Source of the DNA: Planktothricoides raciborskii GIHE-MW2
Lineage (GTDB): Bacteria > Cyanobacteriota > Cyanobacteriia > Cyanobacteriales > Laspinemataceae
Reading direction: 5' to 3'
DNA length: 64,000 bases
NCBI RefSeq assembly: GCF_040564635.1
Contig: NZ_CP159837.1
Location: 1,243,001 to 1,307,000 of the forward strand
A program made the translations under genes and the position numbers. Position 1 is the first letter of the stretch; the number at the start of each line of letters is the position of its first letter. The notes beneath the pieces are model-generated. The model saw only the letters and a program-made list of their open reading frames with translations, did no database searches and had not been told where the DNA came from. Shown here piece by piece: positions 1 to 64,000 of this stretch.

Positions 1-1596
1 GATCGCTTACAATTAACAGCGGGGGCGGCAATTTTAACCACCACTCTCGGCCCAAATAAAGGGGGAAATTTAACCTTAAATGCCACTGATTTTGTAGAAC
101 TTTTCGGGGGTTCTTTGATGATCACCGGCAGCGGGAATACAGGTGCAGCGGGAGATTTTACCCTGAATACTAATCAGTTAAAAATTCAAGATGGTAGTTT
201 AATTGCGACTTCTCCTACCGCTGCCAGTCAAGGTAGTGGGGGAAATCTCACGGTGAATGCAGGCACAAGCGTGGAAATTAGTAATATTCCACCGGGCAGA
301 CCTGTTCCAGGGGGTTTATTTACCACGACATTGGGGGCTGGAGATGCGGGGGATTTAATGGTAAATACGAGACAATTAGTGTTGCGAGATGGGGCGCAGA
401 TTAACTCCTCTTCCTCCGGTCGGGGAATTGGCGGAAATCTCACGGTGAACGCCACTGAATCTATAGAAATTAATGGAACTACTGCCGATATTTCCTGGAT
501 TAGTGGTTTATATACCAGTTCATCTTTGTTAGATGTGCAAGGATTATCCGGTGCTTCTCCGGCTGGTACTCTGACGGTGAATACAGGGCGATTAAGTATT
601 CTCAATGGCGGCATTATATCCGCAGCCAGTGAGGAAGGTTCCGCAGGCAGTTTACAAATTAATGCTTCGGAATTGTTAGAAATAACGGGAATGACTAATA
701 CAGCGATTCCAGAACTGCAAAAAGCCAGTTCTTTGTTGGCGAATAGTGTTGGTTCTGGAAAAGCCGGAGATTTACTGATTCAAACTGACAAGTTAATTGT
801 GAGCGATCGCGCCTTTATCACGGTGAGTGGAGAAGGGACTGGTAATGCGGGAAACCTGCAAATTTCCGCGAATTCTATTCATTTAAACAATGGCAGTCTC
901 AGGGCTACCACCGCCTCTGGGGAAGGGGGGAATATTTTCTTAAATAGCCAAACTTTGCAGTTAAGAGAAAATAGCAATATTTCCACGGAAGCACGCGGCA
1001 GTGGAAATGGCGGAAATATTAATATCAATTCTCAAATAATTGCTGCCTTAGAAAATAGCGATATTATTGCCAATGCTTCTCAAGGATTTGGGGGTCGAGT
1101 AATAATTGATTCTCAGGGAATTTTTGGCACCCAATTTCGCCAACAACTCACCCCAAACAGTGATATTACTGCTACCTCAAAACTTGGCCCCCAATTTAGC
1201 GGCGTGGTGGAAATTAATACCCCCGATATTGACCCTGGGGCTGGGTTGGTGGAATTACAAACTGAAGTGGTTGACGTGCAAAGTTTAGTCGATCGCGATG
1301 TTTGTGGAAATCCGGGCAATAGCTTCTACATTACTGGACGGGGTGGCTTGCCTCCGCATCCCGACGAACCCCTGAGTAGCGATACCGTTTGGATAGACGA
1401 TCGCGCAGCGGCGCGGATGCGCTTTCGCGCCACTTTTGTCGGGGAAATATCAACCATTAACCCAGAAAAAATTATCGAAGCAACGGGATGGAAGATTGAC
1501 CCTGATGGCCAAATTATTTTAACCGCAAATCAGCCATTTATGCTGCCAAATACCGAATACTGGCGATCGGATCTAAAGTGCCAACAAATAAACTAG
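1..1596 (+). CDS. Filamentous-haemagglutinin-like secreted protein, C-terminal part
   Basis: The reading frame is open from the first base of the window, so this is the 3' part of a longer gene whose start lies upstream. The 531 visible residues are a Gly/Asn/Ser-rich beta-helix repeat of the type seen in two-partner-secretion exoproteins, with recurring GGNLTVNA-like and AGDLLI-like strands. The last 60 residues (EATGWKIDPDGQIILTA and what follows) match the conserved C-terminal tail of cyanobacterial haemagglutinin-domain proteins. Such proteins are exported through an Omp85-type TpsB pore and act at the cell surface in adhesion or aggregation; the export domain is not in view. Near the end, a GC-rich palindromic stretch at 1398-1434 encodes an in-frame insert (around DRAAARMRFRATF) that breaks the repeat pattern. 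Family confident; biological role unknown. Confidence 0.85.
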   Translation, partial: DRLQLTAGAAILTTTLGPNKGGNLTLNATDFVELFGGSLMITGSGNTGAAGDFTLNTNQLKIQDGSLIATSPTAASQGSGGNLTVNAGTSVEISNIPPGRPVPGGLFTTTLGAGDAGDLMVNTRQLVLRDGAQINSSSSGRGIGGNLTVNATESIEINGTTADISWISGLYTSSSLLDVQGLSGASPAGTLTVNTGRLSILNGGIISAASEEGSAGSLQINASELLEITGMTNTAIPELQKASSLLANSVGSGKAGDLLIQTDKLIVSDRAFITVSGEGTGNAGNLQISANSIHLNNGSLRATTASGEGGNIFLNSQTLQLRENSNISTEARGSGNGGNININSQIIAALENSDIIANASQGFGGRVIIDSQGIFGTQFRQQLTPNSDITATSKLGPQFSGVVEINTPDIDPGAGLVELQTEVVDVQSLVDRDVCGNPGNSFYITGRGGLPPHPDEPLSSDTVWIDDRAAARMRFRATFVGEISTINPEKIIEATGWKIDPDGQIILTANQPFMLPNTEYWRSDLKCQQIN

Positions 1597-1702
1597 GCAA
1601 TATAAACTAGGCTAGATAAACTGGCATCGAGTTATAAACCAATCACAACCTCTCAATTAAAATTTGAGCAATTCAGTAAAAAAAATTGCGTGAGGATGTA
1701 CT

Positions 1703-2650
1703 ATGTTATCTGACTCAGTGATGACAAAATCCGCCAAAATATTACTGCCACGCATATTTCTCAGTAGCGCGATCGCACTTTTCTTATTTCCCTTAGTAAT
1801 TTATAGTGGTTTACTATTGCGTCGTCCCCCGCGAACCGCCCAACAAAAACAGTTATTTCCCGGCATTACCTATCAACGGATTGCGGATTTAAATCCGCGT
1901 CCGGTGATGATGCATATTGTCACCATTGACCTGAATGCCCCAGGAATTAAACTGCGAGTAACACCGGGAGAACCGGGAGATGATGGCAAAGATATCCCAG
2001 CCCAAACCACCTCAGAGTTTCTGCAAAAGCATCAGCTACAACTCGCTATCAATGGCAGCTTTTTTTATCCTTGTTATTTTAATCACTTTTGGGATTTTGT
2101 CCCCCAGCGGGGCGATCGCGTTAATGTGATTGGTCAGTTAATTTCCGATGGCATTTTATACAAGGAAGGTAAACCGGGCTGGGGGGTATTATGTGTTTCT
2201 GAATCCGCTGGGGTTTCTATTGCCCCTGCCCATTGTCCCCCTAACACTCGTGAGGCGATCGCCGGTCGAGAAATCATCATCCAAAATGGTCAACCTGTGG
2301 CGATCGCTAAACCGAAAAAAAATAGCGATCGCCACAAACCATATCCGCGAACCGTCGTGGCAATAGATCGCCTGGGGGAGAAATTATGGTTCATCTTAGT
2401 GGATGGTCGTCAACGGAATTATAGCGCCGGTCTAACCCTTCCTGAATTAACCGAAATTCTCTTAAATATGGGAGTTGATGCAGCCCTAAACTTAGATGGG
2501 GGTGGGTCTACTACCCTGGCGATCGCTGATGGCAAAAAGACTCGATTATTAAATTCGCCCATTGATGCCCGAATTCCCATGCGAGAACGGGCGATCGCCA
2601 ACCATATTGGGATTTATACCTCACCCCAATCATCCCATCAAAAACCATAG
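1703..2650 (+). CDS. Phosphodiester glycosidase family (NAGPA/DUF2233) protein
   Basis: A 315-residue protein with one N-terminal membrane segment (about residues 15-38) followed by an exported domain. The domain has the marks of the NAGPA-like family (N-acetylglucosamine-1-phosphodiester alpha-N-acetylglucosaminidase fold): INGSFFYP near residue 117, a central region with PYPRTVVAID, and the signature NLDGGGSTTLAI near residue 265. These enzymes cleave sugar phosphodiesters; in bacteria they are linked to envelope polysaccharide or teichoic-type polymers, but the substrate here is unknown. The start is supported by GAGG seven bases upstream of the ATG; a second ATG six codons later is possible. 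The gene converges on the cpc operon, whose terminator begins 43 bp after its stop. Confidence 0.8.
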   Translation: MLSDSVMTKSAKILLPRIFLSSAIALFLFPLVIYSGLLLRRPPRTAQQKQLFPGITYQRIADLNPRPVMMHIVTIDLNAPGIKLRVTPGEPGDDGKDIPAQTTSEFLQKHQLQLAINGSFFYPCYFNHFWDFVPQRGDRVNVIGQLISDGILYKEGKPGWGVLCVSESAGVSIAPAHCPPNTREAIAGREIIIQNGQPVAIAKPKKNSDRHKPYPRTVVAIDRLGEKLWFILVDGRQRNYSAGLTLPELTEILLNMGVDAALNLDGGGSTTLAIADGKKTRLLNSPIDARIPMRERAIANHIGIYTSPQSSHQKP

Positions 2651-2670
2651 ACTGAAAATCAGCCAATTAA

Positions 2671-2726
2671 AAAATCAAAAAAAATCAAAAAAATCAGAGG
2701 GGTTAACAAATGTTAACCCCTCTGAT
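2671..2726 (-). terminator. Rho-independent terminator of the cpc operon
   Basis: A 16-bp perfect inverted repeat (arms 2693-2708 and 2711-2726, core AGAGGGGTTAACA) sits just after the cpcD stop. Read on the minus strand it is followed by a long T-rich tract (2671-2692), the classic layout of a strong intrinsic terminator. On the plus strand there is no T-run after the hairpin, so it should act mainly on the phycocyanin transcript and not on the converging glycosidase gene. Confidence 0.9.
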
Positions 2727-2749
2727 TCAACACATCAAAACAATGTGAT

Positions 2750-3004
2750 TTAATTTTCTGCCGCAGACTCAGGACTTGTCACCGGATGAATACTCACAAT
2801 TGTGCCACCCAAACGGGTAATCCGGCGCATTTCATCATTCATCCGAGAATAGGGAACAGTGATGAAAACACTCGATCCTTGACGAATCGCATGATTTTGG
2901 AGATCCGTTTGGTCATTTTGACGCAACCCGGTCACTTCATAGCGAAATAAACGATTAGCCCCAATGACATTAGCTTGATTGCCACCAGCAACTTGTCCCA
3001 GCAT
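2750..3004 (-). CDS. cpcD: Phycocyanin-associated rod-capping linker CpcD
   Basis: The 84-residue protein has the size and motifs of the small rod-terminating linker of the phycobilisome (FRYEVTGLRQND, ITVPYSRMNDEMRRI, LGGTIVSI). CpcD caps the membrane-distal end of the phycocyanin rod and limits its length. It is a stand-alone version of the CpcD-like domain found at the C-terminus of CpcC, which lies 189 bp upstream in the same operon. It is the last gene before the operon terminator. No anomaly seen. Confidence 0.95.
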   Translation of the reverse strand: MLGQVAGGNQANVIGANRLFRYEVTGLRQNDQTDLQNHAIRQGSSVFITVPYSRMNDEMRRITRLGGTIVSIHPVTSPESAAEN

Positions 3005-3193
3005 AAAAATTTTCCAATCCTAAGTTTTCTCTAGTTAAACAGGTAAGATGATGCTGACTTTTTCCTGGATAATTCTGCATCAATGATTGCCGGTAATCAT
3101 AGCGGTTAATCATGCCATCAATGCCATAAATTTCCCGGTCAATCATCCATCCAACTTCAGATAGTCTGATAATCTGACAATCAGATAATCTGA

Positions 3194-4066
3194 TTAAATT
3201 GCCGTAATGCTGGCAATTTTGCCACCTTGCTTCAGAATGGTCTGAATTTGCTTGGAAAGCTGGTTGTAAGGCACCACATAAACTTTGCTGCTGCGGCGAA
3301 CCTTGGGATAACCTGCTTTCACAAAGCCAGTGGCTTCAATGCGATAAACTTGGCCTTCTTGACCAAAGCCCACAAATGCACCGCCCACAAAGCTATTCGG
3401 TGCGGAGTTTTGGCTGACACGGTATGCCCAAGCATCATTATTGCTGCCAGAAGGAGCCACAATTGTGGTCGTGCTGTTTTGACCCAGTTCGCGAGCTAAA
3501 CGGGGGCTGTTGCCTTCTAATTGAGCGCGATCGCTGTTAGCATAACCACGATACAACCGGAACATCCGATTAAAGCCCACAGTTTTTTGACCCAATTGAG
3601 TCGAAAACCCGCGATAGTAAGGAACGATACTATCGCCAAAATTGTCTTCATATTCAGGAGAATCAATATAGGAGTCGATCTCCGCATCAAAGCCTTGATT
3701 TTGATAAAGATCGAGATGATAAACAACTTCAGACTCATCATAAGGACTGCGACCCAACAAATGCTTATAGTTGAGTTCAATCACGCGAGTTTGGAAATTG
3801 TTGTACAAAAACTTTTCTTTATAAAGATCGGACTTCGCCACACAGCGCACAAAATCCCGCACCGTAATACTGCCATTTTTCAGCAGAGATTCGGCATTAA
3901 CTAAACGTTCAGATGCCATCACATAGTCATTACCTAACACCTGACGATACACAGCCCGAATGACTGCTTCAACATCTTCTGGGCTCCAATTGGGACGAAG
4001 CTCAACAACTGGTGCGTCACTGTAGGGAGAAGTTCCCAAGCGAGATGCGGCTACTGTTACTGCCAT
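3194..4066 (-). CDS. cpcC: Phycocyanin-associated rod linker polypeptide CpcC
   Basis: A 290-residue rod linker (about 32 kDa). Residues 1-180 form the phycobilisome linker domain ([49 protein letters not shown]). Residues 230-290 form a CpcD-like domain ([34 protein letters not shown]). It fills the centre of phycocyanin hexamers and joins discs into rods. It is third in cpcBACD and is separated from cpcA by 357 bp containing a large hairpin that probably lowers linker output relative to the phycocyanin subunits. Only one cpcC copy is visible, whereas some cyanobacteria have two in tandem. Confidence 0.95.
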
Positions 4067-4333
4067 ATTATTAATTTCCTCATCAAAACAATTATCTAGT
4101 GGATGACCTTTAACTGGCTATTTTAGTGATGCCATAGTCATCATCAAAGGCAAGAATTAATTAACCCAAATTCTATTTGGGCTATTTGGGCATCAAGATG
4201 CAATCTGTTTAACCTGTGTTGAACCTGTGAACCTGACATCTAAATTCAGTATGCGATTTATCTGAAAATTTTCGATGTTTTCTGATAGATTTAGGCCAAA
4301 TTTTGATTATTTAATTGCATCCAAATACTGAGT

Positions 4334-4398
4334 ATGTCCGGACGGATGTGTAACTGCTACTAGGTTTACCAGCAGTAGCTTCATATCTTTCCGGACAT
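4334..4398 (-). promoter_or_regulatory. Large hairpin between cpcA and cpcC
   Basis: Outer arms TCCGGACAT (4390-4398) and its complement (4334-4342) enclose an inner imperfect hairpin built on CTACTGCTGG pairing with CCTAGTAGCAG. There is no long U-run after it on the minus strand. It therefore looks like an attenuating or mRNA-stabilising element, not a full terminator. Such an element after cpcBA would give the usual excess of phycocyanin subunits over linkers; that role is inference. Confidence 0.6.
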
Positions 4399-4423
4399 CT
4401 CTTTAAAATAACGGCAAAACCAA

Positions 4424-4912
4424 TTAGCTCAGAGCATTGATGGCGTAGTCGAGGTAAGCATTGGCTTCAACCGCAGCTTGACCGCTCAGACCATGATTGC
4501 CTTTGATGTACTTGAGAGCTTCAACGTACCAGCTAGGAGACAGTTCAAAGGTGGTGTTGATTTCATCAATACCAGCCAACAGGTAGTCATCCATTGGGCC
4601 GGTGCCACCGCAAATCAAGCAGTAAGTCACCATCCGCAGGTAGTAACCGATGTCACGAGCGCACTTGGACTTGCCGGTTTCGGTGGAAGCGTAGTTAGCA
4701 CCTTGCATGGAGGTGGTGTAGGGGAACTTGTTGTACACCGCTTGAGCCGCGCCATTGATCAGGTTTTGAGCATTGTTGGTCAGAGCGCGAGCAGCTTCCA
4801 TGCTGGCGGCGGCACGCTTGAAGCGACCGTCAACAGCTTGCAGTTCAGTATTGCTCAGAAAACGGCCTTGAGAATCTGCGGCAGAAATGGCTTCTGTGAT
4901 TGGGGTCTTCAT
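4424..4912 (-). CDS. cpcA: C-phycocyanin alpha subunit
   Basis: The 162-residue protein is textbook CpcA: start [20 protein letters not shown], bilin-binding cysteine in the motif [10 protein letters not shown] (Cys84 equivalent), and end [10 protein letters not shown]. It carries one phycocyanobilin and pairs with CpcB to build (alpha-beta)6 hexamers of the phycobilisome rods on the thylakoid surface. It lies 135 bp downstream of cpcB in the same transcript. A GGAGAT-type ribosome binding site precedes the ATG. No anomaly. Confidence 0.98.
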
Positions 4913-5047
4913 GTTGAGAACTATCTCCTTGTGATGATGATTTGCTGAATTTTGATTAGCCTTGAATTAAATCAATCGGCTAATAATTGTGTGAAATCTT
5001 TGGTGATTTCCGATGCTGTTGCTAAAGCAGGACTTTGGTCCGGCAGA

Positions 5048-5566
5048 TTAAGCAACCGCAGCAGCAGCGCGATCGAAGTAGGTAGCCACTTCAGACATCA
5101 GGGCGCTGCAATCGCCAGGAGTGATACCAGCAGGATCGTTAGCGATCTGGATAGCGGCATCTTTCATTTTGCTGACCCCGTTAGCCACAGAAGCTCCAGG
5201 TACACCTAAAGCTTGGTAGGTTTCACGCAGACCATTCAAGCAGCGGTCATCGAGCACACTGGCGTCACCAGCAATGGTGGCGTAGGTGACGTAACGCAAG
5301 ATGATTTCCATGTCGCGCAAGCAAGCAGCCATACGACGGCTGGTGTAGGCGTTTCCACCGGGAGCGATCAGTTGGGGTTGCTCGGCGAACAGAGCGCGGG
5401 CAGCGGCAGCGACGATGGTGGAAGCATTGCTGGTGATCCGGTTGACGGTATCCAGACGCTTGTTGGCGTTGGAAACCATAGCAGACAGAGCATCTAATTG
5501 AGCGGTGCTCAGGAATTCACCGCGAGCATCAGCTTGGGAAACCACTCTTGCGAATGCGTCTAGCAT
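5048..5566 (-). CDS. cpcB: C-phycocyanin beta subunit
   Basis: The 172-residue protein matches CpcB. The two bilin cysteines are visible: Cys82 in [13 protein letters not shown], and Cys153 in [21 protein letters not shown]. The asparagine that is gamma-N-methylated in the family lies in the NAYTSRR segment. It is the first gene of the operon and carries two phycocyanobilins. The start [13 protein letters not shown] is preceded by AGGAG on the minus strand. Its long upstream leader suggests strong, regulated expression. Confidence 0.98.
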
Positions 5567-5890
5567 TTACTAAATCTCCTATGTTAATTGGATTGGTATC
5601 GAGTTAAAGTTTTTTTTCTGGCAACAGATTCAGACTTGTTTAATCCAGAGGTCTGGACAGAGATCGTGTTTCCGATTGACTGTCTTCTGTTGTCGTTATC
5701 CAGTTGACCACTGGTTTCTGGAACAGAAACCGGGAAATTAAAACTGGCTTCAGAGAATTATGAGAGTCTTTTCCTCTTTTATGAGATGGAAAAAATTCTC
5801 TCAATTCAGGTCTGGGTAATAATTTACCTTTTTTTCTGACCTATTAGGCAATGACTATACAACGGAATTTATGATTTTTATATTAAGTTT
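5567..5890 (-). promoter_or_regulatory. cpc operon leader and probable promoter region
   Basis: The stretch upstream of cpcB holds no gene. It contains leader hairpins, including GGTTTCTG-GAA-CAGAAACC (5713-5731) and a longer AGAGAATT...AATTCTCT pairing (5752-5801). A candidate -10 element TATAGT lies on the minus strand at 5854-5859, which would give a leader of about 280 nt. Long 5' leaders are known for cpc promoters. No clear -35 box is visible, so the promoter position is tentative. Confidence 0.4.
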
Positions 5891-5892
5891 TA

Positions 5893-6057
5893 TTACAAAA
5901 ATTTGTGGCGATCGGCGTAAGTAAAAATGCTCTCCTCAGAGGTGATGCTGAAGCGATCGCCCACCGTCTCAAACCCTCGATCTTCCGTCATATATAAGGT
6001 TGGCCAAGATTCTCCGTAAGTATCCTTACTTACTGCCCAAGATAGGCGACGGGGATT
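5893..6057 (-). pseudogene. Possible coding remnant upstream of cpc promoter
   Basis: On the minus strand 54 codons are open (ending at TAA 5893-5895) and read like the C-terminus of a protein (SWPTLYMTEDRGFETVGDRF), but there is a stop directly upstream and no start with a ribosome binding site. I do not recognise the family. It may be a decayed gene end or a chance frame. From 6058 to 6402 there are only short repeats (GATTTTAGAGGG three times, a palindromic GGTGCGTTACC-type element) and no supportable gene. Confidence 0.2.
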
Positions 6058-6402
6058 TTAAGGGTGATTTTAGAGGGGATTTTAGAGGGGATTTATGGAA
6101 TTCAGATCATCATGTTGGGATATCAATGACTGCTGATTCCGGCATTTTGGCAAGGCGATCGGCATAAACAGGAAAAGTGAATAATTTCAGAACGATCGGC
6201 AGCTAATCCACATTGTATGGGTGCGTTACCGAAATGCCTCCGGCACGCGACCAGATCGGAAAGGCACCCTATTGATACAGGCTTTGCGTAAGTCCTGATA
6301 TAGTAAGGGTTCAGATTATTTGATCGACGAGCATTTTTGGCTTCTAATTCCACTGGAATTTCCAGATATATTAATTATAGGTTTTAATTATAGGTTTTCT
6401 TT

Positions 6403-9400
6403 TTATTTTTCCGGGGCGATCGGCATTCTTGGCGGCGCAGTTTTCCACATTAAATCTATTTCTTCCGGGGTTAAACCATAAGCTTGATTAACTAAATCAG
6501 CAAGACGATATTCCAGGGTCAAGGCTTCTGCTTGACGGGCTTGAATATCCGGGGCATAATCTTGATAAACTTGCCGCAGTTCTTTCAGGGCAGAGGGACT
6601 CATACCGCCCGATGATTTGGGTTGGCGCTTTTTCACTTCTTGAATAAAATCATTTTCTTCTAAGTTAGCAAACTCTTCCAGTTTTTCACCAGGTTTATCA
6701 ATTTTTTGCTCAACTTGTAACCAGTCCAGTACCTCTTTATAAGCAGTTTGGTTGGCTTGGGTGATTTCAATCAAACGGCTAACAATCGGTTCCACTTGTT
6801 CGCGGATTTGTGCGGTGGGTGGGGCGATCGGAAAATCCACCATAATATCTCCACGGGGAGTCACCGCATCACCAATCATTTTGGGAAATATTTGATGAGC
6901 GATCCACCATCCTAATGCAGAATTTAAGCAGCCACAAAGATATAATTCATATTTAGCAATCAGAAACACTTTATTATTGGCAAAATAACCCTGAGTATCG
7001 ATCGCATACGCTGGAAAAGTATTAATTTCTTGATAGATAATTTTCGGCTGTTCAAACATCTGCCAATAATCAACGGCATCTTGAATTTCATACCATTGAT
7101 AGCTTCCGGTTTTTCTTCCTAGCCATTCCCCATCCTGATTTGTATGCCAATCTTTAGGACGAGGTTCTAATTTTTTTCGACACTGACTTAGATGGGCTTT
7201 TACTGCCGGATAAGCATCAATATCAATCCCTCGTTTTGTAAAAATTAACCACAAATTTTGCCAATCGGGACTCCAGCGTTTAATATCGCGACCCCGTAAA
7301 AAAGGCTTAATCACTTCAGCGGATTTAGGGTCAGCTTTAACCAGACGATTTTTCGTCGTCTCATCAATCAAAAACGCTTCATTAAACCCGGTTAATATCC
7401 CCCGATAAGGCTTAACTCCAGCAAACTCTTTCAGGGGAATACCCACGCGCTGAATTTTTTCCATTAATGCTTCAACTTCTGGCCGTTCCAAACTCCAAGC
7501 ATCCGCAGAAAACCGCGACCAAGCAACCGGATAACTTTCTTGCTGCACATATTGAGTCAAATTAATATCCGCTAATTTTTCTCTAGGAACTGGACAAACT
7601 TGCACATACTTTTCCCCGGAACCTTGGGGATCTAATCGTTTCCGTAACCCCACAATACAAGGAAAAGTATCCGCATCCTCAAAAATTGGGGCATGACCAA
7701 AATCAACAATTTCCTCAAATACGCTATTTTCCACAAAAAACCGCCGTAACGGTTCCCCATATCCTGCCCGCAACCATTTATTTGTCACAATATAAGAAAG
7801 CACTCCCCCCGGTTTCAAAATATTTATCCCTTGCTCATAAAAATAAGCATATAAATCCGCTACCCCATCATAAGACTGATATTTTTTTTGCAAATAAGGC
7901 TTAATTGGCGATAACAATTCTTGGCGCACATAAGGCGGATTACCGATCGCCACATCAAACCCACCATCCGCAAACACTTCGGGAAATTCTGCCTGCCAAT
8001 TAAAAGCCCGTTCTGCCACTTCCGGGTCATCCACAAGAGAATTACCAACTTTAATATTGCCATCTAAATCCGTCAGGGTTTTCCCTTTTTCCGCTGTTTT
8101 CAACCAGAGAGAAAGCTTGGTAATTTCCACCGACTCAGGGGACAAGTCCACTCCATAGATATTCTGGTTTAAAATTGTCCGGTTCAAATCAAACAAACTG
8201 CGCTGACCGACAATTTCTGCATCCTTTTTCCCGCCAGTTTCTAAACTGGCTAACGCTTGATTGACTCGTTCATATTCCCGCAGCAAATACTCAAAAGCCG
8301 CAATTAAAAAAGCCCCGGATCCACAAGCCGGATCGATCACTCTGGTTTTCTTCAAAACCTCATCCCGGTAGGTTTCCCAAAACTGAATTTCTGCTTGCTG
8401 CCGTTTCTTAGTTGCCCGTGGGGAAATTTGCTCTAATTGGAGGCGATCGCGGATTTCCTGTTCCTGTTTTTTCAGATAACCACCCAGGGCAACCTCAACA
8501 ATATATTGAGTAATAAAAGCCGGGGTATAAAATACCCCTTGGGTCTTGCGTTTTCCTTTTTTCTGATTATATTCTTGCCCGGTAGCTTCTGCTTTTAACT
8601 CCTCTAAATCCGTCACGGACTGCTCAAATATCCGCCCCAGGATATCAACAGAAACCTCCGTATCAAAATCATAGCGAGTTAACTGCTTAATTTGACCACA
8701 AAGAATATTCGGAACGGTCAACTGTTCATCTAACAGGGGGTCAACTTCAAATAACCCGCCATTATAACCAGAAATCGGCGGATTTTCATTGCCTTTATCT
8801 ACCCAACGAAACACCGCTTTGTAATTTTCCCAAATCGGTCGGGGATTATAGGGATCTTGGTGATCGTGGGCTTGCATAATGGTTTTTGCTGGCAATAACC
8901 CCTTATCCTCGCAAAAGGCAATAAACAAAATCCGGTCTAAAGTTTTTTGGGCTTTTTCGATTAGCAGGCGATCGCGATCAGGCAGGTCTTTTGGCCCCGA
9001 AAAGCGAAAATGCTTCACCAATTGCCCGCGAATCTCCTTATATTCTTGATACAGTTGCTTAGTAATACTTTCTTGCACCTCATTGGACTCAGCCAATAGG
9101 CGATCGATCACCGAAGGGCGATCGGATTTCACCCCCAGAAAATTTTGCCGACAGAAAATAAAATAAAACCGCTTAAACTCTTGAATATCCTCTAAATCAA
9201 CCAGACGAAACCGCTCATAATAAGCCGGAGTTTTACTGGTATAATATAAGCGCAACTCCCGATAATTAGAAACAATCACCCAGCGACAATCTGGAGTATA
9301 ATTTGCATAGCGCCAGCCCTGTTCCACCGCTGACTCTTTGCGACCCGAAGGAGGGCGATCTAAATCTTCTTTTGCGCCTTTTAACTCAATCGGTGCGATA

Positions 9401-9756
9401 ACTTTTCCTTCTAGCTTAATTTTGTCTTTTTTCCCTGCGGAAGCCGTAAAAAAACCCAAAGCCGCATCTGCCGAACCACCCCCATCCGATATAGTCGTTT
9501 CCGCGTGAATTTCCCAGGCTTTACCCCCACCGGAAATCACCGAAACATAGCCCAAAACTCGCTGAAAAATATCCGTCAGAAATTCCCCATGTAAAGAAAC
9601 TTCTTTAATTTCATTCAGCGTCCCTGCTTTTAGTGGTTCAAGCCACTTTTTAACCAGGGCATGACGTTGGTCTAAGTCTTGGGGAAAAGTAAAATTGCGG
9701 ATGGCATTATTCAGAGTTTTGGGGTGAAATAAAGGATGGGTAATTTTATTAGTCAT
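6403..9756 (-). CDS. Eco57I-type restriction-modification enzyme (type IIG-like)
   Basis: A single 1117-residue polypeptide combines nuclease and adenine methyltransferase features. The N-terminal 200 residues hold a PD-(D/E)XK-like core (IAPIELKGAKEDLD near 122-135, then KESAVEQGWRYA). Next comes an N6-adenine methyltransferase with motif I DPACGSGAFLIAAFEYL (about residue 475) and motif IV IGNPPYVRQE (about 605), then a target-recognition region and a C-terminal coiled segment. This order is that of type IIG/Eco57I-class enzymes, which methylate and cut DNA without a separate specificity subunit. XisI and XisH homologues lie just upstream in the same orientation (76 bp gap). A BREX-type PglX methylase is a less likely alternative because the nuclease-like N-terminus is present. 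The target site cannot be predicted. Confidence 0.85.
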   Translation of the reverse strand: MTNKITHPLFHPKTLNNAIRNFTFPQDLDQRHALVKKWLEPLKAGTLNEIKEVSLHGEFLTDIFQRVLGYVSVISGGGKAWEIHAETTISDGGGSADAALGFFTASAGKKDKIKLEGKVIAPIELKGAKEDLDRPPSGRKESAVEQGWRYANYTPDCRWVIVSNYRELRLYYTSKTPAYYERFRLVDLEDIQEFKRFYFIFCRQNFLGVKSDRPSVIDRLLAESNEVQESITKQLYQEYKEIRGQLVKHFRFSGPKDLPDRDRLLIEKAQKTLDRILFIAFCEDKGLLPAKTIMQAHDHQDPYNPRPIWENYKAVFRWVDKGNENPPISGYNGGLFEVDPLLDEQLTVPNILCGQIKQLTRYDFDTEVSVDILGRIFEQSVTDLEELKAEATGQEYNQKKGKRKTQGVFYTPAFITQYIVEVALGGYLKKQEQEIRDRLQLEQISPRATKKRQQAEIQFWETYRDEVLKKTRVIDPACGSGAFLIAAFEYLLREYERVNQALASLETGGKKDAEIVGQRSLFDLNRTILNQNIYGVDLSPESVEITKLSLWLKTAEKGKTLTDLDGNIKVGNSLVDDPEVAERAFNWQAEFPEVFADGGFDVAIGNPPYVRQELLSPIKPYLQKKYQSYDGVADLYAYFYEQGINILKPGGVLSYIVTNKWLRAGYGEPLRRFFVENSVFEEIVDFGHAPIFEDADTFPCIVGLRKRLDPQGSGEKYVQVCPVPREKLADINLTQYVQQESYPVAWSRFSADAWSLERPEVEALMEKIQRVGIPLKEFAGVKPYRGILTGFNEAFLIDETTKNRLVKADPKSAEVIKPFLRGRDIKRWSPDWQNLWLIFTKRGIDIDAYPAVKAHLSQCRKKLEPRPKDWHTNQDGEWLGRKTGSYQWYEIQDAVDYWQMFEQPKIIYQEINTFPAYAIDTQGYFANNKVFLIAKYELYLCGCLNSALGWWIAHQIFPKMIGDAVTPRGDIMVDFPIAPPTAQIREQVEPIVSRLIEITQANQTAYKEVLDWLQVEQKIDKPGEKLEEFANLEENDFIQEVKKRQPKSSGGMSPSALKELRQVYQDYAPDIQARQAEALTLEYRLADLVNQAYGLTPEEIDLMWKTAPPRMPIAPEK

Positions 9757-9832
9757 AGCTAAGATTTAACTGCTTGGTCTTATTGTAATCTTCTTTATGT
9801 CCTTAGTCTCTTTGTGGTGTTTATTATTTACA

Positions 9833-10168
9833 TCATCCCACCCCAAAATCGGTATATTGCCGCATGATTGGGGAATTAAATCCTAAAATAATATCTTCTT
9901 TCGGCACCCCTAATTCAACCAATTGATTCGCCAGTCCTTCTTCGGTTCCATCTTGTTGAATCCAAATTTTCCCATCAATAATATCTACATGAAGCACCAC
10001 CCCATAGACCCGCTTGGCATTGGTCGGCCACCCTACATAAACTAATTGATAGTGGTCTCTCTCTGGATCGAAAATTGTTTCCGCCTTAATCTTAGGATTC
10101 CAAACTAATTTGGAGCGTTTTGTCAGCAATTCTTGAATATATTGTCGATAAATATCTACGGTAGCCAT
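9833..10168 (-). CDS. xisI: XisI family protein (fdxN element excision controlling factor homologue)
   Basis: The 111-residue protein has the typical XisI pattern: YRQYIQELLTKRSK at the start, FDPERDHYQLVYVGW in the middle, GKIWIQQDGTEEGLANQLVELGVPKEDIILGF near the end. XisI was first found as a factor controlling excision of the nifD/fdxN-type elements of heterocystous cyanobacteria, but homologues are widespread in strains with no such element. Its start overlaps the end of xisH by 13 bp, so the two are translationally coupled. No XisF recombinase is in the window, so an excision role here is doubtful. Confidence 0.9.
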   Translation of the reverse strand: MATVDIYRQYIQELLTKRSKLVWNPKIKAETIFDPERDHYQLVYVGWPTNAKRVYGVVLHVDIIDGKIWIQQDGTEEGLANQLVELGVPKEDIILGFNSPIMRQYTDFGVG

Positions 10169-10572
10169 CGCTCAATGACCTCCTGTTCAATATTATAAGT
10201 TAAAAGATAAACTTGATTTTCCTGGACAAGTTCCTGAATAAATGAAGTTTGAAAAAATTCCTCATAAATATCGCTAGGAACTCCTAAGTATAATTGACGG
10301 TCTTTGTCTTGCAACTTCAAAGCTGAACGATAAGAGATGAATTGACCCAAAGCATTGTAAAAATCAGCAATTCTAGATGGACTGCGAAAGCTTTTGATTT
10401 CCACCGCAATTTTTCGTCCTTTTTGTTCAGCGGCAATAATTTTTTCTGCCCCGATATCGATCGCCAGATTAAAGCTACCTGCCTGAAGCGGATATGGATC
10501 GTGAGTAACGATCCATTGATCTTTTTGCAGGGCTGTTTTGACAACTTCGTGAAACTTATCTTTGGCAGACAT
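10156..10572 (-). CDS. xisH: XisH family protein
   Basis: The 138-residue protein matches XisH: MSAKDKFHEVVKTALQKDQW, then IDIGAEKIIAAEQKGRKIAVEIKSF, then FYNALGQFISYRSAL. The D...E-I-K spacing resembles a PD-(D/E)XK nuclease core, and XisH is thought to have such a fold. It is first in a pair with xisI and is followed by the restriction-modification gene. The partnership points to a small DNA-acting or toxin-antitoxin-like module; that is inference. Upstream (10573-10787) there is no gene, only the palindromic repeat noted separately. Confidence 0.9.
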   Translation of the reverse strand: MSAKDKFHEVVKTALQKDQWIVTHDPYPLQAGSFNLAIDIGAEKIIAAEQKGRKIAVEIKSFRSPSRIADFYNALGQFISYRSALKLQDKDRQLYLGVPSDIYEEFFQTSFIQELVQENQVYLLTYNIEQEVIERWLP

Positions 10573-10694
10573 AGTTAATCACCAAATCAAAAAGAATCGC
10601 ACAACTATAATATAGCAAATTTTACCATATTTTACCATGATTGACATAAATATTTATAGCAGTTGTCAGAGTTATGAACTAAAAAAAACCTGTC

Positions 10695-10714
10695 ATTCCC
10701 GCGAATGCGGGAAT
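10695..10714. repeat. Palindromic repeat ATTCCC-N8-GGGAAT
   Basis: ATTCCCGCGAATGCGGGAAT is a 20-bp near-perfect palindrome flanked by CTGTC and CCAG. The frame ATTCCC-N8-GGGAAT is the same as the dRS3-type repeat known from Neisseria and as similar short repeats seen in many bacteria. It lies alone in the intergenic space upstream of xisH. Confidence 0.6.
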
Positions 10715-10787
10715 CCAGAAAACCCCTGTACTTCATCCGGCTAATAACCGCTATATGTCCTTTCTCGAAAGTGGCGTTAATTATTTT

Positions 10788-11351
10788 TTAAACCACCGGA
10801 CTTAACATTTCCGCAACGGTAATCGTTACATCAGGAAAAGCTAAAAGTGAAATCGGGTCATTTTCCCTGAGAATAGCTTCCCGTTGATAACCATTTTCTT
10901 GAGGTTCTCGCAAAACATATAATTGGCGATCGCTAATATCTAAAACCCAATAATCCGTAATTCCTGCTTTAGCATAAACCGTCCCTTTAAATTCGCGATC
11001 TCTTTTCAAAGTGCTATCTGCCACTTCAATAATTAGATAAATTTCCCTGGGGGTTGGGTGGTGGTCTTCATAGTACAAAGGGTCAGGTCTTACCAAAGCA
11101 ATATCCGGTTCTGGTTCAGAGTAATCATTTAACTTAACGGGATTTTCTAGCCTGACTAAAACGCGATCGCCTAAACGATTTCTCAATAAGTGATCTGTTC
11201 TCGAAACTGCCGCACTATGAGATTTTCCTTTCATGGGTTTTTGAATAACTTGTCCTTCAATTAATTCTACAGGTTCATTAGGGGCAAGAATTCCCAAATC
11301 TCCCATCCGATGATATTCTTCCACCGTTAACCGACGAATATCGACTATCAT
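10788..11351 (-). CDS. Uma2 family (DUF820) putative endonuclease
   Basis: A 187-residue Uma2 protein. It has the family start (RRLTVEEYHRMGDLGIL, PVELIEGQVIQKP) and a PD-(D/E)XK-type core with PEPDIALVRP, then IYLIIEVADSTLKRDREFK, then YAKAGITDYWVLDI. These proteins are very numerous in cyanobacteria. The fold suggests a nuclease, but the biological role is unknown. It stands alone between repeats, 216 bp from xisH. Two more Uma2 genes lie near 58-60 kb. A conserved catalytic pattern (D in PDI, E-V in IIEVA) is intact. Confidence 0.9.
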   Translation of the reverse strand: MIVDIRRLTVEEYHRMGDLGILAPNEPVELIEGQVIQKPMKGKSHSAAVSRTDHLLRNRLGDRVLVRLENPVKLNDYSEPEPDIALVRPDPLYYEDHHPTPREIYLIIEVADSTLKRDREFKGTVYAKAGITDYWVLDISDRQLYVLREPQENGYQREAILRENDPISLLAFPDVTITVAEMLSPVV

Positions 11352-11386
11352 TTTTTTCTCCTAATTCCACTTAGCGTTTAATTTTT

Positions 11387-11456
11387 ACCACAGAGACACA
11401 GAGGACACAAAGGACACAAAAATTGAATCTCTCCGTGTTCTCTGTGTCTCTGTGGT
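11387..11456. repeat. 22-bp-arm inverted repeat between Uma2 and ftsH
   Basis: ACCACAGAGACACAGAGGAC at 11387 and its complement ending at 11456 form a stem of 22 bp with one mismatch, enclosing a 26-nt loop. It ends three bases before the ftsH stop codon on the minus strand, so it may act as the 3' end of the ftsH transcript. It is similar to the CTCTGTGGT palindrome at 49618-49670, so it also belongs to a dispersed repeat type. Confidence 0.7.
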
Positions 11457-11458
11457 GA

Positions 11459-13342
11459 TTATTCTTGCACAGGTTTTGCTTCACCTAAAAGGGCATCTAA
11501 TTCCTCCCCTTCAATCACCTCAGTTTCTAATAATTTTCCAGTAATTCTGTCTAACAAATCGCGGTTATAATTCAGCAAAGCTAATGCATTCTCATAAGCG
11601 GTTTCGACAATAGTTTTCACTTCCGCATCGATCGCCTTAGCGGTTTCCTCGCTAACCATGCGTCGCATATTCATTGACCGATTACCTAAGAAATTATTGG
11701 CATCATTTTGCTGATAAGCTAAAGGCCCTAATACCTTACTCATGCCATAAGCTGTCACCATGCGTTCGGCTAAATCCGTCGCCCGTTGTAAATCATCCGA
11801 AGCCCCATTAGTGACGCGGTTAAAGACAATTTCTTCCGCTGCCCGACCGCCAAGTAACATAGTAATTTGTTCGCGAAATTCGCTATCATCCATTAAAAAG
11901 CGGTCTTCCGTAGGCATTTTCAAAGTATAGCCTAAAGCGGACATTCCTCGCGGCACAATGGAAATTTTGGTCACTTTCCCAGCCCCGGGCATAATGGCAC
12001 CAACTAAGGCATGACCAACCTCATGGTACGCCACTACTTTTTTCTCCTTATCACTCAAGACGCGGCTTTTCTTTTCTAACCCAGCAATAATTCGTTCGAT
12101 CGCCTCATTAAAGTCTTCTTTTGTCACCGCTTCCCGATGATTTCTGGCCGCTAATAAAGCCGCTTCATTAACTAAATTAGCCAAATCAGCCCCAGCAAAA
12201 CCCGGAGTTTTCACGGCGATCGCGTGTAAATCCACATCACTTCCTAACTTTACCTTTTGGGCATGAGTAGTTAAAATCGCTTCTCGTCCAGCCAAGTCCG
12301 GGCGATCGACCAAAACTTGACGGTCAAAGCGTCCGGGACGTAACAAAGCTGCATCCAAAGTTTCCGGGCGGTTAGTTGCTGCTAACACAATCACCGTAGC
12401 TTTTCCTGCGGCAAACCCATCCATTTCAGTTAACAATTGATTCAGGGTTTGTTCCCGTTCATCATTACTCCCACTAGGAGTTCCCCCACTACTCCGAGAC
12501 TTGCCGATCGCATCTAACTCATCAATAAAAATAATACAAGGAGCTTTTTGTTTTGCTTGTTCAAATAAATCGCGAACTCTGGCCGCCCCAGTACCCACAA
12601 ATAACTCCACAAATTCCGAAGCCGAAATACTAAAAAATGCCACCCCAGCTTCCCCAGCCACCGCTTTAGCCAGCAGAGTTTTTCCTGTTCCCGGCGGGCC
12701 AACTAATAACACCCCTTTAGGAATGCGTGCCCCAATCTCCGCAAAGCGTTCTGGACTTTTGAGAAACTCCACAATTTCTGCTAACTCAGTCTTGGCTTCT
12801 TCCACCCCTGCCACATCGGCAAAAGTGATTTTAGTATCCTCTCCGGCCACATAAATTCTCGCCTTACTCTTACTAAAAGAAAGACTCCCTTGAGTCCGAC
12901 TATCCCGACTCATAAAAAACTGAAACATTAACACTAAAATCACTGGGGGAATCACCCAACTAATCAGCGTTCCCACCCAGGTATTTTGTGGGGGCGGTGC
13001 CGCTTGAAAAACCACCCCATTTTTTTCTAATCGTTGGGGTAAACTTAAATCAAAAATTGGCGTAGTTGCCCTTAATTGTCTGGGTCGATTGTTAGCTTTT
13101 TCCTGGGTTTCACCGGCTTGAGGGGTATTTTTTAAGTAATATATAATTTCCTGTTCACCCACCTGGGCAGCCTCGACTTGTCCCGATTCTACCTGGGAGA
13201 TAAAAATGCTATAAGGAACCCTAGGAATTACTTGGCGACGAGGCAAAATAAAATTAGCGGCTAATAATAATAAACCCACTAATATCAGCAAGTTACCTAA
13301 ATTGAAATAGGAGCGAAATTTAGGTTTTTTAATTAGAGGCAT
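11459..13342 (-). CDS. ftsH: ATP-dependent zinc metalloprotease FtsH
   Basis: A membrane AAA+ protease. From the chosen start the protein is 627 residues: TM1 around 17-36, a periplasmic/lumenal domain, TM2 around 125-145, Walker A GPPGTGKT at 215-222, the second region of homology with ATNRPETLDAALLRPGRFDR, and the zinc site HEVGH near 440. FtsH hexamers degrade damaged membrane proteins; in cyanobacteria they take part in photosystem II D1 turnover. I chose the ATG at 13342 because GGAAGG lies at ideal spacing; a GTG 30 bp upstream is in frame but lacks a ribosome binding site. It resembles the FtsH4-type paralogue, though paralogue assignment is uncertain. It follows gcvT by 73 bp. Confidence 0.95.
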   Translation of the reverse strand: MPLIKKPKFRSYFNLGNLLILVGLLLLAANFILPRRQVIPRVPYSIFISQVESGQVEAAQVGEQEIIYYLKNTPQAGETQEKANNRPRQLRATTPIFDLSLPQRLEKNGVVFQAAPPPQNTWVGTLISWVIPPVILVLMFQFFMSRDSRTQGSLSFSKSKARIYVAGEDTKITFADVAGVEEAKTELAEIVEFLKSPERFAEIGARIPKGVLLVGPPGTGKTLLAKAVAGEAGVAFFSISASEFVELFVGTGAARVRDLFEQAKQKAPCIIFIDELDAIGKSRSSGGTPSGSNDEREQTLNQLLTEMDGFAAGKATVIVLAATNRPETLDAALLRPGRFDRQVLVDRPDLAGREAILTTHAQKVKLGSDVDLHAIAVKTPGFAGADLANLVNEAALLAARNHREAVTKEDFNEAIERIIAGLEKKSRVLSDKEKKVVAYHEVGHALVGAIMPGAGKVTKISIVPRGMSALGYTLKMPTEDRFLMDDSEFREQITMLLGGRAAEEIVFNRVTNGASDDLQRATDLAERMVTAYGMSKVLGPLAYQQNDANNFLGNRSMNMRRMVSEETAKAIDAEVKTIVETAYENALALLNYNRDLLDRITGKLLETEVIEGEELDALLGEAKPVQE

Positions 13343-13415
13343 ATATCCTTCCAGATTATTTGCAAGTTTCACGGAGGTTTAAACCGGAGGCCAAGCCTCC
13401 AGGTTTGTTTAACGG

Positions 13416-14555
13416 TTAACTCCGATTGGGAGAACGATAAAAAGGTTTTTTCACAACCACACCGGGATAACTTTTCCCTCGGATTTCGACTTCTAATTCT
13501 TGACCAGATTTCGCGAGGTTCGTGTGTACATAAGCAAGGGCGATCGCTCGTTGCAAAGTCGGCGACCAACTGCCACTGGTAATTTCTCCCACCGTCTCAC
13601 CGTCGGCTTTCACCCCATAACCATGACGGGCAATATAGCGCCCTTGCATTTCCAAAGCCACCAGACGCCGTGACAACCCAGTTTGCTTTTGTTTCTCCAA
13701 CACTTCTCGACCGAAAAAGTCTCCTTTACTATCCAGGTGAACCACCCAACCTAGTCCCGCTTCCAGGGGCGTAGTCGTATCATCAATATCCTGACCATAA
13801 AGGGGCATCGCCGCTTCCAGACGCAGAGTATCCCGGCAGCCCAAACCACAAGGCGTCACCCCAGCGTTCAGCAGACTGCGCCACAGCGTCACCGCCACTT
13901 CCGGGTCTACCATCACCTCAAAGCCATCCTCTCCGGTGTAACCTGTTCGGGCGAAAAAGCCCAATCCGCCACAAACCGGCGCTTCCAAATGACCAAAATA
14001 CTTAACAGCAGTTAAATCCGTTTCTACCAAAGATTGTAAATGCTTCACCGCGTCAGGGCCTTGGACTGCAATCAACGCTTTTTCGGGAGATAAATCTTGC
14101 AGTTCCACATCAGAACCCTGGAAATTTTCCCATAACCAAGTTTTATCCTTGTTCAAAGTTGCCGCATTCACAATCATCCGTCCCCGGTGTTCCCCAGTGG
14201 CATCTTGACCTTGGTAATAAAAGATAATGTCATCAATAATGCCCCCTTGGGGATTTAACAGCAGGGTATATTTAGCCTCACCGGGTTGTAACCGACTCAA
14301 ATCCGATGGCACCAAATATTGCAATTTCTGAATTAAATCCTTGCCTTTGAGGATAAATTTACCCATGTGGGAAATATCAAACATTCCCGCAGTGGTTCGG
14401 ACTGCTTGATGTTCTTCCGTAATGCCGCTATATTGCACCGGCATTTCCCAGCCAGCAAATTCGGTCATTCTGGCGTTCAGTTCAACGCAAACCTCGAACA
14501 GCGGAGTCCGGGAAAGGGTTTGCGGAGTTTTGTTTGCTTCTGGTGACTTAGCCAC
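13416..14555 (-). CDS. gcvT: Aminomethyltransferase, glycine cleavage T protein
   Basis: The 379-residue protein is a full-length GcvT: LNARMTEFAGWEMPVQYSGI near the N-terminus, FDISHMGKF, the folate-binding middle (GYTGEDGFEVMVD), GCRDTLRLEAAMPLYGQDID, and the C-terminal barrel domain with ALAYVHTNLAKSG. It transfers the aminomethyl group of glycine to tetrahydrofolate, releasing ammonia. In cyanobacteria this serves photorespiratory glycine breakdown. The other glycine cleavage genes are not nearby. No riboswitch-like structure is visible upstream. Confidence 0.97.
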   Translation of the reverse strand: MAKSPEANKTPQTLSRTPLFEVCVELNARMTEFAGWEMPVQYSGITEEHQAVRTTAGMFDISHMGKFILKGKDLIQKLQYLVPSDLSRLQPGEAKYTLLLNPQGGIIDDIIFYYQGQDATGEHRGRMIVNAATLNKDKTWLWENFQGSDVELQDLSPEKALIAVQGPDAVKHLQSLVETDLTAVKYFGHLEAPVCGGLGFFARTGYTGEDGFEVMVDPEVAVTLWRSLLNAGVTPCGLGCRDTLRLEAAMPLYGQDIDDTTTPLEAGLGWVVHLDSKGDFFGREVLEKQKQTGLSRRLVALEMQGRYIARHGYGVKADGETVGEITSGSWSPTLQRAIALAYVHTNLAKSGQELEVEIRGKSYPGVVVKKPFYRSPNRS

Positions 14556-14737
14556 GAATTCTTCTTCTCTTACAAATCAATATGTTTATCTTAGAAAAAA
14601 CTCGTGCCATCTGACGGCACCTTTGACTTATTTCAGGGGCGTCTTGTGTGGAGCGGCCGCCAATCGAGCAGAGGCGCAGAGGCGCAGAGGAACCCGCCGT
14701 CGGCAGAGGAGCTTCAGGAGAGAGTGAATAGTGAATA

Positions 14738-14800
14738 GGGAATAGGGAACAGGGAACAGGGAACAGGGAACAGGGAACAGGGAACAAGGAACAGGGAACA
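14738..14800 (+). repeat. Tandem 7-mer array (GGGAACA)n
   Basis: About nine copies of the heptamer GGGAACA (with GGGAATA and AGGAACA variants) run in a row. They sit in a gene-free stretch (14556-15042) that otherwise holds only GC-rich repeat sequence. Several apparent frames across it on both strands are artefacts of the repetition. A related GGGAACGG array lies near 62.76 kb next to a copy of the composite repeat described below. Confidence 0.85.
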
Positions 14801-14813
14801 GTGATATTTCTTT

Positions 14814-14931
14814 TGTACGGGCGAATGGCCAGAAAGCCCCTACGACTTTCAACTTTTCACTTGTACGGGCGAATGGCCATAAGGCCTGACGGATTATGCT
14901 TCGCAAGGACGCCCCTACGACTTTCCCCTGC
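14814..14931 (+). repeat. Composite dispersed repeat, copy 1
   Basis: This stretch has two TGTACGGGCGAATGGCCA units, a GGATTATGCTTCGCAAGGAC unit, and two CGCCCCTACGACTTT-like ends. The same pieces occur in inverted orientation at 62821-62918. Both copies lie beside G-rich tandem arrays. It is probably a non-autonomous dispersed repeat, function unknown. Confidence 0.65.
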
Positions 14932-15042
14932 ACGATGGCTGCTCCCCCGCACAAGACGCTCCCCTGCACCCCCGCCTCTCCGCAGCCCGATCGCCATAAT
15001 CCGCCCTAATTTTACTTAATTTAATTACCCGTCGCTGAACCC

Positions 15043-15462
15043 GTGGCAACCGCCGAGGTTAGCGCCCCAACAGAACCGGCAACCGAAGCAAGTGACCCGG
15101 TACAAGAGTCATCAGACCCCGTAGCGGTGAATGTCACAGTGACGCGCAACAATTCACGCAGTGGAAATAATGGCCGGTTTAATAATGCCGGTGGGGTGAT
15201 GGCAATGAATGCGATCGTGACTACCAGTGATATTGTCGGTGGTCGTTTTCAGTTCGCCGGTCGCAGTGTCCTCATGGCAGTGCTTCAAGGTGCCAAGTCT
15301 TTAATTAGTGAATTACTTGGGGAAGGTGAGGTATTTTTTGCCGGTCAAATGATTTCCATTGAAGCGCGGCAAACGGTGGTCACGGTGATGACTAAGTTAA
15401 CCACTGCGATCGCGGTTTATAACGAGACAATTAGTGTAATGAGTACACAAGCTGTTGAATAA
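15043..15462 (+). CDS. Hypothetical protein with Pro/Glu/Ala-rich N-terminus
   Basis: A 139-residue frame from a GTG. The first 35 residues are low-complexity (TEPATEASDPVQESSDP). The rest looks folded, with a predicted amphipathic helix (VLMAVLQGAKSLISELLG) and a beta-like tail (FAGQMISIEARQTVVTV). There is no clear ribosome binding site, and an in-frame stop lies 15 bp upstream of the GTG, so it may be the tail of a longer gene cut off by the repeat block before it. I do not recognise a family. Base composition is like its neighbours. Confidence 0.45.
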   Translation: MATAEVSAPTEPATEASDPVQESSDPVAVNVTVTRNNSRSGNNGRFNNAGGVMAMNAIVTTSDIVGGRFQFAGRSVLMAVLQGAKSLISELLGEGEVFFAGQMISIEARQTVVTVMTKLTTAIAVYNETISVMSTQAVE

Positions 15463-15583
15463 CCCTCAGTCAGCGATCGGAGGTATTGTCTTGCACAGGT
15501 TATGCCTTATCTAACTTAACCCAAGCCGCCGCCAGTGGCGCAAGCCAACAGGCGAATCGATAGGATCCTCTCTGAAATCCGTA

Positions 15584-15698
15584 GTAGGGTGGGCAAATGT
15601 TTGCCCACCCTACGCTTTGCTACTCTTGCTGATGTTCTCCACTTATAGTACATATAAGAGCTATCCGTAGTAGGGTGGGCAAATACTTGCCCACCCTA
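15584..15698. repeat. Two TAGGGTGGGCA palindromes
   Basis: GTAGGGTGGGCAAA...TTTGCCCACCCTAC (15584-15613, 14-bp arms) and TAGGGTGGGCAA...TTGCCCACCCTA (15671-15698, 12-bp arms) share the same CCGTAGTAGGGTGGGCAAAT context, so they are two copies of one element. A half copy lies at 32634. The rest of 15463-15784 holds no gene. Confidence 0.8.
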
Positions 15699-15784
15699 AC
15701 CTTGCTTTGTGCATCAAACCTCGATAGCGATCGCCCAACTATAAGAGCTTTATTCAATCAATTCAAACCCTAAAAATTTCAATT

Positions 15785-16567
15785 ATGACTCCTGAATTTT
15801 TTGCTGTCATCGAAAAGCATTTTCCTGGGACTTTGCTCCTGGAAGAATACATGAAAAAAACCTTTGATGTCTTACAAAATTATGGCTTTGAATCTGAAAA
15901 CACAATGGGCATGGTGGCTCTTTGTCGAGACGAAATTACTGAGCCATTATTTAATGAAGTAGTCAAATATTGGGGAAAAACTTTTAATTGTTGTAGTTTA
16001 GGCGGTTTTTTAACCATTGGCAGAACGGGGATAAACGCAGCGGCAGCACATACCCCAATTTATGATGGAATGCGTCGGTTTACTTTTTACGGAATGCCGC
16101 ATATTGCCATTTCTAGATATGGGGAAATTGGTAAGGTCTATCGGCATGGAATTGATAAACCATCTCATGCTTGTGGTTCTTTAGAGTTGATTGTGAATGA
16201 ACTGAATAGAGGACATTTTAACATGATTCTCGACTTGGAAGACCTGGAAGAAAGTTTAATTCTGCAGAAGCTTTTATCTCATATCAAATATGGCAGTAAG
16301 CCCGATTTAATTAAAATGACTAAACTGGCGTGTAATATTATTTCAATAGATATTAAGAATTTGCTATTAAAACAGCTAAGTCCGAATATTTTTAATTATG
16401 CGGTGATGACGGGAATCATGATTCATGGGCCGCTGGATAGCAATTGGGTCTATCCTCGGGATTTTTATGTAGTGGGGGAAAATTTCCCGCATCAACTGGA
16501 AAAAATTAAAACTTTTCATCCCTATCGACTTGAGATTGTCAACAAGTCAAGAGGCCGGAACGGATAA
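15785..16567 (+). CDS. LCIB-like (theta-type) carbonic anhydrase domain protein
   Basis: The 260-residue protein resembles the low-CO2-inducible protein B (LCIB) carbonic anhydrase domain. The likely zinc ligands are Cys47 in ALCRDE, His106 in YGMPHIAIS and Cys130 in SHACGSLE, with Asp49 two residues after the first cysteine. The His-Cys spacing of 24 equals that reported for diatom LCIB-type enzymes. The glycine-rich segment GGFLTIGRTGINAAAAHTP also fits. These enzymes interconvert CO2 and bicarbonate in CO2-concentrating mechanisms, although some homologues are inactive. The usual arginine two residues after the aspartate is an isoleucine here, so activity is not assured. No other carbon-concentrating gene is nearby. 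Confidence 0.7.
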   Translation: MTPEFFAVIEKHFPGTLLLEEYMKKTFDVLQNYGFESENTMGMVALCRDEITEPLFNEVVKYWGKTFNCCSLGGFLTIGRTGINAAAAHTPIYDGMRRFTFYGMPHIAISRYGEIGKVYRHGIDKPSHACGSLELIVNELNRGHFNMILDLEDLEESLILQKLLSHIKYGSKPDLIKMTKLACNIISIDIKNLLLKQLSPNIFNYAVMTGIMIHGPLDSNWVYPRDFYVVGENFPHQLEKIKTFHPYRLEIVNKSRGRNG

Positions 16568-16652
16568 ATTAATGTTTGCTGAAACATCTAGTAGCTGTTG
16601 ACTGAAACCGACTTTAGGCGATCGCCTGACTAAATTTTTTGCCAAAACCTAG

Positions 16653-18488
16653 ATGCTATCATCCGCGATCGCCCCGACAATTTCCCCGGCTGAATATAAT
16701 ATATTCTGTGATTCTGTGAACACCGTAGATAGGAGGGGCCAGAATTTCTGGTCAAAAAAGTCTATAGAAACGATATACGGCAACCTTCAAGGTTTAAAAC
16801 CTAGTCAACTCAAACAACTCGGTCGGCTTTATCACCAACGCTTACCCGTAGACTGCCTGACCACCCCGGAATTTGCCCAGCGGCTGGCCGCCATCAGCAC
16901 CGAAATCGGCCAACCCGTCTGCACTTACCTCAACCGCCGAGGTCAAGTCATTCGGGTCGGCGTCGGTTCGCCGCGTCAAACCCAAATTCCTCCCTTAGAA
17001 CTGCCCCGCTATGGGGCTGGTCGTCTCAGTGGCATTCGCTGCATTGCCACAACCCTCAAATCCAGTCCCCCCAGTGAAGCCTCTCTGACCGCAATGGCAA
17101 TTCAACGCTTAGATGCTTTAGTCGTCTTGACCCTCACCGGGAGTGGATTTGAACGGCGCGGCGGTGGCGCGACTGGGTATGTGAAAGAAACCTACTTGGC
17201 GCATTTAATCCCACAAATGCCACAAGACATCGAGAGTTCAGCATCAGAAAATCTCGATATTTTTTGGCAAGTCTCCCCACCAGTTAGCTTGGATACCTTA
17301 GTCACCCAAGACTTTTTGGATCTGGTTGAAGGCTTAGAAGCGGAATTGCAGAGTCAATTCGTAGCCAGAGAAGTAGACGCTGACCAAGACTTAGTGTTAA
17401 TCGTGGGTTTAATGACCGATGACCTAACCCCAGAACAATTTGAAGATCAATTAGTGGAACTGGCGAGATTAGTAGATACTGCCGGAGGCAAAGTCGTCCA
17501 AACGGTGCGGCAAAAACGTCCCCGCCCTCATCCGCAAACTGTCGTCGGCACAGGGAAAGTGCAAGAAATTGCCCTGGCTGCCCAGACCGCCGGGGCGAAC
17601 TTGATTGTATTCGATCGCGACTTATCTCCCGCACAAGTCCGCAACCTAGAAATCCAAATCGGTGTCCGAGTTGTCGATCGCACCGAAGTGATTCTAGATA
17701 TTTTTGCTCAACGGGCCCAATCTGCTGCCGGTAAACTACAAGTAGAATTAGCCCAACTAGAATATACCTTGCCGCGACTCACCGGGCGGGGTCAAGCCAT
17801 GTCTCGTTTAGGGGGCGGCATTGGCACCAGAGGGCCGGGGGAAACCAAATTAGAAACCGAACGGCGAGCGATTAGTCGCCGAATTGCCAGACTGCAACAG
17901 GAAGTGAACCAATTACGAGCCCATAGAAATCGGATGCGGCAACGTCGGCAAAAGCAAGAAGTGGCAACGGTGGCGATCGTCGGTTATACCAATGCCGGGA
18001 AATCAACCTTACTCAATGCCTTAACTAATGCGGAAGTTTACACCGCTGACCAATTATTTGCTACCTTGGATCCCACGACCCGCCGAGTCGTGATTGCCGA
18101 TGCACAAACCGGGCAACCCATGCCAATTTTATTAACCGATACGGTAGGATTTATTCACGAACTGCCGCCGACTCTGATGGATGCCTTTCGCGCTACCCTG
18201 GAAGAAGTGACCGAGGCAGATGCTTTATTGCACGTCGTGGATTTATCCCATCCCGCTTGGCAAAGTCAAATTCGCTCAGTCACAGAGATTTTGCGCTCAA
18301 TGCCGATCGCTCCTGGCCCCGCTTTGATTGTGTTTAACAAAATTGACCAGGTAGACGGCGAAACCTTAAGACTTGCCCAGGAAGAATTTCCCCTGGGGGT
18401 CTATATTTCTGCAAATCTACGGATTGGCTTAGAAACTCTGCGTCATCGGCTTGCTCAGTTGATTGACTATGCGGTTTCTTCTGGGTGA
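16653..18488 (+). CDS. hflX: GTPase HflX
   Basis: HflX is a ribosome-associated GTPase that splits stalled or heat-damaged ribosomes. Visible features are the N-terminal HflX domain (VGLMTDDLTPEQFEDQLVEL, KRPRPHPQTVVGTGKV), the glycine-rich linker (SRLGGGIGTRGPGETKLETERR), and a G domain with GYTNAGKST near 445, DTVGF, and NKID near 565. Homologues usually begin METIYGNLQGLKPSQ. Here that methionine position is an ATA codon at 16764-16766, so the frame must start at an ATG 37 codons upstream, which lacks a good ribosome binding site, or at an unusual codon. The first 37 residues are therefore doubtful. It stands alone. Confidence 0.95.
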   Translation: MLSSAIAPTISPAEYNIFCDSVNTVDRRGQNFWSKKSIETIYGNLQGLKPSQLKQLGRLYHQRLPVDCLTTPEFAQRLAAISTEIGQPVCTYLNRRGQVIRVGVGSPRQTQIPPLELPRYGAGRLSGIRCIATTLKSSPPSEASLTAMAIQRLDALVVLTLTGSGFERRGGGATGYVKETYLAHLIPQMPQDIESSASENLDIFWQVSPPVSLDTLVTQDFLDLVEGLEAELQSQFVAREVDADQDLVLIVGLMTDDLTPEQFEDQLVELARLVDTAGGKVVQTVRQKRPRPHPQTVVGTGKVQEIALAAQTAGANLIVFDRDLSPAQVRNLEIQIGVRVVDRTEVILDIFAQRAQSAAGKLQVELAQLEYTLPRLTGRGQAMSRLGGGIGTRGPGETKLETERRAISRRIARLQQEVNQLRAHRNRMRQRRQKQEVATVAIVGYTNAGKSTLLNALTNAEVYTADQLFATLDPTTRRVVIADAQTGQPMPILLTDTVGFIHELPPTLMDAFRATLEEVTEADALLHVVDLSHPAWQSQIRSVTEILRSMPIAPGPALIVFNKIDQVDGETLRLAQEEFPLGVYISANLRIGLETLRHRLAQLIDYAVSSG

Positions 18489-18568
18489 AACTTTCGCTTT
18501 ACAAAAGTCAAAGTTTCCGTATTTATACTTAAAATAAGTATCTTTACTTTGGGGATGCTCGATCGTTG

Positions 18569-18600
18569 AGTCAATCTAAATTCCTAAATTTAGATTGACT
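18569..18600. repeat. 14-bp perfect inverted repeat after hflX
   Basis: AGTCAATCTAAATT and its exact complement are separated by 4 nt, 80 bp after the hflX stop. There is no T-run on the plus strand, so it is a weak terminator at best. The stretch 18489-19172 otherwise shows two overlapping weak frames (minus 18688-18963 from a TTG; plus 18899-19096) with no ribosome binding site and no family I recognise. I do not annotate them as genes. Confidence 0.6.
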
Positions 18601-19172
18601 AATTCCATCATCATTCATTTTGGCACTGTGCCAAAATTGCCTTTGAATTGCAGATAATTTACGCAAAACATCTTCTCTTTGGGTATATTATGTTAATTTA
18701 AAAAGCTTATCATTAGAGGCGATCGCCGCATTTTTGGCATCTTTAGGGGTGAAATCTTGATTGTTACTTACAGAACAATATTTCCGTATTCTCATCTCAA
18801 TGCTGAATAACCGATTGCAGCATAAGGAATGAGCCAGATACAAATCCGTGTAAATACTGAAACATGAAAAAAAAACGGCGGAAAGTCGAGATAAATCAGT
18901 GTTTTTACCAAAAATCTCTGGATCGCTCCCTGAATTCATTAAAGATTTGGTAAAGCTTGCCAATATTCCTAGCCAAAGAGGGAATTTAGTTTATAAACTG
19001 ATACTAGGGTTTGACTGCGGTGTAACCAAATGGATGCTTCAGAAGGTGAGCCCTAACTTTCTTAAGTTAAAATCAGGGAGAATGGGATGTATCTAAACCA
19101 AAGGATGATTCGGCAAACACGAGCAAGCAAGGGTTCACCAAGACAACATTTTGGTAGAAGAGGGGAAAGAGA

Positions 19173-19922
19173 ATGTTTAAACAAACAGTGAAATTAGGAA
19201 TTGGGGTAGCCGCTATATCTTCTGCTGGGCTAGGTTTCTTGATTGAAGCTCCCTCGGCAGCCGCCTTTGTGTTCAATGGCGCAACCATTGAGGATATTAG
19301 CGCTCAGGATGTGGGTAAGTCCTTTACGGTCAACTTTGATGGGAATGTCGGAGGGAAAAATGTTAATGATTTGACCTCTTGGGCAAAATTCACCCTGCAA
19401 TCATTTACCGGCACGGAGGCCATCTTCGGGATTCAGTTGGATAATACTTCAACTGGGAACATTACTTCTAGGACTAGCGCCCTAGGCTTTAATCTGGACG
19501 GAGCAGAGATCAAAAGCGCCAGCGTTACAGGTGGCGTTTTTGCCAACGCTCATACTAATGATTCTTTGCCCAATGGATTTGGGGGTATTGAAGCCTGTTT
19601 TATCAATAATAAAAATAACTGCAAAGGCGGTGGTGGCGAAGGCAATCAAGGTGGCGTTTCTACCGCCGATGGGGTGGCTGCATTCACCGCCAAAGTTCAG
19701 TTAACTAAGTCGGTGCAAAGCTTTGCCATGAGCAACTTTGGCGTGCGTTATCAAAGCATTAATGGTGGTGGGTTTAGTGGGGCCAGTGGGACTGGTAGAG
19801 GGACGCCGTATTATGAACCCCCCGCACCGAAAGCCATCCCCGAACCCAGTACAGTCACCGCACTTTTAGTGACTGGATTTGCTTTCCTTCAACAACGCCG
19901 AAGAAAGCAAGTAACTAAATAA
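19173..19922 (+). CDS. PEP-CTERM sorting domain secreted protein (cistern-like family)
   Basis: A 249-residue exported protein. It has a signal peptide with cleavage likely after APSAAA (about residue 30), a beta-rich middle opening with FNGATIEDISAQDVGKSFTV as in the cistern family of PEP-CTERM proteins, and a Gly-rich patch (GGGGEGNQGG). It ends in a PEP-CTERM tail: IPEPSTVTALLVTGFAFLQQ followed by RRRKQ. The tail is recognised by an exosortase (EpsH/XrtA family, not in the window). The start has a strong purine-rich ribosome binding site (GAGGGGAAAGAGA). An intrinsic terminator follows at 19990. Monocistronic. The function of the exported domain is unknown. Confidence 0.85.
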   Translation: MFKQTVKLGIGVAAISSAGLGFLIEAPSAAAFVFNGATIEDISAQDVGKSFTVNFDGNVGGKNVNDLTSWAKFTLQSFTGTEAIFGIQLDNTSTGNITSRTSALGFNLDGAEIKSASVTGGVFANAHTNDSLPNGFGGIEACFINNKNNCKGGGGEGNQGGVSTADGVAAFTAKVQLTKSVQSFAMSNFGVRYQSINGGGFSGASGTGRGTPYYEPPAPKAIPEPSTVTALLVTGFAFLQQRRRKQVTK

Positions 19923-19989
19923 AATTTAAGGCTAATCGGCATCCTCCTGATAGCTGGTATATGGTCTTGCGAAGTTAAATGCTTTTCTT

Positions 19990-20015
19990 CTCCCCAACTG
20001 GGGAGGGTTTTTTTT
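19990..20015 (+). terminator. Rho-independent terminator after PEP-CTERM gene
   Basis: CTCCCC-AACT-GGGGAG (19990-20005) followed by GG and eight T residues (20008-20015) is a standard intrinsic terminator, 68 bp after the stop of the PEP-CTERM gene. Confidence 0.9.
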
Positions 20016-20107
20016 CAACAGAGGCGATCGCCTCTTTTCTTTAGGCATAAAATACTATAGTAAAAGTTGATTAAGAAATATTACGAAACCAGAGATCGGG
20101 AGCAACT

Positions 20108-20362
20108 ATGCCGAAAGTGGAAATCTATACATGGAGCCGTTGTCCTTTCTGTATCCGAGCGAAAGGCTTGTTGACAAAAAAAGGTGTGGAGTTCACGGAA
20201 TATTGTATTGATGGGGATGAGGCGGCTCGCGATGCCATGTCCGTTCGCGCTAATGGTCGTCGTTCTGTGCCCCAGATATTTATTGGCGATCGCCATATTG
20301 GTGGTTGTGACGATCTTCATGCCCTGGAAAGTGCCGGTGAGTTAGATCCCTTGCTCCAGTAG
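20108..20362 (+). CDS. grxC: Glutaredoxin 3 (GrxC)
   Basis: The 84-residue protein is a dithiol glutaredoxin: active site CPFC at residues 13-16, the cis-proline segment RSVPQIFIGDRHIGG, and the glutathione-contacting GGCDDL. It reduces disulfides and glutathionylated proteins using glutathione. The next gene on the same strand is glutathione synthase, a pairing common in cyanobacteria. A terminator-like hairpin lies between them, so they may be only partly co-transcribed. GGGAGCAAC upstream of the ATG serves as ribosome binding site. Confidence 0.97.
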   Translation: MPKVEIYTWSRCPFCIRAKGLLTKKGVEFTEYCIDGDEAARDAMSVRANGRRSVPQIFIGDRHIGGCDDLHALESAGELDPLLQ

Positions 20363-20427
20363 GGAATTTTGGCGGCCTGGGTTCCCAGGAATCAAGAAAA
20401 GATGCCAAGAAAAATATTCAACTTCAC

Positions 20428-20460
20428 AGCGATCCTCTCGACCGGGCGGATCGCTTTTTT
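20428..20460 (+). terminator. Terminator-like hairpin between grxC and gshB
   Basis: AGCGATCC (20428-20435) pairs with GGATCGCT (20448-20455), followed by six T residues to 20460. It may end the grxC transcript or reduce read-through into gshB. Confidence 0.8.
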
Positions 20461-20520
20461 CGGTACGTTTGGGGGTTTAATGGATTACGGTGGCTAACGA
20501 ATTTAAAAAGAGAAGTCAAC

Positions 20521-21519
20521 GTGAAACTTGCGTTTATCATCGATCCAATCCACAAGCTCGATCCCACACACGATAGCAGCGTCGCCATGATGGAAGCGGC
20601 CCAAGAGCTTGGCCATGAAGTTTGGATTACGGAAATTAATCAGTTAAGTGTGTTCGCCTCTACAGCTTGGGCGAATTTGCAGCCAGTTCGTTTAACTCCC
20701 GTGCAACGGGTGGCAGGACGTTGGCAAAAAGTCGAATCTTGGTATGAAGTAGGCGATCGCCGTCTTTGCTGTCTGGAAGACATGGATGCGGTGTTCATGC
20801 GTACCGATCCCCCAGTCACCACGGCCTACCTTTATGCCACTTATATTCTCGACTATATCGACCCCCAGAAAACTCTGGTGCTGAATCATCCCGCTGGACT
20901 CCGCAATGCCAACGAGAAAATGTATGGCCTCCAGTTTACCAACGTCATCCCAGAGACCATTGTCAGTCAACATAAGTCAGAAATTCGGGCGTTTACCGAA
21001 AAACAAGGGATGGCAGTGCTCAAACCCATTGGGGGTAAAGCTGGAGAAGGGATTTTATTGCTGAAACCTGACGACCCGAATTTTAACTCCCTGATTGAAC
21101 TGAGTACCCAACAAGGGACTCTGCCAACGATCGTGCAAACTTATTTACCCGCTGCCCGAGAGGGGGATAAACGAATTATCCTGTTAAATGGCGAACCCAT
21201 TGGCGCGATTAATCGAGTCCCTAGTGGCAATGAATTTCGGGGCAATATGGCCGTGGGCGGTCGAGTGGTGAAAACGGAGATTACCGACCGAGAGCGGGAA
21301 ATTTGTTCGACTGTTGCCCCGAAATTAAGAAAAGATGGGTTATATTTTGTCGGCCTGGATGTGATTGGGGGTTATTTAACGGAAGTAAATGTCACCAGTC
21401 CCACGGGAATTCGGGAAGTTGATTTGTTTCACCCGGATTGCGTGCCTTTGGGTCAGCAAGTAATCCGGTGGGTGGAAGCACAAGTTAAAAATCTGCCGAA
21501 TTCATCCGCAAAGAAATAG
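20521..21519 (+). CDS. gshB: Glutathione synthetase
   Basis: The 332-residue ATP-grasp enzyme joins gamma-glutamylcysteine and glycine. Prokaryotic GshB marks are present: start VKLAFIIDPIHKLDPTHDSS (GTG codon, with AGAGAAG upstream), FMRTDPPVTTAYLYATYIL, NHPAGLRNANEKMYGLQF, the ATP-grasp segment VLKPIGGKAGEGI, and the glycine loop VTSPTGIREVD near the C-terminus. Length fits the family. Paired with grxC, it supplies the cofactor for glutaredoxin. Confidence 0.97.
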   Translation: MKLAFIIDPIHKLDPTHDSSVAMMEAAQELGHEVWITEINQLSVFASTAWANLQPVRLTPVQRVAGRWQKVESWYEVGDRRLCCLEDMDAVFMRTDPPVTTAYLYATYILDYIDPQKTLVLNHPAGLRNANEKMYGLQFTNVIPETIVSQHKSEIRAFTEKQGMAVLKPIGGKAGEGILLLKPDDPNFNSLIELSTQQGTLPTIVQTYLPAAREGDKRIILLNGEPIGAINRVPSGNEFRGNMAVGGRVVKTEITDREREICSTVAPKLRKDGLYFVGLDVIGGYLTEVNVTSPTGIREVDLFHPDCVPLGQQVIRWVEAQVKNLPNSSAKK

Positions 21520-21530
21520 TTTTTTATTAG

Positions 21531-21611
21531 CACTAATCTCTAAATAATGCGGTTATTTTTTGAGGGATCCGGATTAAATTTACTGCTGGTATATTATTTG
21601 AGAGATTAGTG
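21531..21611. repeat. Long inverted repeat between gshB and oxidoreductase
   Basis: CACTAATCTCTAAATAAT (21531-21548) is mirrored by ATTATTTGAGAGATTAGTG (21593-21611): near-perfect 18-bp arms with a 44-nt loop. It fills most of the 122-bp spacer. No T-run follows directly. It could be a processing or termination hairpin or a small repeat element. Confidence 0.65.
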
Positions 21612-21641
21612 ATGTTTTGAATAAGTTTAATTGAGAGATTT

Positions 21642-22805
21642 ATGACAGATTCAGGAATAAATGTGGCCGCTGATTATGCCAGTCAAACCGGGGAAAATAA
21701 GCCCCTGGGAGTCGCCATTGTGGGGACGGGTTTTGGGCAAAAAATTCATATTCCCGGATTCCAAGCCCATCCCGGAACGGAAATTGTAGCTGTTTATCAC
21801 CGGGATATTGAGAAGGCTAGTGAACTCGCTGATGCCTATAAAATTCCCAATGCCTGTGACGAAATAACTGAATTGGTGAATCTCCCAGAAGTGCTGGCGG
21901 TGAGTATTTCAACTCCGCCATTTTTGCACGATGAGATGGCAAAAATTGTGTTAGAATCCGGAAAGCATTTGTTATTAGAAAAACCCACTACTCTTTCTGC
22001 CCAAGAAGCGCGATCGCTGTATCATTTAGCCCAGACCAAAGGCGCGATCGCCACGATGGATTTTGAATTTCGCTTTGTCCCGGCATGGCAACGCTTTAAA
22101 GAATTATTGGACGAAGGATATTGTGGGGAAAAACGATTAATTAAAATAGACTGGTTAGCCTCTAGTCGGGCTGCTGCCGATCGCCCTTGGAACTGGTACT
22201 CCCAAAAAGACAAAGGGGGCGGGGCACTGGGGGCGATCGGTTCCCATGCCTTTGATTATATTAGCTGGTTATTTGGCCCAGTCAAGCGGTTATCTGGGCA
22301 TTTATCTACGAGTATTACGGAACGTCCGGATCCCGCTGACGGCGGTAAACTGAAACTGGTGGATGCGGATGATAGTTGTTTGTTGATGCTAGAACTGACT
22401 GATGGCACCCCGGTCAACGTTTGCCTAAGTTCTACCACTTATCAAGGACGGGGACATTTTGTGGAAGTTTATGGCGATCGCGGCACCTTAATCCTTGGCA
22501 GCAGCAACCAAAAAGACTATGTACATGGCTTTACCATTCAAGGCGCCCCAGCGGGGGAAGACCTGCGTCATATGGAAATTCCTGATCGCTTACAATTTCC
22601 GCAGACTTACAGCGATGGCAGACTAGCCCCATTTATCCGCGTCGTGGACAACTGGGTTCAAGGCATTCACAGGGGTCAGACCGTAGTCCCTTCCCTGAAA
22701 GAAGGAGTCTATTCTCAACTGTTAATGGATTTAACATTAGAATCTCACGCCACCGGCACTTGGGTCACAGTACCAAATTTCGAGCAATTTTTAGCCAATT
22801 CTTGA
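21642..22805 (+). CDS. Gfo/Idh/MocA family NAD(P)-dependent oxidoreductase
   Basis: A 387-residue oxidoreductase. The N-terminal Rossmann domain begins VAIVGTGFGQKIHIPGFQ and contains the family EKP motif in HLLLEKPTTLS (about residue 113). The C-terminal alpha/beta domain has WNWYSQKDKGGGALGAIGSHAFDY, with the DKGGGAL-GSH-D pattern typical of the sugar-dehydrogenase-like catalytic site. Substrate is likely a sugar or inositol-type polyol but cannot be assigned. The start is supported by GAGAG upstream of the ATG. Monocistronic, flanked by palindromes. Confidence 0.9.
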   Translation: MTDSGINVAADYASQTGENKPLGVAIVGTGFGQKIHIPGFQAHPGTEIVAVYHRDIEKASELADAYKIPNACDEITELVNLPEVLAVSISTPPFLHDEMAKIVLESGKHLLLEKPTTLSAQEARSLYHLAQTKGAIATMDFEFRFVPAWQRFKELLDEGYCGEKRLIKIDWLASSRAAADRPWNWYSQKDKGGGALGAIGSHAFDYISWLFGPVKRLSGHLSTSITERPDPADGGKLKLVDADDSCLLMLELTDGTPVNVCLSSTTYQGRGHFVEVYGDRGTLILGSSNQKDYVHGFTIQGAPAGEDLRHMEIPDRLQFPQTYSDGRLAPFIRVVDNWVQGIHRGQTVVPSLKEGVYSQLLMDLTLESHATGTWVTVPNFEQFLANS

Positions 22806-22898
22806 CCGCAACCTCGGTTAGGTTGCGGATGCCCGGATCCTGCGGTGAAGGGAATTCGTCTGAAAACAAATCAGTCAAGATTTTTCTGGATCCGGGCA
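22806..22898. repeat. Two intergenic hairpins after the oxidoreductase
   Basis: CCGCAACC...GGTTGCGG (22806-22828) is followed at once by TGCCCGGATCC (22830-22840), whose complement GGATCCGGGCA is at 22888-22898. The first may act as a transcript end. The second is a longer-range pairing over the 131-bp spacer. Confidence 0.6.
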
Positions 22899-22936
22899 CA
22901 GAAGTAAACAATCAGAAATAATGAGGGAGATCAACA

Positions 22937-23287
22937 ATGGCGACTTGGCGGTGTATTGAACGATGTGGGGCTTGTTGTAACTTGGATCCGAGCGATCGCC
23001 CCGACGTGGAAGACTATCTTTCTCCAGAAGACTGGCAACTGTATCTCAGCTTAGTCGGGGCTGATGGCTGGTGCATCCATTACGATCGCCTGACCCGTCG
23101 TTGTGGCATTTACGCGGATCGGCCTCGCTTTTGTCGAGTCCAAGCGGATGTATTTGCCGAACTCTATGACATTGAACCGGAAGAGTTAAATGATTTTGCC
23201 ATTACTTGTTGTCAAGAACAGATTTCTGCTGTGTATGGCGAACAAGCTTGGGAATTACAGCGGTTCAACCACGAAGTGGGAGTATAG
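22937..23287 (+). CDS. YkgJ family cysteine-cluster protein
   Basis: The 116-residue protein carries the CxxxCGACC cluster (CIERCGACCNLDPSDRP) at its N-terminus and further cysteines in WCIHYDRLTRRCGIYADRPRFCRV and in CCQEQ, the pattern of the UPF0153/YkgJ zinc- or iron-chelating domain. The family is widespread and its function is not settled. A strong ribosome binding site (GAGGGAG) lies before the ATG. It has no clear operon partner. Confidence 0.9.
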   Translation: MATWRCIERCGACCNLDPSDRPDVEDYLSPEDWQLYLSLVGADGWCIHYDRLTRRCGIYADRPRFCRVQADVFAELYDIEPEELNDFAITCCQEQISAVYGEQAWELQRFNHEVGV

Positions 23288-23465
23288 GTGGCGCTCGACC
23301 AGTGAAAATTTTCGTTAAAATTTTGATCGGGACTGACGCTTTTTCAAGCTGAGAAATCACCAATGGTAGCCAATTGTTGCCAAAGGAACTTCGGGAGGTG
23401 ATTCGGTCAGTCAGTCCTATGTGTCAAGATTCAAATCAGATGGCCTCAAGAAAGCGGAAATAAGA

Positions 23466-24302
23466 ATGCAATTGTTTCAAAGCAGTACCCTGCCAAAGGG
23501 TAGTAATTTATTAATTTCGTTGCTGGTGATATTGGGTTTGTGTACTGTCGCGCCGACCGCTAAAGGGCAGGCATTATTGCCACATACCCAGGAACTGGAT
23601 CAACAAGAGTTGGAAATTCAGGGAGTCAGACTGGCCCAACAAGCGGCTCAGTTAGCGCAGTTTCAGCAATATGACTTGGCTTTGGCTCGCGCAAAGTTAG
23701 CCACCCAGTTAGCGCCAAAGGAAGAAAGAACCTGGGAAGTTTTGGCAGGAGTGCTGTTTTCTCTAGGATCTAGCAACTTTCAACAGCAAAATTATCAGGG
23801 GGCGATCCAATACTTACAAGAAGGGTTGAAAATTAAACCGGATCTGCCGATCGCCCGCTTTGAATTGGGCAATACTTACTATAAGCTCAACAAGCTGCCA
23901 CAGGCGATCGCCGAATATGAAAAAGCGATGGCCGTCGATGAAACATTCTGGCCAGCTTTAAATAATATTGGCTTAATCGAATATGAACAAGGCAAAAAAC
24001 AAGCGGCATTAAATAGATGGCAGTCTGTGGTTGTCATTGACCCGAATGCCGCCGAACCCCAGTTAGCGATCGCCGTGGCGTTTTATATCCAAGGAAATAT
24101 CGAAGAAGCTTACGCGATCGCCGAAAAAGCCTTGCGTTTAGATGCCCGTTATGGCCAAATCGAATTTCTCCGAGAAAACCTGTGGGGAGATCGGTTGTTA
24201 GAAGATACCAAAAAATTCTTACAAACCCCTAGAATGCAGGCCACTTTAGCCCAAATCGAAAGTTCCGCACCCCCAGAACCCATACGATTACCAGGGCAAT
24301 AG
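23466..24302 (+). CDS. Exported TPR-repeat protein
   Basis: From the ATG at 23466 the protein is 278 residues. It has a hydrophobic signal segment (NLLISLLVILGLCTVAP) and then at least four tetratricopeptide repeats, clearest at YQGAIQYLQEGLKIKPD, PQAIAEYEKAMAVDE and KQAALNRWQSVVVIDPN. TPR arrays bind protein partners; location is the periplasm or a membrane surface. An in-frame GTG at 23421 would add 15 residues but its only Shine-Dalgarno-like sequence is too far away, so I prefer the ATG with GGAAA upstream. It converges with the receiver gene on a shared repeat-rich spacer. Confidence 0.8.
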   Translation: MQLFQSSTLPKGSNLLISLLVILGLCTVAPTAKGQALLPHTQELDQQELEIQGVRLAQQAAQLAQFQQYDLALARAKLATQLAPKEERTWEVLAGVLFSLGSSNFQQQNYQGAIQYLQEGLKIKPDLPIARFELGNTYYKLNKLPQAIAEYEKAMAVDETFWPALNNIGLIEYEQGKKQAALNRWQSVVVIDPNAAEPQLAIAVAFYIQGNIEEAYAIAEKALRLDARYGQIEFLRENLWGDRLLEDTKKFLQTPRMQATLAQIESSAPPEPIRLPGQ

Positions 24303-24309
24303 GAATTGA

Positions 24310-24384
24310 TTCGTTATTCGTTATTCGTTATTCGTTATTCTTTATTTGGCTAGGCGAATAACTTTTTAACGAATAACGAATAAC
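24310..24384. repeat. TTCGTTA tandem repeats with inverted copy
   Basis: Four direct copies of TTCGTTA (24310-24338) are mirrored by TAACGAATAACGAATAAC (24367-24384). The two arms can fold into a long AT-rich hairpin between the converging TPR and receiver genes. It is likely a bidirectional transcript end. Similar AATAACGAATAACC text appears near 63.15 kb. Confidence 0.65.
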
Positions 24385-24410
24385 TTGCTTAATTGCCGCT
24401 TAATTTTTGC

Positions 24411-24809
24411 TTAATTTTCGCCTAACATGGCTTTAATTTGCTTAACAAACTCTTCATGATCCACCACCGGCTTGGAAATGTAGCCATCAGCCCCACTCTG
24501 TTCCAGAAAGGCTTCCCTATCTCCGGCCATTGCGTGAGCCGTCACCAGAATAATCGGTAAGTTTTTGGTTTTCTCCTCGGATTTCAATATTTGGGTAATC
24601 TTAATCCCATCAACCGCTTTGCCATTGTAAACACTTCTGGCTAAAGAAACATCCATCAGAATCAGATCCGCTTCTCCAGCTTGGGCGATGTGCATCACTT
24701 CTTCCACATTTTCCGTGTGCTTGACATTTAAGCCCCCCCGTTTGGCCAGGATTTTAGAAAAAACCCGGGCATTGACGGGATCGTCCTCCACAATTAAAAC
24801 TGTTTTCAT
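24411..24809 (-). CDS. Single-domain response regulator (CheY-like receiver)
   Basis: From the preferred ATG the protein is 132 residues, just one receiver domain: acidic pair in VLIVEDDPVNARVF, phospho-acceptor Asp in LILMDVSLA, Thr/Ala switch in ILVTAHAMAGDRE, and conserved Lys in GYISKPVVD. With no output domain it probably acts as a phosphotransfer or docking partner for a histidine kinase not in this window. I chose ATG 24809 because AAGGAAAG stands at good spacing; an in-frame upstream ATG (24848) would add 13 residues. Confidence 0.9.
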   Translation of the reverse strand: MKTVLIVEDDPVNARVFSKILAKRGGLNVKHTENVEEVMHIAQAGEADLILMDVSLARSVYNGKAVDGIKITQILKSEEKTKNLPIILVTAHAMAGDREAFLEQSGADGYISKPVVDHEEFVKQIKAMLGEN

Positions 24810-25095
24810 ACCACTTTCCTTTTTGCTGTCTGATGCATTAATTGTCATAGTGTATCGAAGAGAAGGATTTGAGATTGCGATTAAATCCCGCCTTTCGGTT
24901 ACTATTCTAAGACTTATGCATCAGCCCTTTTCAGTGGACTGAGTAAATTCCCCCATCTAGTCGCCATATATCAGATTTAAATAAGACCGTCGGTTTCTGG
25001 TAAGGGGCGTAAGTCCTGTATTCGTATCCTACGAGTTTTAGGGCTTAAAATATTCCTTCGATGTCAGAAAGTTTATTGGTAATGAGAGGTTCCTC

Positions 25096-27720
25096 ATGGC
25101 AAAACAGTTGTCGATTCTGTCGAGTGGGCAGGTAATCTCGACTGCCTTGCATACAGAAATGCAGCAGTCTTATCTTGAATATGCCATGAGTGTGATTGTT
25201 GGCAGAGCATTGCCCGACGTGCGCGATGGCTTAAAACCCGTACACCGCCGGATTTTATACGCTATGCACGAGTTGGGTTTAACCCCAGATAGACCTTATC
25301 GCAAGTGTGCGCGTGTGGTCGGGGATGTGTTAGGCAAATATCATCCCCACGGCGATCAAGCGGTTTATGATGCTTTGGTGCGGATGGTACAGACTTTTTC
25401 CAGCCGCTATCCTTTACTTGCCGGTCATGGGAATTTTGGCTCGATCGATAACGATCCTCCTGCGGCAATGCGCTACACCGAAACCCGCTTGTCGGCGATC
25501 GGTCAGGAAGGACTGCTCGGAGACATTAGTGAGGCTACGGTGAACTTTGTTAGCAATTTTGATAATTCCCAACAAGAACCCGTGGTACTCCCGGCGAAAT
25601 TACCCGTGGTGTTGCTGAATGGTTGTTCGGGCATTGCGGTGGGAATGGCGACGAATATTCCTCCTCATAATCTCAACGAGGTGGTTGATGGTTTAATTGC
25701 CCTGATTGATTGTCCGACGTTATCAGACGAACAATTATTTAAGTTGATTCCCGGCCCGGATTTCCCCACGGGCGGTGAAATTGTTGATAACGAGGGGATT
25801 TATACCGCATATACCACTGGTCGGGGGACGATTCCGGTTCGGGGAATTACGGCCATTGAAGAAATCGAACGCAGTCGGGGACGCCATCGCCGCAATGCGA
25901 TTATTGTCACCGAGTTGCCGTTTCAAGTGAATAAGTCCGCTTGGATTGAGAAAATTGCCGATTTGGTGAATGAGGGTCGGATTTCGGGGGTGGCGGATAT
26001 CCGGGATGAGAGCGATCGCGATGGGATGCGGGTGGTAATTGAACTGAAGCGAGAAACCGATCCAGAAATCGTCCGGGAACAGCTTTATCAGCACACGGCA
26101 TTACAAAGCAATTTTGGGGCAATTTTACTGGTTTTGGTAAACGGGGAACCGAGACAGCTTACCCTGCGAGAAATTCTGCAAGAATTTTTAGGGTTTCGTG
26201 AAGAAACTCTGACAAAAGAGTATTCTCAAGAACTTAGAGAAACAGAAAATCGACTGCATATTCTCTCCGGGAGTTTACTGGCGCTAACGAATCTCGATCG
26301 CACCATCGCGATTTTACGGGATAGTCCTGATGGTACTCAGGCGAAAATGCGATTGCAAACGGAGTTGGATTTGAGCGATCGCCAAGCGGAGGCGATTTTA
26401 GCCATGCCCTTGCGTCGGCTGACCGGCTTGGAACGGCAAAAATTACAAGCCGAATTGGATCAACTGACCCAACGGCAACAAGAGTTGCAAAAGTTATTGA
26501 GCGATCGCCACGAACTGTTAAAGGCATTAAAGAAAGATTTACGCGCCCTCAAGCGTAAATACGGTGATGAGCGGCGGACGCGAATTATTGCCCCTAAAAA
26601 CGTCGGCCAAAAAATGGTGGCCGCGCAAATAAGCAGCGAAGGCACAAAAAGTCAAAATCTGACAACGGAGAAAAAATCTGCGGGAAAACAGGCTAAAACC
26701 ACAGCCGCAGCAGGGGCAGGACTAGCTCTAGATGTAGCATTTAAACCGGAAGATACGGTGGTAGAATTCACTTACCGGGGGTATGTGAAACGATTTTCTC
26801 CCCAAAATTTTGAACGGCCAAAACCAGATAATAGCGCCACCAAAGATATCGAAGTCATTGGCAAGGCGATCGATGATTTTAGCCGGCAAATTTATCTCAC
26901 TCGAACGGACAAAACCGTAGTTGTTTTTACTCGTACCGGCAAAGCTTATCCCTTAAATTTGCGTGACTTGCAATTAACCAACGGTCGCAGTTCAAAACCC
27001 ATAGAGGGGCGGGGCACTCCCCTGATTACTTTGTTGCCGAATTCAGTTCAAGGCGATCCGAATATTATTGCTACACAATTACTCCTTTCCGATCAAACAA
27101 ATGCCACTGATTTAGTTTTATTAACCAAGCGGGGCAGAATTAAGCGCATCTCTGTGGAACAAATTAGCAATTTAAGCAATCGCGGCTTAACCGTCGTCAA
27201 GCTGAAAGATGGGGATGAATTGTTATCGGTGAATTTGACTAAACCGGGAGAATTTGTGATTTTGGCCACTTCTGGGGGGCGGTTATTACGATTAGAAGTG
27301 AGTGACGACCATCTACCAATGATGAGTTATGGTACACAAGCCCAACAAGCTTTACGTTTAGGAAAACAGGAAAGTTTGGTCGGATTTGTCACCCTAAATG
27401 AGGCAGACAAATTTTTATTGTGTACCCAAGATGGCTGGGCTAAACGGATGAAAGTTAGCAGCCTCCGTTTGGCAAATCCCGGAGATATTGGCACTCAATC
27501 TTTACAGTTTAAAAATCAAACCGATACGGTGGTCGGCATTGTTCCTGCGGTGAAAACTGGTGAAGTTATTCTCGTGACCAGTCAAGATCGGTTGTTAAAT
27601 TTGCCGATGAATGCGGTGAAGTTATGGGAGAAAGATGGGTCAGGCGATCGCATTAAAATCTTGCAACCTCACGAACAAATTGTCTCGTTAAATTTATCGA
27701 TGGTTGTGGATGAATCTTGA
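25096..27720 (+). CDS. Type IIA DNA topoisomerase subunit A (GyrA/ParC family)
   Basis: An 874-residue DNA-cleaving subunit. The catalytic tyrosine is Tyr127 in [14 protein letters not shown], and the DNA-binding winged helix contains HPHGD. The C-terminal part (from about residue 550) shows the beta-pinwheel repeats ([53 protein letters not shown]). I do not see the canonical GyrA-box QRRGGKG; its place is taken by [15 protein letters not shown]. Cyanobacteria commonly have two A subunits, and this looks like the ParC-like paralogue, though the database name is often DNA gyrase subunit A. An Ala/Gly-rich linker (residues 530-550) joins the halves. No partner B subunit is nearby. Confidence 0.93.
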
Positions 27721-27796
27721 GGTATGAAACCGATAAAATTACGGAAATACAAGGGGGTTTAAACTCTTCCAGGGTTCAAAGACAGGGTAGGGGTTC

Positions 27797-30586
27797 TCAC
27801 GCTCCCACCATGTCTTGATAGCGATCGCGCCCTTGCTGTTTGGCGCGGTACAAAGCCACATCCGCTTGTTTCACCAATGCCTCTGGGGACTCACCGGCTG
27901 GGATCGTGGTGCAAATCCCCATACTGACGGTGACAATATCGCTGATATCGGAAGCTTGATGGGGAATTGAGAGCGATCGCACCTGAGCCTGAATGCGTTG
28001 GGCGATCGCCACTGCCCCTGGTTGCTGAGTGTTCGGCAAAACGACGACAAATTCTTCGCCCCCGTAACGGGCTACCAGGTCTGTGGTGCGGCGAATTGAC
28101 CGCTGAAGCCCTTGGGCGACCTGCTTTAAACAATCATCTCCCGCTTGGTGGCCATAACTATCGTTAAACTTTTTGAAATAGTCAATGTCCAGCAAAATTA
28201 GTGATATTGGCTGCTGTTCTTGGCGGGCTTTTTCCCACTCTTGGGATAAGTATCGATCAAAATAGCGACGATTCGCCAACTGAGTCAGGCCATCGGTTTG
28301 GGCTAATTGTTCAAGCTGTTGATTGGCAATTCTTAAGTCATTTTCCATCTGTTTGCGATCGCTAATATCCAACAGGATGCCATGCCAACAAATATCCCCA
28401 TTTTTTCTGAGTTCGGGACGAGAATTAGCTTGTAACCATTTTAATTGACCAGAGGGGGTAATGATTCGCCACTCATAGAAAAATAAATCTAATGTCTTGG
28501 CACTGGTGGCAAGCGCTTTCAGATATCCCTGGCGATCTTCTTCATGCATTTCTCCCAAAATAAACCGTAACGGATCGACTAAAATTTCCGCCACCGTTGC
28601 TTCAAAAATTGATTCAATTCCGCGACTGACATATTCAAATTCAATCGAGCCATTTCCTCGCTGCACCGAAGAATAAATTACCCCAGGAGCGGCATCAGAA
28701 AGGGACTGAAATCGGATTTGATTGTCTCGTAAGACGGTTTCAATTTTTAAGCGTTCTTCAATTTCCGCTTGTAAATATTTCGTTTTCTCTATAATTTTAT
28801 TTTCTAATTCACTCTGGTAATTTTCCATGAGTTTTTCCGCCGATTTCCGGGCTGTAATATCTTGAAAAACTACGATTGAATGAGTAATATATCCCTGGGG
28901 GTCAAAAAAAGGCGTCGCTTCAGCTTCAATCGCAATTATTTGATGATTGGCGTGAATTTCTATATCTTCTGTTTTGACAATTTCTCCCTTCAAGGCTTTG
29001 ACCACAGGTAAATTTTCCAGGGGATAAAGTATATCAGTATCAGCTAAATACAATTGATAGGCAATCACCTGCTCTGAGATATCAGCATCAGCCTTTATTT
29101 CTGAGTTTAACAGTTTTTTTGCAGCTTGATTCATGTAAACTAATGAACCTTTGGCATTGTGAATCGCTACCCCCACGGGAATGGCTTCGAGGAATTTTTC
29201 TAATCTGGCTTGACTTTCTGAGAGTTGTTGATTTAAATGATTCATTTCCTGAAATGACTGATGCAGGCGATCGCCCATATAGACAAAAGTATCCGTAAGC
29301 TGTTGCATTTCCTTGACTAATACAGGGGGCAAGTCACATTCAAAGTTGCCTTGGGCGATCGCCTGAGCCGAATTCCGTAACCGCAAAATCGGTTGACTAA
29401 TCCATTGGGATGTATAAATTCCCAACAGAATTGCAGCCGTCAAAGCCAGACTGACTAAAATCAAAGTATCACGCACATTTTGATAAATTTTCCCCATGAT
29501 GTCAGATTCAGGAATAGTAATGACAATTAGCCAGTCCAAACCATAATCATCTTGATAGGAAAACACTTCCGTAAAATAACGTTGAGGGAGTTGCCAAAAC
29601 TTTTGATCGGGGGGTTTGGCGAAAAATTCTAAACATTCACCGTTACGGATTTGAGCCAAGTTTTTGGTTTGCTTAATCACTTCCTGGGCGGTGGTTCGAG
29701 TCAGCCAATCCTGACTTTTTACCGCCGGTAGGCGAATTAATTTCTGGCCTTTAATGTTTTTTACATAAGGTTTTTCTTTGGTGGAGGTTGCTACGATATC
29801 CCCAGTTTTTTCCATAATAAATATTTGACCATGAGGAGAAAAAGACATTTCGCTTAAAAATAAGCTGATATGGGAAAGAATCACATTTGCCCCAAATACC
29901 CCCCATAATTCCCCTTTGGAGTAAATCGGTGCGATCGCATTCATGCTGGCCCAATCCACCCCTGTCCAAGGGGCGATCGGTGTCCATGCTTGGGTATTCG
30001 GGGGTTGTTTAATTCCCTGTTGATACCAAGGGCGATCGCGATTATCCATTTTCAGGGATTGAATTAACTGGGTGGGTTTTCCCGTCTCCGAAGCCAAATA
30101 ATAATTTCTTTCTTTCTCATTGCCTGATGCGAGAATGATGGAATTCGGCGCACTTATTCTCCCATCTTTGTCCCGCCCAACTCCGACAATAATCCCTTGA
30201 GTATTGAGCAATTTGAGGCTATTAATATCCTCATAAATTTTAACTTCCTGCCATAATCGTTGTTGAATTTCCGAGACATTTTCTAGATTCAGATTTCCCT
30301 GTTCAATGGCTAATAAGTTTAAGGCAATCAGTTTTTGCGGGGTCTGTAAATAATGATCGAGGCGATCGCGGACTTGTTCTGAGACTTTATGGATTAGCTG
30401 TTCTGCCATATCCTGCACTGCTTCTTGTCCACTGCGGAAAGAAAGATAGCCAACTAAGCCCACAATCGTAGAAAGTTGCAGCAGAAACGGAACTACTAGA
30501 AAAACTCGTAAAGGAATGCGGGCGATCGCTCCCTTTAAATGTCTGTTCCAATGATTAACTTGCATTAAATTTTTCCAGCTTTTCAA
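27797..30586 (-). CDS. Membrane diguanylate cyclase (dCache-HAMP-PAS-PAS-GGDEF)
   Basis: A 929-residue sensor. TM1 is near residues 28-50. A periplasmic double-Cache-like domain follows to about residue 365 (includes DRPWYQQGIKQ, WTGVDWASMNAIAPIYSKGELWG). TM2 is near 372-392, then HAMP (ISQPILRLRNSAQAIAQGNF), a coiled segment, a PAS domain and a second PAS/PAC domain. The C-terminal cyclase has RYGGEEFVVVLP. The GGEEF signature indicates c-di-GMP synthesis, and the RTTD five residues before it is an intact inhibitory I-site. It probably reports an extracytoplasmic ligand. An in-frame ATG seven codons later (MQVNHW) is an alternative start. It lies 80 bp downstream of the V4R-associated cluster on the same strand. 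Confidence 0.92.
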   Translation of the reverse strand: MKSWKNLMQVNHWNRHLKGAIARIPLRVFLVVPFLLQLSTIVGLVGYLSFRSGQEAVQDMAEQLIHKVSEQVRDRLDHYLQTPQKLIALNLLAIEQGNLNLENVSEIQQRLWQEVKIYEDINSLKLLNTQGIIVGVGRDKDGRISAPNSIILASGNEKERNYYLASETGKPTQLIQSLKMDNRDRPWYQQGIKQPPNTQAWTPIAPWTGVDWASMNAIAPIYSKGELWGVFGANVILSHISLFLSEMSFSPHGQIFIMEKTGDIVATSTKEKPYVKNIKGQKLIRLPAVKSQDWLTRTTAQEVIKQTKNLAQIRNGECLEFFAKPPDQKFWQLPQRYFTEVFSYQDDYGLDWLIVITIPESDIMGKIYQNVRDTLILVSLALTAAILLGIYTSQWISQPILRLRNSAQAIAQGNFECDLPPVLVKEMQQLTDTFVYMGDRLHQSFQEMNHLNQQLSESQARLEKFLEAIPVGVAIHNAKGSLVYMNQAAKKLLNSEIKADADISEQVIAYQLYLADTDILYPLENLPVVKALKGEIVKTEDIEIHANHQIIAIEAEATPFFDPQGYITHSIVVFQDITARKSAEKLMENYQSELENKIIEKTKYLQAEIEERLKIETVLRDNQIRFQSLSDAAPGVIYSSVQRGNGSIEFEYVSRGIESIFEATVAEILVDPLRFILGEMHEEDRQGYLKALATSAKTLDLFFYEWRIITPSGQLKWLQANSRPELRKNGDICWHGILLDISDRKQMENDLRIANQQLEQLAQTDGLTQLANRRYFDRYLSQEWEKARQEQQPISLILLDIDYFKKFNDSYGHQAGDDCLKQVAQGLQRSIRRTTDLVARYGGEEFVVVLPNTQQPGAVAIAQRIQAQVRSLSIPHQASDISDIVTVSMGICTTIPAGESPEALVKQADVALYRAKQQGRDRYQDMVGA

Positions 30587-30666
30587 AGTAAAGAATATTT
30601 CTTTGTATTGAATCTAGTGAAGCCCTACTGTAAACCATCTTTAGTCAAACAGAGGCAATCCCAATA

Positions 30667-31203
30667 TTACTTTTGTTTTTGGGTAATTTGCTTAAGTTTT
30701 TGGGTAAACTTAGGAAACCATTCAATCAGTTTATAAACGATCGCCTCCCCGGTGCGATCCATAAATTCCTGAATTGGTTCCCAGCGTTGCTGCACTTTCT
30801 GCCAAATCGACTTAACTTGATAAGCATATAAAATCGTTTGGGGATAGCGTTTAATAAATTCAACCAACCAGTGAATGGCTTTCTGTTTCGCGGTTTTGCG
30901 GCTGGCTTTTGCCCGTGCTTCTAAAATTGCCGTATATACCTTGGCCAAATGGGGCATTTCCGACTTCGCCCATTTTTTGTGGATGGGATTTTTGCTATCC
31001 GTAAGCATTTGACAAGTTTCTAGGGCTTTTTCAATTTGGTTATTTTGTTCATAAGCCGCTACCAAATTGATCTGGGCTTTTTCGATGGTTGTTTGATCCA
31101 GTTCCGTCTCACAAACGATTTCCAGTTGAAAAATTGCTTCTTCGTAATCCTTGGCTTTCAGGGCTTCCAGTCCGGCAATTAAATTTTTATTTTTAATGCT
31201 CAT
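30667..31203 (-). CDS. TPR-like protein near V4R cluster
   Basis: The 178-residue protein starts with a TPR-like helical array (AGLEALKAKDYEEAIFQLEIVCE, QINLVAAYEQNNQIEKALETCQML) and ends in a basic helical tail (KFTQKLKQITQKQK). There is no signal peptide. It follows the V4R genes and recalls Slr0151, the TPR protein of the Synechocystis PSII-assembly operon, but it is much shorter and the match is by position and repeat type only. A hairpin at 31309-31352 separates it from the V4R gene, so co-transcription is not certain. Confidence 0.7.
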   Translation of the reverse strand: MSIKNKNLIAGLEALKAKDYEEAIFQLEIVCETELDQTTIEKAQINLVAAYEQNNQIEKALETCQMLTDSKNPIHKKWAKSEMPHLAKVYTAILEARAKASRKTAKQKAIHWLVEFIKRYPQTILYAYQVKSIWQKVQQRWEPIQEFMDRTGEAIVYKLIEWFPKFTQKLKQITQKQK

Positions 31204-31308
31204 AGTCTGAGAACTTATTATTACTTGATCAATATTGTATCGAGCCGGATATCCAATTGGCGCGACAGCCCATCAGCAGATCAATCAGAGATAAGATCAA
31301 TCAGACAT

Positions 31309-31352
31309 AAAATTGGGGGCGGATCTGATGTGCGATCGCCGCCCCCAATTTT
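31309..31352 (-). terminator. Terminator-like hairpin after V4R operon
   Basis: AAAATTGGGGGCGG (31309-31322) pairs perfectly with CCGCCCCCAATTTT (31339-31352). It lies 40 bp after the V4R stop. The minus-strand arm ends in TTTT, so it can act as an intrinsic terminator; the T-run is short. Confidence 0.65.
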
Positions 31353-31391
31353 ACCCAGCAAATTAAGACCAAACATCTTTAATTTTTGGCT

Positions 31392-32060
31392 TCAATTTTT
31401 GGTTTCAGACAATCGATGCATAATCGTCTCATGGTCTAAACCTTCTGTCACCCAACCTTCCACAGGTTCCAGACGGTCTGGCAAGCCCAAAATAAACCGA
31501 TTACAATCAGCCCCAAGGGATTCACAAGTGGTTTGCACGCAGGCAAGTTCTCGCCCCGTGAGTTGACTAAAATAGCTAGTTAAAATTCCCGCTTCTAAAA
31601 AACAAGCAGGCCCCGACCAGTTCTCGGTTTTTTTGGCAAAAGAAGAATTAGTAATTTTAAAGACCAAAAATCCTTTTTGATAATAATTTTGGTCAAATTC
31701 AAATAATCCCCAGCCATGAGTTTTCCAAAATTGTTGCAAACATTGGACAAAAGAAATCATGTCCATTTCGGCAATTGATTTATTATAGTAATCCTGGATT
31801 TCTTCGCAGAACCGCACATATAAATTCTTGCCCCACCATTTGCCACAATTAAACAAAACTAAACGGGTGGCGGATCCCGTTTCTTTTTCCAAGCCGCTGT
31901 AAATAGCCTCAATCAGGGTATCGGGTAAAGCCAAGAGGCGATCGCCCCGACGATTCTCTAATAATCCTAATTCTAAATCCCCCTTCACATAAACATCCCA
32001 GGCAAAATAATTTCCCGAAAGTTTCTCGTTGTCTTCTAACAAATTGGCGATAGAAATCAT
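31392..32060 (-). CDS. V4R domain protein (Slr0147-like)
   Basis: A 222-residue protein with a C-terminal V4R (4-vinyl reductase) domain: WGLFEFD, GPACFLEAGILTSYFSQLTGRELACVQTTC, then ESLGADCNRFILG. The cysteine set C-x5-C-x6-C is the proposed metal or small-molecule site of this fold. In Synechocystis, two V4R proteins (Slr0144, Slr0147) flank two small proteins in an operon linked to photosystem II assembly. The same order V4R, small, phycobiliprotein-like, V4R is seen here. It is the fourth gene of that block, 47 bp after the preceding gene. Confidence 0.8.
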   Translation of the reverse strand: MISIANLLEDNEKLSGNYFAWDVYVKGDLELGLLENRRGDRLLALPDTLIEAIYSGLEKETGSATRLVLFNCGKWWGKNLYVRFCEEIQDYYNKSIAEMDMISFVQCLQQFWKTHGWGLFEFDQNYYQKGFLVFKITNSSFAKKTENWSGPACFLEAGILTSYFSQLTGRELACVQTTCESLGADCNRFILGLPDRLEPVEGWVTEGLDHETIMHRLSETKN

Positions 32061-32107
32061 GCTGGTGCCTCATCACTATTTACTTGAATGAAAATCTTTG
32101 TCATTTA

Positions 32108-32584
32108 TCAGGAATTGCCGGTTTCGGTCGGGATAATTAAATCTTTGGCTTTTTGAAAAACCGGCTCTAATAACCTAAGATCGTCTGGAGATAGATGGTT
32201 TGTTGATTCCTGCATCAGCAATTCATAAATCTGGACATCAATTTGATAGGTTTCATAAGTTTCTAGGAAACCTTTCACCCAATCCTGTAAACGGTTTTGT
32301 AAATAAGAAAGATCGTTGATCAGCATCGCCGTCGCACTATAGCGAACAATCAATAACCAATATTTCAAACACCGTTCTAAGTTTTGTTCGCTCTCATTGG
32401 GCAATATCTTGACTAATCCATCGGCGATCGCTTGAAAAATATTCGTTTCTTGTTCTCGCAGTAGTTCATAGGTTTGTAAGCGTCTATTCAAAGATGCCGC
32501 ATGACGACGATAAAGTTCAATCTCTTTCGGTTCTAGGTATCGCTGTTCAGCCGTTTCTAGTAGGCTCAAAAGCTCTGGATGCAT
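32108..32584 (-). CDS. Phycobiliprotein-like protein (Slr0146-like)
   Basis: From the chosen ATG the protein is 158 residues, all helical, close to the size of a phycobiliprotein subunit. The segment ERCLKYWLLIVRYSATAMLI lines up with the bilin-binding stretch of phycocyanin ([19 protein letters not shown] in this window's CpcB): the cysteine and the RY are kept but the bilin-contacting RD is replaced by KY. It is probably a non-canonical member of the phycobilisome fold, possibly without pigment. The start at 32584 matches the conserved N-terminus (MHPELLSLLE); a longer frame to 32644 runs into a TAGGGTGGGC repeat and is rejected. Confidence 0.7.
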   Translation of the reverse strand: MHPELLSLLETAEQRYLEPKEIELYRRHAASLNRRLQTYELLREQETNIFQAIADGLVKILPNESEQNLERCLKYWLLIVRYSATAMLINDLSYLQNRLQDWVKGFLETYETYQIDVQIYELLMQESTNHLSPDDLRLLEPVFQKAKDLIIPTETGNS

Positions 32585-32675
32585 AGCGTTAATTCTTAGG
32601 TAGATGTGGACAAATAGTATGTCAGCAATATGTAGGGTGGGCAACCCCCCAGCCCCCCCCTACTACTCAAGCATA

Positions 32676-32951
32676 CTAAAAAGAGTCGAGGAGATCCTCA
32701 AGGGTGACATCCTCAAGCGGATCATTTTCTAGCAAATCAAGATTAGCGGAGACTTTTGGTAAAGAACCGATAATAGGAGTTCCTTCCCAGGGAATTAAGC
32801 GGAAATATTCTGCCACCAATAAACTTAGTCGAATTTCGGGAACAGTTTCTTGATCGATATTTTCCAGAATTGCTAGGGGTTGACCAGCCCAGTTACATTG
32901 GCTAAAAAACTGATCGACTGATAGTTTTAGTAAAGTCCTACCATTGCTCAT
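32676..32951 (-). CDS. Small hypothetical protein of V4R cluster (Slr0145-like)
   Basis: The 91-residue acidic protein (SVDQFFSQCNWAGQPL, LIPWEGTPIIG, an acidic tail ENDPLEDVTLEDLLDSF) has no domain I recognise. Its ATG overlaps the stop of the preceding V4R gene by 4 bp (ATGA), so it is translationally coupled. Its place between V4R and the phycobiliprotein-like gene matches slr0145 in the Synechocystis PAP operon. Function unknown. Confidence 0.75.
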   Translation of the reverse strand: MSNGRTLLKLSVDQFFSQCNWAGQPLAILENIDQETVPEIRLSLLVAEYFRLIPWEGTPIIGSLPKVSANLDLLENDPLEDVTLEDLLDSF

Positions 32952-33649
32952 TTTAATCGATCCCCAGATTGCATTCGTCGTTGAATATCGTTAGCGGTGG
33001 CTCCTTCATTTTGCCAAAAAGCAGCCGCATCAATCCGATCTTTGTTGCCGATGAGAAATTTACAGTAAGTTTCGCCCATTGAGTAGCATTGCAGTTCAAT
33101 GCAGCTTAAGGGTTTTTTCACTAAGCAGCTAAAGAAACCGGCAAATAACCCCGCGTAGATATAACAAACAGGTTTGCCCACATCTCCCAGGGTGCGAGCT
33201 ACGGCAGAATCAAATAAGTTAATGAACATAAATCCATGTTTGCGATCGCTCAAATCGACTTCCCATCGTCCCCACCCTTGAGAAGTAAAAGGCCACCACC
33301 ATGTTTCCAATAAAAACATTAAATTTGTCTGGCGCACTTCTCGTTCATATTCTTTTTCAAACCATTCTTTAAAAAAAGCAGCATCTTTGTTGCCCCATTC
33401 TTCGCCAATGGTGTACATAATCACCGAAGAAGCAGGACCCACTTCTTCTTCTAATCCTTCCACTAACCCAATAATAAAATCTTCACTGGTCAAAATATTC
33501 CGAGACTGATTCCAGTCGGTAATGCTGCCCTGGGCGGCATCAAAATGAAAAAAGTCCTTAAACCCGTAATGATTATGCTTTTTGGGATGTTTGGCTCGGA
33601 GAGAATGTGTGAGTTGGGTAGCTGCTTGTTGACCCGTGGAGACGACCAT
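32948..33649 (-). CDS. V4R domain protein (Slr0144-like)
   Basis: The 233-residue protein is the first gene of the cluster. N-terminal region includes HNHYGFKDFFHFD; the C-terminal V4R domain carries FAGFFSCLVKKPLSCIELQC followed by YSMGETYCKFLIGNKDRID with the cysteine set of this fold. V4R domains are named for a protein needed for 4-vinyl reduction of chlorophyllide, but many bind other ligands. In Synechocystis the equivalent protein was found with photosystem II. TATTTCC-rich sequence precedes the ATG. No anomaly. Confidence 0.8.
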   Translation of the reverse strand: MVVSTGQQAATQLTHSLRAKHPKKHNHYGFKDFFHFDAAQGSITDWNQSRNILTSEDFIIGLVEGLEEEVGPASSVIMYTIGEEWGNKDAAFFKEWFEKEYEREVRQTNLMFLLETWWWPFTSQGWGRWEVDLSDRKHGFMFINLFDSAVARTLGDVGKPVCYIYAGLFAGFFSCLVKKPLSCIELQCYSMGETYCKFLIGNKDRIDAAAFWQNEGATANDIQRRMQSGDRLK

Positions 33650-34144
33650 AAGGTTTATACTCCTATTTCCAATTGAATATTTCCAATCAAATTTGCAATC
33701 GCCTGAAAAAGCTTGATTAATTGACGGTTGACGGTTAACGGTTAACGGTTAGCGCTTCACTGTTTGCGGTCAAGGGTCAATAGAAAGCTTTAATGTATTA
33801 TTTTGCACCAATATGTTGTCCATGATGTTGTGGATGATCTAGTCCCCATATCCGATCCCAATATCTTGTCCGAATATTTGTCCGAATATTGACAGAGAAA
33901 AAAAGGCTCAAGAAACTGGGCTATGGGCTGTCAATCCGGGAATTGTCCACGACATTTTACCGCCGTTTACTGAATCAATGGGATGATTCTTCCTCATTTG
34001 AGACAACCACCACTCATAAAAGATGACCCTTATTTAATTTACTTTATGGCGAATCATGGCACATCGGTTGTCGTTGAAACAAACTTTTAACAATCATTCC
34101 TCACTGGCTTTGCCACTGTCTATGACTCGATGGGGGATAAATGG
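33650..34144. other. Gene-free spacer upstream of V4R cluster
   Basis: These 495 bases hold no supportable gene. Visible are a run of near-identical heptamers (TTGACGG, TTAACGG) at 33720-33752 and a direct repeat of TTGTCCGAATAT at about 33869-33890. The minus-strand promoter of the V4R cluster should lie here, but I cannot place it. Confidence 0.5.
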
Positions 34145-35500
34145 CTACTGTCTTCTCGGCCAGCGCAGAGCTTGATCCGCTGCTAGTTGCCGCGCCACTG
34201 CCGCTGCGCCAAAGCGGTTGAGATGACTGGGGTCTTCAAAGTATTCATTGCGGCTGAGATTTCCCTGGGAATAGTCCCGCCAGACAAAGCCGAGCGATCG
34301 CGCCTGATTCTGCATATATTGACGAAATTGTTGTTGGCGATAACTGCGGCTACTGTCCAAGTAGTCATTGGTGACGGGCAAGTTGACCACCAACAAGGGA
34401 ATTCTCCGGGCTTTGGTTAGGGCTACCACCGATCGCAATGCCGCATCTTGACTCCCTCCGAGTTGAAACCGGGCATAGTCCCCATCATAATTTCCCGATA
34501 CTCGCGGATTTTGTCGATAATAAACCGACGGATTAAATCGAGTAGAGACGGCTCTAAAACCATTGGCATCAATGGCCTCAAACAAAGAACTGCCTGGACC
34601 CCCTTGAGCCAAAATTCCTGGCATCATTACCCCTGGGTCATCCCAGGTTTCATGATGGACTACCGGCTGATAACTATAAAGCTGTTTGGCGTGAAAAGTC
34701 TCTTCGCTGATAGCGGTAGCGGGCAGTTGCGACCCCAGAGTCGGGCGAGTGCCGGACATTAAGAGTTGATAGCCCGGAGAATTGAGAATCTCGTTGTAGG
34801 TGCGATCAAATCGACCATTATTAAATGCTCGCAAGCCATCTGCCCAGATAATCATTCGGGGGAGTTGGTTGGGGGTTAACAATTTGCTCAACATAAAATT
34901 GACCACTTGAGCCGTTGCACCATTGACACTAAAGTTAAAAATTCTTAACCCCGGATAGCCCCGGGCAGCTAAGGCTTGCTGTAAGACACTTGGATCGATC
35001 CCTTGCAAAGCCCGAGAACTGCCAATTATCGCCACATCGGGAATACCCACGGCAGCAATATAAGACAAGTACAGTTCCAATTGTCTATCGAGGATTTCGC
35101 TGCCAAGGGTGGGATAAGATAAGCCAAAATTTCCCGCCGCCCTTCGTTGTGCTTGGGTGAAATTTTCTAAATATTCCACGACTTTTTTCTCGGCAAATAC
35201 CCGTTTAGGACTATTGGGTGGAACGCTTTGCATCCAAGCCACTGCCTCGATCCAAGCCATTGCTACTTGGTTCCAGTCTGTGGGACTGAAGGCGTTTTGA
35301 GCCAGAGTTGCCGCCCTGGTTGCTTGGCCGATCGCTTCTCGAAACGGATCTGCCGGTCTGGAGACAGTCAACAGGTTGAGTGGTTTGGCCGATCGCGCGG
35401 CAATGGGCAATCGCATCACCGTCGCCAGAGTCAGGGATAAAGTAGCAGAGGAAATGGCGATCGCCCCTACCAATCGATAGAGGTAGCCGTATTTAGACAT
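34145..35500 (-). CDS. SGNH-hydrolase-like membrane-anchored protein (DUF1574-like)
   Basis: From the preferred ATG the protein is 451 residues with one N-terminal membrane anchor (YLYRLVGAIAISSATLSL). The rest is extracytoplasmic. The serine block is PDVAIIGSSRALQGIDP and the Asp/His block is YFEDPSHLNRFGA, the two ends of an SGNH/GDSL-type triad. Similar proteins (DUF1574, AlgJ/AlgX-like) modify or acetylate surface polysaccharides; that role is inferred. It begins 13 bp after the M48 protease gene and is co-transcribed with it. An upstream in-frame start at 35638 would lie inside the protease gene and is rejected. Confidence 0.75.
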   Translation of the reverse strand: MSKYGYLYRLVGAIAISSATLSLTLATVMRLPIAARSAKPLNLLTVSRPADPFREAIGQATRAATLAQNAFSPTDWNQVAMAWIEAVAWMQSVPPNSPKRVFAEKKVVEYLENFTQAQRRAAGNFGLSYPTLGSEILDRQLELYLSYIAAVGIPDVAIIGSSRALQGIDPSVLQQALAARGYPGLRIFNFSVNGATAQVVNFMLSKLLTPNQLPRMIIWADGLRAFNNGRFDRTYNEILNSPGYQLLMSGTRPTLGSQLPATAISEETFHAKQLYSYQPVVHHETWDDPGVMMPGILAQGGPGSSLFEAIDANGFRAVSTRFNPSVYYRQNPRVSGNYDGDYARFQLGGSQDAALRSVVALTKARRIPLLVVNLPVTNDYLDSSRSYRQQQFRQYMQNQARSLGFVWRDYSQGNLSRNEYFEDPSHLNRFGAAAVARQLAADQALRWPRRQ

Positions 35501-35513
35501 AAACCAATTTGAA

Positions 35514-36473
35514 TTACTTGGACTTAATCCGATCGATTTGCTGTTGCAACTCCTCAATTTGCCGCCGCAACCTTTCCGCTTCATCCGATGAAGATTCAGA
35601 ACGCACTGGCACCGACCCTTGTGCTCCTGCCCGAGCATAATTCCCGGCTCTAATTTGTTGATATTCTCGTGAAACTGCCCACTCTCGCAAATAGCTAAGG
35701 CGTTCCACGGGAAACGGATGACTTAACATCATACCTTGTGCCCCGTTGTACAGCAAAAACTTATACAACTGATTCAGATTATCATCGTCAAGTTCCTGAT
35801 AATTTTCCGACTGTTTAATAAATTCATCTAAGTGACATTCATGGCTAAACTGGTGACTTCCCCCGGCAATTTTCATCATGCTATACATTACTGGATTTAA
35901 ATCATCCATGACCAACAGGGAAGCGCGATCTGCCGATAATTCGGCTTTGCGTCGCCATTCATAAAACGCGAAAATCAAGCCGCTGCCGATTAAATTGCCT
36001 AAGCCCATCGTCATTTCTCCTAGGGTTGAAGCAAAGTTAATCGCCCAAATTGCCATTTGAATTAAAATAGTATGCTCGCATTTAATATGGCCGAGTTCAT
36101 GGGCAATTACCGAGCGAATTTCTGTTTCATTGAGAATATCTAACAGCCCCGTATTGATCACAATATACGGATGTTCTTTGCCCAAGGAATAGGCATTCAC
36201 CACCGGATTTTGGCTGACAAACAGAGTCGGTTCTGGGTAAACATCTAAATCCCTGACACATTCCCGAAAAATTCCGTACAAGGTGGGATACTGACGCGGC
36301 CCAACTTGGATACTATTGCCCATGTGATAGACAAATTGAGGCCGTTCATAGATAAATTCCACAAATTTGCTGGCTAGGAGTTCAAATCCGGGCAGACTGC
36401 GTAAAGCTTCCTCCGCTTCGCGATCGAGGGGATGGCGAAACGCTTCACTCGAAATTCCAGTATAAGTAGGCAT
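35514..36473 (-). CDS. M48 family zinc metalloprotease
   Basis: The 319-residue protein has the zinc site HELGH (residues 125-129), with further glutamate in RRKAELSADRASLLV as third ligand. Two hydrophobic segments follow the HELGH helix (ILIQMAIWAINFASTLG, NLIGSGLIFAFYEW), so it is likely membrane-associated like HtpX. The C-terminus is a short coiled coil (RLRRQIEELQQQIDRI). It probably acts in membrane or envelope protein quality control. It leads a two-gene unit with the SGNH-like gene. Confidence 0.9.
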   Translation of the reverse strand: MPTYTGISSEAFRHPLDREAEEALRSLPGFELLASKFVEFIYERPQFVYHMGNSIQVGPRQYPTLYGIFRECVRDLDVYPEPTLFVSQNPVVNAYSLGKEHPYIVINTGLLDILNETEIRSVIAHELGHIKCEHTILIQMAIWAINFASTLGEMTMGLGNLIGSGLIFAFYEWRRKAELSADRASLLVMDDLNPVMYSMMKIAGGSHQFSHECHLDEFIKQSENYQELDDDNLNQLYKFLLYNGAQGMMLSHPFPVERLSYLREWAVSREYQQIRAGNYARAGAQGSVPVRSESSSDEAERLRRQIEELQQQIDRIKSK

Positions 36474-36556
36474 AATGACAATCCTTCAGAATCCTTAATG
36501 GTTTGGCAAAATCAACTTCAGTCTATATTATTGACAAAAGCTGCGGAAATTGGCAC

Positions 36557-36612
36557 CCCTGACAGTCACCCCTGACAGTCACCCCTGACAGACCCGGAAT
36601 GACCCGGAATGA
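36557..36612 (+). repeat. Short tandem repeats upstream of tRNA-Thr
   Basis: Three copies of a 13-mer (CACCCCTGACAGT) are followed by two copies of GACCCGGAAT. They lie between the M48 gene start and the tRNA promoter. No function is evident. Confidence 0.7.
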
Positions 36613-36672
36613 CTTAACTCGGTTGCCGATAATTCTTCTGCTTCACCTCTATGCAAATTTCAGCACCTCTGC

Positions 36673-36678
36673 TATAAT
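36673..36678 (+). promoter_or_regulatory. -10 element of tRNA-Thr promoter
   Basis: A perfect TATAAT lies 17 bases before the 5' end of the tRNA. No good -35 match is seen at 17 bp spacing. Confidence 0.5.
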
Positions 36679-36695
36679 CAGTGTATGTGTTCATT

Positions 36696-36768
36696 GCCGG
36701 TGTAGCTCAGAGGCCAGAGCATTCGATTCGTAATCGAATGGCCACGGGTTCGACTCCCGTCATCGGCT
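36696..36768 (+). tRNA. tRNA-Thr (anticodon CGT)
   Basis: A 73-nt cloverleaf. The acceptor stem is GCCGGTG / CATCGGC with one G-U pair and discriminator T. The D arm starts GCTC, the anticodon stem is TTCGA / TCGAA around loop TT-CGT-AA, and the T arm is ACGGG-TTCGACT-CCCGT. The anticodon CGT reads ACG, threonine. The 3' CCA is not encoded. Confidence 0.95.
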
Positions 36769-36890
36769 TAGGTAAAACCCTGATACGGTGAAGGTTTTAG
36801 CCACTCTCCAAATTGGTCAGAGTAGTTTTTTAGTGCTTTTTTGGGCTTAAGTGGGATAGCGGTTTTCTTTCTTACAGCGGTTACTTGGTT

Positions 36891-37427
36891 TCAACCAGGA
36901 GATTTTAAGCGAATGGCATAAACAAAGTTTTCTTTCAATTTGTAAACATAATGCTTTCTAATTATTTCCTTAATTCTATAGAAATTAGCCAACCATTTTA
37001 GGGTATGCCCGTAAATAATGCTGCGGTGGTTTTGCAGGCTTTCTGGAAATGAGAATAAACCGGGAAAAGTGGCAAAACCCAAATCATTAATCATAAGAAT
37101 CACAATCGGGTTGGCACTAATGGTGTAAATATTTCTGTTGCGGGCGATCGCCTCTTCACAGGCAGCATAAAATAAGCGTTTGCCAATTCCTTGACCGCGA
37201 TACGCTTCCCGGACATATAAAACAGCGATTTTTGTCCAATTTTGAGCAAAGTCACTATTTAAACTAACTCCCATGAGATGCCCATTGTCATCTTCCGCAA
37301 TGCGGATATTTTCCGCTTGCATCCATTCTGAGAATGTATAACCAACAATATAAGGAGTTCCCTGGATTTCTTTGACCAGTAAATTCGCTTCATCAGGGGT
37401 GACATTTCGTTGGATAATTTTTACCAT
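36891..37427 (-). CDS. GNAT family N-acetyltransferase
   Basis: The 178-residue protein carries the acetyl-CoA binding motif VREAYRGQGIGKRLF (about residues 72-86) after the beta-strand IAVLYV, as in GNAT enzymes. The C-terminal third (FYRIKEIIRKHYVYKLKENF) is basic and less conserved. The substrate is unknown. It is isolated: tRNA-Thr on one side and repeat sequence on the other. Confidence 0.85.
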   Translation of the reverse strand: MVKIIQRNVTPDEANLLVKEIQGTPYIVGYTFSEWMQAENIRIAEDDNGHLMGVSLNSDFAQNWTKIAVLYVREAYRGQGIGKRLFYAACEEAIARNRNIYTISANPIVILMINDLGFATFPGLFSFPESLQNHRSIIYGHTLKWLANFYRIKEIIRKHYVYKLKENFVYAIRLKSPG

Positions 37428-37459
37428 TGGTTTATTTTTAATTATTTTATATTATTTTA

Positions 37460-37640
37460 CATTACAGTGGGTATTCTTAGGTTGGGTTTCGTTACAAAAA
37501 GCCAACCTACAATTTTAGTAGGGGCGAAGGATTTCGGCAAATAGCTATTGGTTAAAACAATGAATTAACTGCCGGAATGCTTCGCCCAGTGGGTATTCGT
37601 AAGTTGGGTTTCGTTCCTCAACCAAACCTACAATTTTCTT
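37460..37640. repeat. Dispersed AGGTTGGGTTTCGTT repeat pair
   Basis: Two copies of CAGTGGGTATTCKTAGGTTGGG-like sequence (GGGTATTC then TTGGGTTTCGTT, near 37469 and 37590) surround a GGGGCGAAGGATTTCGGC unit and its GCCGGAATGCTTCGCCC partner. The same AACCCAACCTACGA text occurs at 53126-53215. No gene lies in 37428-37694. Confidence 0.6.
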
Positions 37641-37694
37641 TTATAAGGAAAGGGCGAATACAAATAATTAATAATTTAAATTATTAATTATTTG

Positions 37695-38144
37695 TTAATG
37701 GGCAATAATAAAAAAATTAGAGAAAAAAAACATGAATAACCCTAGATAAATGCTAAGATTTGCTTGGCAAATTCTTTTTAAGACATTCCAGGAATTATGT
37801 TGGTTTTCAAACTCTTGATAACTGACTTTAAATTTTGACAAACCATGAGAGGTTTCTTGGAAAACTGTTTCATAATGGTAAAATCCCCAAAAGATAATCA
37901 GTAAGACGATCGCCACCACAATCACCCCAATCCAAAACCAGGCTTGGGCTGCTTCAGATAAGACATTTTTATGGGCATAAAATTTATTGATACTGATGTG
38001 AAACAAAACGACAATAGCTAACCCAGAGAATAAGGACGTATAACGTTTGATTAAGTTAATTAGATCGTAGCAATATTTTTGAAAAATGTCAATGAGATGT
38101 TCGCGGATTACCGCATCTTTATGGGCTTTCACCGATGGATTCAA
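37695..38144 (-). CDS. Small membrane protein coupled to CHAT gene
   Basis: The 149-residue protein has three hydrophobic segments (SLFSGLAIVVLFHISI, WFWIGVIVVAIVLLIIFWGF, SIYLGLFMFFFSNFF) and no domain I recognise. Its start overlaps the end of the CHAT gene by 26 bp, so it is translated with it. A pairing of a membrane CHAT protease with a small multi-span protein suggests a membrane-acting partner (pore, inhibitor or anchor); that is inference. Confidence 0.75.
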   Translation of the reverse strand: MNPSVKAHKDAVIREHLIDIFQKYCYDLINLIKRYTSLFSGLAIVVLFHISINKFYAHKNVLSEAAQAWFWIGVIVVAIVLLIIFWGFYHYETVFQETSHGLSKFKVSYQEFENQHNSWNVLKRICQANLSIYLGLFMFFFSNFFIIAH

Positions 38145-39864
38145 TTTGATGTTTAATATTTAGGCTTTGCGATCGCAGTTGCAGCAAATCCTTAATTGCG
38201 GCATAACCAGCGCCCGCAAATACCCAGACCGCTAACCCAAAGTTAATTGTTGAATAAGGCAAATATAATAAGTAAGGGATATGATAGGTAAAAAAATTAT
38301 CTGCGGTTGAAAAAACCACCTGATATTTGTCCTTAAGGGCATTTGGCCCAGTCCAGAGATGGTGATCCAATAATAAACCAGCGATCGCCAATGAAAATAG
38401 GCCAATAAATACCCGGAATAAACTAAAAATTCCTATGGGGTCTTTCAGGGGGCGGCGAAAGGCAAAAAACTCTCTTGTTTCTTGAGAAAACTTACTAGCT
38501 ACCAGATAAATAATGCCGACAATTAATATCATACTTTGAGCCAGTTCCACAATCCAACTTTGTTTGCCAAAGGATGCTAACCAAGGTTCACTTTTGACTA
38601 AAACGTAACTGGCTAAAAGAGATAAGGTACTGATTATGGATAAATAAATACCGAGTTTAATGGCAAGTTTGGGCGCGATCGTGTCCCAATCAAGGGGCAG
38701 ATTATTCTGGTAATAATCCCTGAGGTAATTGACCGCAACTTCTGGGGAAATTGTGGGTGATAAATCTAAGGAAATACCGGAGTTTAACCATTCCTGCCAA
38801 GTGGGAGAAAACCCAGCGGGATTTTGAAAAATGACTGGCAACCAACTCACCCCAGGATATTGCTGATGAAAGGCATCTTCTAATACTCCCCTTGCATAAC
38901 GGACTGAGGCATAAAATGATTCATCATTGGCAAAAGACCAGAGAAATTCTTGCAAAAACTTGGTGGCTACTTCGTCCGGGACTGGTTCGCGCATGACAAT
39001 GCTTTGGGGTAAGTGCAATTGGGTGAGTTGATTGGCTAATCCCAAGCCATCACAAGAGTTGAAAATTGCCAGTTGTAGCCCGTTTTCGTTAATGGCAATA
39101 TCTAAGGCATTTTTTAAATCGGCGATCGCCATCCAGTCGGTTTTATTAAGTTTAAATCGGCCAATTTTCCCATGTTCATCACTTTGGGAATGACCGGCAA
39201 AAAAGAATATATGCCAGAATTCTTGGCGCAAGAGTTGCCGGAGTTGTTCTGGGGTGGGTTGTTGCAGAATGGTAATTTCCCCTTGGCGATCGCGCAACGC
39301 TTCTAAAACTTGTCGATCGATGTCTAGTTGCAGATGGGTAGCATCACCAAAAACTGCCAGAATTTTCACAGTTTTACTGGGGAAAATATCCCGATTCGGT
39401 CGCTGATAGCTGCGGGGACTTAAGGCAATATCTGTTTTCTTATAATTTCCCCTGGCAAATATATCCCAAGTATGCCAAGGAATTCGCCGTAAATCAATAT
39501 CCTCCGTTTCTAGCAAAATCCGAGTTTTTTCTTGGGTATTTTGCAGCAATAAATCCCGAATGTCGCGCCATTGCTTATCCCCATAATTTAGCCATTCATT
39601 CAAGCGATCGGTTAATTCTTGGGCAACTTGCGGATTTGGGGACACTACTTGACTAGAAATCGCTTCCAGTCTCGATGTTTTTACGGATTGAAAGTTAGAC
39701 CGCCATCGATTGAGTAATTCCGGGATGTCTGGGGCTGGTGGAAGGATGCCCGGAATTTGGATCTCGGTTTCCGTTGGCGGGTCATCACCCCGAATTTGCA
39801 ACAAAGCCCGAAATCCTTGCTCAAAATTGCCCTCTTGCAAAATTAGTATGACTAACTTGGCCAT
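38119..39864 (-). CDS. CHAT-domain caspase-like protease with C-terminal membrane domain
   Basis: The 581-residue protein has a CHAT peptidase domain in residues 110-350. The catalytic histidine is His225 in FFFAGHSQSDE and the cysteine is Cys271 in LAIFNSCDGLGLA. Both are intact. The region after residue 400 has four to five membrane spans (IYLSIISTLSLLASYVLV, SMILIVGIIYLVA, LFRVFIGLFSLAIAGLLL, TINFGLAVWVFAGAGY). CHAT proteases are caspase/separase relatives used in bacterial conflict and programmed-death systems. Here the gene follows DUF1822 and an effector-associated-domain gene in one operon. Activation likely cleaves a target at the membrane. Confidence 0.88.
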   Translation of the reverse strand: MAKLVILILQEGNFEQGFRALLQIRGDDPPTETEIQIPGILPPAPDIPELLNRWRSNFQSVKTSRLEAISSQVVSPNPQVAQELTDRLNEWLNYGDKQWRDIRDLLLQNTQEKTRILLETEDIDLRRIPWHTWDIFARGNYKKTDIALSPRSYQRPNRDIFPSKTVKILAVFGDATHLQLDIDRQVLEALRDRQGEITILQQPTPEQLRQLLRQEFWHIFFFAGHSQSDEHGKIGRFKLNKTDWMAIADLKNALDIAINENGLQLAIFNSCDGLGLANQLTQLHLPQSIVMREPVPDEVATKFLQEFLWSFANDESFYASVRYARGVLEDAFHQQYPGVSWLPVIFQNPAGFSPTWQEWLNSGISLDLSPTISPEVAVNYLRDYYQNNLPLDWDTIAPKLAIKLGIYLSIISTLSLLASYVLVKSEPWLASFGKQSWIVELAQSMILIVGIIYLVASKFSQETREFFAFRRPLKDPIGIFSLFRVFIGLFSLAIAGLLLDHHLWTGPNALKDKYQVVFSTADNFFTYHIPYLLYLPYSTINFGLAVWVFAGAGYAAIKDLLQLRSQSLNIKHQIESIGESP

Positions 39865-39907
39865 CAGTTTTTCAGACCTGTGAATTTGTGAATTATTTAG
39901 ATCAAAA

Positions 39908-40771
39908 TTAGATCGTAAAATTTTGGTTAATTATATCATTGTCTAAAGAAATTTTCACTGTAAACGGTTCCCCCTGGTCGCCTCTAAAGTCTAATTGTAA
40001 AAAACCGCTGGTGGCATTGGCGATCGCGGTGGTCAAAATCGGGTTTCTTTCTAGATCGAGGAGAGTTAATTCTAAATTTGCGGGCAAATGGTTGGAGGCT
40101 GGGGTAGGGTGGACTTGCACGCAAATCCGAGCTTTTGCCTCAGTTTCCTGGGCTAAAGCTATGACTAATACTAGGGAAATTCCGGCGATATTAATCCGCT
40201 GTCCCCCGATAATTTCTGCCTGCCAAGCCGATCGCCAACCAAAGGCTAACTGCATTTGAGTGGAACTTAATAATGAGGCGATCGCCTGCCAACCAGCGGA
40301 AAAAATATCGGGCCGCCATTGGCTTAAATTTACCGAATCTTCCATCGGCGCGATCGCTGCCACTGCTTCTACTGGTAGCCCGGCAATTTCGGTTAAATCA
40401 CCCCGATTAAATAGAGATTGAATGCGTTTAAATCCTGCTTCACTGCCAGCAAATTCGATGATAATCGATCCTGCGGTTATATTCATTATATTTTGAGCGT
40501 CGTCCCCAGCAATTTCACGAACTACAGTTTGAATTTTTTTGAGTGATTCTGGGGTTAATTCGGCTAAATTACCATAAAGCTTGATTTGCCAGCGAACAAT
40601 TTTATGATTTCCCTGCTGTTCTATTTCAGCGGTTAATTGATAGTCATAATTTGCTGAGGCAATCGCCGCATCCCGGTTCTCTGGGATAGTCTCTTCATCC
40701 CCTCGATGATTTGGGCGATCGCTGGAATATAATGACTTTTTAAACCACTGTTTTTCTAAAATAAAATTCAT
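39908..40771 (-). CDS. DUF1822 family protein with effector-associated-like domain
   Basis: The 287-residue protein has two parts. Residues 45-135 resemble a cyanobacterial effector-associated adaptor domain (IKLYGNLAELTPESLKKIQ, then ITAGSIIIEFAGSEAGFKRIQSLFNRG with DLTEIAGLPVEAV). Residues 145-287 are the DUF1822 domain (NLSQWRPDIFSAGWQAIASL, ICVQVHPTPASNHLPANLEL, FRGDQGEPFTVKISL). DUF1822 genes often sit beside CHAT or STAND genes in cyanobacteria. Its job may be to recognise a trigger and hand it to the CHAT protease 43 bp downstream. No strong ribosome binding site is visible; the preceding gene ends 6 bp upstream, so coupling is likely. Confidence 0.8.
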   Translation of the reverse strand: MNFILEKQWFKKSLYSSDRPNHRGDEETIPENRDAAIASANYDYQLTAEIEQQGNHKIVRWQIKLYGNLAELTPESLKKIQTVVREIAGDDAQNIMNITAGSIIIEFAGSEAGFKRIQSLFNRGDLTEIAGLPVEAVAAIAPMEDSVNLSQWRPDIFSAGWQAIASLLSSTQMQLAFGWRSAWQAEIIGGQRINIAGISLVLVIALAQETEAKARICVQVHPTPASNHLPANLELTLLDLERNPILTTAIANATSGFLQLDFRGDQGEPFTVKISLDNDIINQNFTI

Positions 40772-40777
40772 AATTTT

Positions 40778-41128
40778 TTATAAATTTTGGCTGGTTAAAT
40801 CTAAATACAATGATAATTTTTCGGCTTTTGCCCCTGTTTTCACCTGGCGCAGGTCGGTTAATATTTGCAATTCCTCTAAATGGGCGATCGCATCTTGAAT
40901 TTCTGCTTTCTTTTTCTCACTAGGGTAGGGCATTTTTGTCATTAACTTAACTATATTTGCTTTAGTAGTGTAATGAACCAATAACCGATAGCGATCGCGC
41001 TGACCTACTTGCCATTCTACCTGGAGAAGTTCCGGGGAATAATTGCGGCTATCCAGCAAAACTTGCAAAAACCTACTCACCCGTTCCCTGGGAATTTTTC
41101 CCCAAGTCAAGTTTTTTCTTTGCGGCAT
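40778..41128 (-). CDS. Small effector-associated-type adaptor domain protein
   Basis: From the chosen ATG the protein is 116 residues. It resembles the stand-alone form of a domain common at the N-terminus of cyanobacterial STAND/CHAT proteins: WGKIPRERVSRFLQVLLDSR, LQVEWQVGQRDRYRLLVHYT, then IQDAIAHLEELQILTDLRQ and a short beta tail (KLSLYLDL). The start at 41128 is decided by a perfect GGAGGTGAG ribosome binding site; the longer frame to 41191 has none. It is the first gene of the CHAT operon, where a free adaptor domain would recruit or gate the effector. Confidence 0.7.
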   Translation of the reverse strand: MPQRKNLTWGKIPRERVSRFLQVLLDSRNYSPELLQVEWQVGQRDRYRLLVHYTTKANIVKLMTKMPYPSEKKKAEIQDAIAHLEELQILTDLRQVKTGAKAEKLSLYLDLTSQNL

Positions 41129-41453
41129 TCTCACCTCCAAATATAACCACAGGTAAATCAACAGGTCAATCATGGGCGAAGGAAGCATCACTGTAAAAAA
41201 TTCTGGCTTTTAATCCATCTAACTTCTGCGGTCATGCTTCGCCCCTACAGATATATTTACAATGCAGGGGATGATCCCAACAGGTCTAATCATCTGGGAG
41301 ATCCCATATGAATTTCCGGCATCCCAGAGACGGAACCCTTAAATTATAAGGCTTTATCAGCAATTTTCATCACGATTCTGGGAGTATTGACTTGTTTTTG
41401 CCTCCCAATTGATGCTTTTTATTAGCGTTTTTTAGGCAGTAGGCATCATTGTT

Positions 41454-41960
41454 ATGTCATTTTTTAACAAAATTAAACAACTAGACCTAGGTCCGATCGC
41501 ATATAAATTGATGCACCCAGAAACTGGGGAAGGATTAACTTATCAGCAAGTGAATCGCGCTTTAAGCCGTTATTTGATGTTTCTGGGTTTAATTTATCTT
41601 TATCCTAATGTAGCGATCGCCCCGAACCGAGAAATCGATCACGTTTGGCATCAACATATTTTAGATACCAGCAAATATGCCCAAGATTGTCAAATGTTAT
41701 TTGGTCGGTTTATCCATCATTTTCCTTATTTTGGCATTCGCGATGAGGGCGATCGACAACAACTCAATGCTGCATTTGCCCAAACAGAAGCATTATTTGA
41801 AAAACACTTTGGCATCAACCTCGCTGAAGCCGAATCCAGCAACTCAGAAGACTCTAGCAATGATGCTAAAAAACCGGGAGTTTGCGTGTTAGTAGAACAT
41901 ACCAATGCCATGCGACCATCAGTAGATATTAAAGTAGAAATTAGCGACTTTTTTGGGTAA
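41454..41960 (+). CDS. Glycine-rich domain-containing protein-like (GRDP/DUF1399-like) protein
   Basis: The 168-residue protein has the DUF1399-like core: YLMFLGLIYLYPNVAIAPNREIDHVWHQHILDTSKY, whose DHVWHxHIL motif is the family hallmark, followed by FIHHFPYFGIRDEGD. The C-terminal 50 residues are Ser/Asn-rich and not conserved. Function of the bacterial members is unknown. It stands divergently between the CHAT operon and the broken STAND gene. In 41192-41453 I see no gene or clear element. Confidence 0.8.
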   Translation: MSFFNKIKQLDLGPIAYKLMHPETGEGLTYQQVNRALSRYLMFLGLIYLYPNVAIAPNREIDHVWHQHILDTSKYAQDCQMLFGRFIHHFPYFGIRDEGDRQQLNAAFAQTEALFEKHFGINLAEAESSNSEDSSNDAKKPGVCVLVEHTNAMRPSVDIKVEISDFFG

Positions 41961-41987
41961 TTTGTTGACATAAATCTGCCAGAGTAA

Positions 41988-42076
41988 GGACACGGCAATG
42001 CCGTGTCCTTTGGGCGAAGCATTCGCGCATGAATTTTAACGATTTATCCACAGGATGTAGGCGCGAATGCTTCGCC
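41988..42076. repeat. Nested palindromes GGACACGGC and GGGCGAAGCATTCGCGC
   Basis: GGACACGGCAATGCCGTGTCC (an adjacent-arm palindrome at about 41988-42008, 21 nt in all) is followed by GGGCGAAGCATTCGCGC (42012-42028), whose exact complement is at 42060-42076. The GCGAATGCTTCGCCC family appears again near 37.6 and 50.35-50.45 kb, so this is a dispersed REP-like element. Confidence 0.75.
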
Positions 42077-42303
42077 CCCCTACATTGGTAAAACTCATCA
42101 CCGTTTTTTCCCTCTTGATCATCGGTTGCCAAATTAATTACCCCATAAATCAACCCATCCGCTGCCAAATTAATTACCCCATCAATCAACCCATCCGTTG
42201 CCAACACCCAAAGAATCCCTACCCAAAGAATCCCTACCCAAAGAATCCCTACCCAAAGAATCCCTACCCAAAGAATCCCTACCCAACAACCACTCTAAAA
42301 TGA
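42067..42303 (+). CDS. Possible small lipoprotein with PKNPY repeats
   Basis: A 78-residue frame begins inside the preceding palindrome with LVKLITVFSLLIIGCQ, which looks like a lipoprotein signal ending in a lipobox cysteine. It then has two copies of a 12-residue unit (NYPINQPIRCQI) and five copies of PKNPY. Both DNA repeat units (36 and 15 bp) are multiples of three. There is no ribosome binding site and the start lies in a repeat, so this may be a chance frame. Confidence 0.3.
   Translation: MLRPPTLVKLITVFSLLIIGCQINYPINQPIRCQINYPINQPIRCQHPKNPYPKNPYPKNPYPKNPYPKNPYPTTTLK
42128..42280 (+). repeat. Two tandem repeat arrays (36-mer x2, 15-mer x5)
   Basis: A 36-bp unit is present twice (42128-42163 and 42164-42199, three mismatches). 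It is followed by five exact copies of ACCCAAAGAATCCCT (42206-42280). The array lies just beyond the stop of the minus-strand STAND pseudogene. Confidence 0.95.
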
Positions 42304-42705
42304 CAAAAACTCATCCATTTCTGCCACTTCTCGCCGCATCAATAAATGGCGAAAATCTTCCCTAGCTAAAGCAGCCCAATATTTTGCTTCTTGCCAATTT
42401 TTTTGGGCTTTTTTCAATAAGGCAAATGCCCGCTTACAAAAAGCCAAACAACGGCGATCGCCATTCTTTTCCACCTCTGGTAAAGCCTCTTTTAACAAAA
42501 CCTCAGCTTTTGGAAGTAAATTCAGGCTAATGGCAACCAAAGCTAACCAAATTTGGCAAAAAATCATCGCTCGATGCCAACCAGTTTTCCTAGCTTCTTC
42601 TGCGGCTTTTTCATATTTGCGCTGGAATAAACTCGGCTTTTTTAAAATGCAGTTCCCCGCGATAGTAAAGAATTTGAATGGGAATTCGGGGATGTCTGGG
42701 GTCAT
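42295..42705 (-). pseudogene. STAND NTPase pseudogene, C-terminal fragment (TPR-like)
   Basis: The 3' part of a broken gene. From about 42630 downward the frame reads YEKAAEEARKTGWHRAMIFCQIWL and AEVLLKEALPEVEKN, helical repeats of the TPR type that end NB-ARC proteins. It continues the preceding fragment after one extra base in the A-run at about 42618-42620: removing one A joins FIPAQ to YEKAAEEA. The first 25 residues of this frame (upstream of the join) are spurious. Ends before the 15-mer array. Confidence 0.65.
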
Positions 42706-43903
42706 TAGGGGGCAGATTTTGGTACAATTTAGTCACTTCACTAAACCATTGATTAGCAGCGCTTTCATTTTGTTGATGAACCTGGAGCACTGCCATGTCC
42801 AAGGCTAAATTGATGCTAATGGTTAGTTGATAAGTTTGACATAGTTGCCAAGCCTGGTTTAACAGTTGGGTTGCTTCTTGTCGATCTTCCGGTTGATCTA
42901 GTAAAATTAGGGTGCGACTTTTATCCCCGATCGCCTCTACCACCGTCAGCCAATCGGCTCGGTTTTCCGCTGTTTCTCGCCACCAATCCATCCAGCGCAA
43001 CCGTTCCGACCAATATCCAGCAAAATGGGTATAGCCTTTAAGGTATTGCCAAAATTGACCAAAATCTTCATAGCGATCTGCCATAATTGTCCATTCGATC
43101 GCTTCACTTATATTTTCCCATTCTTGGTCTAATTCTGTAAATTCACTCCATTCTTGTGCATCGGTTTTGCCATACTTTTGGCAATAGTTTAAATACCATT
43201 TCACCCAGCGATCGCGGGCAAGTTTCTCGAAGTTGGGATAACTTTGGAGTTCAGTTAATACATAACCCCGCGTCAAGGGCAACATTTGATAGCGTCCTTG
43301 ATGCAGTTTCACCAGAAATAACTGTTGCAACGGGGCAAAATGATTCAGGTCGGGAACATTCCCTACTGCGCTGACAGCTTCTGGTAAAGCAGGATTGGGA
43401 AAAATAGCCAAAGCCATGAGCAGAAAATGGGGCGGTTTTTCCCGCAAAGGAATCACCGAACCCTGGAAACAATAGCGGGCAATTTCTCCGTCGGAGTGAT
43501 TCAAATTGGCGATCGCTTCAGTGAAATGATAACCGGCACTCAGTTGACCAATAGTATAAACAATTGCCGCCGGAATTCCCCCGGTAGTGGTATAAATGAC
43601 CTCCGCTTGTTTAGGCGTAACCGGGATATCTTTTTCCTGGGCGTGATGGTTGATTAAATGCAGGCTATCTTTTTTATTAAAACATTCTAGGCGAATCGAA
43701 ACATCTAATAAAGCTTGTTGACGGCTAGTAATCAATACTTTTACCGTAGGGGGCGCTTCAAGTAAAAAAGAACGCACATCATTTAAATCTGCCGCTGTTT
43801 CCAGATTATCGATCATTAATAAAGTGCGTTGATAAGATAAGCAATCCAGAATTTCCTCCAGTTGGCGATCGCTATCTCCCATCAGTAGATCGTGACGTTG
43901 CAA
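42611..43903 (-). pseudogene. STAND NTPase pseudogene, NB-ARC middle fragment
   Basis: Central part of the broken gene: Walker B in TLLMIDNLETA, sensor region VKVLITSRQQALLD, GxP-type TTGGIPAAIVYTIGQL, winged-helix and ARC region (MLPLTRGYVLTEL), then helical repeats to FKKAEFIPAQ. The frame is really open above the first methionine to about 43938 (EIFRTIARTLQRHDLL), which joins the N-terminal fragment after a single missing base. It ends at a TGA caused by the second frameshift. Together the pieces make a protein of about 798 residues. Confidence 0.7.
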
Positions 43904-44688
43904 AGTACGGGCGATCGTGCGGAAAATTTCTGACTATTCTCTTTTTTTAACCGAGGTAAAATACCCGTACTCGTGAGTCGGTGGGGTTTCGCCGAAGTAA
44001 AAATCATCGCGTCAAAATTCGGCGATTCTGCTGACTCTAAAAAAGCATAAGCCGCTTCCACAATTAACGTAGTTTTGCCTGCCCCACCAATTCCTTCAAC
44101 GCTAATGCGATGGATGCGACTATCCCAAGATAAGAGTTTCAGCAAGCGATTCAATTGTTTTTCGTGACCGATAAAAGTAGTGTGATCGCGGGTGGGGAGG
44201 TTTTGGTAAATCCGTTGTGGAGGGAAAAAATTTCCCATCGCCCTTTGTCCCCCTCTTAATAATAGGAGTTGGGGTAATAGGGGTTGGGTGAATCCTGTAG
44301 TCATGGGTTGGTTTCCCTTCCCTGGGTTTCCTCTGTCGTCGGGTTGGGAGTATCCATCCGAGGTAAATTCCCCAGGATATTCTCTGAGCAAAGCTTGTCG
44401 CAGTTTTGGTAGTATTTCTTTTTTTAGAATGGTTTTCGTATTTGCATCCACGACCCCCACTTTTTTCAAAGCAGCAGTTAATTTTCTCCGCAATTTGGGA
44501 GAAATTGTTTGCCTGAGATAATCGGGGGTGAATTTGATGGATTTATCGCTAGTTATTTGTTCATAACTGCGATCGCTGATGATGCCTTGGAGGGTGATCT
44601 TCTCTAAATCAGAGAAAATTTCATTAGTCGTTCGTTCGAGTAACTGTTGGGCAAAGGCGAAAAGTTCTTGCACTTCTTCTTGATTCAT
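43882..44688 (-). pseudogene. STAND NTPase pseudogene, N-terminal wHTH and P-loop fragment
   Basis: N-terminal part of the broken gene. Residues 1-110 carry the cyanobacterial helix-turn-helix domain found before NB-ARC domains (GIISDRSYEQITSDKSIKFT, YLRQTISPKLRRKLTAALKK). A linker follows, then FIGHEKQLNRLLKLL and the P-loop EGIGGAGKTTLIVEAA. The frame slips near 43935 and ends in nonsense (QKFSARSPVLCN). The slip is not at the A7 run: a -1 shift there would meet TAG at once. So this is a true one-base loss or a sequencing error, not programmed frameshifting. Such proteins are sensors in conflict systems. Confidence 0.7.
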
Positions 44689-45024
44689 GGGTCAAAAAAA
44701 TTAAACGGTTTGCGGTTGATAGCTGACAGTTGATGGGGGTGCAACGAAGATACATATATAGAATGCACCCATTGACGGTTATTTTTTGTCCTTGGTCATT
44801 GGTCATAAGTCCTTTGTCTGTATTTAAATCTACAAAAATGTTAAACATTAAAAAATATTTATGCAACTGGGATTTGGTTGGCGATGAAAGGGTTTGCTAA
44901 GGGCTACCCTAGCAAGTTAAATACATTCAGAACCCAGGGCGGAAATATCTCCGTATTTTTGCGGAGATATTCAATGTTTTTGCCTGAAAATAAACTTTAC
45001 AAAAGTTTACAAAAGTTACCGTTA

Positions 45025-45307
45025 GCGACATTTTGCGACATGGGAAAAATGTCGCAAATTTTTCGAGCGGCAAGGCCAAAAGAGGCGATCGCCGCTTCAG
45101 TCCTAGGCTACACAAAGGATTTAGGCTAAGGCTGATGATAATTATACCGCAATTGTCCACCAAAAATTAGATAAATTTAGTAATGATTTTCATCGACATT
45201 TTTAATGGTTATTTAAAGTGTTGGTAAAATGTCGAAAAATGTCGAAAAATGTCGCAAAATGTCGCAATACATGGGTCTTGACAGTTGATTTTTAGATCGG
45301 TTAACAT
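45025..45307 (+). promoter_or_regulatory. ATGTCGC operator arrays with sigma70 promoter, copy A
   Basis: GCGACAT sites at 45025 and 45035 and a facing ATGTCGC at 45049 form an upstream cluster. A second cluster has ATGTCGA/C at 45229, 45239, 45249 and 45259, exactly 10 bp apart. The last one ends 12 nt before TTGACA (45278-45283), which is followed after 17 nt by TTAACAT (45301-45307). The geometry repeats at 49726-50009. It is likely the promoter of the secreted-protein gene at 45578. The spacer 44689-45577 has no other gene. Confidence 0.75.
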
Positions 45308-45577
45308 CGGTGTTAAGAAATTAAAAAGTTAATCAGCGGTCGATTAAAACACGACACAAGCAAAGGGGCTTTACCAAAAATTTGACTCATGGCTTTACCG
45401 GGGAATTATCTATTTAGGGAATTGAAGGTCAGCCTTGGCAATTTTTCGGTTAATTCTTTTCGTTACTGTAAGACAGTTTTTCCGTATTTTTAAGTCAGAA
45501 CCAGGGAACGAGTTTAAGTCGAAAAATGCGATGGGCGATCGTTGTGCTGTAATTTCTGTAATTAAGGAGTTTTTTCT

Positions 45578-46216
45578 GTGAAAATCAAGCAAAAATTCAT
45601 AAACCGTACAATAGCGGGAACTGTCACTATCTTGGCCATATTGGGGAGCATTCCCGAAGTGATTCAAGCAAAAAATGCTTGGTCAAGTTATAGCAATACA
45701 TCAGAAAATATCGGTTTAGATATTCGCCTTAAACAACGAGGCCAAATTCGACCCGAAACAAGTCAGAGAGTTGTTCAAACAAAACGGCAAAATATGGGAG
45801 GAGGGTATAGTGAAGTAGAAGCCACTCTCTATCGCGATGGATCGTTGAGGATTCAAGGTTCCGCGATTGCTACGGAGCGAACACAAGGTGTTCGCGCTAC
45901 AGTTAATGTAGTTGGATATGACAGAAGAGGAAATACATTATTTGTCTCACAACCCTTGGATATACCTACAGCTTGCGGAAAATGGGATCCAAGTTGTTCT
46001 TCACGTGCCAGCGGTCTGAGCAATCAGAACATCTCTCCTGAAATAGCCAAGTATATAAGTCATCTTCACCTAGAGTTTTCTGAGCGTCAAGGTCCTGATA
46101 TTTTTCAAAGAACCACGCAATTGATTCGCCAGACTTGTACCAGCTACAATTATCTGCCTGTTGCCGCTCGGGCTGCTATAGCTTATCAAACCGGCTTTCC
46201 AGGATGTAATTTTTAG
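45578..46216 (+). CDS. Exported hypothetical protein
   Basis: The 212-residue protein has a signal peptide (GTVTILAILGSIPEVIQA, cleavage about residue 31) and a mature beta-rich domain with ATLYRDGSLRIQGSAIATERTQG and four cysteines (CGKWDPSCSS, RQTCTSYNY, FPGCNF) that could form two disulfides. I do not recognise the family. A GTG start is supported by AAGGAG 8 nt upstream. The segment encoding TERTQGVRAT is a small palindrome (GAACAC-AAG-GTGTTC) inserted in frame. It lies downstream of operator/promoter copy A. Confidence 0.8.
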   Translation: MKIKQKFINRTIAGTVTILAILGSIPEVIQAKNAWSSYSNTSENIGLDIRLKQRGQIRPETSQRVVQTKRQNMGGGYSEVEATLYRDGSLRIQGSAIATERTQGVRATVNVVGYDRRGNTLFVSQPLDIPTACGKWDPSCSSRASGLSNQNISPEIAKYISHLHLEFSERQGPDIFQRTTQLIRQTCTSYNYLPVAARAAIAYQTGFPGCNF

Positions 46217-46349
46217 ATAAAACCAAATGTAATAACGTGACAATTATCCTTACCCACTGCCTTCGGATAAGGATATAACGAAAGAGAGATCGCCCCTCAC
46301 AGCTAAATCAATCAAAAGGTCGATCGCCTTTTTTTACCAGGGTTCATTT

Positions 46350-46423
46350 GGTGCGTTACGGCGGCGCAATTGAAGGTTATTTGTGGTTAGAAAAAATTTT
46401 CGCGCCGCCTAACACACCCTACC
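46350..46423. repeat. 74-bp dispersed repeat, copy 1
   Basis: Begins GGTGCGTTAC-GGCGGCGC and ends CGCGCCGCCTAACACACCCT-ACC. The GCGGCGC...GCGCCGC arms and GGTGCGTTA...TAACACACC ends make it a long imperfect palindrome. A copy of the same length is at 57677-57750. No gene lies in 46217-46515. Confidence 0.85.
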
Positions 46424-46515
46424 AATGATGGGCGATCGCATCTTCGGATTTCTTATATTATAATTGTCCATGAGCGCAACTCACAATACTCACAATATCA
46501 TAAATTAACCAAAAG

Positions 46516-47616
46516 ATGAAATTAACTAAAGGTTTGAGACTATTTTACCAAATTAGTATTGCCTCTATCCTCATATTGTCTACCTCTTCTTGCTTTGATT
46601 TAGGAAAGGTAGACAATACCTTAGCTGAGTTCGATCGAGCCATTAATCGCTTAGAGAACGAATCGGCCAATTGGCGTCAGGTGGTTAAAGACTTGGAAAG
46701 TTCAACTAAAGAAACTATTAGCTATGAATTAGAAAACTTTGCTGAAACTACCATAAATACTGCGGGAGCAGAAATGCGATGTAATGCTACTTTTGTCAAT
46801 GACTATGTTGGCTATGAACTTCAGAAAAAAATTCTCAAAAAAAGAAACGAGTTAGCCCAAAAAATTGGAGCATCTCCCCGAACCATACCCGCCCCCCTAC
46901 CTGTGATTTGTAATGATCCAAAACAAATAATCTTAAAAGGAAACCAACCCCAAACTTCATCGGTTGAGTTATATGGCTATTACCTGAATCCTAACGAGTT
47001 TCAAATTATTGCAGAGTTGAATGAACAAGCAGCCCGAAAAGCTAAGATAGAAAATCCTAGTTCTCCTAGAGTTATCAAGAAAAGGTTAGCTGGGGGTCAA
47101 TTTAAGGTGTCTCTAAATTTAGGAGAGAATGGAATTTCCGGTGATTTACTCCAAATAATCGATCGCATTATTCTGAAAAGCCAGAATCAGGAAATATATA
47201 TCCTTCATGTAATTCATACCCGTGCAGAACGCACCAAAGCAAAAGTTACAGTAAATTTCAAATCCGTTTATCTTGAGGATGATGCCGATCCGGCTGGGTC
47301 AGCGGAAGTGGATTTCACTTTTCGGGTCAACGGTCAGACAAAAACTTGGCGAAACTCTAATGCCAATAGCGGGAGGACTTATTCAGTTAATAAACAATTT
47401 CAGGTAACTTTATCCAAAGAAGAAAATCTGAGTATTTATGTCAATGGTGTGGATGAAGATGGCGGGTGGATGGACGAAGACGATCCATTAGGACAAGTTA
47501 CAGAAACTTTTTCCGCTAGTAGAAACTGGGGATTGGGGAGTCACAATCTGAGAAGTAATTGCCCCGATGGATGTTATTACGTTAACTTTGATGTAAATGT
47601 TGACTGGATTGATTGA
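46516..47616 (+). CDS. Putative lipoprotein, unknown family
   Basis: The 366-residue protein begins with a lipoprotein signal (IASILILSTSSC; lipobox cysteine at residue 26). A helical segment follows (TLAEFDRAINRLENESANWRQVVKD), then a central region with two cysteines (AEMRCNATF, VICNDPK). The C-terminal beta domain has acidic loops (YLEDDADPAGSAEVDF, VDEDGGWMDEDDPLGQV) that look suited to calcium binding. I do not recognise a family. It follows the exported protein at 45578 on the same strand, separated by a 74-bp repeat. Likely anchored in the outer or inner membrane facing the periplasm. Confidence 0.8.
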   Translation: MKLTKGLRLFYQISIASILILSTSSCFDLGKVDNTLAEFDRAINRLENESANWRQVVKDLESSTKETISYELENFAETTINTAGAEMRCNATFVNDYVGYELQKKILKKRNELAQKIGASPRTIPAPLPVICNDPKQIILKGNQPQTSSVELYGYYLNPNEFQIIAELNEQAARKAKIENPSSPRVIKKRLAGGQFKVSLNLGENGISGDLLQIIDRIILKSQNQEIYILHVIHTRAERTKAKVTVNFKSVYLEDDADPAGSAEVDFTFRVNGQTKTWRNSNANSGRTYSVNKQFQVTLSKEENLSIYVNGVDEDGGWMDEDDPLGQVTETFSASRNWGLGSHNLRSNCPDGCYYVNFDVNVDWID

Positions 47617-47679
47617 ACGGAGGAGCGATCGCTTTTTTGTGGGGGCGATCGCTTTTCTTAGGGAGACAGAAACCGGGGC

Positions 47680-47743
47680 AGAAACCGGGTTTCTATAGAA
47701 ATCTCGGCCTGGATACCAAAATTATCGGAGAAACCCGGTTTCT
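47680..47743. repeat. AGAAACCGGGTTTCT repeat pair
   Basis: AGAAACCGGGTTTCT (47680-47694) and AGAAACCCGGTTTCT (47729-47743) are each palindromic and flank AGAAATCTCGGCC-type sequence. Further copies lie at 48597-48656, 57782-57846, 58215-58300 and 58990-59085, making this the commonest dispersed repeat of the window. This one and the 48597 copy bound the duplicated DUF2887 genes. Confidence 0.85.
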
Positions 47744-47757
47744 GTTTCTCTCACTGG

Positions 47758-48552
47758 TTAAGATCCAGTATTTTCCGCTGATTTATCAGCAACCTGCTGC
47801 ACCAATTTTATATCCAAATTTAACGCCTGGGCAACTTGTTCTACACTTAAACCCACTGCCAATAAACTAGGCACAGATTCCAGTTTACCCTCTTCTTTAC
47901 CTTCTTCTTTCCCTTGTTGGTAAACTCTTGTTTGTTTTAAATCACTTAAGCTAAACATTGCTTGGATTTCCTCCTTGGTTAATTCAGTAAATTTATAAAT
48001 CAACACCGTTTCTACTAATTCTACAACTTTTGCCTTCAACCCTGGATCACTCAGTTGGTTCGCTTGCTGCATAGCTTGGGCGGTCAGGGGTTTGGCTGTC
48101 TCTTTATCTCCCACCACCAACTGCACAATACTCAGTCCCAGGGAGGGAGAATCTGACAGGGTAAGTTCATCCAAATAGACAAGTTTCAATTGCTGACTCA
48201 TCAGCAAACCCCGATATTGAACCGGCACTTCTGGGGCTATTCTCTTAGAGACAAATACCGCGATCGCACACCAATCTTGAGTGGGTTGATATTGACCCAG
48301 ATACACAAATATTTCCGTAAAAAAGCGCCAGTAAAAGTCGGATTTTTCCTGAAACTGCACTTCCACGAAATAAATGGGTAAATCCGCATCTGCCGCTGGC
48401 AAAAATATGCCATCAAACCGGCGAGCCAGTTCTTTAATTTCCCTAGAGGAGAATTCATAGCTGTTGGCGGATTTTGGGTCAGCCCCAATCAGTTCAAATA
48501 CCAGACTAGGAAATGTCTGAAATAATTGATAAAATATCGTATCAGTTCTCAT
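47758..48552 (-). CDS. DUF2887/Rpn-like putative nuclease, duplicate 1
   Basis: The 264-residue protein starts MRTDTIFYQLFQTFPSLVFE and has the PD-(D/E)XK-like core RRFDGIFLPAADADLPIYFV followed by EVQFQ, typical of the DUF2887 family (Rpn/transposase_31 superfamily). A C-terminal part holds the charged repeat QQGKEEGKEEGKLE. Such proteins are recombination-promoting nucleases or defence-related; the cellular role is unknown. It is the downstream member of a tandem duplication about 961 bp in unit length. The two copies differ mainly in the repeat and at a few residues near both ends. Confidence 0.88.
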   Translation of the reverse strand: MRTDTIFYQLFQTFPSLVFELIGADPKSANSYEFSSREIKELARRFDGIFLPAADADLPIYFVEVQFQEKSDFYWRFFTEIFVYLGQYQPTQDWCAIAVFVSKRIAPEVPVQYRGLLMSQQLKLVYLDELTLSDSPSLGLSIVQLVVGDKETAKPLTAQAMQQANQLSDPGLKAKVVELVETVLIYKFTELTKEEIQAMFSLSDLKQTRVYQQGKEEGKEEGKLESVPSLLAVGLSVEQVAQALNLDIKLVQQVADKSAENTGS

Positions 48553-48670
48553 TGATTAATTTGAGTAATTCCTGATTTAAATTATACCATAATCACAGAA
48601 ACCGGGTTTATATAGATATATCGGGCTAGAACCCAAAACGCCGCAACCCGGTTTCTGTTTCTCTCACTGG

Positions 48671-49513
48671 TTAAGATTTAGGATTTTCCGCTGATTTAGA
48701 GGCAACCTGCTGCACCAATTGTATATCCAAATTTAACGCCTGGGCAACTTGTTCTACACTTAAACCCACTGCCAATAAACTAGGCACCGATTCCAGTTTA
48801 CCTTCCAGTTTACCTTCCAGTTTACCTTCCAGTTTACCTTCTTGTTTACCTTCTTGTTTACCTTCTTCTTTCCCTTGTTGGTAAACTCTTGTTTGTTTTA
48901 AATCACTTAAGCTAAACATTGCTTGGATTTCCTCCTTGGTTAATTCAGTAAATTTATAAATCAACACCGTTTCTACTAATTCTACAACTTTTGCCTTCAA
49001 CCCTGGATCACTCAGTTGGTTCGCTTGCTGCATAGCTTGGGCGGTCAGGGGTTTGGCTGTCTCTTTATCTCCCACCACCAACTGCACAATACTCAGTCCC
49101 AGGGAGGGAGAATCTGACAGGGTAAGTTCATCCAAATAGACAAGTTTCAATTGCTGACTCATCAGCAAACCCCGATATTGAACCGGCACTTCTGGGGCTA
49201 TTCTCTTAGAGACAAATACCGCGATCGCACACCAATCTTGAGTGGGTTGATATTGACCCAGATACACAAATATTTCCGTAAAAAAGCGCCAGTAAAAGTC
49301 AGATTTTTCCTGAAACTGCACTTCCACGAAATAAATGGGTAAATCCGCATCTGCCGCTGGCAAAAATATGCCATCAAACCGGCGAGCCAGTTCTTTAATT
49401 TCCCTAGAGGAGAATTCATAGTTACTGGCGGATTTTGGGTCAGCCCCAATCAGTTCAAATACCAGACTAGGAAATGTCTGAAATAATTGATAAAATATCG
49501 TATCAGTTCTCAT
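48671..49513 (-). CDS. DUF2887/Rpn-like putative nuclease, duplicate 2
   Basis: Nearly identical to the neighbouring copy but 280 residues long. The difference comes from an expanded four-residue repeat (GKQE, GKLE units; seven copies against three) encoded by 12-bp direct repeats at about 48796-48875. Other changes are NS to SN near residue 30 and a variant C-terminus. Upstream sequence (TGATTAATTTGAGTAATTCC) is also duplicated, so both copies may share one promoter design. Recent duplication with replication slippage in the repeat is the simplest history. Confidence 0.88.
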   Translation of the reverse strand: MRTDTIFYQLFQTFPSLVFELIGADPKSASNYEFSSREIKELARRFDGIFLPAADADLPIYFVEVQFQEKSDFYWRFFTEIFVYLGQYQPTQDWCAIAVFVSKRIAPEVPVQYRGLLMSQQLKLVYLDELTLSDSPSLGLSIVQLVVGDKETAKPLTAQAMQQANQLSDPGLKAKVVELVETVLIYKFTELTKEEIQAMFSLSDLKQTRVYQQGKEEGKQEGKQEGKLEGKLEGKLEGKLESVPSLLAVGLSVEQVAQALNLDIQLVQQVASKSAENPKS

Positions 49514-49617
49514 TGATTAATTTGAGTAATTCCTGATTTAAATTATACCATTTGTTTCGGCGGGCGGTAATTTCTATTCCAGAAAGCTTTCTTGGGGCAA
49601 AATACCTCCTGTGCCTT

Positions 49618-49670
49618 CTCGGTGACTCTGTGGTAAAAATGAACCAAAAATGAACCACAGAGTCACCGAG
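49618..49670. repeat. CTCGGTGACTCTGTGGT inverted repeat
   Basis: Perfect 17-bp arms (49618-49634 and 49654-49670) with a 19-nt loop that contains GAACCAAAAATGAACC. Related to the CACAGAG palindrome beside ftsH. Confidence 0.85.
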
Positions 49671-49725
49671 GTTACAGAAAGTGCTTAAATGTCATTTTTA
49701 ACAAATCTTTACAAAACTTTTAGCT

Positions 49726-50009
49726 GCGACATTTTGCGACATTTTGCGACATTTTGCGACATGGGGTAATATGTCGCAAAAATTTTTTGCTGAGAGATAA
49801 GTCAGGGAAAGCATTGGTTGAAACCTTTGCCATACAAAGGGTGTATAGGTATCATAAGTGTAAATCTGGAAAAAATTTGCGCCTTTTTTTTTGCTAAATG
49901 TGAGGCAAAAATTTGCCGGATTTGTTGATTTTTTTAAAAAATAATGTCGAATGTCGAATAATGTCGCAGATTATGGCTATTGACAACTTAGATTTAACTT
50001 GTTTAACAT
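49726..50009 (+). promoter_or_regulatory. ATGTCGC operator arrays with sigma70 promoter, copy B
   Basis: Four GCGACAT sites at exact 10-bp steps (49726, 49736, 49746, 49756) face one ATGTCGC at 49771. A second cluster has ATGTCGA at 49944 and 49951 and ATGTCGC at 49961. The last ends 12 nt before TTGACA (49980-49985); 17 nt later comes TTAACAT (50003-50009). The layout is that of copy A at 45025-45307. It reads toward the kinase gene at 50483. The spacer 49552-50482 otherwise holds repeats and one doubtful minus-strand frame (50085-50357). Confidence 0.75.
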
Positions 50010-50317
50010 TGAAGGTAATCAAATTAAATTTTAATCCTGAGTGACTTTAAACGTGGCATACTCAAAGGATTTGCCCTGAAATACTTACTGGCAGCATCTC
50101 CCAATGCTTATCTTCACAATATCCGTAATTATACGGAGGTTTATATCTTCGGTTTCACGGTTGATTAGTTGACAAACAACAAGAAATATTCCCGGATGTT
50201 TCTCTAATGTTTGGTGACAATCTATACAGATTATTGTTGCTGTAAATCCAATGATAAGCAGCGACCAAAAGTACCACAAGCAAAAGTAGCCATTGGTGGG
50301 AAGACCCGCGCATTTCG

Positions 50318-50453
50318 GGATTAGATTTTGGCTTTTAACCAGAAATATTTGCCGCAATGCTTCGCCCCTACTGAATTGTTAGGGCGAAGCATTGCGGGAT
50401 TAAATTTTGGCTTTTAACCAGAAATATTTGCCGCAATGCTTCGCCCCTACTGA
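50318..50453. repeat. GCAATGCTTCGCCCCTACTG direct and inverted repeat
   Basis: A unit of about 57 bp (GATTAGATTTTGGCTTTTAA ... GCAATGCTTCGCCCCTACTG) occurs twice, at about 50318-50375 and 50397-50453. Between the copies lies AGGGCGAAGCATTGC, complementary to the unit's end, so the block can fold into either of two hairpins. It lies directly upstream of the kinase gene. Confidence 0.85.
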
Positions 50454-50482
50454 ATCTTTAATTTTTTACTCTAATTCCGAAC

Positions 50483-51994
50483 ATGATTGACCAACTGCTT
50501 GACCAACGTTATAAAGTTTTGCAAATTCTCGGCGCCGGTGGTTTTGGCCGCACTTATATTGCCCAAGATATGAAACAACCCAGTAAGCCGAAATGCGTGA
50601 TTAAACAACTTCTCCCCCAGGGAGTTGATGACCCTACTTTGTCCGATGCTTCGCGGGAAAATCGTTGGGGCTTGGCGCATAAATTTTTCGAAAAAGAAGC
50701 GGAAATTTTGGAAGTTCTGGGCAACCATGACCAGGTTCCCCGGTTACTGGCTTATTTTGAAGAAAACCAAGAATTCTACTTGGTGCAAGAGTTTATTGAT
50801 GGCCTCACTTTGGGGTCTGAACTAATTCAAGGTCAACCTTGGTCGGAAAAACAAGTAATTGCTTTGCTGAAAAATGTTTTAACGGTTTTGGAGTTTGTCC
50901 ACGGCAATAATGTGATTCACCGAGATATTAAACCGGATAATATTATTCGCCGCAAACTCGATAATAAATTAGTGTTGGTGGACTTTGGCGCGGTCAAGCA
51001 AGTGCGCGGTCAAATGGTGACAAATTCTGGGGCATTTGGTTGGACGGTTTGTATTGGTACTGAAGGATATCGCCCCCCAGAACAAGCGGCAGGGCGTCCC
51101 CGTTTGAATAGCGATCTTTATGCTTTGGGGATGATTGCGATTCAAGCATTAACGGGAATCAATGCTTTCGATCTGCGCTTGAATTATAGCGATTCAAATA
51201 CCGATGAAATTCAATGGCAAGATAAAGTAACCAATGTTAGCCCGGGATTAATTGAGTTTTTAACCAAGATGTTGCGTCAAAACTGGCGCGATCGCTACGA
51301 AAGTGCCACCGCAGCCTTACAAGCACTGGAGTCTCTAACCGCGAGTCTCCCTGGAAATAACTATCAGCCCACCGTGGTTCCCACCGCAGTTGCTACTCAG
51401 TTGCCCGTGACCACCCATCGACCCGCACCTGTTGCAGGTACGGAAGTGGCACCCGCAGCACAGCCTACACCAAAACCTACACCACAACCCACACCACAAA
51501 CCACACCACAAACCACACTAGCAAGCACACCAGCAACTACAGTATCTAAGACTGCTTCTAAGAATGCTTCAAAACCACTGCCCCTCAAGCCGATCGGTTT
51601 AGCAGTTGCCGGAATTTTGGCATTAGCTTTGGTGGGCGGTGGTGTGCGATCGCTCATGGGTTCTTCAGGAGATTCTAAGCTTGCGGTTTCTAATTCTCCG
51701 ACTAACTCGGAGGTTCAGTCTGACGATGAATTAATCAGTTCGGGCGATCGCATTTTAATCCCCAACGAAGGCGTAGATAACAAAGAATTCGAGGAATTAA
51801 AAAAAGCTGGAGTGGACGCAATGGCGGCTAAAGACTATGCCAAAGCTAAAGAAAACTTTCAGCAAGCTCTTGGGATTAAGAAAAATGCCCCGGAAACTCT
51901 CATTTATCTGAATAATGCCAAGATTGGTGATGCTAAATCCTACAGGCTGCTGTTGTGCCGATTAAAGATGGTAAAGAGCCAGGGCGATCGCTAG
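50483..51994 (+). pseudogene. Ser/Thr kinase with TM and TPR, 5' part of a frameshifted receptor
   Basis: The first 280 residues are a complete PknB-type kinase: GAGGFG glycine loop (17-22), Lys41, HRDIKPDN (146-153), DFG (167-169). A Pro/Thr-rich spacer follows (residues 300-360), a membrane span (PIGLAVAGILALALVGGGVRSL), and a TPR-like unit (GVDAMAAKDYAKAKENFQQALGI). After DAKSY the frame slips into nonsense (RLLLCRLKM). The other frame continues AAVVPIKDGKEPG at the same spot, so one base was lost at about 51943. The kinase may still be made but without its sensor. Confidence 0.8.
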
Positions 51995-53064
51995 AAATGT
52001 TGCGGGGATTTGCCCAAGCCCAAGAAGAAGTGAATAAAAACGGGGGCATTAATGGCGTACCGCTAAAACTGACGATCGTCAACGACTACGATGACAAAGA
52101 TAAAGCCAAAATGCTGGCAGAAAAACTGGTCAAGGATTCTAACATTCTGGGGATCATGGGACACCATATCGGTTCGGTTAGTGAAGCGGTGGCGCCGATT
52201 TATCAACGAGAAAAATTAGTGTTAATTACCCCAATCAGTGTGAATGATGAAATCACCAATGACAAAACCCCCTATTTGTTCCGAACCAATCGAGCCAATA
52301 TTGAAAAAGGGTCTAATGAATTAGTTCATTACATGGTGAACAATTGGCAGAGGCAAAAAGTAGCGATCTTTTCTAATGGAAAATTGGATTACATTAAAAA
52401 AATGAAAACTTCTTTTGAGGATGAATTGTTTAATAAAGGGGAGGTCGTTGGTGAGTTCGATTTATCCCTAGATGGTTTTAATGCCTATCAAAGCCTGAAA
52501 ACCGCTAAAGAAAAAGGGGCAGAGGTAATTCTATTATTACCCAGCCTCGGAGATTTAAATAAAACCTGGGAACTCTTACGGGTAAAAAATGAATATCCTA
52601 ACGAATTTGGTGACTTAAAAGTTTTAGGAGATATTGTCACTTTATATCGCCTGGAAACCTTAAAAAATGGACGCGATACCGAAGGTATGGTATTGGCAGT
52701 TTCCTGGCAATTCAATCCAGAAGCTGGGGGTTTTTCTCAGGATGCTGATACACTTTGGGGAGGGGGCGTTAACTGGGTTACAGCTATGTCTTATGATGCC
52801 GGTAAAGCATTTATTGCGGCGATGGAAAAAAGTGAGAATCCCACTCGTGAAAATATTCAACAGGAACTCAGTAATGACAGTTTTGTCACCGAGGGAGCTT
52901 CTGGACCAATCAAGTTTAAAGAGAATGATGTGACACCTCCTTCTTTACATATGGTCACTGTTAAGAAGCAAGCTTCGGTGGAAGAAAGTATTTCTAAAAC
53001 AGGCTATGATTTTGTTCCAGCTAAATCAGCATCAGCGCAGGAAGCAGAAGTTCCCAATTATTAA
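51955..53064 (+). pseudogene. Periplasmic ligand-binding domain, 3' part of the frameshifted receptor
   Basis: The 369-residue frame is a type I periplasmic binding domain of the branched-chain amino acid (LIVBP/Peripla_BP_6) type: VPIKDGKEPGRSLEMLRGFA, AQEEVNKNGGINGVPLKL, MGHHIGSVSEAVAPIYQREK, FEDELFNKGEVVGEFD, and GASGPIKFKENDV near the end. It has no signal peptide and no ribosome binding site. It is really the ectodomain of the upstream kinase, and the whole was one protein of about 860 residues: cytoplasmic kinase, TM, TPR, periplasmic ligand-binding domain. Confidence 0.8.
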
Positions 53065-53079
53065 AGCCCTCGTTTCTAG

Positions 53080-53215
53080 CAGTAGTTTTATTGTAGTTTT
53101 ATTGTAGTTTTATTGTAGTTTTATTGTAGGTTCGGTTGAGGAACGAAACCCAACCTACGAAGGCTAATCGTGGCAGGGTTGGGTTTCATGCTTCAACCCA
53201 ACCTACGAAAGCTGG
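53080..53215. repeat. Tandem 11-mer and AACCCAACCTACGA repeats
   Basis: Four near-exact copies of TAGTTTTATTG (about 53084-53126) lead into GTAGGTTCGGTTGAGGAACG, AACCCAACCTACGAAGG, and a second AACCCAACCTACGAAAG. The latter belongs to the family seen at 37460-37640. The block fills the gap between receptor and MFS genes. Confidence 0.8.
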
Positions 53216-53260
53216 GAACGAGGAAAATGACCGATTCCGCTCAAAAATCAACTGGGGATA

Positions 53261-53809
53261 ATGTCGATGAATCTGGTATTAAGCTCTAAAAATTGCCGCC
53301 TGTTTTTTACCGGACAAGGCATTTCCCTGGTTGGACAGTGGATGACAAAAGTGGCTGCCGGTTGGTTGGTGTATCAGCTAACTCACTCTGCTTTTTTACT
53401 AGGTTTGGTGGCATTCACTGATGATATTGCTAGTTTACTTGTAGCCCCTTTTACGGGAGTGTTACTCGACCAATGGAACCGGCAACGGGTTTTAATTCTG
53501 ACTCAGACTTTTGCGATGGTTCAGACTTTGGCCGTAGGGGTTTTCTGTTTGACAGGTCATATCGATATTTACGGGATGATTGCCCTGAGTTTGTGCCAAG
53601 GTTGTATTAAGGCTTTTGATCTGCCTGCCCGACAATTTTTTATTGCCGAAATTGTCGATAAAAAAACGGAAATTGGGGAGGCGATCGCGCTTAATTCGTT
53701 AATGATTAGTCTCGGTCGGTTACTCGGCCCTGCTTTAGGGGATGGGCGATCGTTAATTTGGGGATTGGCTTGTGTTTTTTGTTCGATGGATTTACTTATA
53801 TGTTTGTGA
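53261..53809 (+). pseudogene. MFS transporter, N-terminal part (frameshifted)
   Basis: The frame covers TM1-TM5 of an MFS exporter of the EntS/MFS_3 type (NCRLFFTGQGISLVGQWMT, GVLLDQWNRQRVLI, CIKAFDLPARQFFIAEI, LGRLLGPAL). After GPAL it turns to nonsense (GDGRSLIWG). The other frame gives GWAIVNLGIGLCFLFDGFTY at the same place, so a single base is missing around 53740. An ATG at 53227 in another phase has GAGG nearby, so the N-terminus itself is not fully certain. The substrate is unknown. Confidence 0.8.
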
Positions 53810-54498
53810 TTGCCGCCTTATTAATGATTAAAATATCTCCCGCTAAAAATACCCGTTCAACCCAAGTCGATCGCCCTTGGAAAAAATTGCAACAAGGATT
53901 CGCATATATAGTAAAATTTCCCGATATAGGCTTCATTCTCCTGTTACTAGGCTTAGTGAGTTTTATGGCCATGCCTTATACTTCTTTAACGCCCATATTT
54001 GCCAAAGAAATTTTGCAAGGCAATGCCGAAACTCTGGGTTTTATGCTATCCTTTGCTGGACTAGGTTCTTTAATCGGCAGCCTATATTTGCTGTTCAAAA
54101 TTAAAATCTTCGGTTTAGAAAAAATTATTCCTCTATCCACCGGATTAGCTGGCATCAGTCTGATGGTATTTTCTCAATCAGAAAATGTTATAATATCCTT
54201 TATATCCTTGTACTTAGTCGGATTTGCCTTAAGTTTACAAGTTGCATCGAGCAATACCATATTACAAATTCTGTCACCCGATGATAAACGAGGCCGAATT
54301 ATGAGTTTATTTGCCATTGCTTTTGTCGGCATGACCCCATTAGGAAATTTAATGAGTGGCTTTATGGCCGATCGCCTCGGTGTGGTGACAACTTTAACCA
54401 TCAATGGTCTGATTTGTTTGATTGCCGCTGGCATATTTTCCCAGCAAATTCAACCGCTCCAGCGTTCTTTAAAACGTTTGGTAAATTGTGAACCTTAA
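53758..54498 (+). pseudogene. MFS transporter, C-terminal part (frameshifted)
   Basis: This frame holds TM6-TM12 (FVIAALLMIKISPAK, IGFILLLLGLVSFMAMPYTS, LGFMLSFAGLGSLIGSLYLL, IISFISLYLVGFALSLQVAS) and the conserved SPDDKRGRIMSL loop. It starts inside the preceding fragment with no ribosome binding site. Both halves have sound amino-acid patterns right up to the slip, which points to a recent mutation or a sequencing error rather than old decay. Confidence 0.8.
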
Positions 54499-54646
54499 CC
54501 TTTAACCTAACCTTTATAAGCTTAAGTAAACTCTAACCACATAAACCCTGAAATAAAATTAATTATTAACCATGTTTACTGCAACAGAAAATTAACCCCA
54601 AGCGGCATCAAGCAAAACAGAAAAACTGATCCAGTCTCTCCAAGAA

Positions 54647-56704
54647 ATGCACAAATTCTTGACAGCCACAGGATCAGAAGACCCCACCTTTAAAACCGTG
54701 GCGGGAAAATTGAGCAGCTTAAGTGCAACGCTCAAAGCTGGACAAATCAAATTTCAAATTGTCAGTCAATCTCCCCCCCTGGCTTATGCGGTTGCTAAAC
54801 TGGTAGAATCGAGTGCCACCCTACCGGCACTTTATCAATTTCAAACTACAACTTTACCGGGTCAATCTCAACGCACCGAAATTCCCATCAAGGCAGTAGA
54901 ATATGCTCGCACGGAGTTAGCTGCCCCCGAACCTGTTCTCTTGCAATTTACCGATCGCGATCGCGAAAAGCCGATTTCTCATCGTCTGTCCAAAAATGGT
55001 AAATTACTCATCGGTCGTCGTCCAGGCTGTCAAATTCAAATCCCCCAACAATACAGTTTTGCTTCGGGACATCATGCGGAAATTGTCCCGGTTCCGGGGG
55101 CGGATAATTCTTTCGGAAATTGGCAAATTTGTGACACCAGTACCAATGGCACTTACATCAACGGTCAAAAGATTTCGGGATGCCAAACTTTGCATCCAGA
55201 CGATCGCATTACGTTAGGCTATCCCGAACCGACCGATCGCAGTGCGGAACTTATTTTTAAATTTGAATATAATATCGCCTCTCCCCAACCCCCTCATGGT
55301 TCTGCCGGAAATCAAACTTCGGATCCGAATGAGTCATTATATAAAGAACTGATTGACTGCGATATTCTCTGTTTGGTGATTAACCCCACTGTCCCCGTTT
55401 CCGATACAGAAAAACGGCTGATTTCGCGAGCAAATCAAGGGCGACTTTTCAAAACGATTGCAATTGTGGATGTTTCAGCGATCGCTCGCGAACCGGAACG
55501 AGTTAATCATAATATTGACGCCTTCAAGCAATGGCTAAAAAGCCAAAATTTGCAAGGGACTGTTGCCTTGCAGTTAATTCCTTTGCATCCTTTTTATCCC
55601 AGTCCCGAACCCATGACCGAACTGGCGCCAAATGTGCAGCAAGAGTGCGATCGGTTTCGCCAATTTTTAGAACAGTTGGCGATCGGGCAACGGGAGGAAA
55701 TTCTGATGCAGCGGTTCAGCAAAAAAATCAAGGAACAAATTGCGATTATAGAACAAGCTTACGGCGAAAAAGAAGCAAACTTAAAAACCCGGATTGCGAA
55801 ATCTATTGCCTTGCCTCCGGGAACCGATCTGGATGAGTTGGATCGACAAATTAGAAAAACCTTCAAACAAGTAGCAGAAAACAAAGAAAAATCATTCCGA
55901 GAAATTAGATTGGAACTGAATAAATCGAAATCAGAATTAGTGGATGGATTCAGTAAAGAAAGTTTACTGTATAAGATTAAACAGTTTACCGACGAACTGC
56001 AAGCCGTTGTCACCAAAGAAAAAGATCAGGTTTCCCTGTGTTTAAATTCTGAGAAAATGAGCAAGTCCCATACCATCTATACTCACATGAATCGTCTTTG
56101 TTACGGAGATATGAGTCAGTGGGCAAAAGATGAATGGCAACGAGTTTTTGGGACTTATGGCGATGGCGGTTTACAAGCAATTTTCCAACGTACTCATGCA
56201 GCCTTTGATTTTATTCCCGGTCTAGATTTACCCAGTGCATCTTTTGCCGCTAACCCAGAGTTTGACGTTTACAAATGCTTGCAATATTCTTTTGTGGAAT
56301 TTGACAATCAGGTTTCTTTTCAAGACACCGCTTCGGGCAACAATTTGATGTTATGGGGATCGGCAGTTATGGGAATTGTTGGTTTGGCAATGGGACAACC
56401 CATTCTACTGATGACTCCTGGGATGGGTGTCCTGGGAAAACAGGTCGCCCAACAACAAAGCGAAACTGCCAAAATTGAACAAATTACCGAAAATTTACGC
56501 AAAGGCTTATGCCAACATTATCAATCTTTTGCGAAAAGTATTGCGGATAAGTTATCCCAGCAAATTAATTTGGCGATCGAAGCGGAAAAACGCCGATTTA
56601 AAACTTTAATGAAAACAACTAGCGATAAGGTTTGCGCCTACATGAATGACATGAAAAAAGGTTTGGATTATGCTGAAAAACAACATAAACAATTGCAGCA
56701 ATAA
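54647..56704 (+). CDS. FHA-domain protein with dynamin-like region
   Basis: The 685-residue frame has a forkhead-associated phosphothreonine-binding domain at about 115-205 (GKLLIGRRPGCQIQIPQQYS, GHHAEIV, TSTNGTYINGQ). A segment like the later half of a GTPase domain follows (CDILCLVINPTVPVSDTEKR, FKTIAIVDVSA), then long helical regions (330-480) and a hydrophobic patch near 580-605 (MLWGSAVMGIVGLAMG). This recalls dynamin-like membrane proteins that have lost the P-loop part. An ATG at 54572 in the same frame reads MFTATEN then TAA, then PQAASSKTEKLIQSLQE into this protein, so the original N-terminus seems cut by one nonsense change. FHA suggests it reads kinase signals, perhaps from the kinase upstream. 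Confidence 0.75.
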   Translation: MHKFLTATGSEDPTFKTVAGKLSSLSATLKAGQIKFQIVSQSPPLAYAVAKLVESSATLPALYQFQTTTLPGQSQRTEIPIKAVEYARTELAAPEPVLLQFTDRDREKPISHRLSKNGKLLIGRRPGCQIQIPQQYSFASGHHAEIVPVPGADNSFGNWQICDTSTNGTYINGQKISGCQTLHPDDRITLGYPEPTDRSAELIFKFEYNIASPQPPHGSAGNQTSDPNESLYKELIDCDILCLVINPTVPVSDTEKRLISRANQGRLFKTIAIVDVSAIAREPERVNHNIDAFKQWLKSQNLQGTVALQLIPLHPFYPSPEPMTELAPNVQQECDRFRQFLEQLAIGQREEILMQRFSKKIKEQIAIIEQAYGEKEANLKTRIAKSIALPPGTDLDELDRQIRKTFKQVAENKEKSFREIRLELNKSKSELVDGFSKESLLYKIKQFTDELQAVVTKEKDQVSLCLNSEKMSKSHTIYTHMNRLCYGDMSQWAKDEWQRVFGTYGDGGLQAIFQRTHAAFDFIPGLDLPSASFAANPEFDVYKCLQYSFVEFDNQVSFQDTASGNNLMLWGSAVMGIVGLAMGQPILLMTPGMGVLGKQVAQQQSETAKIEQITENLRKGLCQHYQSFAKSIADKLSQQINLAIEAEKRRFKTLMKTTSDKVCAYMNDMKKGLDYAEKQHKQLQQ

Positions 56705-56776
56705 AAAAGCCTGTTCATGGATATATGTAATAAAATATCTACTTAAATTAAGTCTTAAAATAAACCAGAGGTGTTA

Positions 56777-56893
56777 ATGAATAAAAATACCGGACAACCC
56801 CAACCCAAAATAATGCTAAATATCAATAAATGTACTGACGATTATGGTCAGCTAATCAGCAAATTTAAAAATGCTCTATATGGTATTTTTTGA
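56777..56893 (+). CDS. Tiny ORF (38 aa) with strong ribosome binding site
   Basis: A 38-residue frame (MNKNTGQPQPKIMLNINKC to NALYGIF) is preceded by GAGGTG three bases before the ATG. It has no recognisable domain. Together with the two following frames, each with its own Shine-Dalgarno sequence, it suggests a string of small translated units. Coding status is uncertain. Confidence 0.4.
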   Translation: MNKNTGQPQPKIMLNINKCTDDYGQLISKFKNALYGIF

Positions 56894-56940
56894 TAGACCA
56901 GAATAAACTTTAGAAATATTAATGACAGGGAGGTTTCATC

Positions 56941-57027
56941 ATGGGTCTTTTTGATTAAATCAGGGATGCCTGCCGTCACAGATTTGATAATGTTGCCAAT
57001 GCCATTAAATCGAAGTTTAAAAGATAA
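56941..57027 (+). pseudogene. Tiny ORF with in-frame TAA (MGLFD peptide)
   Basis: GGGAGG lies 7 nt before an ATG reading MGLFD then TAA (56956-56958). Beyond the stop the same frame continues IRDACRHRFDNVANAIKSKF to a second stop at 57025-57027. As one 29-codon unit this would be a short amphipathic basic peptide. The first stop is one base away from TCA or CAA. Either a broken small-peptide gene or chance. Confidence 0.3.
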
Positions 57028-57060
57028 GCGAACATAGACACATATAAAGGATAAACGAAC

Positions 57061-57594
57061 ATGAACACATCTGAAGGAGAAACAAACATGGACACAAACT
57101 ACGGCAATTTTGACTCATTAAAAAATGAACTTAGGCTAAAAAATATGCCCACGGTGTCCCGGGATTCATATACCATTTCTGAAGATACCAATGGTGACGG
57201 ACAAGTTGATTATGTTTACGATCGCGATAATCGATCAATTCCATATCATATTGCTGAAGATACCAATGGTGATGGAAAAATTGATAATGTTTACAATCAC
57301 TACGATACCGATAAAGACGGGTATTATGAGATTGTAGTTGAAGCGTTTGATGAGAATAAAGATGGAAAATTTGATTACGCTTCTAAGAGTTACGATAGCA
57401 ATGGTGATGGCCACCATGACACTGTAGAGTATGCCGATGGCAACCAAAGCGATAGTTACACCGATCAAACCATGCTTAGTAACGATATCGATAACGTCAG
57501 CTATGATCCAGATAACTACATAGGAAATAACGACGATAACTATGATTTTGATGACCAAATGACATATAACGATGATGGGTGTTACAACGCATAA
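57061..57594 (+). CDS. Calcium-binding-repeat acidic protein
   Basis: A 177-residue very acidic protein with five to six DxNxDGxxD loops (DTNGDGQVDYVY, DTNGDGKIDNVY, DTDKDGYYEIV, DENKDGKFDYA, DSNGDGHHDTV), the pattern of thrombospondin-type-3/EF-hand-like calcium sites. No signal peptide is visible. The tail is Asp/Asn/Tyr-rich. The start is ambiguous: ATG 57061 has AAAGGA nine bases before it, while ATG 57088 has AAGGAG eight bases before it. The region 57020-57095 is an imperfect triplication of a 27-29 bp RBS-start unit. It may store or sense calcium; function inferred from motifs only. Confidence 0.75.
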   Translation: MNTSEGETNMDTNYGNFDSLKNELRLKNMPTVSRDSYTISEDTNGDGQVDYVYDRDNRSIPYHIAEDTNGDGKIDNVYNHYDTDKDGYYEIVVEAFDENKDGKFDYASKSYDSNGDGHHDTVEYADGNQSDSYTDQTMLSNDIDNVSYDPDNYIGNNDDNYDFDDQMTYNDDGCYNA

Positions 57595-57676
57595 CATTCA
57601 TGTTGCTAATTCAATATTATCAAGCAATAAAGTTATTGAATTAGCAAAGTTATGAGTTAAAACCAATATGACAATT

Positions 57677-57846
57677 GGTGCGTTACTGCGGCGCAAGTTA
57701 AGATTATTTGTGGTTAGCAAAAATTTCTGCGCCGCCTAACACACCCTACCAAAAAAAGGCGATCGCAGTTCTTGGGATAACAGAAACCGGGTTTCTACAG
57801 AAATCTCGGTTGGGATGCCAAAGTTATAATATAAACCCGGTTTCTC
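57677..57846. repeat. 74-bp repeat copy 2 followed by AGAAACCGGG repeat
   Basis: 57677-57750 matches the element at 46350-46423 in length and ends (GGTGCGTTAC, CTAACACACCCTACC). At 57782-57846 lies a copy of the AGAAACCGGGTTTCT pair with AAATCTCGG between. Both repeat families are thus found side by side here and 1.3 kb apart near 46-48 kb. Confidence 0.85.
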
Positions 57847-57853
57847 GGAGAAG

Positions 57854-58213
57854 GCGATCGCTTTTCAAGCCCAAATTAGCGGGGATTTAAACTATTTTAA
57901 ACCAGGATATGTTTTGCTGGATACGGCGATTTCTAGTATTTGCGGTTTGGTAGAAGTAGACCAAGCAGAATGCGATCGCCTGAATGCCAGACCAAAACCA
58001 ACAGTTACAAGACCATATTCAGGCGATCGGGGTGGGAATTGCCGCAGGGGCGATCTTGGCGTCGAGTTCCGGGTTAATGCTGGCAGAAAAAAAGACATTT
58101 CCTTGGCAAGCAAATCAGCGGTATTATTAAGTGCCGGTTGTGCCATAGCATTTTGGTTGGCGTTTTTCTTATACTTCCAAGTCCGCAGAAATGCCGCCAA
58201 AAATAAGAAGTAA
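57854..58213 (+). pseudogene. Small two-TM membrane protein pseudogene
   Basis: Three frames must be joined to read a sensible protein: FQAQISGDLNYFKPGYVLLD to VEVDQAECDRLNA (frame 2), then QNQQLQDHIQAIGVGIAAGA and ILASSSGLMLAEKKTFPWQ (another frame), then SAVLLSAGCAIAFWLAFFLY and FQVRRNAAKNKK back in the first. The two hydrophobic stretches would be membrane spans. There is no start codon with a ribosome binding site. The family is unknown to me. It sits between repeat blocks, and the repeat at its 5' edge may have removed the start. Confidence 0.5.
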
Positions 58214-58214
58214 A

Positions 58215-58300
58215 ATAAACCGGGTTTTTTGAGTAAAAAGAAACCCGGTTTCTGTCCCATGAAAAAGAAACCCAGTTGCTTGAAAAAACCGGGTTTTTGA
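58215..58300. repeat. AAACCGGGTTT repeat cluster
   Basis: Contains AAACCGGGTTTTTTGAG, AAGAAACCCGGTTTCTG, AAGAAACCCAGTTGCTTG and AAAAAACCGGGTTTTTGAA in 86 bp. On the minus strand it directly follows the Uma2 gene and may serve as its transcript end. Confidence 0.75.
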
Positions 58301-58305
58301 ATCGT

Positions 58306-58884
58306 TTAAGCTGAAATAATCTTTTCAACGGGAATGGTCACATCAGGAAATGCCAGGGGCGAAATTTCCCCATCTTTTAAGGTCATTTTAAACCCATATT
58401 CTCGTTCACGGGGTTGGCGGTAAATAATTAATTCCCCAGTTTGTAGATTCACCAGCCAATATTCTGGGATGCCCGCTTCTGCATAAATGTGATATTTTAC
58501 TGTTGCATCTTTTTCTAAACTGCTATTAGCATATTCGATTACCCAGAAGATATTTTCTGGATAAGGATGATGAGTCAGATACTCTCTCCCTAGGGGCTGG
58601 ACAATAGTGATATCCGGTTCCGGTTCCGACCCGTTGGGCAGGGTGATAGGTTTGGCGTGGCGAACAAAAGCGCGGTAAGCGTCAGCTATGCCGTCAGGCT
58701 TATCGCCTAAAACTCTAGTCAAATAATTTCCTGCTTCTGAACTAAAGAAAGCATGAATTTCACCTTCGGGGGACATTTCAACTATTTCTCCTGCTAATAA
58801 CTCCACGGGGCGATCGTCGAGTAACCCCGTTTTAATCATCAGGTGGTAGTCTTCTACACTCCACTTGACTGTTGACAGTACCAT
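58306..58884 (-). CDS. Uma2 family (DUF820) putative endonuclease
   Basis: A 192-residue Uma2 protein: WSVEDYHLMIKTGLLDDRPV and ELLAGEIVEMSPEG at the start, then the core EPEPDITIVQP, IFWVIEYANSSLEKDATVK, YAEAGIPEYWLVNLQTGEL. The catalytic-type Asp and Glu positions are intact. A perfect GGAGGTG ribosome binding site precedes the ATG. It faces a repeat cluster on its 3' side. Similar to the Uma2 gene at 10.8 kb in layout but clearly a different subfamily member. Confidence 0.9.
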   Translation of the reverse strand: MVLSTVKWSVEDYHLMIKTGLLDDRPVELLAGEIVEMSPEGEIHAFFSSEAGNYLTRVLGDKPDGIADAYRAFVRHAKPITLPNGSEPEPDITIVQPLGREYLTHHPYPENIFWVIEYANSSLEKDATVKYHIYAEAGIPEYWLVNLQTGELIIYRQPREREYGFKMTLKDGEISPLAFPDVTIPVEKIISA

Positions 58885-58989
58885 ATTTCACCTCCATCAA
58901 CCTTCACTTTAGTTTATCATTTACCTGCCAGATACCTGCCAGAGAAGAGTTAAAAAAATGGCGCGATCGCCTTTATTCCCATATCTCAT

Positions 58990-59085
58990 ACCAACCAGAA
59001 ACCGGGTTTCTTAATTGTAGGGGCGATTCGCGAATCGACCGTACTCGGTACGAAGCATAAATTGTCGCAAAAACCCGGTTTCTTC
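58990..59085. repeat. AGAAACCGGGTTTCTT repeat with GGGGCGATTCGCGAATCG insert
   Basis: AGAAACCGGGTTTCTT (58997) and AAAACCCGGTTTCTTC (59071) enclose a TAGGGGCGATTCGCGAATCG palindrome. The stretch 59086-59300 after it is AT-rich with no gene; it should hold the promoter of the next Uma2 gene. Confidence 0.75.
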
Positions 59086-59300
59086 TATGACCCATCTATC
59101 GGTCAAAAACTCAATAAAGTTGCTGATTTGTGAAAATAAATATCAGGATTTAAAAAATAAGTTTAAATACTATAACTTATTAGTTTATTTCATTCACAAA
59201 ATTTAATATCAAATACAACTAATTTAATAGAATTAAATCATAAATAAAATGCTTTTATGCTAAAATAAAATAAATTGCCAATTATCGGAGGTAAAGCTCT

Positions 59301-59996
59301 ATGGTAGCCGAACTAAAATCTCCAACCAAACCAGAAATTATCTATCCCGATAGTGACGGTCAACCTATGTCAGATAATACAGAACATTTCCAACTGATTG
59401 TCTTAATCAAAGAAAACTTAGAAATTTTGTTTTCTGCGGAGCAAAATGTATTTGTAGCGGGAGACTTATTATGGTATACCGTAGAAGGGGATAATCAGCT
59501 AAGACAAGCCCCAGATGTGATGGTGGCATTTGGGCGACCCAAAGGACGCCGAGGTTCTTATCAACAATGGCAAGAAGAAAATATTGCCCCGCAAGTAGTG
59601 TTTGAAATCTTATCTCCGGGAAATCGGCCATCGGAAATGGCGAAAAAATTCCAGTTTTACGATCGCTATGGAGTAGAAGAATACTACCTCTATGACCCCG
59701 ATCGCTTGGATTTAACTGGCTGGTTGCGTCAAGGGGAAAAATTAGCCGTCATCGATCGCGTATCTGGGTGGGTTTCTCCCCGACTGGGAATTAAATTTGA
59801 ATTAACTGAGTCAGGACTTGAGTTAATTCGCCCTGATGGACAAAAGTTTTTAACTTCTCAGGAATTAGCTGAACGGGCTGAAGCCGAAAGCCAGCGGGCT
59901 GAAGCCGAAAGCCAACGGGCTGAAAAAGCCGAAGAACGAGTTAAACTCTTAGAGGCACGATTGCGAGAATTAAACATTAATCCAGAGGATTTGTAA
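59301..59996 (+). CDS. Uma2 family protein with C-terminal coiled coil
   Basis: The 231-residue protein has a Uma2 core (VFVAGDLLWYTVEGDNQLRQ, APDVMVAFGRPKGRRGSY, APQVVFEILSPGNRPSEM, KKFQFYDRYGVEEYYLYDPD) and a C-terminal coiled coil with a seven-residue repeat (RAEAESQ twice) before KAEERVKLLEARLREL. This longer type with a coiled tail is common in cyanobacteria. GGAGGT lies 8 nt upstream of the ATG. Role unknown; nuclease by fold. Confidence 0.9.
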   Translation: MVAELKSPTKPEIIYPDSDGQPMSDNTEHFQLIVLIKENLEILFSAEQNVFVAGDLLWYTVEGDNQLRQAPDVMVAFGRPKGRRGSYQQWQEENIAPQVVFEILSPGNRPSEMAKKFQFYDRYGVEEYYLYDPDRLDLTGWLRQGEKLAVIDRVSGWVSPRLGIKFELTESGLELIRPDGQKFLTSQELAERAEAESQRAEAESQRAEKAEERVKLLEARLRELNINPEDL

Positions 59997-60043
59997 CCGA
60001 TTTACTCGCTGTTACTATGTTAGTTTTATCCTGACGAAAAAAA

Positions 60044-60070
60044 GTAGGGGCGCAATGCTTGCGCCCCTAC
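60044..60070. repeat. GTAGGGGCGCAA palindrome
   Basis: GTAGGGGCGCAA-TGC-TTGCGCCCCTAC is a perfect 12-bp-arm hairpin between the converging Uma2 and rtcB genes. Four ATCAGATA-type direct repeats follow at 60111-60133, similar to the ATAATCTGA/ATCAGATAATCTGAT text at 3161-3195 between cpcC and cpcD. Confidence 0.8.
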
Positions 60071-60142
60071 GGAATTCATGCACATTTTTAATCAAATCTA
60101 ATCACATTTAATCAGATAATCAGATAATCAGATAAATTTGCT

Positions 60143-61960
60143 TCAACCTTTGACACAAACCACTTGTTTCAAGGTTGCCACAATTTCCACTAAATCTGAT
60201 TGATTTTCCATCACTTGCTCGATAGGTTTGTAAGCTCCAGGTATTTCATCCAGTACCCCTCGGTCTTTGCGACATTCAATGCCTTGAGTTTGTTCAATTA
60301 AATCCGCTTCAGTGAATTCTTTTTTCGCCTTATTTCTAGACATTAAACGACCGGCGCCGTGGCTGCAACTGCAATAACTATCAGCACAACCTTTGCCTTT
60401 GACGATGAAAGATTTGGCTCCCATTGAACCGGGAATAATCCCATAATCTTCTTCTCTAGCTCTCACGGCACCTTTGCGAGTCACATAGACTTGTTCGCCA
60501 AAATGAGTTTCTTTTTCAGCGTAATTGTGATGACAATTGACCAGTAATAACGGTTTAGTGGGTTTGCCTCCTGCGAGGTGTTTTTCCACAATTCGCATGA
60601 ACCGATCCATCATTACATCGCGATTTTTGCGGGCATAGTTTTGTGCCCATTGTAAATCATGCCAATAGGCATCAAATTCGGGAGTTTGGGAGACAAAATA
60701 AGCCAGGTCTGGGTCAGGGAGGCGATCGCCTGCTAATCGGGCTAATTCTTTGGCGGTATCAATATGACATTGGGCCAACATATTGCCAATGTGCCGAGAA
60801 CCGGAATGTAACATCAACCAAACTTGATTATCTGTATCTAAACAGACTTCAATAAAATGGTTGCCACCACCGAGGGAACCCAATTGTTTCATGGCTTTTC
60901 CTTCTAAGCGTTGGACTCCAGCATGAAGGTCTTTAAAATCCCGCCATCCCTGCCAATTACTTGCCGGTTTATCCACGTCCTTATTTTCATCAAAACCCAG
61001 AGGAATTGCTGCTTCAATATCCTGGCGAATTTTTTTCAATTTGCCTTCGAGTTTGTCTGCGAAAAATGGAGTTTTTACCGCACACATACCACAGTTATGA
61101 ACGAATACCCCAGCAGTTAGAGCAAAGTTATGATATTCGGGAACGGTTAAACAGTAAACGTCTTGTTGTTCTTCTAGGGAAACAACCTCAACGACTTTGT
61201 GGTTGTACCCGTGTTCTTTTCGCCGATGGTTATGTAATCCAATGGGAGTTTTCACTTCATCTCCGCAGGTTTCACAGGTGTAGATCCGATTAGCAATTTC
61301 CTTGCTTTTTGCTCTTCCTTTTTCGCTGGTATTGTAGTCAATCAGATAATTTTTTCCCCGTTTTCCATTGTCAAAAACTTGGTATTCACCGGAATCATTC
61401 TGCTGAATTAAAGTGTAGCCATCCTGATATGTTTTGCTATAAAAAGGCATTAAGGATGTACCATTATTTAAATCTTTGGCTTCTCGATAACTGCCATCAC
61501 GCAGCATAAATTGGTGGTCGGGAGTGCATAGGATTTCTGCACCGTTGTCGAGAACCACTTTGACTAATGGGGCATTGCGACGAGTCAAACGAGCGATCGC
61601 TTTTGCGGCCACAATTCGTCCTGTATTGGTACAGGAGTAAACCACAAACTCCCGCCCCCAGGAAGCTAACTCCGCCAGGGAATAAGATTTGCCGTCTGCG
61701 AGAGGAACTAATGTATCCCCAGTGAAACAACCAATATCGACCCCCACCGCAGCGGGAATAATCGCATCTTTGGTCGCCAGCACTGACCCTACTAAGGCCC
61801 CTTTGCCCAAATGAACATCGGGCATAAGCGCCACGTGCTTAAACACAAATGGCAACGAGGCCACATTTTTGGCCATTGCAGTTTCTTCCGAACCTAGTTC
61901 GTGATTTGCCCAAGATAAGACAGGTTTGGGCGTTGAGATTTTCAGTTGTTCGTAGGGCAT
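60143..61960 (-). CDS. rtcB: RNA ligase RtcB, interrupted by an intein
   Basis: The precursor is 605 residues; without the intein it is 393, normal for a short RtcB. The ligase seals 2',3'-cyclic-phosphate and 5'-OH RNA ends with GTP and Mn2+. Visible sites: PDVHLGKG, VGVDIG|CGMCAV (metal cysteine), GSLGGGNHFIEV, LHSGSRHIGN, LLVNCHHNYAEKE, GSMGAKSFIVKG, and the GMP-accepting histidine in CSCSHGAGRLMSR. The intein is inserted between Gly77 and the metal-binding cysteine, so no active ligase exists before splicing. A strong dyad operator lies 31 bp upstream of the start. Converges with a Uma2 gene. Confidence 0.95.
   Translation of the reverse strand: MPYEQLKISTPKPVLSWANHELGSEETAMAKNVASLPFVFKHVALMPDVHLGKGALVGSVLATKDAIIPAAVGVDIGCFTGDTLVPLADGKSYSLAELASWGREFVVYSCTNTGRIVAAKAIARLTRRNAPLVKVVLDNGAEILCTPDHQFMLRDGSYREAKDLNNGTSLMPFYSKTYQDGYTLIQQNDSGEYQVFDNGKRGKNYLIDYNTSEKGRAKSKEIANRIYTCETCGDEVKTPIGLHNHRRKEHGYNHKVVEVVSLEEQQDVYCLTVPEYHNFALTAGVFVHNCGMCAVKTPFFADKLEGKLKKIRQDIEAAIPLGFDENKDVDKPASNWQGWRDFKDLHAGVQRLEGKAMKQLGSLGGGNHFIEVCLDTDNQVWLMLHSGSRHIGNMLAQCHIDTAKELARLAGDRLPDPDLAYFVSQTPEFDAYWHDLQWAQNYARKNRDVMMDRFMRIVEKHLAGGKPTKPLLLVNCHHNYAEKETHFGEQVYVTRKGAVRAREEDYGIIPGSMGAKSFIVKGKGCADSYCSCSHGAGRLMSRNKAKKEFTEADLIEQTQGIECRKDRGVLDEIPGAYKPIEQVMENQSDLVEIVATLKQVVCVKG
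61094..61729 (-). mobile_element. Intein in RtcB (212 aa, mini-type with zinc-finger-like insert)
   Basis: Residues 78-289 of the RtcB precursor form a HINT domain. Block A begins CFTGDTLVPLADG with the catalytic Cys1; block B has GAEILCTPDHQFML; blocks F/G are YCLTVPEYHNFALTAGVFVH ending in Asn289, followed by Cys290 as +1 nucleophile. The space where a homing endonuclease would sit holds only about 90 residues. These include CETCGDEVKTPIGLHNHRR followed by KEH, a C-x2-C...H-x4-H arrangement like a zinc finger. No LAGLIDADG motif is seen, so the intein probably cannot home on its own. Confidence 0.9.
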
Positions 61961-61990
61961 AAGAATTATATTGCCAGTATGACTATTTAT

Positions 61991-62009
61991 ATACTACATT
62001 ATGTAGTAT
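61991..62009. promoter_or_regulatory. Perfect dyad operator ATACTACAT-T-ATGTAGTAT
   Basis: Two 9-bp half-sites in perfect inverted symmetry, separated by one base, stand 31 bp upstream of the rtcB start and 21 bp beyond the end of the HAD gene. The TACA...TGTA core is like operators of BlaI/MecI/CopY-type winged-helix repressors. It probably controls rtcB; the regulator is not in the window. Confidence 0.5.
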
Positions 62010-62029
62010 GTTTTGTCGAGCGTTGCTCC

Positions 62030-62680
62030 CTAACCCCGTGTCAGCCAGTAGCCGCGCAAACCAACGGCATTCGCCCCTTCATAGTCGTCTTGGCGACTAT
62101 CCCCGACGTGCCAAGCTTCCTGGGGCAGACAATTATGTTTTGCCAAAGCGGTGGCAAAGATTTTCGGGTCAGGTTTGGCAGCCCCCACTTCGGTGGAAAT
62201 GGTGACGGATTGGAAAAAATGATTTAAATCGAGCGCTTTTAAGACCGCATATAGCCGCGAGTCAAAATTAGATAAAACACCGAGTTCAATGCCAGCACTT
62301 TGGCACCGTTCCAGGGTGGGCAGCACTTCGGGATAAAGTACCCACGGCTGGCTGGTGGCAAAGTAGGCGTAAAGTTCCGCAAAGAATTTACTAAAGTCGC
62401 GAAATTGGGATTGTACTCCGGCTTTTTGGAAGGTGTGGGAGGCGACCCTTTCCCACCATTCAAATTCTAACCGGGGAATTTCTCTGGGAGTGGCATGGGG
62501 AAAGGCTGCGGCTGGGGCTTGCCGAAAGCTTTCCCGGAAGGCTCGATCTAATAGGTTGGGGGCAACTTCTACGCCAAAAGATTGGGCAATTTCTGCATAA
62601 ATTTGTCCGACTGTCCCCCGAATGCCGAAAAGCGTTCCTACGGCATCAAAAAAAATAACTTTTGGTTTGGGATTAGTCAT
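62030..62680 (-). CDS. HAD-superfamily hydrolase (subfamily IA)
   Basis: The 216-residue protein has HAD motif I FFDAVGTLFG (the first Asp is the nucleophile; the usual second Asp is replaced by Val, so phosphatase activity may be changed), motif II GVLSNFD, motif III AAKPDPKIF and motif IV HVGDSRQDDYEGA. It has a helical cap after motif I as in subfamily IA. It resembles HDHD3/REG-2-like HADs. Substrate unknown. It is on the same strand as rtcB, 69 bp upstream of its start, but the operator lies between. Confidence 0.88.
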   Translation of the reverse strand: MTNPKPKVIFFDAVGTLFGIRGTVGQIYAEIAQSFGVEVAPNLLDRAFRESFRQAPAAAFPHATPREIPRLEFEWWERVASHTFQKAGVQSQFRDFSKFFAELYAYFATSQPWVLYPEVLPTLERCQSAGIELGVLSNFDSRLYAVLKALDLNHFFQSVTISTEVGAAKPDPKIFATALAKHNCLPQEAWHVGDSRQDDYEGANAVGLRGYWLTRG

Positions 62681-63174
62681 GGTTATTTGTTGTTTGTTGT
62701 TTGTTGTTTGTTGGTGGTTGTTTGTTGGTGTTTGGTGGTTGGTGGTTGATGCTTGGGGAACGGGGAACGGGGAACGGTTATCAGGGAACGGGGAAAGTGA
62801 AAAGTTAAAAGTGAAAAGTTGTAGGGGCGAATGGCCAGAAAGCCCCTACAAAAGTCGTAGGGGCGTCCTTGCGAAGCATAATCCGTCAGGCTATATGGCC
62901 AGAAAGCCCGTACAAAAGAAGTATCACTATTCACTATTCACTATTGACTATTCACTCTTTCCTCTTTCCTGTTGTTGTTGGTTGTTGGTGGTTGGTTTAT
63001 TAGAATTTTTGCTTTTGGACCGGCGTCGATCGCCCCAACCCCCCTGAAAACCGCCTGCTCCGCACCGCAGCATAGCTGCGAACGGCTTTTCAGCATTTTG
63101 CCACAGATTTATTGGTTATTTGTGGTTCGACTATTGCCCCAATAACGAATAACCAATAACCAGTAACAATTGAA
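62681..63174. repeat. Repeat block: TTGTTTGTTG runs, GGGAACGG array, composite repeat copy 2
   Basis: No gene is supported here. 62683-62750 is a T/G low-complexity run (TTTGTTGTTTGTTG, TGGTGGTTGG). 62757-62795 has GGGGAACGG repeats. 62821-62918 is the inverted copy of the composite repeat at 14814-14931 (GGATTATGCTTCGCAAGGAC complement, GAATGGCCAGAAAGCCCCTA). Then comes TTCACTATTGACTATTCACT and a second TTGTTGTTGGTTGTTGG run. Confidence 0.75.
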
Positions 63175-64000
63175 TTAACTAGAAAGCATTTCTCGCAGTG
63201 GTTGAGTGATCCAGTTAAACCCAACTTTAAGCTGATGGTCTAAGGTGGGGAGGCGATATAAATAGATGAGACGGCGGAGGATATGGGCCGCTGGGCCGTC
63301 GAGTTTGATTCCTAAGCCGGTGAGGGTGGCGTTGTCTAAACCCAATGTCATCATTTCCCCTAAATTTTGATACCGGAAGGGTAATAAAGGACGTTCGGTG
63401 AGAGAGGCCCAAATGTTCCAGGCAGCATAGTCCGCTTGCTGGATGGCAGCTTGGGCAGTGCTGGGAACCCGTTGCTCGCTGGCATCTTGACAGTCCGCTA
63501 AGTCTCCGAGGACAAAGATATCGGGATGGTCGATCGCCTGTAAGGTGGCAGTGGTGGTAATTTGACCCCGTTGATTTTGCTTCAGGGGCAGCGATCGCAC
63601 CACGGGGGAAACTTCGGTGCCCACAGTCCAGAGGACGATATCCACCGGCAAGTTATCGATTTGTTCTTTATATATTAAGGAGATGCTATCCGCTTCGACG
63701 CGATCGACGGTGGTTTCTAAGTCAATCCAAATCCCCCGTTCTTTCAGCGATCGCATCGCCGCAGTCCGATTAAACTCCGAAGCCGATCGCAGAATACTAT
63801 CCGAGGCTTCCACCAACCGAACTCGACCCCGTTCTCCCAGGCGATCGGCCAATTTACAGGCTAATTCAACCCCACTATAGCCACTCCCAACAATGGCAAC
63901 GCGAATTTTATCGCAAACGGAGTTTTCTAACTCTCGGAGTTTTTCTTGCAGCCGATAAGCATCATTAATGGTGCGGAAGGGAATAGCATGGTCAGCACAT
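63175..64000 (-). CDS. Type II NADH dehydrogenase (NDH-2), C-terminal part
   Basis: The frame runs past the right edge of the window, so the N-terminus is missing. The visible 275 residues contain the second dinucleotide-binding motif VAIVGSGYSGVELACKLADR, then VDIVLWTVGTEVSPVVRSLP, the FAD-binding PDIFVLGDLADCQ, and the segment TAQAAIQQADYAAWNI. The C-terminus (YRLPTLDHQLKVGFNWITQP) is the usual membrane-contacting tail. NDH-2 enzymes oxidise NADH and reduce plastoquinone without proton pumping; in cyanobacteria they are thought to sense redox state. Which paralogue this is cannot be told. Confidence 0.88.
   Translation of the reverse strand, partial: CADHAIPFRTINDAYRLQEKLRELENSVCDKIRVAIVGSGYSGVELACKLADRLGERGRVRLVEASDSILRSASEFNRTAAMRSLKERGIWIDLETTVDRVEADSISLIYKEQIDNLPVDIVLWTVGTEVSPVVRSLPLKQNQRGQITTTATLQAIDHPDIFVLGDLADCQDASEQRVPSTAQAAIQQADYAAWNIWASLTERPLLPFRYQNLGEMMTLGLDNATLTGLGIKLDGPAAHILRRLIYLYRLPTLDHQLKVGFNWITQPLREMLSS

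Follow-up and report, generated by a model that had tools for sequence, protein, structure and literature searches.

Two promoter-upstream operator modules, A (45025-45307) and B (49726-50009), were confirmed by direct reading of their sites in the window, i.e., the 64-kb stretch of DNA analysed here. In module A, cluster 1 (45025-45055) comprises minus-strand ATGTCGC sites at 45025-45031 and 45035-45041 (10-bp step) and a facing ATGTCGC at 45049-45055, and cluster 2 (45229-45265, plus strand) comprises four ATGTCG(A/C) sites at 45229, 45239, 45249, and 45259, again in 10-bp steps. The last of these sites ends 12 nt before the module A promoter (45278-45307, plus strand; TTGACA at 45278-45283 and TAACAT at 45302-45307). 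Module B has minus-strand ATGTCGC at 49726, 49736, 49746, and 49756 (10-bp steps) with a facing ATGTCGC at 49771-49777 in cluster 1 (49726-49777), followed by three ATGTCG(A/C) sites at 49944, 49951, and 49961 in cluster 2 (49944-49967, plus strand) and a promoter at 49980-50009 (plus strand; TTGACA at 49980-49985 and TAACAT at 50004-50009). In both modules, cluster 1 is mirrored and lies roughly 170-200 bp upstream of cluster 2, and every module site read in the window carries the word CGC or CGA. The 10-bp phase claimed for the whole design in the original prediction was found at most sites, but the first two sites of module B cluster 2 are 7 bp apart; similarly, the proposed TTGACA-N17-TTAACAT motifs are present, but the -10 element is better read as TAACAT after an 18-bp spacer. 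ATGTCGC occurs 14 times in the window versus 5.47 expected, a number reached by none of 100 shuffles.

Upstream of cluster 1, module A carries an HLR1-like direct repeat (TTTACAAA-AG-TTTACAAA; 44996-45013, plus strand) and module B a similar element (TTAACAAA-TC-TTTACAAA; 49698-49715, plus strand), both putative RpaB-type boxes. Compared with the HLR1 consensus given in PMC11633204, (G/T)TTACA(T/A)(T/A)NN(G/T)TTACA(T/A)(T/A), the former is a full match and the latter has one mismatch; in relatives, the upstream half of the element diverges. These repeats recall HLR1/RpaB promoters, but HLR1 is only a side element here, and the ATGTCG array has another word.

The first ORF after module A (45578-46216, plus strand) encodes a protein of 212 aa that, judged by eye, is probably exported. 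The module B target (50483-53064, plus strand) consists of a Ser/Thr kinase (50483-51994) and a Peripla_BP_6 receptor part (51955-53064); the exported proteins and receptor kinase of the original prediction hold up in part as probable targets, the latter being split into separate ORFs in the window. In the related genome G002, module A is followed by genes encoding COP23 (the first gene), a trypsin-like protein, a subtilase, and a TPR protein, the probably exported proteins after module A in the window species being different ones, and the module B target is a single 855-aa gene that combines the kinase with a periplasmic-binding domain. In G080, an exported lectin-like ORF stands opposite a divergent STAND gene of 48% identity, and the kinase that comes after this ORF shares 58% identity with the module B kinase of G002. 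PADLOC matched the receptor kinase to PD-T4-6 and the protease to LmuA/RT-protease, which look like shared-domain matches.

Divergent from module A lies an HTH-NB-ARC-TPR STAND gene (hereafter A-type), which is split into three minus-strand ORFs in the window: an N-terminal piece (43882-44688), a middle NB-ARC piece in a different frame (42611-43903), and a C-terminal piece (42295-42705). The gene is also split into three ORFs in the same-species genome G001, and that of G002 contains one in-frame stop. The original prediction knew of no regulator for these sites; judged from sequence, the most likely candidate is this NB-ARC/TPR STAND ATPase encoded beside module A.

Paired ATGTCG arrays were confined to modules A and B in the 7.2-Mb genome. 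ATGTCGN4ATGTCG gave eight matches, all inside the two modules (reversed control, three); GCGACATN5-12ATGTCGC matched only the two modules (control, 0); and TTGACAN15-19TTAACATNG matched at three places, two of which are the modules (control, 0). A plasmid BLAST search with module A as query gave no match. Transposon or MITE ends, an origin that the original prediction had itself raised against the operator reading, were rejected, since modules A and B are in direct orientation, not the inverted one expected of such a pair, and the genome holds no further copy of the arrays.

The modules were also found in relatives, so that the absence there which the original prediction had named as a refutation did not occur. 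Module A was present in 7 of 14 family genomes (six by BLAST and G157 by reading) and module B in 4 of 14, the two being paired in G001 and G002 and, unlinked, in G097. Because they are 4.1 Mb apart in G097, the sequences indicate that modules A and B are independently kept promoters. The same fixed-geometry module being kept at two separate loci, the natural reading of the sequence is that A and B are two targets of one regulator. The distance from the last site to TTGACA was exactly 12 nt in 10 of the 11 modules examined, as the claim of a geometry common to both loci had implied. The -10 element was less uniform (a 17-bp spacer in G212 and G114, versus 18 bp before TAACAT in the window, and TAATAT in G157). 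The facing ATGTCGC, regarded in the original prediction as part of the design, is present in both window modules, but for module A it is complete in G000, G001, and G002 and not in G097, G114, or G212 (CTGTCGA at this position in G212), and for module B it is lost in G097. The filler, described earlier as not conserved, is indeed unlike in A and B, yet each module keeps its own (identity between genera of 75-77% for module A and 78% for module B); the module A interior (45056-45228) is kept within A orthologs, with a core (A/C)TAATnATACCGCAATT in the six closest.

These data bear on the alternative that the arrays do not act as operators and are instead repeats prone to slippage or the ends of mobile elements. 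Whole 10-bp units do vary in number between relatives, module B cluster 2 of G001 having one more than the window, and ATGTAGC decamers lie beside dispersed repeats at 5417600 and 2557720. The fixed 12-nt distance, the direct orientation of modules absent elsewhere in the genome, their conservation across genera, and the covariation of array and protein in the family described below make this explanation highly improbable.

An A-type STAND ortholog, with at least 65% identity in its best piece, was found in 7 of 14 family genomes, and in all seven module A adjoins the divergent A-type gene; this co-occurrence is largely linkage, because the two are adjacent. Module B occurred in four of the seven genomes with an ortholog, in none of the six without any match, and not in the one with a diverged ortholog (G080), numbers that are too few for this association to be firm. 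Among nine loci other than A and B with three ATGTCG units, three (G171, G079, and G188) had no HTH-STAND domain within the 12-18 kb covered per locus.

For the STAND protein L094, NB-ARC (PF00931; E 2.8e-17, 63.3 bits versus a cut-off of 23.5) and TPR_12 (39.3 bits, cut-off 30.1) were identified, together with TPR_MalT at 35.2 bits (E 1.1e-8), below the 45-bit cut-off. An HTH-like N-terminal domain lies within residues 1-105, but Pfam gave no HTH match at E 1 in the A-type proteins. The model of this domain (pLDDT 89.8, pTM 0.81) is helical, and its top Foldseek match was FixJ (probability 0.97, TM 0.51, E 0.42), the second best among the 50 matches listed having a probability of 0.20; there was no PDB match at E 0.001. 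No TGTCG array was found within 170 bp of the gene's own start in the six A-type STAND genes examined. For the distant STAND relatives L132-L135 and L131 (G080), no TGTCG pair 9-11 bp apart was found in the 2.5 kb before the match, and the N-terminus of L133-L135 differs by eye. A viral-contig search with the STAND protein confirmed no relative among 82 candidate stretches; PADLOC found nothing in two STAND proteins, and NCBIfam gave only sub-cut-off matches for the STAND proteins.

The genome contains 54 matches to the HTH domain, and the array does not stand alone: it fits the pattern (AAAA[AT]GTnnn)n, which many HTH-STAND genes have in their upstream regions. A genome-wide scan for the decamer pattern gave 25 matches at 14 places (our own grouping), eight at HTH-STAND promoters and two being the window modules, versus eight matches for the reversed pattern. 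Period 10 was the best period in 22 of 50 own-genome upstream regions and in none of 50 control regions (4 of the 54 domain matches, low-scoring and two of them with stops, were left out). This test and a wider set repeated two earlier period tests that served as leads: period 10 was found in 11 and period 7 in 1 of the 30 best-scoring loci, and, with 15 of 20 matches as the level, 30 own-genome paralogs gave period 10 in 12, period 9 in 4, period 7 in 2, and periods 12 and 14 once each; the control stretch gave none in the paralog test. Family-wide, 113 of 175 HTH-STAND loci had a 9-11-bp-phased array just upstream scoring above the 99th shuffle percentile, versus 2 of 175 shuffles, where the scoring allowed only periods 9-11 with a penalty on 9 and 11, its unit weights were set by hand after the own-genome arrays had been seen, of the 125 other-genome upstreams, about 25 had already been inspected by eye, and some of the seeds of the domain profile (A2) were genes with arrays. 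Of one set of 30 loci, 25 were taken into the other-genome set; L146, L149, L153, and L166, all A-type, were left out, and L147 was counted with the own genome; L239, L240, and L248 were also left out (same species, own, already included), L241, L242, L243, and L260 were dropped (cut contigs), and L266-L268 were unused.

Residues 51, 52, and 55, with which the predicted recognition helix begins, showed the strongest covariation with the array word. Before mutual information was calculated, L207 and L234, with duplicate domain sequences, were excluded, and as only L234 was above the threshold, 113 loci became 112. With 70% clustering (n = 60), the top three pairs were D55 and position 8 (z 10.6), Y52 and position 10 (z 9.3), and G51 and position 8 (z 8.7). 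C8 accompanied G51 in 42 of 51 cases (10 of 61 with other residues), G8 accompanied D51 in 10 of 11, and G10 accompanied H52 in 62 of 70 (20 of 42 with other residues). In nearest-neighbour prediction, the recognition helix (0.708) was hardly a better predictor of the word than the rest of the domain (0.694; shuffled, 0.539). The arrays upstream of family genes and the variation of their word with residues 51, 52, and 55 are good sequence evidence that the N-terminal HTH-like domain reads the arrays family-wide. The A-type subfamily departs from this rule: its word is CGC/CGA whether D, K, or E stands at residue 51, while D51 in other members goes with G8, and no code-conforming recognition helix was found in the A-type protein.

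The constant word beside a varying A-type recognition helix would suit an alternative in which the arrays are bound by some other factor, such as a winged-helix response regulator of the OmpR/PhoB type encoded at an unlinked locus, and the STAND neighbour is incidental. OmpR-type activators suit tandem 10-11-bp direct repeats upstream of the -35 element, next to cluster 1 there is an HLR1 element, the type of site bound by the response regulator RpaB, and the modules persist in the window species though its STAND gene is broken. Against this, arrays stand upstream of HTH-STAND genes family-wide and covary with residues of the domain, and module A adjoins the STAND gene in every genome with an ortholog, so we regard such a factor as unlikely. 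Intact modules beside a broken gene could also be accounted for if another HTH-STAND paralog, such as L170 (recognition helix TEGYVRD, TTGTCGG arrays), bound them in addition or instead; the TGTCG core is common to both words, G51/D55 paralogs pair with C8, and the genome has 54 matches to the domain. This is more doubtful still, as the five L170 units called read CGG, not the CGC/CGA of the window sites, and module A tracks the A-type gene. The reading we prefer, with a probability of roughly two in three, is that a STAND-type transcription regulator uses modules A and B as operators and that this regulator is most likely the product of the A-type neighbour gene.

A search of titles and abstract starts gave no description of such decamer arrays. 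MalT of Escherichia coli multimerises and binds boxes in its target promoters cooperatively (PMC4381067). The candidate resembles it in being a STAND ATPase with a putative helical-repeat sensor and a predicted HTH of the FixJ/LuxR kind. The HTH of MalT is C-terminal, whereas the HTH-like domain here is N-terminal, and the word, the 10-bp step, and the mirrored two-cluster layout are unlike MalT boxes. Cyanobacterial NB-ARC, TPR_MalT, and WD40 proteins have been counted as sigma factors with accessory domains, with a sigma-70 domain joined to NB-ARC, TPR_MalT, or WD40, and operator arrays are not among the features described in the available part of that source (PMC11119718). That set probably overlaps the HTH-STAND family. 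Among 11 paralog domains, the best Pfam E-values were 6e-4 for GerE and 0.0076 for Sigma70_r4, the latter below the cut-off in the one paralog with cut-offs shown. Because the six proteins scanned gave no sigma region 2 match, we prefer to regard the family as regulators rather than sigma factors. STAND NTPases, trypsin-like peptidases, and HTH effector domains, as seen here, also occur together in conflict systems of multicellular bacteria, cyanobacteria included, but the available part of that paper describes no decamer arrays or word code (Kaur et al., 2020; PMC7159879). Further, in contrast to those systems, the nine window ORFs scanned had no vWA or MoxR match.

We propose that, when its sensor is triggered, the STAND ATPase would multimerise as MalT does, bringing many N-terminal HTH domains into register with successive 10-bp sites along one face of the DNA. 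At cluster 2, whose last site lies 12 nt upstream of a good -35 element, it may then recruit RNA polymerase and activate transcription, and cluster 1 may be a second landing site, possibly joined to cluster 2 by a loop. The HLR1-like box may add light or redox input through RpaB, and the targets would be the probably exported proteins (module A) and the receptor-like kinase (module B). As the regulator gene is interrupted in the window species, regulation there may have changed or disappeared, or a paralog may have assumed it.

STAND ATPases are akin to plant and animal immune receptors and are abundant in filamentous cyanobacteria; to our knowledge, what they act on there is mostly not known. 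It is fairly probable that many members of the large cyanobacterial HTH-STAND family have a private 9-11-bp-phased decamer operator beside their own -10 element, with residues 51, 52, and 55 setting its variable letters, forming largely separate autoregulatory circuits; the window modules would be a case in which arrays of this kind also drive separate targets, namely secreted proteins and a receptor kinase. If the arrays are STAND operators, the DNA target of each gene could be read from the promoter of that gene itself, gel shifts would offer a test of the effector output of many bacterial STAND proteins, and dozens of insulated pairs of regulator and operator would be on offer. In the window, what had been an orphan motif would then be a regulon of two promoters for which a candidate regulator can be named. 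If the code holds, it would be a readable protein-to-DNA code, with many largely separate autoregulatory circuits per cell.

The two promoters with 10-bp-phased ATGTCG arrays, module A (45025-45307) and module B (49726-50009), were both present in the sequence as originally described, with corrections of detail. Each comprises a cluster 1 of minus-strand ATGTCGC sites, an interior, and a cluster 2 of ATGTCG sites followed by a TTGACA promoter. In whole-genome pattern searches, ATGTCGN4ATGTCG pairs and the facing GCGACAT...ATGTCGC pair were found in modules A and B only. Both modules were present in all three genomes of the genus examined (G000, the window's own genome; G001, classed under the same species; and G002). 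The expectation that the design recurs in relatives was borne out, with module A in 7 and module B in 4 of 14 family genomes. BLAST recovered module A over its length in six (G000, G001, G002, G212, G114, and G097; 75-100% identity) and module B in G000, G001, G002, and G097 (78% identity in G097). The seventh module A, located upstream of a STAND gene in G157 and too diverged for BLAST, was found by reading; GCGACA occurs there three times at 10-bp spacing, together with TTGACA-N18-TAATAT. In G097, modules A and B lay at 2.139 Mb and 6.224 Mb of one 7.69-Mb contig, so the two promoters are independent of being neighbours.

The fixed 12 nt proposed between array and TTGACA, counted from the last TGTCGN, was exact in 10 of 11 modules; in the exception, G157, the last intact site was 22 nt from TTGACA, with a degenerate in-phase site between them (by eye). 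The number of array units varied among relatives by whole 10-bp units: module B had one unit fewer in cluster 2 in the window than in G001, and one fewer in cluster 1 in G097 than in the other three genomes. The claim that the filler is not conserved needed qualification, as the interior was kept within A and within B. An TTTACAAA element fitting the HLR1 consensus, taken for comparison from the available part of PMC11633204, stood upstream of cluster 1 in both modules, and the corresponding HLR1-like half in G157 was TTTGCAAA. In addition, palindromic CTCCGTATTTTTGCGGAG (44949-44966) was located upstream of module A and CCGTAATTATACGG (50123-50136) in the leader 3' of module B; related CCGTATA motifs recurred in relatives (by eye). 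A conserved ATAATTATACCGCAATT in the module A interior (45138-45154), which reads TATAAT on the minus strand (TATGAT in some relatives), may be a promoter directed at the STAND gene.

Downstream of module A, the window encoded ORFs of 212 aa and 366 aa, for which no Pfam matches were obtained at E 0.001. At the corresponding place, G002 harbored a COP23 protein, trypsin-like and subtilase proteases, a TPR protein, and others; the leading proteins of G212 were closely similar to these (by eye), and G097 encoded two COP23 proteins and a trypsin-like protease. In G002 the gene following module B, a kinase plus Peripla_BP_6, was intact at 855 aa, and in both the window and G001 it was split. In G097, the nearest ORFs 3' of module B encoded a remnant of a transporter, a WD40 protein that includes an FHA-like part, and four kinases in a row resembling module B's kinase. 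Two similar DUF2887-type genes (Pfam scan on one) lay between the modules in the window (47758-49513), and neither matched anything in the 16 kb surrounding module A in G097.

The candidate regulator (A-type protein), an NB-ARC/TPR protein encoded divergently from module A, was free of inner stops in G097, G212, G114, and G157, and the G097 protein shared 84% identity with the middle piece in the window. The gene comprised three ORFs in the window and G001, and contained one in-frame stop in G002. In the window and G001, the regulator (42295-44688), the kinase-receptor (50483-53064), and an MFS-like (by eye) transporter (53261-54498) were each split into overlapping ORFs, which would reflect local decay or shared sequence errors; the kinase and transporter were each a single ORF in G002. 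Structure prediction gave a confident helical model for the first 105 residues of the STAND protein. FixJ was the sole high-probability Foldseek match among the 50 listed for this N-terminal domain, and profile matches were weak, to LuxR/GerE-type domains or sigma region 4. In G080, a diverged STAND relative had as its divergent neighbour an exported lectin-like ORF, and next after this ORF came a kinase-receptor sharing 58% identity with the module B kinase of G002, which ties regulator and kinase together in another arrangement. Upstream of this STAND gene (L119, about 1187-1457), AAACTCATA repeats formed two clusters about 210-250 bp apart, possibly representing a different word in a similar layout. 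In Calothrix parasitica NIES-267 (L132), a 35%-identical STAND protein was divergent from an exported, serpin-like (by eye) ORF, again a pair of regulator and exported protein, and this locus had no TGTCG pairs.

The three-unit ATGTCG pattern matched in 14 of 388 genomes of the order. Outside the A/B modules it occurred at nine loci, six of which (G010, G141, G105, G122 twice, and G151) were directly 5' of an ORF carrying an N-terminal domain of this type, with NB-ARC in 3/3 tested; at the other three (G171, G079, and G188), no such domain was found in the 12-18 kb fetched. A profile of this domain, the HTH-like part of the HTH-STAND proteins, had matches in 361 of the 388 genomes; in the window's own genome there were 54. 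In the 170 bp upstream of 50 of these 54 loci, the best period (at most 1/200 shuffles reaching the value) was 10 in 22 and 9 in 4, whereas control stretches 930-1100 bp upstream gave 0/50 for each; other best periods accounted for nine upstream regions and six control stretches. A unit model that leaves positions 8-10 (the "word") free was scored on 175 loci from 66 genomes: 113 exceeded the 99th percentile of shuffles, compared with 2/175 for shuffles, including 86 of the 125 loci outside the own genome. Periods of 10, 9, and 11 were assigned to 99, 10, and 4 loci, under a model allowing only periods 9-11 with a penalty on 9 and 11. A TATAAT-like -10 followed a GTnn site within 0-6 nt at 49 of 112 loci (8 in shuffles), with a gap of 1 nt in 30 of them.

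Covariation was assessed by computing the mutual information for every pairing of a domain column with a free DNA letter (112 loci, 42 genomes). Residues 51, 55, and 52, placed by alignment with L127 at the start of the model's fourth helix, ranked top, and once the set was clustered at 70% identity (n=60), 55, 52, or 51 took part in each of the top five pairs (z 10.6, 9.3, 8.7, 5.9, and 5.3). In partial Mantel tests, word distance correlated with recognition-helix distance at 0.276 when controlled for the rest of the domain (500 permutations, maximum 0.143), and with rest-of-domain distance at 0.112 when controlled for the helix (permutation maximum 0.179). Helix xGH(V/I)(R/K)D occurred mostly with CGG, xDHV(K/R)K with GGG/GGC, S(E/K)SHVKN with ACG, and NESYVRDVG with TGG, with exceptions. 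The G51-C8, D55-C8, and H52-G10 associations held in the own genome and, separately, in other genomes. In nearest-neighbour prediction from the own genome, the helix reached 0.708, the rest of the domain 0.694, and shuffled data 0.539; shared descent is therefore part of the signal, because the rest of the domain predicts about equally well.

Within the own genome, the decamer pattern gave 25 matches at 14 places grouped by coordinates (reversed pattern as control, 8 matches): eight HTH-STAND promoters, the two modules, two beside dispersed repeats, one near the gene of a probable exported protein, and one within a long ORF. At the two repeat-associated places (G000:C1:5417600-5417829, L336; 2557720, L346), ATGTAGC decamer runs in the same 10-bp frame stood beside a dispersed GTAGGGTGTGTTAGGC-type repeat, and the 9-11 kb fetched contained no HTH-STAND domain. 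Three TAGTCGGTAA units (G000:C1:6430288-6430326, L340), about 100 bp upstream of a 281-aa probable exported protein in opposite orientation, are perhaps a further target.

The window's cluster units, which apart from small changes are mostly AAAATGTCGC or AAAATGTCGA, are by their sequence the family frame with the word CGC/CGA. The A-type recognition helix had one extra residue, and its position 51 was D, K, or E with the word unchanged; the paralog rule therefore cannot prove that the A-type protein reads the A/B arrays, and this step is carried by linkage and family logic. No TGTCG array was present within 170 bp of the own start in 6/6 A-type genes examined, and the arrays tied to these genes would serve the operon on the divergent side and also, in the four genomes that have it, module B. 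No description of such arrays or of a word code was found at title and abstract level, in coverage mostly outside subscription journals and bioRxiv, or in the available parts of PMC7159879, PMC11119718, PMC11633204, and PMC4381067. In many family promoters the array abutted the -10 and a clear -35 was lacking (by eye), so both activation and repression are possible there; at modules A and B, only the geometry suggests activation. MalT, whose multimerisation is described as leading to cooperative binding to MalT boxes and polymerase recruitment (PMC4381067, available part), offers a model by analogy, in which cluster 2, beside the good -35, would be occupied by an active A-type multimer that activates, and cluster 1 would be bound by that multimer or a different one.
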